A stretch of 35,911 bases of DNA from positions 1 through 35,911 of the forward strand of contig WHTI01000015.1 of the NCBI GenBank assembly GCA_009377815.1, written 5' to 3'. Shown one piece after another: positions 1 to 35,911 of the stretch. This stretch comes from Actinomycetota bacterium (GTDB lineage Bacteria > Actinomycetota > CADDZG01 > WHSQ01). How positions within the stretch are numbered: position 1 is the first letter of the stretch; each line of letters opens with the position of its first letter. The notes under the pieces are model-generated. The model had not been told where the DNA came from. It ran no database searches and worked only from the letters and a program-made list of their open reading frames with translations. The translations under genes were made by a program, and so were the position numbers.

Positions 1-789
1 GACACCATCGTGCAGACGGTGAACATCGAACCCGGCAGCCTCGAGAGCGGTCGCCGCAGCGTCGTCGTCCCCGGTCACGAGACTGACCGTGTCCGAACCG
101 ACTATCGCCTTCAGAGCCTGCGGGGTATCGAGGGCCACGATCTCACCGTGGTCGATGATGGCGATCCGATCGGCGTATTCCGCTTCATCCATGTAGTGGG
201 TCGTGAAGAAGACGGTCACCCCCTCTTCGTCTCTGAGACGAGCTACGTCCTTCCACATCTGTGCTCGGGTCTGGGGATCGAGCCCGGCCGTGGGCTCGTC
301 GAGGAAGAGCACCTCCGGCGTGTGCAGAAGTGCGCGAGCGATCTCCAGTCGCCTCGCCATCCCACCGGAGAGGGTCGACACGAGGTCCTTCCGACGGTCG
401 CTGAGGCCCACGAGGTCCAGGACGCGGGCGATGCGCTCCTCCACGACCGTGGCCGGAACCCCATAGAGCACGGCGTGGAACTTGAGGTTCTCCTCGGCGG
501 TCAGTTGCGCGTCGAGGGTCTGTTCCTGGAACACCAACCCGATGCGCCGCCTGACCCCTCGTGAGTCCCCCAGGACATCGGATCCGCCCACGGACGCGCT
601 CCCCGTGGTCGGCCTGGCCAGCGTGCAGAGCATCTTGATTGTGGTGGACTTTCCGGCGCCGTTGGGCCCGAGGAAGGCGAATATCTCTCCCCGGTTCACC
701 TCGAACGAGATGTCCTTGACCGCCGCGATGGCGCCGTAGTTCTTGCTGAGACCATGGACCTGAACGGCCGGGATCGTGGAAGTTGTCAT
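1..789 (-). CDS. ABC transporter ATP-binding protein, DrrA/multidrug type (3' end runs off the window)
   Basis: Manual reverse-strand translation MTTSTIPAVQVHGLSKNYGAIAAVKDISFEVNRGEIFAFLGPNGAGKSTTIKML...LSGGMARRLEIARALLHTPEVLFLDEPTAGLDPQTRAQMW shows Walker A, signature and Walker B motifs. The frame stays open to the window edge, so it is absent from the supplied ORF list. Confidence 0.92.
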   Translation of the reverse strand, partial: MTTSTIPAVQVHGLSKNYGAIAAVKDISFEVNRGEIFAFLGPNGAGKSTTIKMLCTLARPTTGSASVGGSDVLGDSRGVRRRIGLVFQEQTLDAQLTAEENLKFHAVLYGVPATVVEERIARVLDLVGLSDRRKDLVSTLSGGMARRLEIARALLHTPEVLFLDEPTAGLDPQTRAQMWKDVARLRDEEGVTVFFTTHYMDEAEYADRIAIIDHGEIVALDTPQALKAIVGSDTVSLVTGDDDAAATALEAAGFDVHRLHDGV

Positions 790-825
790 TGACTGACATT
801 ATGGCGCTCTATGTCATCGGTCAAC
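789..825. promoter_or_regulatory. Divergent promoter/operator between the ABC ATPase and tetR genes, with inverted repeat TGACAT-N11-ATGTCA (794-816)
   Basis: TGACATTATGGCGCTCTATGTCA, flanked by TTGAC (left) and GGTCAA (right) extensions, lies in the intergenic gap of a divergent TetR/ABC pair. Confidence 0.5.
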
Positions 826-847
826 CGACTGTGCCATCATGGGAGCT

Positions 848-1471
848 ATGGCGAGCATGAGAACCCGACCCGACGAGGGCCTCCGGGAGAAACAGCGCCG
901 GACCACGGCGGCGGCGATCTCCGAGGCGGCGCACAAGTTGATCTCCGAGCGAAGCTACGAGGAGGTCACGATCGAAGACATCGCCCAGGAGGTCGGGATG
1001 TCGTCGAGGACGTTCTTTCGCTACTACTCCTCCAAGGAAGACGTCATCCTGATCGGCTACGAGGAGCACCAGCAGAAGCTCCTCGATGCCCTGGACGAGC
1101 GGCCGATCGATGAAGACATCACCGACGCAGTGCGTAACGCCCTGCTGGCATTCTCGGTCGGGCACGAGAGGGACCGAGCGGCCCTTCGCAAGAAGTTCAT
1201 CATCTTCCGAGACAACCCTTCGATGGCGAAGGTCTTCATCGGCCGCCAGTGGACCTGGGAACGTCTCTTCGTAGATCGCATCGGAGAGCGCATGGGCGTC
1301 GACCCCAATACCGACATGCGGCCGGCTGTGATAGCCGGAGCAGCCATGGCCGCGTGGCGCGCGGCGATCCGGTCGTGGATCTTCCAGAAGAACGGTCCTC
1401 CCGAGCTCGTTACCCACACCGCCAGAGCCCTCGATGCCTTATCCGAGAGCTTCCGGTCCCGCGCGGGGTGA
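848..1471 (+). CDS. TetR/AcrR family transcriptional regulator (alternative start 839)
   Basis: N-terminal HTH ...AAAISEAAHKLISERSYEEVTIEDIAQEVGMSSRTFFRYYSSKEDVI, about 207 aa, divergent from the ABC gene. Confidence 0.93.
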   Translation: MASMRTRPDEGLREKQRRTTAAAISEAAHKLISERSYEEVTIEDIAQEVGMSSRTFFRYYSSKEDVILIGYEEHQQKLLDALDERPIDEDITDAVRNALLAFSVGHERDRAALRKKFIIFRDNPSMAKVFIGRQWTWERLFVDRIGERMGVDPNTDMRPAVIAGAAMAAWRAAIRSWIFQKNGPPELVTHTARALDALSESFRSRAG

Positions 1472-1577
1472 TCGTGGACGAGACGGAGCACGAGGGGATT
1501 TCCATCGTCATCGGAAAGTGGCTCGATCCGGGCATCTCCTAGCTGGCGTCACGCGGGAGCGATAGGGTTGCCCTCCC

Positions 1578-2807
1578 GTGGGATGGGTACCCGAGATTCT
1601 CCGCGACCGTGACTTCCGAAGGCTGTACCTCGCGCGCTCGATCTCGATTCTGGGTAACAGGATCGCTCCCATCGCGCTGGCGTTCGCGGTGCTCGAGATC
1701 GGAGACGCAGGAGACCTGGGCTTCGTCATCGGAGCGGCCACCGTCCCCTCGGTGCTCTTCATCCTTTTCGGTGGAGTGCTCGCTGACCGATTGAGTCCAC
1801 CCCGGATGATGTTCATCGCCGATGTCGTCGACACCGTTGTGCAAGGGATAACCGCCGCGCTTCTCATCACCGGCAACGCCGAGCTCTGGCACCTGGCCAT
1901 CCTGCAGTTCATGTGGGGCGCGTCGTCGGCTTTCTTCAATCCGGCCTCCATGGGCGTCGTGCCGCTGGTCGCTCCCCCAGGTCGTCTCCAGGACGCCAAT
2001 GCAACCTTGAGCTTCGCTCGTCAGCTCTCCGCGATCGTCGGCCCTGCTCTCGCCGGTGTTCTAGTCGCCAGCGTGGGCACCGGTTGGGCATTCGCGGTTG
2101 ACGCCGCCAGCTTCGGTCTCAGCGCCTTCTTCCTGTTCCCGCTTCTCAGGCTCGGGGAACGATCTCTGGAGATCCCCGACACCATCGGGGAACTCAAGGC
2201 CGGATGGACCGAATTCGTCTCGCGGCGATGGCTCTGGACGCTCGTCATGTACTTCGGGTTCTTCCACGTCGTCTTCATCGCCCCGGTGTCGGTGTTGGGA
2301 CCTGCGGTCGCAGACGCGTCCCTCGGCGGAGCGAAGGCGTGGGCGGCGATCGCAACCGCGGGAGGGATCGGCGGGATCATCGGGGGGCTTCTCGGCCTGC
2401 GCATCCGTCCCGAACGCACCGCCTTCGTGGTCGCGGGGATGGGGTTCCTTCTGCTCCCCGTGCTGATCGCCCTCGCCATCCCTGCGCCGGTGTTCGTGAT
2501 CGCTGCCGGGGAGTTCCTCGCCGGCGGAACGTTCGCTTACGGAGGCACCCTGTGGGATACGACTCTTCAGGAGCACATCCCACGGAACATGCTGTCACGC
2601 GTTTCGGCCTACGACTGGTTGGGGTCAACTCTGCTTCTACCTCTCGGCACGATCGCCGCCGGGGTGCTTGGTGTCAGCATCGGCTTCGGTCCAACGCTTA
2701 TAGGAGGCGCGATCCTCCTCGTCGTCTCGACAGCCGCGGTGATGCTGGTCAAGGATGTGCGCGAACTCAAGCGACCGACGATCCCCATGAAGGAGGAAAT
2801 GGCGTGA
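1578..2807 (+). CDS. MFS transporter (EntS/MFS_3-like)
   Basis: 409 aa, multi-[30 protein letters not shown]..., GGVLADR motif. GTG start. Confidence 0.9.
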
Positions 2808-3265
2808 AGGCACACACGGTCTACAAGACGTTCAACACGAAGGAGCGCCGCGAGTTCGTGCGGATTACGTCCGATGTCGAGGAAGCGGTGGGGGAATCGG
2901 GGGTGCGGGAGGGGATGGTGCTCGTCTCGGCGATGCACATCACCGCGGGGGTCTGGGTCAACGACGACGAACCGGGCATCCAGGAGGACGTCCTCGAGTG
3001 GCTCGACAAGATCGCTCCCCCATCGTGGAAGCCGCCGGCCAACGACGTAGCGGCCGCGCTCTCACCGGATCCGGGCGACTACCGACATCATCGTGGTGGC
3101 GAAGACAACGGCGACGCTCATCTGAAGAATCTCCTCGTCCATCACCAGGTCGTGCTGCCGATCACCGGCGGAAAGCTCGACCTCGGTCCGTGGCAGGCGG
3201 TCTTCTACTGCGAGTTTGACGGGCGCAGGAACAAGCGCCTCGTGATCAAGGTGATCGGAGACTAA
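2804..3265 (+). CDS. YjbQ/UPF0047 family protein (secondary thiamine-phosphate synthase-like)
   Basis: [29 protein letters not shown]...[31 protein letters not shown]...[31 protein letters not shown] start overlaps the upstream TGA (GTGA). Confidence 0.9.
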
Positions 3266-3666
3266 CCGGGCACGACCGGTTGGTAGGTACCGAAGCTCCA
3301 CAAGTGACCCTCGAGATCGCGCGCGGTGTACTCGCGGGCGCCGTAGTCCATGTCGGCGATATCGAAGACCATCTCGGCACCGTGCTTGCTCGCTCGTGCG
3401 TAGTGGGCATCGATGTCCTCGACGTAGACGTAGATGCCACCGGTGACAGCATCGAGCTCACCAGGGGACTTGACACCGAGTGCATCGTCACGAGCCTCGC
3501 CAACCATGATGATCCCGGGTCCGAGCTTGAGTTCCGCGTGAGCCACGGTGCCGTCCTCGGCATCCATGAACGAGTGAACCTCGAAACCGAACGCGAGCCC
3601 GAGCCACTCGATCGCCTTCCGAGCGTTGCGGTACCGAAGGAACGGGAAGATGTTGGGGGCCGTCAT
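3262..3666 (-). CDS. VOC family (glyoxalase/bleomycin-resistance, PhnB-like) protein; ORF extends to 3720
   Basis: [35 protein letters not shown]...[53 protein letters not shown]. Confidence 0.88.
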
Positions 3667-3677
3667 CACTGAACCTC

Positions 3678-4412
3678 CTACGAGGAACTTCTCTGCGTCG
3701 ACCATAGTCCGAGCCACCACTCGAGCTGAGGCATATCGCGTTCGCGCGCCGCGTCAAACAGCGGCGCCGGGTCGTATGGGAGGCGGTAGAAGTCCGCGCC
3801 GCCGAACTCAGCCTCATCCATCGTCACGATCGCATAATCGGCTAGGGGTACCAGAAGAGCGTCACCTGAAGTCTGGTTGTACGACATCCCCACGCTCCCG
3901 GGATTGACGTAGAAGCGATCGGCGAAGCGGCGGAGGTTCTGGAAATGCCAGTGCCCCCCGCAATAGACGCGCGCTCCTCGATCGAGAGCCGATGCCAGGA
4001 ACTCCTCGGGTGCATCCAGCTCGATCTTCTCGTCGTACGAGGCCGGCGTTCCGTGGAACGCGAGCAGCGCACCGTCGACGAGCGACACGGTCGGTGAGTA
4101 ACGGCGGATATGAGCGCGGTGTGCATCGCTCAGCGCCGCGGCGCACCACATGTCGATCTCGAGGATCCTGGCGATGAAGTCGTCGTCGGTTTCCTGCTCC
4201 TCGTCCCCCAAGAGGATCTCATCGGCGTTCCCCATTACTACCGGGCACCCGAGAGCGGCGACGCGCTCGATCGTCTCGACCGGGAAGGGGCCTGTGGCCG
4301 CGACATCGCCGAGGCACACGTAAGAATCCACCGCTCGCCCGGCGGCATGGGCGAGGACAACCTGAAGCGCTACGTCGTTGCCGTGGATGTCCGCGATGAC
4401 GGCTATACGCAT
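3678..4412 (-). CDS. Metallophosphoesterase (calcineurin-like/YfcE family)
   Basis: MRIAVIADIHGNDVALQVVL...YVCLGDVAATGPFP...VVMGNADE...AFHGTPASY...YCGGHWHFQ...VNPGSVG: metallophosphoesterase metal-ligand motifs. Confidence 0.93.
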   Translation of the reverse strand: MRIAVIADIHGNDVALQVVLAHAAGRAVDSYVCLGDVAATGPFPVETIERVAALGCPVVMGNADEILLGDEEQETDDDFIARILEIDMWCAAALSDAHRAHIRRYSPTVSLVDGALLAFHGTPASYDEKIELDAPEEFLASALDRGARVYCGGHWHFQNLRRFADRFYVNPGSVGMSYNQTSGDALLVPLADYAIVTMDEAEFGGADFYRLPYDPAPLFDAARERDMPQLEWWLGLWSTQRSSS

Positions 4413-4419
4413 GACAGGA

Positions 4420-4815
4420 CTAGTAAGTCGCCTCGTCCACTCTCAGCCCGCGGCGTTCTCGGCGCATGCTCTCGGTCCCGATCACCCACCGACCGTCGGG
4501 AGCCATGTAAAGGACCTCGATGTTGTCGCCCTTGGTCGAGTACTCGTTGAACAGATCGACCAGGACGCCGCGGTGAGCCTCGATCTCGCGCAATTCGATC
4601 TCGTGCTCGCCCGTCACCTCGATATTGGCGGCCCCGAACGCCTTGCGGGCACCGTCGGCATGATCGGTGAGCACATGGATGTACGCCCACCGTTCGCCGG
4701 GGCGGTTGTCTGCCGAGGCCGCAAGGACCTCAACCCCCGCGTCGAGCAAGACCTGAAGGGCACCTACCAGGGCCCCCGGTCGGTTGGGCACGTTGACTCG
4801 AAGATCGACGCTCAA
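4420..4815 (-). CDS. ACT domain-containing protein
   Basis: [50 protein letters not shown] start preceded by GGAGGTGCAGG. Confidence 0.75.
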   Translation of the reverse strand: MSVDLRVNVPNRPGALVGALQVLLDAGVEVLAASADNRPGERWAYIHVLTDHADGARKAFGAANIEVTGEHEIELREIEAHRGVLVDLFNEYSTKGDNIEVLYMAPDGRWVIGTESMRRERRGLRVDEATY

Positions 4816-4884
4816 CCTGCACCTCCATCGTCACTCGGTCCCTCATGATGGGCCCGATCCGGCTCCGCGACAAGAGCGATCCAC

Positions 4885-5424
4885 CTACGAGAGGTTGTAG
4901 GCGAGGAAGTCGGCGATGTCCTCGGACGACGCCGAGGCGGCATCGAGGCACAGGAGCGGGCAGTCGGCCTCGACCTCCGTCCCCCATGCGACCAGGGCGT
5001 CGAGCCGAGAACCCGCGGCGGCAGAGGCCCCGAGGGCCGCGCCCCATCCGAGCCCCACGACCCCGACGCGGGGATGCCAGTTGGCGGTGAGATGCCCGGC
5101 CGCCTCACGGATCAGGCGGGCCGCCCGGGCATCGTCGAGGCCTCCGGCAAGGGCCGCCGCCTCATCCTCATCTCTCGCCATCCGGCCGTCGAACAGATCG
5201 GGGGCCAGAACCGTGAAGCCCTCGAGGTTGAGCTCGTCGCAGAACGCGATCACATCGTCGTGCAGACCGAAGGCATCGTGCACCACGACGACCCCCGGAC
5301 CCACTCGCTCGGAGTAAGACATGTAGCCGGTCCCTCGCGCAGCACCGCCGCCGAAGTCGACAGTGGTTCCGAACCGCCGTTCGGGCTTCGTGTGTTCGCT
5401 GCGCCACTGAAGCGTCACACCCAT
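4885..5424 (-). CDS. Dienelactone hydrolase-family-like protein, apparently lacking catalytic residues
   Basis: GVVVVHDAFGLHDDVIAFCDELNLEGFTVLAPDLFDGR...RVGVVGLGWGAALGASAAAGSRLDALVAWG; DLH fold signature but short C-terminus. Confidence 0.75.
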   Translation of the reverse strand: MGVTLQWRSEHTKPERRFGTTVDFGGGAARGTGYMSYSERVGPGVVVVHDAFGLHDDVIAFCDELNLEGFTVLAPDLFDGRMARDEDEAAALAGGLDDARAARLIREAAGHLTANWHPRVGVVGLGWGAALGASAAAGSRLDALVAWGTEVEADCPLLCLDAASASSEDIADFLAYNLS

Positions 5425-5426
5425 AG

Positions 5427-6002
5427 CTAGGACCCCTGGTCCCTTCCACCGTAGGTCGCTCGCAGTTCTCCTCGAGCGCTGAGACAGCAAGCTACGGCAT
5501 CATCGATCTCGGCCGCCGAAGGTGACTTGAGGTCGCCGAAGTCCACGTTCCCCTTGGACGCGTAGACGACGAAGGTGTAGCGATGCTCCTCGTCGCCCGG
5601 AGGACAGGGACCGCGGTATCCCGTCGACCCGAATGAGTTCTCGCCCTCCTTCGCGCCCTCGGGGACGACCCCCTCCTCTAGGCCGGTCACGTCTCCGGGG
5701 ATGTCGTAAAGGATCCAATGAACGAAATCGTCGGCGTCGGGATCGATCAGGAGCACGAGGTAGGAGTCCCCTCCCGCATCACTCCACTCAAGGGGCGGAA
5801 GGACATCGTCGCCGTCACAGGTGAACCTGGTCGGGAACTCGCCTCCGTTCTCGATCGCGGGGCTCGACACCTGCAGCGAGCGTTCGACCTGCTTCCCCGC
5901 AAGCTCCCCAGCCCCGTCGTCACCGCACGCGCTTGCGCCCAAGGCACTGAGAACCAGCGCGCCCGCGGCGACGAACGTCCGGGTCCTACTCCGGGAGCCC
6001 AC
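5427..6002 (-). CDS. YbhB/YbcL family (PEBP/Raf kinase inhibitor-like) lipoprotein
   Basis: Signal peptide with lipobox LSALGASAC, then LQVSSPAIENGGEFPTRFTCDGDDVLPPLEWSDAGGDSYLVLLIDPDADDFVHWILYDIPGDVTGLEEG...FGSTGYRGPCPPGDEEHRYTFVVYAS. Confidence 0.93.
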   Translation of the reverse strand: MGSRSRTRTFVAAGALVLSALGASACGDDGAGELAGKQVERSLQVSSPAIENGGEFPTRFTCDGDDVLPPLEWSDAGGDSYLVLLIDPDADDFVHWILYDIPGDVTGLEEGVVPEGAKEGENSFGSTGYRGPCPPGDEEHRYTFVVYASKGNVDFGDLKSPSAAEIDDAVACCLSARGELRATYGGRDQGS

Positions 6003-6660
6003 TTATGCGAATCCCCGATCGATCGGTCTTGTAGCGCATGTTGATGCCGATGAGCAGTGACGTGATGGGCTCGATGATCCGGGCGTTGTCCAGCGGGCCG
6101 GCGTCGACGTACTTGAGGCCTGGGATCGCGTTGACGAGCTCACCCACCTCCTGACGAGCGGCCTTCTTCGTCCCACACACGAGCACGTCGCCTTCCATCT
6201 CCCGATCGAGATCGTTCAACGCCGCCGCCGCAAGCGAATGGAACCCCGCACACATGATGGTGCCCTTCGGAAGCAAGGACTGCGCCTGCTGCGCGGCCGA
6301 GCCCTCCCAGACACCGAGGACTTTGGTGGCCTTGTGCCCGACCGCGGCCGCCACCGGGACGGTGCAGTCCACGACGATGGTCTCCGGAGTGATCGCGTCG
6401 GCGATGGAGCGATAGATCGCCGCCTGACCCGAGAATGGAACCGTCACGACGACGATGGGGGCCGACGCTGCTGCGGCCGCATTCTCGAGTCCGCTGACCG
6501 AACCGCCGGCAAGTTTCTGGATCTTCGCGGCGGCGGCTTGCGCTCGCTCGGCGTCGCGCGATCCGATCACGACCTCGACCCCGGCCTTCGCCCAGCGCGC
6601 CGCGAGCCCGGAGCCCTCGTCGCCCGTACCCCCGATGACCGCGACCTTCGTAGTGGCCAT
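5986..6660 (-). CDS. npdG: NADPH-dependent F420 reductase (F420H2:NADP oxidoreductase)
   Basis: [40 protein letters not shown]...TVVVDCTVPV-like Rossmann fold...CAGFHSLAAAALNDLDREMEGDVLVCGTKKAAR...LDNARIIEPITSLLIGINMRYK. Confidence 0.9.
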   Translation of the reverse strand: MATTKVAVIGGTGDEGSGLAARWAKAGVEVVIGSRDAERAQAAAAKIQKLAGGSVSGLENAAAAASAPIVVVTVPFSGQAAIYRSIADAITPETIVVDCTVPVAAAVGHKATKVLGVWEGSAAQQAQSLLPKGTIMCAGFHSLAAAALNDLDREMEGDVLVCGTKKAARQEVGELVNAIPGLKYVDAGPLDNARIIEPITSLLIGINMRYKTDRSGIRISGLPE

Positions 6661-8234
6661 CAGGCTCCCGGCTCGAACTCGCCGAAGACGTCCCTCAACA
6701 CATCCGAGACTTCACCGAGGGTCGCGTAGGCGGCGAGCGCCTCTCGCATGGGATAGAGGAGGTTGTCCGACGACCTCGCCGCCGCGTCGACGCCCTTCAG
6801 CGCGGCATCGACCTGCGCCTGATCCCGCTCCCGACGGACCTTCTGGGTGCGCTCCATCTGACGGCGGGCCAGTTCGGGGTCGAACTCGATGATCTCCACC
6901 GGCTCCTCGTCCTCGCTGACGAACCGGTTGACCCCGACGACGGGGCGTTCTCCGCTCTCGACCCCCTGCGCGATCCGGTAGGCGGCGTCCTCGATCTCGC
7001 TCTTCATCCATCCGGTAGCAACCGCTTCGATCCCTCCGCCCATGTCGTCGATCCGCTTGAGGTAGTCCTCGGCCCTCGCCTCGATCTCGTCGGTCAGCGC
7101 TTCGACGAACCACGACCCTCCGAGAGGATCGACCGTGTCAACTGCCCCCGACTCGTAGCCGAGCACCTGCTGCGTCCGCAGCGCGATGGTTGCCGCCTTC
7201 TCGCTCGGTAGGGCCAAGGCTTCATCGAACGAGTTGGTGTGAAGCGACTGGGTCCCGCCCATCATCGCGGCGAACGCCTCGAGCGCGGTGCGAACGATGT
7301 TGTTCTCGGGCTGCTGCGCCGTCAACGTGGCCCCACCGGTTTGCGTGTGGAAGCGGAGCATCATCGACTTCGGGTCCTTTGCTCCGAACGTCTCCTTCAT
7401 CACTCTGGCCCAAAGACGACGCGCGGCGCGGAACTTGGCGACCTCCTCGAAGAAGTTCATGTGACACGCGAAGAAGAACGAGAGCCGGGGCGCGAAGTCA
7501 TCGACCTCGAGTCCGGCTTCGATCGCGGCTTCGACATATGCGATGCCGTCGGCGATCGTGAACGCGACCTCCTGGACCGCGGTGCATCCCGCCTCGCGCA
7601 TGTGATAGCCGGAGATCGAGATCGTGTTCCACCGGGGCAGGTTGTCTTTGCAGTAGCCGAAGAGGTCGGTGACGATCCTCATCGACGGCTTCGGTGGATA
7701 GATGTACGTCCCGCGCGCCGTGTACTCCTTGAGGATGTCGTTCTGTGTCGTCCCCGAGACCTTCTCCCTTGGGACCCCTTGCTTCTCGGCCACGAGTTCG
7801 TAGAGGAGCAGGAGGATCGCGGCGGTCGAGTTGATCGTCATCGAGGTCGAGGCCTCATCGAGCGGGATCCCGTCGAAGAGGAGCTCCATATCGGCGAGCG
7901 AATCGATCGCGACCCCGACCCGGCCGACCTCGGCCTGAGCCTTCGGGTGATCGGAGTCGTAGCCCATCTGTGTCGGGAGGTCGAAAGCCACCGATAGTCC
8001 CGTCTGTCCGGCCTTCAACAGGTACTTGAAGCGTTCGTTGGTCTCCTCAGCCGAACCGAAGCCCGCATATTGGCGCATGGTCCACAAACGACTCCGGTAC
8101 ATACCGGGATGGACGCCCCGGGTGAAGGGGAACTCGCCCGGTTCGCGGAGCTTGTTCTCATCCACGGGATAGTCCGAGCCGCCGTAGTGGGCATCGATCT
8201 CGATCCCGGAATCGGTCTTCCGTTCTTCGGTCAT
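6660..8234 (-). CDS. Methylmalonyl-CoA mutase-family (acyl-CoA mutase) large/catalytic subunit, without B12-binding domain
   Basis: [53 protein letters not shown]...TIQND-like ([29 protein letters not shown])...[17 protein letters not shown]...[18 protein letters not shown]. Confidence 0.95.
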
Positions 8235-8289
8235 GCCTAGATGCTAGTTGCTCCGGGAGCCAGAGGTGGGGGCGTTAACATCCTGGGAC

Positions 8290-8709
8290 ATGGCCACGAT
8301 CGAAGAGGTTTATCGCAAGAAGAAGCCCAAGGCCTTCGCCGCCGACCGGAGCCCCTCGAAGGCCGAGGTGTGGTGGTGGTTCTTCATGAGGCTTTCGGGG
8401 ATCGTGTTGCTGTTCCTCGTCCTGATCCACCTCTACATCATGCATCTCGTCGACTCGGGCGTTGAGCGGGTCAACTTCGAGTTCGTTGCGGAACGCTGGG
8501 ACAACGTCGGATGGAAGACGTTCGACTGGGTGCTTCTGGTGCTCGCCCTCCTCCACGGCGTCAACGGTCTGCGGGTGATCATCAACGACTACGTCCACCG
8601 TCCCGGGGTGAGGACCACGGTCAAGGCCACGCTGTACACCGTGACCGCGATCCTGATGATCATGGGCACCGCGGTCATCATCACCTTCGATCCGGCGGTT
8701 GGTGGATGA
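8290..8709 (+). CDS. sdhD: Succinate dehydrogenase hydrophobic membrane anchor subunit (SdhD-like)
   Basis: [28 protein letters not shown]...[29 protein letters not shown]; immediately upstream of and overlapping sdhA. Confidence 0.88.
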
Positions 8710-10445
8710 GCGACAACGTTCATGTCTTCGACGCGGTCATCGTCGGAGCCGGTGGAGCCGGATTGAGGGCCGCACTCGAGGCGAGCAAGGGGTGCAAGAC
8801 CGCGGTCGTCTCGAAGATGTATCCGACGCGTTCGCACACCGGCGCCGCCCAGGGGGGCATGTGCGCGGCGCTCGCCAACGTCGAAGAGGACTCGTGGGAA
8901 TGGCACGCGTTCGACACCGTGAAAGGCGGCGACTTCCTCGCCGACCAGGACGCCGTCGATGTGATGTGCAAGGACGCGGTCGAGTCCGTGCTCGAGCTCG
9001 AACGCATGGGACTGCCCTTCAACCGCACGCCCGAGGGCAAGATCGACCAGCGCCGGTTCGGGGGCCACACCCGCAACCACGGTGAGGCTGCGGTCAAACG
9101 GGCCTGCTACGCGGCCGACCGCACCGGGCACATGATCCTGCAAACGCTGTTCCAGCAGTGCAACAAGCAGGGCGTCGAGTTCTACAACGAGTTCTTCGTC
9201 TTAGATCTCATCATCCAGGGCGGTGTCTGCGGCGGGATCATCGCCTACGAGATCGCCACCGGTGAGGTTCACACCTTCCGTGCCAAGTCGGTCATGTTCG
9301 CGACCGGTGGCTACGGAAAGATGTTCAAGATCACTTCGAACGCCCACACCCTCACGGGTGACGGGCCCGGCGTCGTCTACCGCAAGGGCCTGCCGCTCGA
9401 GGACATGGAGTTCTTCCAGTTCCATCCCACAGGTCTGTATCGTCTCGGCATCCTTCTGTCGGAGGCAGCTCGTGGTGAGGGCGGCATCCTCCGCAACGGC
9501 GACGGCGAGCGCTTCATGGAGCGCTACGCGCCGACCATCAAGGACCTGGCGCCACGCGACATGGTGTCGAGGGCCGAGTTCTTCGAGATCAAGGAAGGAC
9601 GGGGGGCCGGGCCCAACAAGGATTATGTGCTGCTCGACCTCACCGGGATCGACCCCGAGGTCGTCGAGGCGAAGCTCCCCGACATCACAGAGTTCGCTCG
9701 CACCTACCTCGACGTCGACCCCTTGAAGGAGCCGGTGCCGACGGTCCCGACCGCGCACTACGCGATGGGCGGCATCCCGACCAACGTCAACGCCGAGGTC
9801 CTGCACAGCGCGCACGGAGAGGTCGTGCCCGGCTTCTACTCCGCCGGCGAGTGCGCCTGCGTGTCGGTCCATGGTGCCAACCGGCTAGGGACCAACTCGC
9901 TCCTCGACATCGTGGTGTTCGGTCGGCGGGGCGGGCTCAACATGGCCGAGTACGCCAACAACAACAAGCTCATCGACGTCCCCGAGGACGTCGCCAAGTC
10001 GTCCGAGGAGTGGCTCCGTTCGATCACCGAAGGCGAATCGACCGAGCCGATCGCCGCGATCCGCAAGGATCTCCAAGAGGAGATGTGGGACAAGGCATCG
10101 GTGTCCCGCACCGACGAAGGACTGGGCCAGGCACTCGGCACCCTCGATAGCCTCAAGGAGCGCTACGGCAAGGCCCGGGTAAAGGACCGGAGCAAGGTCT
10201 TCAACACCGAACTCGTCGAGCACATGGAGCTGGGCTTCATGATCGACATCGCCGAGGCACTCGTCATCTCGGCCAAGGCCCGGACCGAGTCGCGCGGCGG
10301 TCACTACCGTGAGGATCACCAGATGCGGGAAGACGAGCACTGGTTGAAGCACACTTTCATCAACAAGACCGCCGACGGGGATACGCGGCTGGCCTATAAG
10401 CCGGTCACGATGGGGCGCTACGAACCAGTAGAAAGGAAATACTAG
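8706..10445 (+). CDS. sdhA: Succinate dehydrogenase flavoprotein subunit
   Basis: [48 protein letters not shown]...[31 protein letters not shown]...[10 protein letters not shown]...[23 protein letters not shown] overlap with sdhD. Confidence 0.97.
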
Positions 10446-10608
10446 TGCACCTCCGCGGAACTAGTCGTTGCACCAGAGCGCCCCTGCATCGACGATGGCT
10501 GCGTTGCTCGTCGCTCACGTACTGTCCAGTACTTTCGACTCCTCGCGCCTTGCCCTCGCCGCGCAGTGGCGCTCTGGACGTCGACGCTACTTCCGCGGAG
10601 GTGCACTG
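10443..10608. repeat. Palindromic intercistronic element, copy 1 (166 bp), between sdhA and sdhB
   Basis: 17-bp perfect terminal inverted repeat AGTGCACCTCCGCGGAA (10444-10460) / TTCCGCGGAGGTGCACT (10591-10607); inner IR CCAGAGCGCC (10473-10482) / GGCGCTCTGG (10568-10577); apical GTACT-gtcc-AGTAC (10519-10532). It shares its termini and 38/40 internal bp with copy 2. Confidence 0.9.
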
Positions 10609-11313
10609 ATGCCCGAAGTGACGCTCAAGGTGCTCCGGTTCAATCCGGAGACCGACGCGGAGAGCCACTTCGAGGAGTACCGGATCGACGCCAACCCAAT
10701 GGATCGCCTGCTCGACCTCCTACACGAGATCAAGTGGTACCAGGACGCATCGCTCGCCGTCAGACGCTCGTGCGGACACGGGATCTGCGGGTCCGATGCG
10801 GTCGTCGTCAACGGAGTGAACCGTCTTGCGTGCAAGATCCTCGTTAAGGACCTTCCCTCTGAGATCACCGTCGAGCCGATCCGCGGCATGCCGGTGATCA
10901 GGGACCTCGTCGTGGACATGGAGCCGTTCTTCGCCGGCTACCGAGCGGTCAAGCCGTGGCTGATCACCGACGACGAGCACGAGCCGACCAGGGAGCGCAT
11001 CCAGAGCCCCGAGGAGCGGGAGCGCTTCGACGACACGACCAAGTGCATCCTCTGCGCCGCCTGCACGACTTCTTGCCCGATCTTCTGGTCGGACGAGGAG
11101 TACGTGGGCCCGGCCGCCATCGTCAACGCCCACCGCTTCATCTTCGACTCGAGAGACACCGGTGCGGCCGAGCGCCTCCAGATCCTGTCGTCCTCGAACG
11201 GCGCATTCAAATGCCGGACCGCCTTCAACTGCACCGAAGCCTGCCCCCGCGGCATCAAAGTGACGATGGCGATCCAAGAGGTCAAACAAGCCGCCCTCTA
11301 CCGCTCCGTCTAG
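10609..11313 (+). CDS. sdhB: Succinate dehydrogenase iron-sulfur subunit
   Basis: MPEVTLKVLRFNPETDAESHFEEYRID...RRSCGHGICGSDAVVVNGVNRLACK...CILCAACTTSCPIFW...CRTAFNCTEACPRGIKV. The SD GGAGG comes from the repeat. The longer ORF start at 10468 lies inside the repeat. Confidence 0.96.
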   Translation: MPEVTLKVLRFNPETDAESHFEEYRIDANPMDRLLDLLHEIKWYQDASLAVRRSCGHGICGSDAVVVNGVNRLACKILVKDLPSEITVEPIRGMPVIRDLVVDMEPFFAGYRAVKPWLITDDEHEPTRERIQSPEERERFDDTTKCILCAACTTSCPIFWSDEEYVGPAAIVNAHRFIFDSRDTGAAERLQILSSSNGAFKCRTAFNCTEACPRGIKVTMAIQEVKQAALYRSV

Positions 11314-11338
11314 CCCCAACCCTCTTTTCTTCCATACC

Positions 11339-11357
11339 AGTCGTCTATGGGACGACT
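11339..11357. terminator. Candidate bidirectional hairpin terminator between convergent sdhB and yccF
   Basis: AGTCGTC-tatgg-GACGACT, 7-bp perfect stem, 26-44 nt past the sdhB stop. No strong U-tract. Confidence 0.4.
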
Positions 11358-11372
11358 CCCGTGGAAATCTGA

Positions 11373-11777
11373 CTACCCAACGACGACGGATCTCCCCGCA
11401 GTCATGTCCCGGGGAATGACCTCTTTCCCGAATGGCACCAGGCTGACCAAAGCCAGTTTCATGTGCACCACTGCGAACGGGATCCCGATGATGGTGATGG
11501 TCAGTATCAGAGCCGAGACGAGGTGGCCAAGCGCAAGCCACCAGCCGGCCAGGATGAACCAGAGAACGTTGCCTACGACCGATCCCGTTCCCGCCTCTGG
11601 ACGCCGGACGAGAGCGCTCGTGAAGGGGAACAGGGTGAAAGCAGCAAGCTTGAAGGCCTGGAGCCCGAAGGGGATGGTCACGATCAACAAACACATGATC
11701 AACCCCGCGACGACGTAACCGAGGGCCATGAAGATCCCACCGAATAGAAGCCAGACGATGTTGCCGAGAAAGCGCAC
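11373..11777 (-). CDS. YccF domain-containing inner membrane protein
   Basis: FLGNIVWLLFGGIFMALGYVVAGLIMCLLIVTIPFGLQAFKLAAFTLFPF...NVLWFILAGWWLALGHLVSALILTITIIGIPFAVVHMKLALVSLVPFGKEV. SD AGGAGG, GTG start. Confidence 0.93.
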   Translation of the reverse strand: MRFLGNIVWLLFGGIFMALGYVVAGLIMCLLIVTIPFGLQAFKLAAFTLFPFTSALVRRPEAGTGSVVGNVLWFILAGWWLALGHLVSALILTITIIGIPFAVVHMKLALVSLVPFGKEVIPRDMTAGRSVVVG

Positions 11778-11898
11778 GCGGTCCTCCTGAGGACGATTGG
11801 GATCGGACTCAGTCTCTGCCTATGTCCCCTGGGAAACAAGGGCTCCCGACCGGCACCGCAAAGGGGCGGGCCCAAGTCCCGGCCCGCTTCCCATGGCT

Positions 11899-11910
11899 GA
11901 TTCGCGAATC
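11899..11910. promoter_or_regulatory. 12-bp perfect palindrome GATTCGCGAATC upstream of a candidate -10 (TAGCCT, 11923-11928)
   Basis: Perfect dyad 12 bp upstream of TAGCCT-N6-ATG of the YdcF-family gene. Confidence 0.35.
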
Positions 11911-11934
11911 CTGTGGGATGGGTAGCCTGAGTGG

Positions 11935-12528
11935 ATGAAACGTCTTCGCATTGCTGTTCTGGTCGCCGTTCTCCTCGTCGTCGGGTATCCGGCGTGGATC
12001 GGCGTGCAGGTCTGGAGCCAGTCGCGCCAGGACGAGCTCCACTCGGCCGATGCCATCGTGGTCCTCGGCGCGGCCCAGTACGACGGCGAGCCGTCACCGG
12101 TGTTCAAGGCCCGGCTGGATCAGGCGGCGTACCTCTACAACGAGGGTTTCTCGGCCACGGTCATCGTGACCGGGGGTAAGCAGCCCGGTGACCGGTTCAC
12201 CGAAGCGGGTGCGGGCGAGGCATACCTGGCGACGCAAGGGGTTCCGAGCGACGCGATCCTCGGAGAGGACGAGGGGAAAACGACGCTCGAGTCGCTCGAG
12301 AAGGTCCGTGAGATCGCCCACGCCAACGACATCAACTCGGTGCTCATGGTCTCGGACCCGATGCACTCCGAACGACTGAAGCGGATCGGTGGAGACCTGG
12401 GCTTCGAGGAGGTCTATGCGAGCCCCGCCTCATACGTGGACCTGAACCGCAGCCGCCTCACGAAGGCAAAGGAGTTGTTGCACGAGGTCGGCTCGATCAT
12501 CGTCTACCAGTTGATCGATCAATGGTGA
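11935..12528 (+). CDS. YdcF family (DUF218/ElyC/SanA-like) membrane protein
   Basis: SADAIVVLGAAQYDGEPSPVFKARLDQAAYLYNEGFSATVIVTGGKQPGDRFTEAGAGEAYLATQGVPSDAILGEDEGKTTLESLEKV..VLMVSDPMHSERLK. Confidence 0.92.
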   Translation: MKRLRIAVLVAVLLVVGYPAWIGVQVWSQSRQDELHSADAIVVLGAAQYDGEPSPVFKARLDQAAYLYNEGFSATVIVTGGKQPGDRFTEAGAGEAYLATQGVPSDAILGEDEGKTTLESLEKVREIAHANDINSVLMVSDPMHSERLKRIGGDLGFEEVYASPASYVDLNRSRLTKAKELLHEVGSIIVYQLIDQW

Positions 12529-13094
12529 TCGCGCGGTTGAGCGCGGAAGAGACCGCAAGGATCAGGGCCGAGCTCGTCAAGGTCTACCGAGAGGCGTGGT
12601 CGACCACCAAGTACGCGCTGACCCGTCACCAGATCCGCGATTTCGCATCGGTGTTCGACATGCACCTCGGTCGGGACGACTTCCGGGCGGTGACAGCGCG
12701 CGACGATCCCGACGGCCCCATGCTCGGGTTCGCGTACGGATACACGAGCGCTCCGGGCGGGTGGTGGCGGGAAACGGTGATCGATGGGCTCCCGAAGGAG
12801 GCGACCGAGGTGTGGTTCGCCGACAGCTACGAGTTCGTCGAGCTCGCCGTGATCGAATCCGCCCGGGGGCGCGGCCTGGGTGGCGCCCTCCACGACGCCC
12901 TCCTCGAGGGGATCGAACGCAAGACCTCGGTGCTCTCGACCCAGTGCGGCAACGCCGCCGCCCTGGCGCTCTACCGCGCCCGCGGCTGGACGACGATCTC
13001 GGGGGACTTCAGGTTTCCGAATCGCCCATATCCATACGCGGTGATGGGACTCGTCCTCAACGATAGGGGGCGGTTACGCTCATCACGTGAGTAA
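12522..13094 (+). CDS. GNAT family N-acetyltransferase
   Basis: ELAVIESARGRGLGGALHDALLEGIERKTSVLSTQCGNAAALALYRARGWTTISGDFRFP: acetyl-CoA-binding R/Q-x-x-G-x-G/A and C-terminal YxxxGW-like motif. Confidence 0.82.
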   Translation: MVIARLSAEETARIRAELVKVYREAWSTTKYALTRHQIRDFASVFDMHLGRDDFRAVTARDDPDGPMLGFAYGYTSAPGGWWRETVIDGLPKEATEVWFADSYEFVELAVIESARGRGLGGALHDALLEGIERKTSVLSTQCGNAAALALYRARGWTTISGDFRFPNRPYPYAVMGLVLNDRGRLRSSRE

Positions 13095-13656
13095 CCCCCT
13101 TGAGCCTCGCCGCTCGCGGCTTCCCTTCATCCTGGCTCTCGCGTTCGCGGGGATCGTGACCCTGGCCGTCTACCGGCTCACCGATGCCTTCGTCGTACAA
13201 CTGAGGAACAACAGTCCCCTATCCGATCCAGCGGCCGGATGGGCATACCGGCTGATCGTCGCCATCTCGGTCCTGCAGGCGCTCTATGCGGGATGGGCGA
13301 TCCTCAGGCCTGAGCGGGTGCGCCGAGCGATGGCCGAGGAAGAGACCGTGGCGCGGCTTCCCCGCTATGCGATCGCACGGTCGGTATGTAGGAACGCGGC
13401 GGGCATCGCGTCGCTCACGGTGATCTACGGCGTGGCGGTCTTTCTGTTAACGGGACTGCGCGGAGGCTTCCTCGTCTTCCCCCTCCTCGCGTTGCTCCAG
13501 ATCGCGTGGTACTTCCGGCAGGCCGGGGTGATCGCGGGGTGGCTCGCGTTCCAACAGGAACCGGCCCCCGAACATCCCGCACCACTCCCATGGTCCCGAG
13601 AGCCGGCCGACTACTGTCCCCCGCTCGCGAGGGGGCTCCGGCCGGAGGGCAACTAG
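13087..13656 (+). CDS. Hypothetical membrane protein (about four predicted TM segments)
   Basis: Hydrophobic segments FILALAFAGIVTLAVY, LIVAISVLQALYAGWAIL, IASLTVIYGVAVFLLTGL, FLVFPLLALLQIAWYF; overlaps the upstream GNAT end. Confidence 0.7.
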   Translation: MSNPLEPRRSRLPFILALAFAGIVTLAVYRLTDAFVVQLRNNSPLSDPAAGWAYRLIVAISVLQALYAGWAILRPERVRRAMAEEETVARLPRYAIARSVCRNAAGIASLTVIYGVAVFLLTGLRGGFLVFPLLALLQIAWYFRQAGVIAGWLAFQQEPAPEHPAPLPWSREPADYCPPLARGLRPEGN

Positions 13657-13750
13657 TGCACCTCCGCGTAAGCAGCCGAGCTCCTCGCGCCTTGCCCTCA
13701 CCGCGCCGTGGCGCTCTGGATATGGACGCCTGTCACGCGGAGGTGCACTA
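13654..13750. repeat. Palindromic intercistronic element, copy 2 (97 bp, internally deleted relative to copy 1)
   Basis: 16-bp perfect TIR TAGTGCACCTCCGCGT (13654-13669) / ACGCGGAGGTGCACTA (13735-13750). The 40-bp core CTCCTCGCGCCTTGCCCTCACCGCGCCGTGGCGCTCTGGA (13681-13720) matches 10539-10578 at 38/40. Confidence 0.9.
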
Positions 13751-13751
13751 A

Positions 13752-15206
13752 TTGGGAGGCATCGGTGGGTTCGCGCGGACCGCTCCCGACAAGACGGCGA
13801 TCATCGAAGGCGCACGGGCCACGACCTACGGACAACTCGAGTCGCGAGCGCGGGCGATCGCGGGGATGCTCCGGCGCGGTGGGCTGAAACGTGGAGATCG
13901 GATCGCGGTGCATTCCGGCAACCGCACCGAGGTCCTCGAGGTCGTCATCGCGGCCTTGCGCATCGGGGTCGTGGCGGTCCCGGTCAACTCGCTGCTAACC
14001 CAACCAGAGATCACTTACATCCTGGAAGACTCGGGAGCCCGGTGGCTGTTCACCGATCGAGCGGTCGATACCCCGCCGGGCGTCGAGCGAACGATGAGCT
14101 TCGGCGATGCGTTCGAACGGAGCCTGCACACTGCAGAACCGGCCGAGATCGCCGACTTCACCCTGGCCAAGCCGATGCTCTATACCTCCGGGACCACCGG
14201 TCTGCCCAAAGGGGTCTGGGTTCCGCCCCACACACCACCGGTCGCCGCGCGGATCTCCGAGGACTTCCAGAGGCTCTGGGGCATCACCGACGACGAAATC
14301 CACATCATCTGCTCGCCGCTGGCTCACTCGGCCCCGCTGCGTTACTCGACCCGAACGCTCGAAGCGGGTGGGACCGTCGTCGTCCAGAAGGCGTTCGATC
14401 CCGCCGAGACGCTGGCGGCGATCGAGATCTACTCGGTGACCTCGACCTTCATGGTTCCGACGCATCTGGAGCGGATCATCGACCTCGATCCGTCAACCAT
14501 TCGCCGTCACGACCTCTCGACCATGCGACTGCTGGCACATGCCGGCGCGCCGATCAGGGTCGAGACGAAGGAAGAAGTCATCAAGCTGTTCCCCGAAGAC
14601 TCGGTGTGGGAGTTCTACAGCGCAACCGAGGGCGCGGCCACACGGATCTCACCCGCAGAATGGCGGCGCAAGCCGGGAAGCGTGGGGAAACCCCACCGCG
14701 GGATCGAGATCATCATCCGTGACGAATGGGGTGAGGTGCTCGCACCCGAGAAGAGCGGCGAGATCTGGGTGCGCGACTCCGAGGCACCGCCGTACGAATA
14801 CTGGGGTGACTCGAAGAAGACCGCCCGCATGAGATGGGAGGGTGCGGTCACGTTCGGAGATCTCGGCCATCTCGATAGTGACGGCTACCTCTACGTTGTC
14901 GGGCGCGCACACGACACGATCATCTCGGGCGGGGTGAACGTCTATCCCCGCGAGGTCGAGGAGGTCCTGATCCAACACCCCGCGGTCCACGAGGTCGCGG
15001 TCTACGGAGCCGAGCATCCCGAGTGGGGCCAGGAGGTCCGGGCGATGGTCGTGAGGGCCGGCGAGCAACCGCTCGATCCGGAACTACTCCGCGGCTGGGC
15101 TCGCGAGCGACTAGCGGGGTTCAAGTGCCCGCGGCAGATCATCGTCGTCGATGCATTGCCCCGCACGCCAACCGGGAAGATCCTCCGCCGGGGGCCGGAG
15201 GACTAG
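13752..15206 (+). CDS. AMP-dependent synthetase/ligase (acyl-CoA synthetase-like)
   Basis: LYTSGTTGLPKGVW, WEFYSATEGAAT, YLYVVGRAHDTIISGGVNVYPREVEEVL, LPRTPTGKILRR: ANL superfamily motifs. TTG start, with SD from the repeat terminus. Confidence 0.92.
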   Translation: MGGIGGFARTAPDKTAIIEGARATTYGQLESRARAIAGMLRRGGLKRGDRIAVHSGNRTEVLEVVIAALRIGVVAVPVNSLLTQPEITYILEDSGARWLFTDRAVDTPPGVERTMSFGDAFERSLHTAEPAEIADFTLAKPMLYTSGTTGLPKGVWVPPHTPPVAARISEDFQRLWGITDDEIHIICSPLAHSAPLRYSTRTLEAGGTVVVQKAFDPAETLAAIEIYSVTSTFMVPTHLERIIDLDPSTIRRHDLSTMRLLAHAGAPIRVETKEEVIKLFPEDSVWEFYSATEGAATRISPAEWRRKPGSVGKPHRGIEIIIRDEWGEVLAPEKSGEIWVRDSEAPPYEYWGDSKKTARMRWEGAVTFGDLGHLDSDGYLYVVGRAHDTIISGGVNVYPREVEEVLIQHPAVHEVAVYGAEHPEWGQEVRAMVVRAGEQPLDPELLRGWARERLAGFKCPRQIIVVDALPRTPTGKILRRGPED

Positions 15207-16138
15207 TTCTTAGCGGCGATGTCGGCGCACTTCGTCCGGATCGCCTCAGCTGCTTCCTTGAGCTTGGCGATCTCGTCGTCGTTGAGATCGAGCTCGACGA
15301 TCTCGGTTACGCCGCCCTTCCCGAGCTTCGCCGGCACGCCGAGGTAGACGTCCGACACGCCGTACTGCCCGGTGGTCCAGGCGCAGGTTGGATGGATGTC
15401 ATCGGAGTCGCTCATGATCGAGGCCACCATCGTCGCGACCGAGGTCGACGGCGCGTAGAACGCGCTTCCCTTCTTGAGGTAGCCGACGATCTCGGCGCCA
15501 CCGTCGCGCGTGCGCTGGAACAGTTCCTTGAGTTCCGCCTCATCAACGAGCTCGGGAAGCGGCTTGCCGTTGACGGTCGCGTGTCGAGGGAGGGCAACCA
15601 TCTGATCGCCGTGGGACCCAAGCGTCATGGCCTCGACCTCGTGAGGAGCGACGTCAAGCTTCTCGGCGATGAAGTAACGGAGTCGCGAGGAGTCCAGCAC
15701 GCCCGCCATGCCCATCACGCGCTCCTTCGGGAAGCCCGACACGAGCGAGGCGAGGAACGTCATCTCATCGAGCGGGTTGGAGACCACGATGATCACCGTG
15801 TCGGGAGAGTTGGCCGCCAGCTCCTTGGTTACACCGCCCACGATCGCCGCGTTCTTATCAAGGAGGTCCATGCGGCTCATGCCCGGCTGGCGGGGAAGCC
15901 CGGCGGTGACGACGCAGACGTCCGAACCGGCCGTATCGGCGTAGTCGTTGGTGCCGGTCACGTGCGCGGAGAATCCCTCGACCGGGGCTGACTGATTGAT
16001 ATCGAGAGCCAGTCCCTGTGGGAGACCCTCGACGATGTCGATCATCACTACCTCGTCGGCGAGGTCCTTCTCTGCGATCCGGCGAGCCGTGTTGGAGCCG
16101 ACGTTGCCCGCGCCGACGACCGTCACTTTCTTGGCCAT
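15203..16138 (-). CDS. mdh: Malate dehydrogenase (LDH-like type)
   Basis: KKVTVVGAGNVGSNTARRIAEKDLADEVVMIDIVEGLPQGLALDINQSAPVEGF...VVTAGLPRQPGMSRMDLLDKNA...VVSNPLDEMTFLA...MAGVLDSSRLRYFIA...LGSHGDQMV. Confidence 0.95.
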   Translation of the reverse strand: MAKKVTVVGAGNVGSNTARRIAEKDLADEVVMIDIVEGLPQGLALDINQSAPVEGFSAHVTGTNDYADTAGSDVCVVTAGLPRQPGMSRMDLLDKNAAIVGGVTKELAANSPDTVIIVVSNPLDEMTFLASLVSGFPKERVMGMAGVLDSSRLRYFIAEKLDVAPHEVEAMTLGSHGDQMVALPRHATVNGKPLPELVDEAELKELFQRTRDGGAEIVGYLKKGSAFYAPSTSVATMVASIMSDSDDIHPTCAWTTGQYGVSDVYLGVPAKLGKGGVTEIVELDLNDDEIAKLKEAAEAIRTKCADIAAKN

Positions 16139-16159
16139 GTCAGTTTCCCTTTCTGAGAA

Positions 16160-17269
16160 CTAGACCGCGTCGGCTTCCAGCTTCTCGATGATGGCATCCG
16201 CCACCTCAGAGGTGCCCACGGCGGTGGGATCGTCACGAGTGGGCTTCATGTCGTAGGTCACGGACTTGCCCTCGGCGATGACGGCGGAGATCGCCTTCTC
16301 GAGACGGTCACCGGCGCCGAACTCCTCGAGGTGATTCAGCAGCATGACGCCGGACAGCATCATCGCCATGGGGTTGACCTTGTTCTGTCCCGCGTACTTT
16401 GGAGCCGAGCCGTGGGTCGGCTCGAAGACGGCCGCGTCGTCACCGATGTTCCCGCCCGGAGCGACACCGAGGCCCCCGATGAGTCCGGCACCCAGGTCCG
16501 AGATGATGTCACCGTAGAGGTTGGGAAGTACCAGTACGTCGTAGAGCTCGGGCTTCTGAACGAGTTGCATACACATGTTGTCGACGATGCGCTCTTCGAA
16601 CTCGACGCCGGAATGTCCGTACTCGGACTCCGCGGTTTCCGTCGCCGTCTTGAGGAAGAGACCGTCGGAGAACTTCATGATATTGGCCTTGTGCACCGCG
16701 GTGACCTTCTTACGACCCTGCTTCACCGCATAGTCGAACGCTCCGCGAACGATGCGCTTCGAACCGGTGATCGAGATCGGCTTGATCGAGATGCCGGAGT
16801 CCTCACGGATTCGACGCGCCCCGAGGTCGGCCATGAAGTCGATCAGCTTGGCGGCTTCGGGGCTCCCCTGCTCGAACTCGATGCCGGCGTAGAGGTCCTC
16901 GTGGTTCTCGCGAACGATCACCAGATCGATGTTCTCGTAGCGGGAGCGCACGCCCGGGTACGACTTGCAAGGACGGAGACACATGAAGAGATCGAGTTCC
17001 TTGCGCAGAGCCACGTTGACCGACCGGAAGCCGGTTCCGACCGGGGTCGTGATCGGCCCCTTGATGGCGACATTAGTGTCCCTGATCGAGTCGAGCACCT
17101 GATCGGGAAGCGGTGTGCCGTACTTCTCCATCACATCGACGCCGGCATCCTGGACGTCCCAATCGAACTTCACCCCGGTCCCTTCGAGTACTCGTCGGGT
17201 GGCTTCGGCGATCTCCGGGCCGGTTCCGTCGCCGGGGATGAGGGTTACGCGATGCGTCTTGCTCGCCAT
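16160..17269 (-). CDS. Isocitrate/isopropylmalate dehydrogenase family, likely NAD-dependent isocitrate dehydrogenase
   Basis: [25 protein letters not shown]...[43 protein letters not shown]...[17 protein letters not shown]...[29 protein letters not shown]; adjacent to mdh. Confidence 0.9.
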
Positions 17270-17381
17270 CTAGAGGACTCCTTCATCGGGTCTCGTTCGA
17301 GGATGTGACCTGCGGAAAGGCCCGCCCAGCCTACCTGGTAGCCTTGATACGCAAGGCATACGAGGAAAGGGTGGGCAGCCT

Positions 17382-18506
17382 GTGGCGAATGCCGGAAAGG
17401 GTCTCGAGGGCGTAGTAGCGGCGGAAACCGCGCTCAGCGACATCGACGGCCAGCAAGGCATCCTCTCCTATGTCGGCTACAGCATCCATGACCTCGCCGA
17501 CAACGCCACCTTCGAGGAGATCATCTACCTCCTCCACCATCTCGAACTACCCACGGAGTCCCAGCTGGCGAGCATCCGCGAGCAGCTCGCTCAGGAGCGT
17601 GAGCCCAACGGGTTCGTTTCCGAGCTCCTCCCGACCCTGGCCGCGAATGCAGCCCCGATGTCGATGCTCCGTACCGCCGTGTCGGCCTCTTCGGCCAAGG
17701 ACCCCGACGGCTGGGACGTCTCGGAGGCGGCCAACTACCGCAAGGCGATCCGCCTGTGCGCGGTGTTCCCCACGCTGGTTGCCTACTACCACCGCCTCCG
17801 GAGTGACGAGAAGCTGATCCCGCCGGACCCGAACCTCTCCCTGGCGGCCAACTTCCTGTACATGCTCAAGGGCGACAAGGCCGACGACGACACCGCCCGG
17901 ATGTTCGATACCTGCCTCGTGCTACACGCGGATCACACGATGAACGCATCGACATTCGCGGCACGAGTCTGCGCGGCGACCCTGTCCGACATCCATTCGG
18001 CCATGACCGCCGCGATCGCAGCGTTGAAGGGACCTCTCCATGGGGGTGCCAACGAGGCCGTCATGAAGATGATCAAAGAGATCAAAACGGCGGACAAAGC
18101 ACGCGACTACATCATCAAGAAGTTCGCCAACAAGGAAAAAGTCATGGGCTTCGGGCACCGCGTCTACAAGACCGAAGACCCGCGCGCCACGCATCTGCGA
18201 AGGATGGCCAAGGAACTCGCCGAGAAGACCGGCGACCCACACAACTGGGAGATCTCACAGGAGATCGAGAAGACCGTCATGGACGAGAAGGGCATCTACC
18301 CCAACGTCGACTTCTACGCGGCCTCGGTCTACGGCTACCTGCAGATCCCGACCGACCTCTTCACGCCAATCTTCGCGTGCAGCCGGGTTGCTGGTTGGAG
18401 TGCGCACGTGCGCGAGCAGTACGCCGACAACCGCTTGATACGCCCGGACCACGGCTACGTGGGTCCGGCTCCTCGGGACTGGACGCCGCTGTCCGACCGA
18501 GGCTAG
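17382..18506 (+). CDS. gltA: Citrate synthase
   Basis: GLEGVVAAETALSDIDGQQGILSYVGYSIHDLADNATFEEIIYLLHH...ADHTMNASTFAARV...GPLHGGANEAVMKMI...VMGFGHRVYKTEDPRATHLRRMAKELAE...PNVDFYAASVYGYL. Confidence 0.96.
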   Translation: MANAGKGLEGVVAAETALSDIDGQQGILSYVGYSIHDLADNATFEEIIYLLHHLELPTESQLASIREQLAQEREPNGFVSELLPTLAANAAPMSMLRTAVSASSAKDPDGWDVSEAANYRKAIRLCAVFPTLVAYYHRLRSDEKLIPPDPNLSLAANFLYMLKGDKADDDTARMFDTCLVLHADHTMNASTFAARVCAATLSDIHSAMTAAIAALKGPLHGGANEAVMKMIKEIKTADKARDYIIKKFANKEKVMGFGHRVYKTEDPRATHLRRMAKELAEKTGDPHNWEISQEIEKTVMDEKGIYPNVDFYAASVYGYLQIPTDLFTPIFACSRVAGWSAHVREQYADNRLIRPDHGYVGPAPRDWTPLSDRG

Positions 18507-18685
18507 CTGGTCCGGTGCGTCATCCAGTCGTTGCCGTCACGGCTATCCGCTCCGCTGTAGACCGCCAGCAGATCCAGCACCACCAGTACTCCGATCGCCA
18601 TCACTACCCACATGGTGCCCTCCCTCCGCCCGTCTACCGGGACTTGACGCCCGGGCTCAACAGGAGCAAACTTGTCTTTGCTCAT
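18503..18685 (-). CDS. Small single-TM protein (60 aa; internal start at 18613 would give 36 aa)
   Basis: ORF ...GTMWVVMAIGVLVVLDLLAVYSGADSRDGNDWMTHRTS; internal ATG preceded by GGAGGGCACC; stop shares CTAG with gltA. Confidence 0.45.
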   Translation of the reverse strand: MSKDKFAPVEPGRQVPVDGRREGTMWVVMAIGVLVVLDLLAVYSGADSRDGNDWMTHRTS

Positions 18686-18717
18686 TACAAAGTACGCCCC
18701 TTTCGCTAAGGAGTCAA

Positions 18718-19266
18718 GTGGAGTTCACTAGTTACAAGGACTGCAACGTCCAGATCGCCGTGGCCCTGGTCAACTCCCACGGGGTGGCCCCCGACGCCGA
18801 GCGCCTGACCGGCCCGAAGGTGCTCAAGGACCTGCTGGACGGCTTCCGCTCGAGCTACGACGGGCCTATCACCGACGCCGACCTGGCCGACATCCGGGCG
18901 CTACGGGAACGCCTCCGCGAGGTGTTCAGCGCCGAGCCCGAGCGAGCCACCGAGATCCTCAACACGCTCCTTCACGAGAGTGGAGCGCAACCCTTCCTCA
19001 CCAACCACGGGGGGGAACCATGGCACCTGCACTTCGTCCCCCAGGGAGCCTCGCTGAAGGACTGGCTGACCGCCTACACCGCCATGGGTCTCGCGACCGT
19101 GATCGCGGAGGAGGGATTCGATCGTCTGAAGAGCTGCGCGTCGGACACCTGCAACGACGTCTTCGTCGACCAGTCCAAGAACCGATCCCGGCGTTTCTGC
19201 AGCGCCGAGGTCTGCGGCAACCGATCCAGCGTCGCCGCCTACCGTCAGCGGCAGAAGCAGGCCTAG
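18718..19266 (+). CDS. CGNR zinc-finger (ABATE) domain transcriptional regulator-like protein
   Basis: N-terminal ABATE-like helical region; C-terminal CASDTCNDVFVDQSKNRSRRFCSAEVCGNRSSVAAYRQRQKQA with the CGNR motif. Confidence 0.92.
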   Translation: MEFTSYKDCNVQIAVALVNSHGVAPDAERLTGPKVLKDLLDGFRSSYDGPITDADLADIRALRERLREVFSAEPERATEILNTLLHESGAQPFLTNHGGEPWHLHFVPQGASLKDWLTAYTAMGLATVIAEEGFDRLKSCASDTCNDVFVDQSKNRSRRFCSAEVCGNRSSVAAYRQRQKQA

Positions 19267-19274
19267 TGCACTAG
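19263..19274. repeat. 12-bp palindrome CTAGTGCACTAG spanning the convergent CGNR/folD stop codons
   Basis: Direct read. Its TAGTGCAC and GTGCACTA halves match the outermost 8 bp of the repeat-element termini. Confidence 0.6.
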
Positions 19275-20122
19275 CCTCCGGCGAGCATTACGGTGTTGCT
19301 GAGCAGCATCGCGATCGTCATCGGACCGACCCCACCGGGCACGGGCGTGACCTGAGAACAGATCTCCATCGCCGCGTCGAAGTCGACATCGCCCTTCAGC
19401 CCGTCTTCGGTTCGATTCATGCCGACGTCGATCACGACCGAGCCGGGCTTGAGCATCGGACCGGTGATCGCGTGCGCGCGACCGATCGCTGCGATCAGGA
19501 TGTCGGCTCGAACGGTGTGCTGGGCGATGTCGCGGGTTCCCGTGTGGCAGACGGTGACGGTCCCGTTCGCCCCCGGAGCCTTCTGCAACAGCATCGCGGC
19601 GATCGGCTTACCGACGATGTTCGAGCGCCCGACAACGACGACCTCGGCCCCCGAGACCTCGACGTTCGAGCGCATCAGCATCTCCTGGATCCCCGCGGGG
19701 GTCGCCGGAGCCACCAGCGGGTCCCCGGCCAGGAGCCGCCCGAGGTTCATCGGATGGAACCCGTCGGCGTCCTTCAGGGGATCGACCGCGACCAGCACCT
19801 TCTGCTCGTCGATGTGTTCGGGAAGAGGAAGCTGGACCAGGATCCCGTGAACGCCCTCGTTCGCGTTTAGGTCCGCGATCAACCCCAGCAGTTCGTCCTC
19901 GGGCGTGGACGACGGAAGCGGGTAATCCCAAACTTTGATCCCGACCTCGGCACAGGCTTTCTGTTTCGCCCCGACGTAGACCCTGGAGGCCGGGTCCTCC
20001 CCCACCAGGACCGTCGCCAGCCCGGGGGTGATGCCCTCTTCGGCCAGCGCGAGGGCCCGCACCTTGACCTCGGAGCGCACCTCCTGAGCCAGGGCCTTGC
20101 CGTCGATAACCGCTGCAGTCAC
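19271..20122 (-). CDS. folD: Bifunctional methylenetetrahydrofolate dehydrogenase/methenyltetrahydrofolate cyclohydrolase
   Basis: GLATVLVGEDPASRVYVGAKQKACAEVGI...GILVQLPLPEHIDEQKVLVAVDPLKDADGFHPMNLGRL...VVVGRSNIVGKPIAAMLL...CHTGTRDIA...DVGMNR...VTPVPGGVGPMTIAMLLSNTV. Confidence 0.97.
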   Translation of the reverse strand: MTAAVIDGKALAQEVRSEVKVRALALAEEGITPGLATVLVGEDPASRVYVGAKQKACAEVGIKVWDYPLPSSTPEDELLGLIADLNANEGVHGILVQLPLPEHIDEQKVLVAVDPLKDADGFHPMNLGRLLAGDPLVAPATPAGIQEMLMRSNVEVSGAEVVVVGRSNIVGKPIAAMLLQKAPGANGTVTVCHTGTRDIAQHTVRADILIAAIGRAHAITGPMLKPGSVVIDVGMNRTEDGLKGDVDFDAAMEICSQVTPVPGGVGPMTIAMLLSNTVMLAGG

Positions 20123-20234
20123 TGCGCCCCCTCGTCGCTCGCTATCTGCCTCCGACGTCGAATCCTATGGGGTGACGGCGACCTCGGGGTTCCTACCGTG
20201 GTAGATAAGGCCTGCTGAAAGGGGGAAACGTAAG

Positions 20235-21620
20235 TTGGGGGAACGTGCCCAAGGAACCGGGGAACCCGGTTCGGGCCTGAAGATGCTCCGCCCACTGAAG
20301 ACTAGGGATTTCGCACTTCTGTGGACGGGTCTCACGGTCTCGTTGATAGGCGACGGCATGTTCTTCGTTGCGTTGCCGCTTCAGGTATTCAAACTGTCTG
20401 ACTCCGCTTCGGTCTATTCCCTGATCCTGTTGGCCTGGACGATCCCCCTCGTGCTGCTCCTGATCCCCGCGGGTGTGCTGTCGGATCGCTTCGATCGCCG
20501 GCGTCTCCTCATGCTCTCCAACACGCTTCAGGGGATCGCCATCGCGGTCCTCGGCCTGTTATCTCTAACCTCGTCGATCGAGCTGTGGCATATCGCCGTC
20601 GGTGTCGTCGTCTACGGAGGAGCCGAAGCCCTGTTCGGGCCTGCCTTCGGAGCGATCGTTCCGGACATCGTTCCCCACGACCAACTCGTCGAGGCGAACG
20701 CGCTGGACAACTTCTCGCGACCGTTCTCACTCAGGGTCGCCGGCCCTGCCATCGGGGGCCTGATCGTGGCCGTCTTCGGGATCGGGCAGGCCTTCCTGAT
20801 CGACGCGGTGACCTTCGGGCTCGCCAATATCTTCCTGTTCATGATGCAACCGCGCATCGCGCACCGCGAGGAGGGCGAGGTCATCCATCTCTCGGACGCA
20901 CGAGAGGGATTCGCATTCGTGCGAGCGCACCGCTGGTTGTGGGGCGCACTGCTGTCGTCCGCGTTCGGTCTACTGGTCTTCTACGGTCCGTGGCAGGCGC
21001 TCGTACCGCACCTCGTCACCCACAAGCTCGGAGGAAGCGAGAGCGACTTCGGTCTGGTGCTGGCGATCGGTGGACTCGGCGCGCTGAGCGCGTCGGTCTT
21101 TATCGGGCAACGGAACCTTCCGCGCCGCTCGCTGAGGACGATGTACACCGTCATGGCAGCGGGAACCCTGATGCTCACCGGATTCGGCCTCTCGTCACGG
21201 CTCTGGCAAGTGGTCATCGCGAGCTTCTTCCTCCAGGCCCTCTTCACGACCGGGATCATTATCTGGAACACGACCATGCACCGAGAGGTCCCGGGCGACA
21301 TCCTCGGCCGGGTATCGAGCCTCGACTGGCTGGTCTCCACCAGCCTGATACCGATCTCATTGGCACTTACCGGGCCGCTCGCGTCGCTCCTCGGCGAAGA
21401 CACCACCCTGATCTTCGCCGGCCTACTCGGTTCGGTCGCGATCGTTTCGTTCCTTATAATTCCCGGCGTGCTCGATCTCGACGACCCGACGCGCAAGACA
21501 CCCCCTCCTCCTCCGGACTCTCCCTCCGAGCCGGGTGATGCATCCCAGAAACACAGCGTGATCGTCCCGCCTCCTGCAACGCCGGAGTGGACCTTCTTCC
21601 CCGACGACGATCCGGAGTGA
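20235..21620 (+). CDS. MFS transporter with proline-rich C-terminal tail
   Basis: LKTRDFALLWTGLTVSLIGDGMFFVALPLQVFKL...GVLSDRFDRRRLLML; 461 aa. TTG start with SD AAAGGGGGA. Tail PPPPPDSPSEPGDASQKHSVIVPPPATPEWTFFPDDDPE. Confidence 0.88.
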   Translation: MGERAQGTGEPGSGLKMLRPLKTRDFALLWTGLTVSLIGDGMFFVALPLQVFKLSDSASVYSLILLAWTIPLVLLLIPAGVLSDRFDRRRLLMLSNTLQGIAIAVLGLLSLTSSIELWHIAVGVVVYGGAEALFGPAFGAIVPDIVPHDQLVEANALDNFSRPFSLRVAGPAIGGLIVAVFGIGQAFLIDAVTFGLANIFLFMMQPRIAHREEGEVIHLSDAREGFAFVRAHRWLWGALLSSAFGLLVFYGPWQALVPHLVTHKLGGSESDFGLVLAIGGLGALSASVFIGQRNLPRRSLRTMYTVMAAGTLMLTGFGLSSRLWQVVIASFFLQALFTTGIIIWNTTMHREVPGDILGRVSSLDWLVSTSLIPISLALTGPLASLLGEDTTLIFAGLLGSVAIVSFLIIPGVLDLDDPTRKTPPPPPDSPSEPGDASQKHSVIVPPPATPEWTFFPDDDPE

Positions 21621-22867
21621 GCCGGCCCTTCGTCGATCGGCTGGGCGTCATCCGCCCGTTGAGGATCCGGGACTTCCGTCTGTTGTGGACGGGCATGACG
21701 GTTTCGCTGATCGGCGACGGCATCTACCTGATCGCCGTTGCATGGCAGGCATACGAACTGTCGAACTCGCCGACCGCTCTCAGCCTCGTTGGCCTGTCGC
21801 AGAGTATCCCGCTGCTGGCCTTCATCCTGCTCGGGGGCGTGCTGAGCGACCGCTTCGAACGCCGTCGTCTGATGATCGTCGCGGACGTGGCCCGAGGAGT
21901 GGCCGTGGGAACGATCGGGCTGATCTCGGTCGCCGGTCACATGACCTTGCCGATCCTCGTTGCACTCGTCGGCCTCTACGGCTTCGGGCAGGCGATGTTC
22001 TATCCCGCGTTCGGCGCCATCGTGCCGGAACTCGTTCCAGCCGACCTTCTCGTTCAAGCCAACTCGCTCGATCAGTTCGTGCGGCCGTTCGCCTACGGGA
22101 TCCTCGGTCCGGCGCTAGGCGGAGCGGCCATTTCCGGCATCAGCGTCGGTGCGGCCTTTCTCTTCGACGCGGGAACCTTTGTCGTTTCCGGCATCTGTCT
22201 GTTGCTCATGCAACAACGCACCAAGCCACGGCGCGAGGAGGGCGCGCCCGGGGCGCTCCGCGAAGTGCTCCAGGGACTTCGGTTCGTACGTTCGCAGCCG
22301 TGGCTGTGGGCCACCCTGCTGTCGGCCGCCACCGCCCTCCTGATGTTCGTCGGCCCGTTCGAGGTCCTGGTTCCGTTCGTGGTCAAGTTCCAGCTCGATG
22401 GGAGCGCGGGCGACCTCGGTTCAATCTTCGCCGCCGGGGGCGTCGGCTCGATCATCGCCGCCGTGGTCATGGGACAGGTGGGATGGCCCAAGCGCTACGT
22501 GACATTCATGTACGTCTCGTGGTTCGTCGCCGTCCTGGCGGTCGCGGGATACGGCCTGATGACGGCTCTGTGGCAGGGGATGCTCATCCGCGGCGTCGCA
22601 GCCGGGCTCGCCACCGCGGGAACGATCGTGTGGGGCACGTTGATGCACCGGCACGTCCCGTCACATCTCCTCGGACGAGTGACCAGCCTCGATTGGCTGG
22701 TGTCGCTCAGTCTCATCCCGCTTTCGTTCTCGATCACCGGTCCCATCGCGGAGGTGATCGGGGCGGACACGACGCTGATCCTTGGAGGCGTCCTCGGTGC
22801 CATGGTGACGATCGCGTTCCTGTTCGTCCCCGGTGTGAGAGACCTGGAGCGCCGGGCCGAGCCCTAG
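21617..22867 (+). CDS. MFS transporter, tandem paralogue of the upstream gene
   Basis: LRIRDFRLLWTGMTVSLIGDGIYLIAVAWQAYEL...GVLSDRFERRRLMIV...YPAFGAIVPELVP; GTGA overlap with the upstream stop. Confidence 0.9.
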   Translation: MSRPFVDRLGVIRPLRIRDFRLLWTGMTVSLIGDGIYLIAVAWQAYELSNSPTALSLVGLSQSIPLLAFILLGGVLSDRFERRRLMIVADVARGVAVGTIGLISVAGHMTLPILVALVGLYGFGQAMFYPAFGAIVPELVPADLLVQANSLDQFVRPFAYGILGPALGGAAISGISVGAAFLFDAGTFVVSGICLLLMQQRTKPRREEGAPGALREVLQGLRFVRSQPWLWATLLSAATALLMFVGPFEVLVPFVVKFQLDGSAGDLGSIFAAGGVGSIIAAVVMGQVGWPKRYVTFMYVSWFVAVLAVAGYGLMTALWQGMLIRGVAAGLATAGTIVWGTLMHRHVPSHLLGRVTSLDWLVSLSLIPLSFSITGPIAEVIGADTTLILGGVLGAMVTIAFLFVPGVRDLERRAEP

Positions 22868-23514
22868 AGCGCGCGTGCCTGCGCGGCGGCGATGAGCTCG
22901 GCCACCGCGGCCTCGTCTCCTGCCTTCAACAACGAGACCGGATCCACCGGCCCCTTCACGATGTCGTCGAAGAACGCCTTACGATCCGCGTAGGTGCTCA
23001 GGTGCTCCTTCGCCCAGGGCCGAAGCTCGGCCAGCAACCCTGCCAGGCGAGCGTAGGAATCGTCGACCAGAGCCCCGATCTCGCTTCGCAAGCGTTGTGC
23101 CAGGGCGGGGCTCGCCCCGCCGGTGGAAACGGCCACCGCTAGCGGTCCGCTCCTATGCACCGCAGGAAGGATGAAGTTGCACAGGTGCTGGACATCGGCG
23201 ACGTTGACGAGCATCGAGCGAGCCTCCGCGTCATCGTGGACCGCGCGCGATACTTCGGTGTCCCCGGTGGCGGCGACGGCCAGGAAGGCGTCCTCGAGGT
23301 CGCTCGCCTCGTACGCCTTCCGGTCCCACGCAACCGAACCGGAATCGACGAGTGCGCTCACCTCGTCGCAGACCTCGGGGGCAACGACGCGGATCGAGGC
23401 ACGCGCGGCCAGGAGGGTCTCGATCTTCTCGAACGCCACCGGCCCTCCCCCAACGACGAGCACCGGACGACCGGCAAGATCGATACAGGCGAAGAACAGC
23501 TCGTTGTCGCTCAA
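22864..23514 (-). CDS. Precorrin-2 dehydrogenase/sirohydrochlorin ferrochelatase (CysG N-terminal/Met8-like)
   Basis: FFACIDLAGRPVLVVGGGPVAFEKIETLLAARASIRVVAPEV...AFLAVAATGDTEVSRAVHDDAEARSMLVNVADVQHLCNFILPAVHRSGPLAVAVSTGGASPALAQRLRSEI. Confidence 0.93.
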   Translation of the reverse strand: MSDNELFFACIDLAGRPVLVVGGGPVAFEKIETLLAARASIRVVAPEVCDEVSALVDSGSVAWDRKAYEASDLEDAFLAVAATGDTEVSRAVHDDAEARSMLVNVADVQHLCNFILPAVHRSGPLAVAVSTGGASPALAQRLRSEIGALVDDSYARLAGLLAELRPWAKEHLSTYADRKAFFDDIVKGPVDPVSLLKAGDEAAVAELIAAAQARAL

Positions 23515-23654
23515 GGATCTTCTCCCAGACCCAGGAACTTCAGCTCGAAACGGCGATCGCAGGAAGAGCAGTAGAAGGCGCGCTCGTCCCCGATCGGTTC
23601 GAGCGTGGACTCGCCACAGTAGGGACAGTTGAGAGGGGCGGCGCGCTGGCTCAC
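23511..23654 (-). CDS. Small zinc-ribbon protein (47 aa) in the sulfite-reduction operon
   Basis: GTG start: MSQRAAPLNCPYCGESTLEPIGDERAFYCSSCDRRFELKFLGLGEDP; CxxC...CxxC; 4-bp overlap with the downstream gene. Confidence 0.72.
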   Translation of the reverse strand: MSQRAAPLNCPYCGESTLEPIGDERAFYCSSCDRRFELKFLGLGEDP

Positions 23655-23664
23655 GCCTCGGTGC

Positions 23665-24411
23665 TCACTGCTCGGCCTCGGTCTCCATCGGGCCCCCGCT
23701 CTTGCCGAACGTGTGGATCCCACACTCGGTCTTTCCGTGACCGTCCCACCGGCCGGCGCGCTCGTCCTCGTCGGCCCCGATCGCACGGGTGCACGGGTAG
23801 CAGCCGATCGATGCGTACCCCTTGGCGAACAAGGGATGAGCGGGAACCTTGTTGTCGCGTGCATACGTCAGGACATCCTTCGAGGTCCAGCGCGCCAGCG
23901 GGTGAACCTTCATGATCTCGTCACCCGACGGCAACATCTGAGCCTCGACGATGGGCGTCTCGGATCGCAGTGGAGACTGATCGCGCCGCAATCCCGAGAG
24001 CCACCCGTCGTACTCCTCGAGCGCATCCTGCAGTGGCTCGACCTTGTTGATGTGGCAACACAGATCGGGGTCACGATCGAAGAGATGAGGCCCGTACTCG
24101 CGCTCCTGGCCCTCGACCGAGCCGTGTCGGCCGCGCAGATCGACCAGTTTCAGATCCCACATCTCGACGATCTTGGCGCGGAACTCGAGTGTTTCGGGAA
24201 AGTGGAAGCCGGTGTCGATGAACAGGACCGGGACGTCGGGACGGATGTCTTTCATCATGTGGAGGATCACCATCCCCGAGGCCTGGAACGACGTCGCCAG
24301 CGCAAGGCGGTCGATCGACCGGGCCGCCCACTCGATCACCTGGCGCGGATGGGCTCCTTCGAGACCCGAGTACTCCGGATCCGGCGATGCAACGCGGTGT
24401 TCGATACTCAC
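23665..24411 (-). CDS. cysH: Adenylylsulfate (APS)/PAPS reductase; Cys pattern suggests the 4Fe-4S APS type
   Basis: LALATSFQASGMVILHMMKDIRPDVPVLFIDTGFHFPETLEF...DLCCHINKVEPL...WLSGLRRDQSPLR...HPLFAKGYASIGCYPCTRAI...RWDGHGKTECGIH. Confidence 0.94.
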   Translation of the reverse strand: MSIEHRVASPDPEYSGLEGAHPRQVIEWAARSIDRLALATSFQASGMVILHMMKDIRPDVPVLFIDTGFHFPETLEFRAKIVEMWDLKLVDLRGRHGSVEGQEREYGPHLFDRDPDLCCHINKVEPLQDALEEYDGWLSGLRRDQSPLRSETPIVEAQMLPSGDEIMKVHPLARWTSKDVLTYARDNKVPAHPLFAKGYASIGCYPCTRAIGADEDERAGRWDGHGKTECGIHTFGKSGGPMETEAEQ

Positions 24412-26153
24412 GACACCCTCGCCTCTGCGATGACGCTCGAGGCAGGCGGTGCCCCGACGAGCTTGGGCTTGCTTGCGAACTCGGCGAGCTCCGCATCCGA
24501 GAGGCGCGCGATGAAGGCAGCGAAGTTCTCATCGGTGTTCCTCTGCTTGCGGTAACGCCGTACCAGGGCCTCGACGTAGGGACCGGTCTCGGACCCCAGC
24601 ACCTTGACGCCGCGGGCCTTGCGTCCGAAGGCGCGTCCCTCTCCCAGATGTCCGCCGAGGTGAACCAGGAACGCCTCAACCTTGCGCTTGGACGCCACCT
24701 GGTTGCCGTCGTGATCCGGGGTGTAGATGGTCTCGGACACCTGGCAACCCATCAGGCCGATATCGGCAGTCTGGTAGCGCGCGCAGGAATTCGGGCAGCC
24801 GTTCACGTTGATCCGCACGTCCTCATCGAATCCTGGGAGCCGGTCCTCGAGGTAGCGGTAGAGCTCCGCCGCCCGCCCCTTCGTCTCGACGATCGCCAGC
24901 TTGCAGAACTCGATCCCCGTGCAGGCCATCGTTCCTCGGCGCCACGCGCTCGCGCGCGCCGGGAGGTCGATCGCCTCGAGTTCGGCGACCAGATCCTCGA
25001 CCTTGTCTTCCGGCACGTCGAGGATGACCACCTTCTGCTGTGTGGTCGTGCGGATGCGCCCCTCTCCGAAGCGGTCCGCGAGACGGGCGATCGCCTCGAG
25101 CTGGTGGCCCGAGATGCGTCCCGCCTTGGGCACGAACCCGACGTAGAAGCGGCCGTCCTTCTGGGGCCAGACTCCGTGATGCTCGCGACCGGTAAGTGCC
25201 GACGCCTTCGGCTCGGCCAGGTCGACCAGGGCGTAGCCGATCTCCTTCTCGAGCATCTCCCGGAACTTTTCCGGCCCCCAGTCGCGCACGAGGAACTTGA
25301 AGCGTGCCCGGTTACGGGCGCGGCGGTAGCCCCAATCGCGAAAGATCCTCGTGATGCCGATCACTACGTCGGTCACTTGTTCGGGTCTCACGAAGGTCCC
25401 GATCCGCGTTGCGAACATCGGATTCGTGGACAGCCCGCCCCCGACCCACAGATCGAACCCGGCGTCGCCACCGGGACCCCTGGTTCCGACCAGGCCGACG
25501 TCATTGATCTCATGCTGCGCGCATTGATGAGTGCACCCGGAGATCGAGATCTTGTACTTGCGTGGGAGGTTCGAAAACTCCGGATCTCCCAGGATTCGCG
25601 CGTTGACCTCCTGGATGGCCGACGAAGCATCGATTATCTCGGAACCGTCGATCCCCGCCAGTGGGCAACCGAGGATGTTCCTCGGGACGTCACCACATGC
25701 CTCCATGGTCGATAGCCCTGCCGGCTCGAGCAGATCCCAGATCCGCGGAACGTCCTCGACGCGGATCCAGTGCAGTTGAACGTTCTGGCGATCGGTAACG
25801 TCGGCGACGTCGCGCCCGAAGCGACGCGAGACATCGGCGATCATCCGCGTCTGATCCGAGGTGAGGATCCCACCGGGGATGCGGATCCGCATCATGAAGT
25901 AGCCGTCGACCTCAGGGCGCTGGGTGTAGAGACCGCACCACCGGAAGCGGCTCCGAAGGTCCGACGGCCAGATCGACGCGAAGCCCTGCTTGGAGTAGAG
26001 ATGCTCGATGCGAGCGCGGACGTTGAGCCCGTCGTCCTCGCGCTTGGCCGTCTCGGCGGCGTTGAGCGGCTCGGTGTAGCCGAGCGCCCACTGCCCTTCG
26101 CTCCTCGTTGCCGGCATTGCCCCCATCACCTTCGGATCGCGGATACCAAGCAA
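24408..26153 (-). CDS. Ferredoxin-type nitrite/sulfite reductase (sulfite reductase inferred from operon)
   Basis: RFRWCGLYTQRPEVDGYFMMRIRIPGG...DVTDRQNVQLHWIRVEDVP...CTGIEFCKLAIVETKGRAAEL...NVNGCPNSCARYQTADIGLMG (siroheme/4Fe-4S Cys motifs). Start codon uncertain (TTG 26153 or ATG 26126/26117). Confidence 0.94.
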   Translation of the reverse strand: MLGIRDPKVMGAMPATRSEGQWALGYTEPLNAAETAKREDDGLNVRARIEHLYSKQGFASIWPSDLRSRFRWCGLYTQRPEVDGYFMMRIRIPGGILTSDQTRMIADVSRRFGRDVADVTDRQNVQLHWIRVEDVPRIWDLLEPAGLSTMEACGDVPRNILGCPLAGIDGSEIIDASSAIQEVNARILGDPEFSNLPRKYKISISGCTHQCAQHEINDVGLVGTRGPGGDAGFDLWVGGGLSTNPMFATRIGTFVRPEQVTDVVIGITRIFRDWGYRRARNRARFKFLVRDWGPEKFREMLEKEIGYALVDLAEPKASALTGREHHGVWPQKDGRFYVGFVPKAGRISGHQLEAIARLADRFGEGRIRTTTQQKVVILDVPEDKVEDLVAELEAIDLPARASAWRRGTMACTGIEFCKLAIVETKGRAAELYRYLEDRLPGFDEDVRINVNGCPNSCARYQTADIGLMGCQVSETIYTPDHDGNQVASKRKVEAFLVHLGGHLGEGRAFGRKARGVKVLGSETGPYVEALVRRYRKQRNTDENFAAFIARLSDAELAEFASKPKLVGAPPASSVIAEARVS

Positions 26154-26191
26154 CGCACCTTACCACCGGATAAAACGTGTAAAGTACGGGG
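26154..26191. promoter_or_regulatory. Compact divergent promoter region, sir (-) / cobA (+)
   Basis: 38-bp gap containing TAAAGT (26180-26185, + strand, 6 nt before the ATG) and TAAGGT on the minus strand (26157-26162). Confidence 0.45.
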
Positions 26192-26974
26192 ATGCGAGCG
26201 AACGAAGGAGCGACCGTGGCCCTGGTGGGGGCCGGCCCCGGCGACCCGGGGCTCCTGACCCTCAAGGGCAGGGACCGGATCGCGGCCGCCGACGTGGTGG
26301 TCTACGACCGCCTGGTCGACCCCGAGATCCTCGACCATGCCCGACCGGGGGCCCGGCAGATCTACGCGGGCAAGGAACGGGGCCGGCAGGTCCTGAGCCA
26401 GGACGACCTCAATCGGCTCCTGGTCGAGCTGGCCCGGGACGGGCTAAGGGTCGTCCGTCTCAAGGGCGGCGACCCGTTCCTGTTCGGACGCGGCGGCGAG
26501 GAAGCGAGCGCGCTCGTGGCCGCGGGGATCGATTTCGAAGTCGTCCCCGGCATCAGCGCGGGACTCGCTGCTCCCGCTTACGCCGGCATCCCGGTGACCG
26601 ATCGCCGGCTCTCATCGTCGGTGGCATTCGTCACGGGGCACGAGAAGCCCGGGAACACAGGAGTCGATTGGGCAGGACTCGCCACGTCGGTCGACACGAT
26701 CGTCATCTTCATGGGGATGAAGCACCTCGACGCGATCGCCCGCGCACTCGCCATCGGCGGTCGCCCCGGTGATACCCCTGCAGCGGTGATCCAGTGGGGA
26801 ACGAACTCCGAGCAGGTCACGGTGATCGGAACCCTCGAAGACATCGCCGGTCGGGCTCGCGCCGCGGGGGCCGGTTCTCCCGCGACGGTCGTCATCGGAG
26901 AGGTCGTGTCACTCGCCGGGGCGCTCGATTGGTTCCGGACCCTCCCCGCTCCCTCCCGGGTGGTCGCGGTCTAG
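26192..26974 (+). CDS. cobA: Uroporphyrinogen-III C-methyltransferase
   Basis: VALVGAGPGDPGLLTLKGRDRIAAADVVVYDRLVDPEIL...VVRLKGGDPFLFGRGGEEASALVAAGIDFEVVPGISAGLAAPAYAGIPVTDRRLSSSVAFVTGHE. Confidence 0.95.
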   Translation: MRANEGATVALVGAGPGDPGLLTLKGRDRIAAADVVVYDRLVDPEILDHARPGARQIYAGKERGRQVLSQDDLNRLLVELARDGLRVVRLKGGDPFLFGRGGEEASALVAAGIDFEVVPGISAGLAAPAYAGIPVTDRRLSSSVAFVTGHEKPGNTGVDWAGLATSVDTIVIFMGMKHLDAIARALAIGGRPGDTPAAVIQWGTNSEQVTVIGTLEDIAGRARAAGAGSPATVVIGEVVSLAGALDWFRTLPAPSRVVAV

Positions 26975-26976
26975 CA

Positions 26977-28506
26977 TTAGTGCCGGAAGTGGCGTCGTCC
27001 GGTAAACAGCATCGGGATGCGGTGTTCGTCGGCGGCCGCGACCACCTCATCGTCTCGCACCGACCCGCCCGGTTGGATGACCGCGACCGCCCCGGCCTCA
27101 ACCGCGGCGTCGAGCCCATCTCGAAACGGAAAGAACGCATCCGAGGCACACACGGTCCCGATCGCCCGGTCCCCTGCGCGCATCGCAGCTAGTTTGGTCG
27201 ACTCGACCCGGGACATCTGGCCGGCGCCTACCCCCACCGCGGTGAGACCCTTCGCCAGCACGATCGCGTTCGACTTGACGTGCTTGCACACCGTCCACGC
27301 GAACCGGAGGTCCGCCATCTGTTCCTCGGTCGGCTGCGCCGTGGTCACGACCTTGAGGTCATCGAGCGGATCGATGGAGTCCGGGTCCTGGATCAGGTAG
27401 CCGCCCGTGACGCGTCGCACCTCGGGGTCGCGCGGGTAGCTGGGTTTGGCCGTCAGGATCCTGAGGTTCTTCTTGCCGGTCAGGGCCGCAAGGGCGCCCT
27501 CGGTGAAGCCGGGGGCGATGACGACCTCGGTGAAGATCTCCGCTATCTGTACCGCGGTCGCGGCATCGCACTCCGCGTTCAGGGCCACGATCCCTCCGAA
27601 CGCAGACGTCCGGTCGCAATCGAGAGCCCTCGCGTACGCATCCTCAAGCGATCCCGCCTGCGCTACTCCACAGGGGTTCGAATGCTTGATGATCGCCGCC
27701 GCCGGGCTCTCCAGCTCCAGGACCAGACGCCACGCCGCGTCGGTGTCGAGCAGGTTGTTGTAGGAAAGTTCCTTGCCGTGCAACTGCTCGGCTGCCGCCA
27801 GTCCGGACGGCGCTCCGGCGCTCTTGTAGAACGCTGCCTGCTGGTGGGGATTCTCTCCGTAGCGAAGATCTGCAACCTTCTCGCCCGAGAGCACGACGAT
27901 AGATGGGAAACCTTCGCCGCGCGAGAAGTACCCGGCGATCGCGGCGTCGTACGACGCGGTGTGCCGGAACGCCTCGTGAGCTAAAGACCGCCTGGTGGCA
28001 TCCGACACCGCGCCCGTGGACGAGAGCTCCTCGAGGACCGTGGCGTAACGGGCCGGGTTCACCACCACGGCAACCGACGGATGGTTCTTCGCCGCGGCAC
28101 GCACCATCGCCGGGCCCCCGATGTCGATCTGTTCGAGGGCATCATCCTCCTTGACCGACGGATGCTCCACGGTCCGCTCGAACGGATAGAGGTTGCAAAC
28201 GACGAGGTCGATCGCCTCGATCCCCTGTTCAGTGAGTTGAGCCATGTGCTCGTCCTTGCGGCGATCGGCAAGGATGCCGCCGTGGATCTTCGGATGGAGT
28301 GTCTTCACCCGGCCCCCGAGGATCTCGGGGGCGCCGGTTACATCCGGAACCTTAGTCACCGGGACCCCGGCTTCGGCGAGGACCGACGCGGTGCCGCCCG
28401 ATGAGATCAGAGCGACGCCGAGTTCAACAAGACCCTGGGCGAACTCAACGATGCCTTCCTTGTCGGACACGCTGAGGAGGGCACGCTTCACTTTAAGTTC
28501 CGGCAT
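26977..28506 (-). CDS. purH: Bifunctional AICAR formyltransferase/IMP cyclohydrolase
   Basis: KVKRALLSVSDKEGIVEFAQGLVELGVALISSGGTASVLAEAGVPVTKVPDVTGAPEILGGRVKTLHPKIHGGIL...IIKHSNPCGVA...DAFFPFRDGLDAAVEAGAVAVIQPGGSVRDDEVVAAADEHRIPMLFTGRRHFRH. Confidence 0.97.
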   Translation of the reverse strand: MPELKVKRALLSVSDKEGIVEFAQGLVELGVALISSGGTASVLAEAGVPVTKVPDVTGAPEILGGRVKTLHPKIHGGILADRRKDEHMAQLTEQGIEAIDLVVCNLYPFERTVEHPSVKEDDALEQIDIGGPAMVRAAAKNHPSVAVVVNPARYATVLEELSSTGAVSDATRRSLAHEAFRHTASYDAAIAGYFSRGEGFPSIVVLSGEKVADLRYGENPHQQAAFYKSAGAPSGLAAAEQLHGKELSYNNLLDTDAAWRLVLELESPAAAIIKHSNPCGVAQAGSLEDAYARALDCDRTSAFGGIVALNAECDAATAVQIAEIFTEVVIAPGFTEGALAALTGKKNLRILTAKPSYPRDPEVRRVTGGYLIQDPDSIDPLDDLKVVTTAQPTEEQMADLRFAWTVCKHVKSNAIVLAKGLTAVGVGAGQMSRVESTKLAAMRAGDRAIGTVCASDAFFPFRDGLDAAVEAGAVAVIQPGGSVRDDEVVAAADEHRIPMLFTGRRHFRH

Positions 28507-29078
28507 CAGGATCCCCTCTCGAGCATGAGACGGCACGCCTCCGGAAGCAGCCGATGCTCGACCGCCTTGATCCGCTCGTGCAACGTCCCTTCCGAATCGT
28601 CGGGAAACACCGGAACCGCTTCCTGCAACAGGATCGGGCCATGATCGACCTGATGATCGACGAGATGGACTGTCGTCCCGGTCACCTTGACGCCGAAGTC
28701 GAGCGCCTCTCGCACCGCATGCGCTCCCGCGAACGACGGCAACAGCGAAGGGTGCAGGTTGATCAACCGCCCCTCGAAGGCGTCGACGAATGCGGGCGCC
28801 AGTATCCGCATGAACCCCGCGGAGACCACGAGGTCCGGCTCCGCGGCGGCGACCGCGTCTCGTAGGGCGACACTCCAGTCTTCCCTCGAGCCAAACGCCG
28901 AGAACTCGACGAGTTGAGTGGTGATGCCGCGATCGTCGGCGATCTCGAGGCCGCGACACTTGCGATCGGCGGCGACCAGAAAGACCTCCCCGGGGACCGT
29001 CCCGGCGGTGCACGCGTCGGCCAACGCCTCCATGTTCGAGCCCGACCCCGACACGAGCACCGCGATCCTGGCCGCCAT
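28506..29078 (-). CDS. purN: Phosphoribosylglycinamide formyltransferase
   Basis: RIAVLVSGSGSNMEALADAC...LVVSAGFMRILAPAFVDAFEGRLINLHPSLLPSFAGAHAVREALDFGVKVTGTTVHLVDHQVDHGPILLQEAVPV. Confidence 0.97.
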   Translation of the reverse strand: MAARIAVLVSGSGSNMEALADACTAGTVPGEVFLVAADRKCRGLEIADDRGITTQLVEFSAFGSREDWSVALRDAVAAAEPDLVVSAGFMRILAPAFVDAFEGRLINLHPSLLPSFAGAHAVREALDFGVKVTGTTVHLVDHQVDHGPILLQEAVPVFPDDSEGTLHERIKAVEHRLLPEACRLMLERGS

Positions 29079-29181
29079 GCCCCAACCCTACAAGGCCGGA
29101 TTGAGCCTCCGCCGCTCGTGGTCGTAGGGTTAGGTGGCTAACTCATTTTCGCCAACGTCGACGAACGAGGGGGTCTCAGTT

Positions 29182-30396
29182 ATGGGCCGGGAGGACCGCG
29201 TCAAGCGCTACGCCGAGCTGGCCGTTCGGGTCGGGGCCAACGTCCAGCCGGGCCAGGACGTCATCGTCCGCTGCATGGTCGAGCACCGGGAACTGGCCCG
29301 CGCCGTCGTGGAGGCCGCCTACGAGGCGGGCGCTCACTACGCGCACATCATCTATTGGGACCCGATCCAGAAGCTTCACCGCCTGAACCTCGCCGACCCC
29401 GACTCGCTCGAATTCGTGCCCGCCTGGTGGGATAAGGCGAACGACGATCTGACCGACGGCGAGGGCGCCCTGATCTCGATCACCGGCGACCCCACGCCCG
29501 ATCTCTACGCGGGCATCGCCGCCGAGAAGCTGAAGCACGACCACATGCCGTCGCCTCCCTCACACTTCCGCCTGGTACTCAGCGGCCGCGTTAACTGGAC
29601 GATCGTCGGCGGGCCGATCCCCGAGTGGGCCGAGCGCCTCTTCGGAGAACCCGACACCGATCGCCTCTGGGACTTGATGGCGCAGGCCACCCGGCTCGAC
29701 CACGACGACCCGGTGCAGGCATGGAGAGACCACGTCACTCGGCTACGGGAACGGGCCGAAGGACTCCAGGCTCGCAACTTCAGCGCGCTGAGGTATCGGG
29801 GGCCGGGCACCGACCTGACCATCGGCCTGCTCCCCGACTCCACGTGGCGCTCAGGCTCGATGGTCACCACCGCGGGCATCGAGCATGTCGCGAACATGCC
29901 GACCGAGGAGGTCTTCACCACGCCCGACTACCGCAAGACCGAGGGAACCGTTCGCTGCACCCGGCCGCTCTACCTGAACGGATCGATCGTCGAGGGCCTC
30001 GAGCTCACCTTCAAGGAGGGCGAGATCGTTGAGGTCAGGGCCGAGCGGAACGCCCAGGCGGTCGAGGGCGACGTCGCCACCGATGTCGGGGCGCGCCGGC
30101 TCGGCGAGGTTGCGCTGGTGGACGGAACCTCGGAGGTCGGCAAGACGGGGGTCGTCTTCGGCAACACCTTGTTCGACGAGAACGCCACCTGCCACATCGC
30201 ATGGGGCGCCGGATTCCCGAACGCAGTCGAAGGTCTTCCCGAGTCCGCCGAAGAGCGCGACGCCATGGGTTTCAACTCCTCGAAGACTCACACCGACACG
30301 ATGATCGGGGGCCCGGAGGTCGCGGTCCACGGCGTAGCTCCCGACGGGGCCGAGATCCCCATCATCATCAACAACGAATGGCAGCTCGACGGGTAA
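29182..30396 (+). CDS. Aminopeptidase, M29 family (alternative upstream GTG start 29134)
   Basis: RVKRYAELAVRVGANVQPGQDVIVRCMVEHRELARAVVEAAYEAGAHYAHIIYWD...PTEEVFTTPDYRKTEGTVRCTRPLYLNGSIVEGLELTFKEGEIVEV...GNTLFDENATCHIAWGAGFP...NSSKTHTDTMIG; SD GAGGGGG before 29182. Confidence 0.92.
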   Translation: MGREDRVKRYAELAVRVGANVQPGQDVIVRCMVEHRELARAVVEAAYEAGAHYAHIIYWDPIQKLHRLNLADPDSLEFVPAWWDKANDDLTDGEGALISITGDPTPDLYAGIAAEKLKHDHMPSPPSHFRLVLSGRVNWTIVGGPIPEWAERLFGEPDTDRLWDLMAQATRLDHDDPVQAWRDHVTRLRERAEGLQARNFSALRYRGPGTDLTIGLLPDSTWRSGSMVTTAGIEHVANMPTEEVFTTPDYRKTEGTVRCTRPLYLNGSIVEGLELTFKEGEIVEVRAERNAQAVEGDVATDVGARRLGEVALVDGTSEVGKTGVVFGNTLFDENATCHIAWGAGFPNAVEGLPESAEERDAMGFNSSKTHTDTMIGGPEVAVHGVAPDGAEIPIIINNEWQLDG

Positions 30397-30429
30397 ACCT
30401 TCCGCCCCTCTCGAGCCTCTATACGGTTG

Positions 30430-30918
30430 ATGGACAAGCAGAGTGATGCAACCTTCGCCATGTTCTTCCGCACCGAGTATCCGGGCGTCGTCCGGACCGC
30501 CTACCTCGTCCTTCACGACCAGGAGGCGGCGAACGACGTCGCCCAGGATGCCTTCGCCAAAACCCTGAGCCACTGGGGCCGGGTGTCCCGCTACGACCGC
30601 CCGGATGCCTGGGTCCGCAAGGTCGCCATCAACCGGGCGATCAGCGTGGCCAGGCGACAGAAGCTCCACATCGCGGCCAGCTCTCACACCGAACCCACCA
30701 CTGAGCAGAAGCCGGTGGATCTCGATCTCATGCGCGCTATCCGAGCGCTCCCTCCCGCGCAACGAGCCGCGGTCGTCCTCTTCTATTTCGAGGACCGCCC
30801 GGTCGCCCAGGTCGCCGAGATCATGGACTGCTCACCTTCGACCGCCAAGGTGCATCTCCATCGCGCCCGTAAACGACTCAGTGAACAACTAGGAGAGGCG
30901 GTAGCCGATGTCTCTTGA
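30430..30918 (+). CDS. ECF RNA polymerase sigma factor
   Basis: FRTEYPGVVRTAYLVLHDQEAANDVAQDAFAKTLSHW..RPDAWVRKVAINRAISVARR...MRAIRALPPAQRAAVVLFYFEDRPVAQVAEIMDCSPSTAKVHLHRARKRLSEQLGE (sigma2 and sigma4). Confidence 0.94.
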   Translation: MDKQSDATFAMFFRTEYPGVVRTAYLVLHDQEAANDVAQDAFAKTLSHWGRVSRYDRPDAWVRKVAINRAISVARRQKLHIAASSHTEPTTEQKPVDLDLMRAIRALPPAQRAAVVLFYFEDRPVAQVAEIMDCSPSTAKVHLHRARKRLSEQLGEAVADVS

Positions 30919-31936
30919 CGGACGCATCAGGCAAGGGCTCGTTCAGGCCGCGGACTCGGTCGAGCCCAACGTGGAAGGAGACCTCATGAAGGTCACGCAA
31001 CGAGCCCGCACCCGTCGCCGCATCCAGTGGGCCGCAGGTGCCGTCGCGGTCGCGGCGATCGGCGCCTTCCTGTTCCTCGGAGGCACCGACCTCTTCGACG
31101 CCACCGGCGACACGAACCCGATCCCCCCTGCCTCAACCGGCGGGGACGGGGGTCCCACCATCAGCCCAACCCCAGAGGACTCCCCCTCGGAAGCGGTGAG
31201 CCTTACCCTGGCTGACCTCTGGTTCACGAGAGGCGAGGTGCTTTTCCCCGACACCAGCGGCCTGCCGAGCGCCGAGTTGGAAGGAACCAAACTGACGGGT
31301 GAGATGCTCCTGGGTGCGCTCGTCGCGGGAACCGACCATGCTCCACCTGAAGCCGGGCTCTCCACCTCCATCCCTGAGGGAACCAAGGTGCTGGGATTCG
31401 ATATCGCGAACAGGATCGCCACCGTCGATCTCAGCAGTGAGTTCGTCTCCGGTGGGGGCAGCCTTTCGATGAGGATGCGGGTGGCCCAGGTCGTGTTCAC
31501 ACTCACTCAGGAGGAGGAGGAAGTGGAAGGCGTCCTGTTCGAGATCGACGGCGAGCCTGTGGACGCCATCGGCGGGGAGGGTGTTGACGTGAGCGATCCC
31601 CAAACGCGGGCAGACTACGAAGATCTGCTCCCTCCGATCGCCGTCACCAGTCCCAACTGGGGCACGTATTTTGTCAGCGGCGAAACCATCGAGGGCATCG
31701 CTAACGTCTTCGAGGCCACGGTGTCGTGGCGGATCCTCGATGAAAGCGGGGAGGAGATCGCCAATGGCTTCGCAACGGCCACCTGTGGGACCGGCTGCTG
31801 GGGCGACTTCACGACCGAGGTGGAGTTCTCCATCGACCACTCGCAAGAGGGCACGGTCGAGGTGTTCGAATCGTCTGCCGAGAATGGTGAGCCGATGAAT
31901 GTGGTCTCGGTCCCCGTGACCTTGTTCACGGACTAG
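30908..31936 (+). CDS. Membrane protein with GerMN-like and Gmad2 (spore-germination Ig-like) extracytoplasmic domains; possible anti-sigma/sensor partner
   Basis: Short cytosolic N-terminus, TM (WAAGAVAVAAIGAFLFLG), GerMN-like ...IPEGTKVLGFDIANRIATVDLSSEFVSGGGSLSMRMRVAQVVFTLTQ..., then Gmad2-like IAVTSPNWGTYFVSGETIEGIANVFEATVSWRILDESGEEIANGFATATCGTGCWGDFTTEVEF. Overlaps the sigma gene by 11 nt. Confidence 0.82.
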   Translation: MSLDGRIRQGLVQAADSVEPNVEGDLMKVTQRARTRRRIQWAAGAVAVAAIGAFLFLGGTDLFDATGDTNPIPPASTGGDGGPTISPTPEDSPSEAVSLTLADLWFTRGEVLFPDTSGLPSAELEGTKLTGEMLLGALVAGTDHAPPEAGLSTSIPEGTKVLGFDIANRIATVDLSSEFVSGGGSLSMRMRVAQVVFTLTQEEEEVEGVLFEIDGEPVDAIGGEGVDVSDPQTRADYEDLLPPIAVTSPNWGTYFVSGETIEGIANVFEATVSWRILDESGEEIANGFATATCGTGCWGDFTTEVEFSIDHSQEGTVEVFESSAENGEPMNVVSVPVTLFTD

Positions 31937-31983
31937 TTGCACAGAGTCGGGAACCTGGGGGGCCCGGAAGCCGTCCAAGCACC

Positions 31984-32664
31984 ATGCGCAGACTGACGCT
32001 GGGCCTCATGGGTGCGGTGCTCGTGATTGCGGGCTGCGGGAGCGAGCCCGACCCGGTGACCCCGATCGCCGAACCGGTCCCCGACGTCTTCGAGTTGACG
32101 TGCACGGAGGATGGGTCGACCAAGGTCGCCGAGACCGAGGTGACGGTTCAGGAGGACGGCTTCCACGTCCGGATGGACAACCAGACCGGCGAGCCGGTCA
32201 GTATGAACGGCTTGGGCTGGGATTTCTCGGAGGGTGTCTCGACCGAAACCCTCCCGACTCCCCCGGGACCGCTCGAGATCGCCTGCTGGCCCTACAGCGA
32301 GCACGAAAGCGGCGAGGAACCTCCTACGACCGATATCTCCGTGCTTGACCCGGACGGTGTGTGGGTGAGCCCGGAGGTCGAGTGCGGGACCGGCATGCAA
32401 CAGAGCGTCATCTTCGATCACTTCTTCGCCTCGCCCGGGAGGAAAGGCGACCCGGTCGACCTCGCCCGGGACGTCCTCCACAACCTCAAAGCCGATGATG
32501 TCCTCGAACGGGCCGGCTACCCCGGCGAAGAACAACGCGTGACGGTGAGGGTCCAACGTGGAGGAAAGACGGTTGCCGGGGTCTCTTACGACCTCGCCGA
32601 AAACGGCGGCTACCTCCTGAGCGGCGCAAACATCTGTGACGCGACCGGTATCAGGGTCAAATAG
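31984..32664 (+). CDS. Hypothetical lipoprotein
   Basis: MRRLTLGLMGAVLVIAGCGSEPDP: signal peptide plus lipobox; no recognised domain. Confidence 0.75.
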   Translation: MRRLTLGLMGAVLVIAGCGSEPDPVTPIAEPVPDVFELTCTEDGSTKVAETEVTVQEDGFHVRMDNQTGEPVSMNGLGWDFSEGVSTETLPTPPGPLEIACWPYSEHESGEEPPTTDISVLDPDGVWVSPEVECGTGMQQSVIFDHFFASPGRKGDPVDLARDVLHNLKADDVLERAGYPGEEQRVTVRVQRGGKTVAGVSYDLAENGGYLLSGANICDATGIRVK

Positions 32665-32719
32665 GGTTGTCCGATTGATGACAGGTCCACGAGAAAGAGG
32701 CCTGCTACGCTTCGGGTTC

Positions 32720-32815
32720 AGCCGCACATCTTGTGCGGCTCGGGATGAAGGGAGGCGCTTCGTGACTGTGACCAGAGATCACCTCATCGGCGCCTCCCGG
32801 CCTTCTTTCGCCTAG
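32720..32815 (+). promoter_or_regulatory. Candidate structured 5' leader with mini-ORFs upstream of the speD-like gene
   Basis: Perfect hairpin AGCCGCACA-TCT-TGTGCGGCT (32720-32740); second stem GGGAGGCGC (32750-32758)/GCGCCTCCC (32790-32798); mini-ORFs MKGGAS* (32745-32765) and GTG-initiated MTVTRDHLIGASRPSFA* (32762-32815) with SD GGGAGG. Confidence 0.5.
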
Positions 32816-32895
32816 CCAGGCACAGTTCGAGCAACTCCTTTAGGTCGGCCCGGTGGCGCTGCGCGCCCCAATCCGATCGATACGAAGGAGCAAGA

Positions 32896-33273
32896 TTGCT
32901 CGATACCCCAGCATTACTGGAGTCCCCACGCATGCGCCTCTGGGCTATGGATGCGTGGGTCGCCAACGGGAGCATCCTCACGGACCGCGAACGATTGCGG
33001 ACGATCATGTATGACGCCGCCCGGAACGGCGGGGTCACCGTGCTCGGCGAGGAGTTCTGCGGGTTCGACAACGGTGCGGTCACCGGCGTACTGGTTCTCG
33101 CCCAATCGCATCTCAGCATCCATACCTGGCCCGAGTTCGCGCTGGCGAACGTCGACCTCCTGTCGTACGGCGACGTCCGGGGCGAGGACATGATGCACGC
33201 CATAGGCAGGGAACTCGGCGCGGAGAACGTGAACGTCAGCTGCGTCCTGCGAGGGATCCCATCACAGACATGA
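32896..33273 (+). CDS. AdoMet decarboxylase (SpeD)-family pyruvoyl proenzyme homologue, substrate uncertain
   Basis: LAQSHLSIHTWPEFALANVDLLSYGDV around the SpeD self-cleavage Ser; TTG start with SD AAGGAG. Confidence 0.9.
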   Translation: MLDTPALLESPRMRLWAMDAWVANGSILTDRERLRTIMYDAARNGGVTVLGEEFCGFDNGAVTGVLVLAQSHLSIHTWPEFALANVDLLSYGDVRGEDMMHAIGRELGAENVNVSCVLRGIPSQT

Positions 33274-34421
33274 AGCGAGATGAGATCCTCCGCGAGGTCG
33301 CCACCGCAGTCGCCTTGATCGAGGGCGTGGCCGGCGTGCTCGAGGTCGTTAACGCGATCGCTCGGTTCGAACCCATCGCGGTCCGGAAGATCAGCCGGAC
33401 GGTAGGGCTCCCGGTGCCTATCGTCGCGGCCATCTGCGCCGAACTCCGCAAACGCGCCGTCGTGGCCGTCGAACGGCCGGTTCAGCTCACACCTGAGGGC
33501 CGGGCAGAGTTCGGCTTCGCCGGTCGTGCCCCTGTCACCGATCCGGAGGTTGGTCTCTCGGCCGACCTCGAGGAAGTGACGGCCGAACTGACGAAGGTTG
33601 CGGACGCCGCTCCAAGGGTTCGGCTAGAGATCGATCAGTCCCACTGCACGGTCGAGACGAAGATCCGCAGGGTGTTGCTCCTTCATGAGGCCGGTGCCCT
33701 GTCCGGAAAGAGAGTGCTGTTCCTCGGCGACGACGACCTGATGTCGATCGCGCTCGACCGTGTGGCCCGACGCTATGGTTTCGCGGGCTCGATCCGGGAG
33801 GTGGCGGTCGTCGACATCGACCCCGAGGTGGTGGAGTTCTGCCGCTCGCGGCTACACGATGCGATCGTCCCAGCTTCATTCCACGTGCATGATCTGCGCG
33901 ATCCCGTCCCGGAGGCCCTTGCCGGGCGCTTCGACACCGTGTTCATCGATCCGCCCTACACGCCCGAAGGCGCCGAGCTGTTCCTGTCGCGCGCTGCGTC
34001 CGCCCTCTCGAGAGCGAGCGGCGGCAACGTTTTCCTCTGTTTCGGGATGAAGCCTCCGCCCGACAGCCTCAGAATCCAAAGCGCGATCGCCGAGATGGGG
34101 TTCGTGATCCGCCGGCTGGAACGCAACTTCAACGAGTACGCGGGGGCCGGCGCCCTCGGCGGCGTCAGCAACCTCTATCACCTGACCTCGACCAACATGA
34201 CGGATCCCCTGATCGATGAGCACTACGCCGGCCTCCTCTATACCGGAGACGAGCGCGGTACCCGTCGGTACCGTTGTGTTTCCTGCGGCGCGGTCGAGAC
34301 CGTGGGACGGCAGCAGACTTGGGAAACGATCGGCGACCTCAAGGCGGCGGGATGCCCCCGCTGCAAGGCGAGTGCGTTCCGCCCGATGCCGCGCTCGGGT
34401 GGTCCAGTCCGAGCGCGCTAG
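33270..34421 (+). CDS. bpsA: Branched-chain polyamine synthase (BpsA/COG1568-like) with N-terminal winged-helix-like region and C-terminal zinc ribbon
   Basis: KRVLFLGDDDLMSIAL...VVDIDPEVVEFCRS...FDTVFIDPPYTPEGAELFLSRAASALSRASGGNVFLCFG...NEYAGAGALGGVSNLYHL; C-terminal CVSC...CPRC; overlaps the speD-like gene by 4 nt. Confidence 0.8.
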   Translation: MKRDEILREVATAVALIEGVAGVLEVVNAIARFEPIAVRKISRTVGLPVPIVAAICAELRKRAVVAVERPVQLTPEGRAEFGFAGRAPVTDPEVGLSADLEEVTAELTKVADAAPRVRLEIDQSHCTVETKIRRVLLLHEAGALSGKRVLFLGDDDLMSIALDRVARRYGFAGSIREVAVVDIDPEVVEFCRSRLHDAIVPASFHVHDLRDPVPEALAGRFDTVFIDPPYTPEGAELFLSRAASALSRASGGNVFLCFGMKPPPDSLRIQSAIAEMGFVIRRLERNFNEYAGAGALGGVSNLYHLTSTNMTDPLIDEHYAGLLYTGDERGTRRYRCVSCGAVETVGRQQTWETIGDLKAAGCPRCKASAFRPMPRSGGPVRAR

Positions 34422-35893
34422 CCGTCGGCCAGGCGGACCAGACCCCCGAGCACACCGACATAAGCGGCACCGTCGGGGCCGAGTGTCACCGGCGCGTAGT
34501 TGTTATTGAAGCCGAGACCGGTACCGGCGAGTTGCTTGAAAATGGTCTCCCCGGAGCGGAAGTCGATCGCAGTGAGGTACCAGGCGTCGATCCCGTCGGG
34601 GTTAGCCGCCTTCGTGTACGTGTAGACGAGCCCCGTCGCGAGCGAGACTTTGGGGACGACTGACGGTGCGATCTCGTCCGACTCCCACACCGTGCGGCAA
34701 CCCTTCCGTCCGAAGGCGACCCTCGTTAGCCCCGGGGTTGTGGTGGCGCCCTGCAGTGTGGACGTCGGACCTCCGTAGCCGTAGTTGTTCTCAGTCACGA
34801 TCGAGTTGCCGACCACAACAAGCGACTGGTCGGTGTTGCCCTCGTTCGGCCGGAACACCGGCTCCTTGCAGAGGAGCTCTCCCCCTGCCTTCCGGCCCCT
34901 CTTGTAGACGAGCACGTTCATGCGCGGATCGGCGTTGTCGGTGATCGCAACGTAGCGACGGCCGATCACGGTCGGAGTCGTGCCGGAGCCCTGAGATGCC
35001 TGACCGGTCTTGAGGCGCTCACCTCGGTCGTACTTCTTCCGCCAGGTGATCCTGAGGTGACCGTCAAGGTCCGCATCGAAGCGGTAGAAAGCGTGGTCCG
35101 AGACGATGTAGACGCCACCCGAGTCATCGACCGCGAAGGAGTTGGCGATCGCTTCGCCCTCGAGCTGCATCACCGTCGCCTCACCTGAGTCGCGCGCGAC
35201 GGTGCCCACGAGCCCCTTGGCGGTGACGAACCAATAGGTCCCGTCCCAATCGGGGAGGACCGAGACGATGTTGTCCCCGAGCGGGATCGCGCCCGAGAGA
35301 TCGTAGGTCCGAGTGATGCCGAAGGCGGTTCCGTCGAACTCGACGATCCAAAGCTGCCGGTTGTTGGTCGGGATGACGGCTCGGCCCTCGTGGTCGAGAT
35401 AGAAGTAGCCACCTCCCGAGAAGTCGGTGAAGATCCCGGTTCCCGTTCCACTCCCCGAGCGCGGCGGCAGCGGATGGATCGCCAGGGTCTCCAGCGAGAC
35501 CGGGTCCATCATCACCAGCCGGGGGCCCTCGAGGCCGACACAGACGGTCACGATCCGGCCCTCGGGATCGAATGTCACGGATGCACACTCGGCAACGTGG
35601 AAGGTCGACGTGACGCCCATCGTCCGTCCGAGCGGACCGCGACGTTCGTAGGCATCGATCTGGTAGGCGTCGTTGTGGATGTTGCTATCCGACCCGGACG
35701 CCATGAACGGATGATCGGGGATCTCGAACGAACGGAGAGGCCGGGGCTGCGCGGGCGAGCCGATGAAGCCCTCAACCGCGGCCTCCTCGGTGGGATCCTG
35801 CGGGATGGGGATGACCGGCACCCCCTGAGCCACCGCAGAGGTAGGGATCGCGAGAGCCACTAGCCCCGCAGCCACAAGGAAGCGCCTGTCCAT
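34418..35893 (-). CDS. Secreted hypothetical protein with apparent beta-propeller-like repeats
   Basis: Signal peptide MDRRFLVAAGLVALAIPTSAVAQG; repeated ...FDPEGRIVTVCVG, YLDHEGRAVIPTNNRQLWIVEFDG, SFAVDDSGGVYIVSDHAFYRFDADLDG, TLGPDGAAYVGVLGGLVRL. Confidence 0.7.
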   Translation of the reverse strand: MDRRFLVAAGLVALAIPTSAVAQGVPVIPIPQDPTEEAAVEGFIGSPAQPRPLRSFEIPDHPFMASGSDSNIHNDAYQIDAYERRGPLGRTMGVTSTFHVAECASVTFDPEGRIVTVCVGLEGPRLVMMDPVSLETLAIHPLPPRSGSGTGTGIFTDFSGGGYFYLDHEGRAVIPTNNRQLWIVEFDGTAFGITRTYDLSGAIPLGDNIVSVLPDWDGTYWFVTAKGLVGTVARDSGEATVMQLEGEAIANSFAVDDSGGVYIVSDHAFYRFDADLDGHLRITWRKKYDRGERLKTGQASQGSGTTPTVIGRRYVAITDNADPRMNVLVYKRGRKAGGELLCKEPVFRPNEGNTDQSLVVVGNSIVTENNYGYGGPTSTLQGATTTPGLTRVAFGRKGCRTVWESDEIAPSVVPKVSLATGLVYTYTKAANPDGIDAWYLTAIDFRSGETIFKQLAGTGLGFNNNYAPVTLGPDGAAYVGVLGGLVRLADG

Positions 35894-35911
35894 CTCTAAC
35901 CATTCGCTCCC

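Follow-up and report, generated by a model that had tools for sequence, protein, structure and literature searches.

A probable IS630-mobilised MITE at operon junctions of uncultured Actinomycetota, with ends that may rebuild stop codons and supply Shine-Dalgarno sequences

A dispersed palindromic element, with inverted ends and encoding no transposase, recurs at many loci in the genomes of uncultured Actinomycetota, where it tends to lie between co-directional genes at the junction of a stop codon and a start codon. The explanation that we regard as highly probable is that it is a MITE moved by an IS630-type transposase, that it targets CTAG sites, that its ends rebuild the upstream stop codon and usually supply a Shine-Dalgarno (SD) sequence to the downstream gene, and that it is consequently tolerated in operons. 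On this explanation it would be a variant on the known IS630-associated MITEs, one able to settle in operons without obviously breaking them.

Two copies in one window, and their family

The window (the whole stretch of DNA that we analysed, 35,911 nucleotides long) contains two copies of the element (Table 1). For copy 2, the preliminary description had reported a perfect 16-bp terminal inverted repeat (TIR), a core with 38/40 identity to that of copy 1, an upstream TAG stop, and an SD in the right end before a TTG start codon, and all of these are present as described. Its reading of copy 2 as an internally deleted copy was also borne out: the sequence supports a derivative that has lost about 69 nt of its interior, and the 40-nt remnant of the core reads CTCCTCGCGCC...GCGCTCTGGA. 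Other strongly shortened copies, 33–63 bp long and parallel to copy 2, occur at four loci in genomes G011 and G015 (L105, L107, L109 and L114). As RNA, copy 1 has a predicted folding energy of −97.4 kcal/mol (z = −8.7 relative to shuffled sequence) and copy 2 of −51.5 kcal/mol (z = −4.8).

Table 1. Coordinates of the two element copies, their parts and the adjoining genes in the window.
Feature	Position	Strand	Remarks
sdhA, succinate dehydrogenase flavoprotein	8706–10445	+	Stop TAG 10443–10445 within copy 1; ORF open from 8511
Copy 1, full-length 166-bp element	10443–10608	.	sdhA/sdhB junction; right end CACTG, not CACTA
GGAGG of copy 1	10597–10601	+	7 nt before sdhB ATG 10609
sdhB, iron-sulfur subunit	10609–11313	+	
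Upstream gene, 189 aa	13087–13656	+	No Pfam match; stop TAG 13654–13656 = first three bases of copy 2
Copy 2, internally deleted 97-bp element	13654–13750	.	Both ends intact
Left TIR of copy 2	13654–13669	+	TAGTGCACCTCCGCGT; TA 13654–13655 plus the element's G = TAG stop of upstream gene
Core remnant of copy 2, 40 nt	13681–13720	+	Right half of apical hairpin; matches copy 1 at 38/40
Right TIR of copy 2	13735–13750	+	ACGCGGAGGTGCACTA, perfect reverse complement of TAGTGCACCTCCGCGT; contains GGAGG 13739–13743
GGAGGTG, Shine-Dalgarno-like	13739–13745	+	8 nt before TTG 13752; anti-SD duplex energy −13.2 kcal/mol
AMP-binding ligase gene	13752–15206	+	TTG start; PF00501, E = 3e-65

Neither junction carries the element in the sister species G001. 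There the proteins on either side finish and begin at matching codons, so at each junction neither of them is disrupted in the window. At the copy 2 junction, the orthologous upstream proteins end in RPEGN* versus RPESS* and the next genes begin TTG-GGA versus ATG-GGC, which shows that the stop and start assignments at copy 2 are correct; the sdhB gene of G001 is one codon shorter.

The genome from which the window comes, which is a MAG, has five copies, and the element is also present in ten of its relatives. The relatives from the same taxonomic family that carry it have 4–23 hits each, other members of the class and of the phylum match too, and a Euzebyales MAG has 29 hits, corresponding to at least 20 copies. 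By their named records, the hosts are uncultured Actinomycetota and the Euzebyales MAG. Because the family recurs at many loci, the pair of elements in the window is far above chance. A length of exactly 166 bp, from TAGTG to CACTA, is shared by most intact copies, and the proposal of a dispersed, non-autonomous, MITE-like family therefore gains support from the many copies, their near-constant length and their ends. These counts come from draft MAG contigs in modest numbers. No element copies were found in plasmids (searched with the element and the core) or in viral contigs and phages (searched with the core), and the core had one partial match to a plasmid record, from Collinsella. Searches with Rfam covariance models gave no match at the gathering score in five element-bearing loci, and in positions 10000–14500 of the window gave just two unrelated matches below threshold.

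Target site and relationship to IS630

The element is mostly flanked as C|TA...TA|G. Among the 59 copies with clear ends, 28 have exactly this C and G, and in the Euzebyales genome the C...G flanks are always present at clear ends, except in one diverged copy. To find empty sites, we rejoined the flanks of occupied sites with one TA and searched for the product in congeneric genomes. Several congeneric empty sites align without gaps at a single CTAG or TA (a single CTAG in the occupied/empty pairs L079/L264, L074/L265, L038/L284 and L030/L295), so insertion duplicates TA, although the right end of copy 1 in the window reads TG and the duplication is not visible there. Two relatives that appear empty (L291 and L272, corresponding to L036 and L067) keep short remnants resembling element ends, TGAGTTGCACTAG and TGGTGCTTCC, and these are possible footprints of excision or deletion.

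The TA duplication matches the mechanism of the IS630/Tc1-mariner group, and IS630 itself is described as preferring TA within 5'-CTAG-3' (Tenzen and Ohtsubo 1991, cited in PMC2170065). The preliminary description had envisaged an autonomous relative encoding a transposase, possibly of the REP-associated TnpA_REP type. A probable autonomous relative is present in G001, and it is of the IS630 type. This element is 1176 bp long with ends TAGTGCCGCCGCGCGGAAGT and (reverse-complemented) TAGTGCAATTGCGCGTAAAT, and it has TAGTGC-N5-CGCG-N-AA in common with the ends of the MITE; the two match at 15–17 of the 24 terminal nucleotides, compared to a null mean of 10.7. Since an IS630 element of a sister species shares this end motif and TA is duplicated, the element is most likely an IS630-mobilised MITE and not a REP element, and a G001-type IS630 is its probable mobilising partner. 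Absence of target duplication is a criterion for REP/BIME repeats, and here the target TA is duplicated.

A DDE_3 search of ten genomes found IS630-type transposases in four of them (G001, G011, G012 and G015), and these four have the most element copies (11–23 hits, compared to 3–6). From this correlation between copy number and transposase presence we infer that the element moves in trans by means of an IS630 transposase. The same search found none in the MAG that contains the window, where the transposase has been lost or is unassembled. Other IS630-type elements of these genomes (L162, L163, L165 and L167) also have TAGTG ends beside a C, and regeneration of TAG may be general for this IS group.

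Placement at stop and start codons

The first base of the element, next to the duplicated TA, is G, and TAG is therefore always formed. In 34 of the 59 copies with clear ends the adjoining stop codon is formed by the element end, and 50 of the 59 have co-directional genes on both sides. The idea that the two copies in the window follow a common junction logic thus needs one amendment, which is that the upstream stop is present but is regenerated by the first base of the element, not merely retained.

To evaluate this placement, we called genes on the MAG contigs with a custom-written gene finder, checked on the window, and compared occupied sites, with their flanks rejoined, to CTAG sites without an insertion, taken from 20 other stretches and scored with identical code (Table 2). 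In the window's own family and its class, exact stop codons are 1.8-fold commoner at occupied sites and start codons within 5 nt about 8-fold commoner (odds ratio 12–15), and occupied sites are depleted inside genes. The gene finder could have favoured starts that follow the SD of the element; rejoining the flanks and dropping the SD term from start calling removes this bias, and with the SD term dropped the contrasts are almost the same. Part of the enrichment set has targets other than CTAG; among CTAG-only copies, 15 of 27 are at stops and 7 of 27 at tight starts. The Euzebyales genome, as an independent set, adds about 10 exact stops.

Table 2. Placement of occupied sites compared to unoccupied CTAG sites.
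Position	Occupied	Unoccupied CTAG	P
Exact stop codon	31/52	48/144	0.0016
Start within 5 nt	18/52	6/144	~1e-7
Between co-directional genes	46/52	93/144	0.001
Inside genes	6/58	218/362	3e-13

Across the genome searches, then, the placement of the copies with respect to stop and start codons is far from random, as had been anticipated; neither random placement nor a lack of further copies was seen. The further suggestion, that cistron junctions are targeted, needs correcting: the pattern is largely due to a preference for CTAG together with the loss of insertions in genes. These two factors account for part of the junction pattern, and an excess of tight stop-start junctions remains, for which tolerance by selection is the likeliest cause.

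It is conceivable, though we think it somewhat improbable, that the pattern is purely a target-site effect, in which the element inserts at CTAG, the junctions follow from CTAG stops, insertions into genes are lost, and the SD is incidental. About a third of CTAG sites outside genes are stop codons; the frequency of exact stops in Euzebyales is close to this null; and the strength of the SD is not adapted to the side on which it lies. However, the excess of stops and, above all, of close starts over unoccupied CTAG sites is not what a pure target-site effect would give.

The SD itself was said to come from the right-hand end of the element. This is often so–the end opposite the stop frequently carries GGAGG or AGGAG–but some subfamilies have a weak SD or an end without one. 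At tight junctions the median duplex energy of the SD is −6.6 kcal/mol, compared to −5.7 kcal/mol for native leaders. The difference in SD strength between ends near to a start and ends far from one is not significant (P = 0.08), and we found no asymmetry between start-facing and stop-facing ends. Because the start-facing end is no stronger, the SD seems to be an intrinsic feature of the ends, one that makes insertions tolerable, and not a later adaptation.

We can therefore outline how an insertion would proceed under the IS630-MITE explanation. An IS630/Tc1-mariner-type transposase, acting in trans, would place the 166-bp fold-back element at the TA of a CTAG site, duplicating the TA; CTAG is scarce in coding DNA and frequent as a C-TAG stop. 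Where the target was a TAG or TAA stop, a stop would be rebuilt in either orientation, because the duplicated TA and the element's G make TAG, and the upstream protein would be the same as before. A start codon 0–5 nt downstream would now follow the element's other end, with its GGAGG, AGGAG or similar sequence at a proper spacing in most subfamilies; at such a tight junction the native SD would be displaced about 160 nt upstream and replaced by that of the element, which is presumably used to translate the downstream gene. Insertions at operon junctions would be tolerated because the stop is rebuilt and the displaced SD replaced, and so would accumulate, while insertions into genes or promoters would be lost.

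A rival explanation, which we think unlikely, is translational coupling: the SD would lie hidden in the long stem until termination of a ribosome at the TAG unfolds the left arm and exposes it, and translation of the downstream gene would then depend on that of the upstream gene. Folding models predict that the SD is buried in several perfect-stem copies (probability unpaired 0.00–0.05), and that a modelled terminating ribosome, represented as a block, lifts its exposure to about 0.2–0.3, whereas a ribosome further upstream does not. But the predicted effect is small and is absent in many copies, exceeding 0.3 in only 5 of 17, and the SD is not conserved at the start-facing side, so coupling through the hairpin is weakly supported by these models.

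The conserved core and comparison to known repeats

The best-conserved interior of the element is an imperfect hairpin, GCAAGGCGCGAGGAG-N-CGTAC-N-GTACG-N4-CGACGAGCAACGC, and its mismatched arms hardly vary among 49 full-length copies. Using a search pattern that covered only its left half and loop, we found matches in MAGs of Nevskia, Deltaproteobacteria, Omnitrophota, Acidobacteria, Bdellovibrio, Fibrobacter and Alphaproteobacteria. In most of these matches the right-half motif, which lay outside the pattern, follows with unchanged spacing and agrees at 12–13 of 13 positions (the chance level for at least 12 of 13 is about 5e-5); the exceptions are two matches that contain an additional base and a Fibrobacter copy that agrees at 10 of 13. 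The outer ends of the cross-phylum elements differ. Loci in other phyla with the GCAAGGCGCGAGGAG...CGACGAGCAACGC core are L189, L207, L208, L226, L228, L229, L232, L234, L236, L239 and L240, and MAG contamination is a possible source of single hits. Our literature search for the core sequence returned just unrelated papers that print one of the 13-mers. We tentatively suggest, without giving it better than a minority chance, that the core is a functional module of palindromic mobile elements in several phyla, moved by different transposases, and that in these Actinomycetota it has been joined to ends that rebuild stops and provide an SD, so as to form a mobile linker between cistrons.

Collinsella aerofaciens has another palindromic repeat, distinct from this element but related to it in the apical loop (NZ_OY725717.1, positions 664800–665006, locus L333, and five further places). 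It sits between co-directional genes, including amtB-glnK, hisF-hisI and cysS-rlmB, and at amtB it starts with the TAG stop of that gene.

Conservation of the mismatched core across phyla might instead point to a REP/BIME-like or regulatory RNA that host selection maintains for mRNA processing or stability, and not to a tolerated transposon. The long stable hairpin would fit this, as would the co-directional operon sites, such as sdhA-sdhB in the window or rpsL-rpsG in genome G023 (gene names read by eye from the translated ends), where the element occurs with GGGGAGGTGCACTAGTG. Yet the CTAG targets with TA duplication, the constant length and the congeneric empty sites indicate recent mobility, and there is no Rfam family, so we find this reading more doubtful still than coupling. 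An intrinsic terminator or chance palindrome can be dismissed in spite of the strong GC-rich stem, because no T-run follows the stem, a start codon comes at once, and the element is dispersed in many genomes.

The preferred reading, an IS630-mobilised MITE, places the element beside several known repeats. One of its closest parallels is RUP of Streptococcus pneumoniae, a 107-bp IS630-associated MITE with IS630-Spn1 as its proposed mobiliser. According to PMC2229807, RUP is likewise short and non-autonomous, inserts at TA, and has TIRs similar to the ends of an IS630 element. The present element differs in being a 166-bp near-complete palindrome with a conserved core, with CTAG targets at stops and an SD in its TIR; RUP is reported in that account without functional motifs. 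IS630 (from Shigella), ISY100 and the IS630/Tc1-mariner family share the TA duplication, and IS630 also the CTAG preference (as described in PMC2170065), but IS630 and ISY100 are autonomous whereas our element encodes no transposase. The ERIC/IRU repeats of enterobacteria are also MITE-like and co-transcribed with their neighbours, and a ribosome-dependent change of RNA conformation has been proposed for them (PMC2229807); we liken them by description, not by sequence, and what is reported for them is that RNase E degrades the upstream transcript, not that they provide a stop and an SD. In pneumococcus, some BOX repeats contribute the upstream gene's stop codon (as reported in PMC3049150), but they encode it within the repeat, while our element reconstitutes it exactly out of the target TA and its own G. 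Our literature search for MITEs with an SD or stop-codon function found no direct precedent among the papers it covered.

The sequence of a transposon's ends and its choice of target can thus render insertion into an operon nearly harmless: the stop is preserved by a CTAG target combined with a leading G, and the following gene is served by the SD that the inverted repeat carries. The element offers a clear and testable example of how transposon ends may be selected to coexist with genomes that are densely packed and translated. The core found across phyla raises a separate question, which is what fold-back elements need in order to spread.
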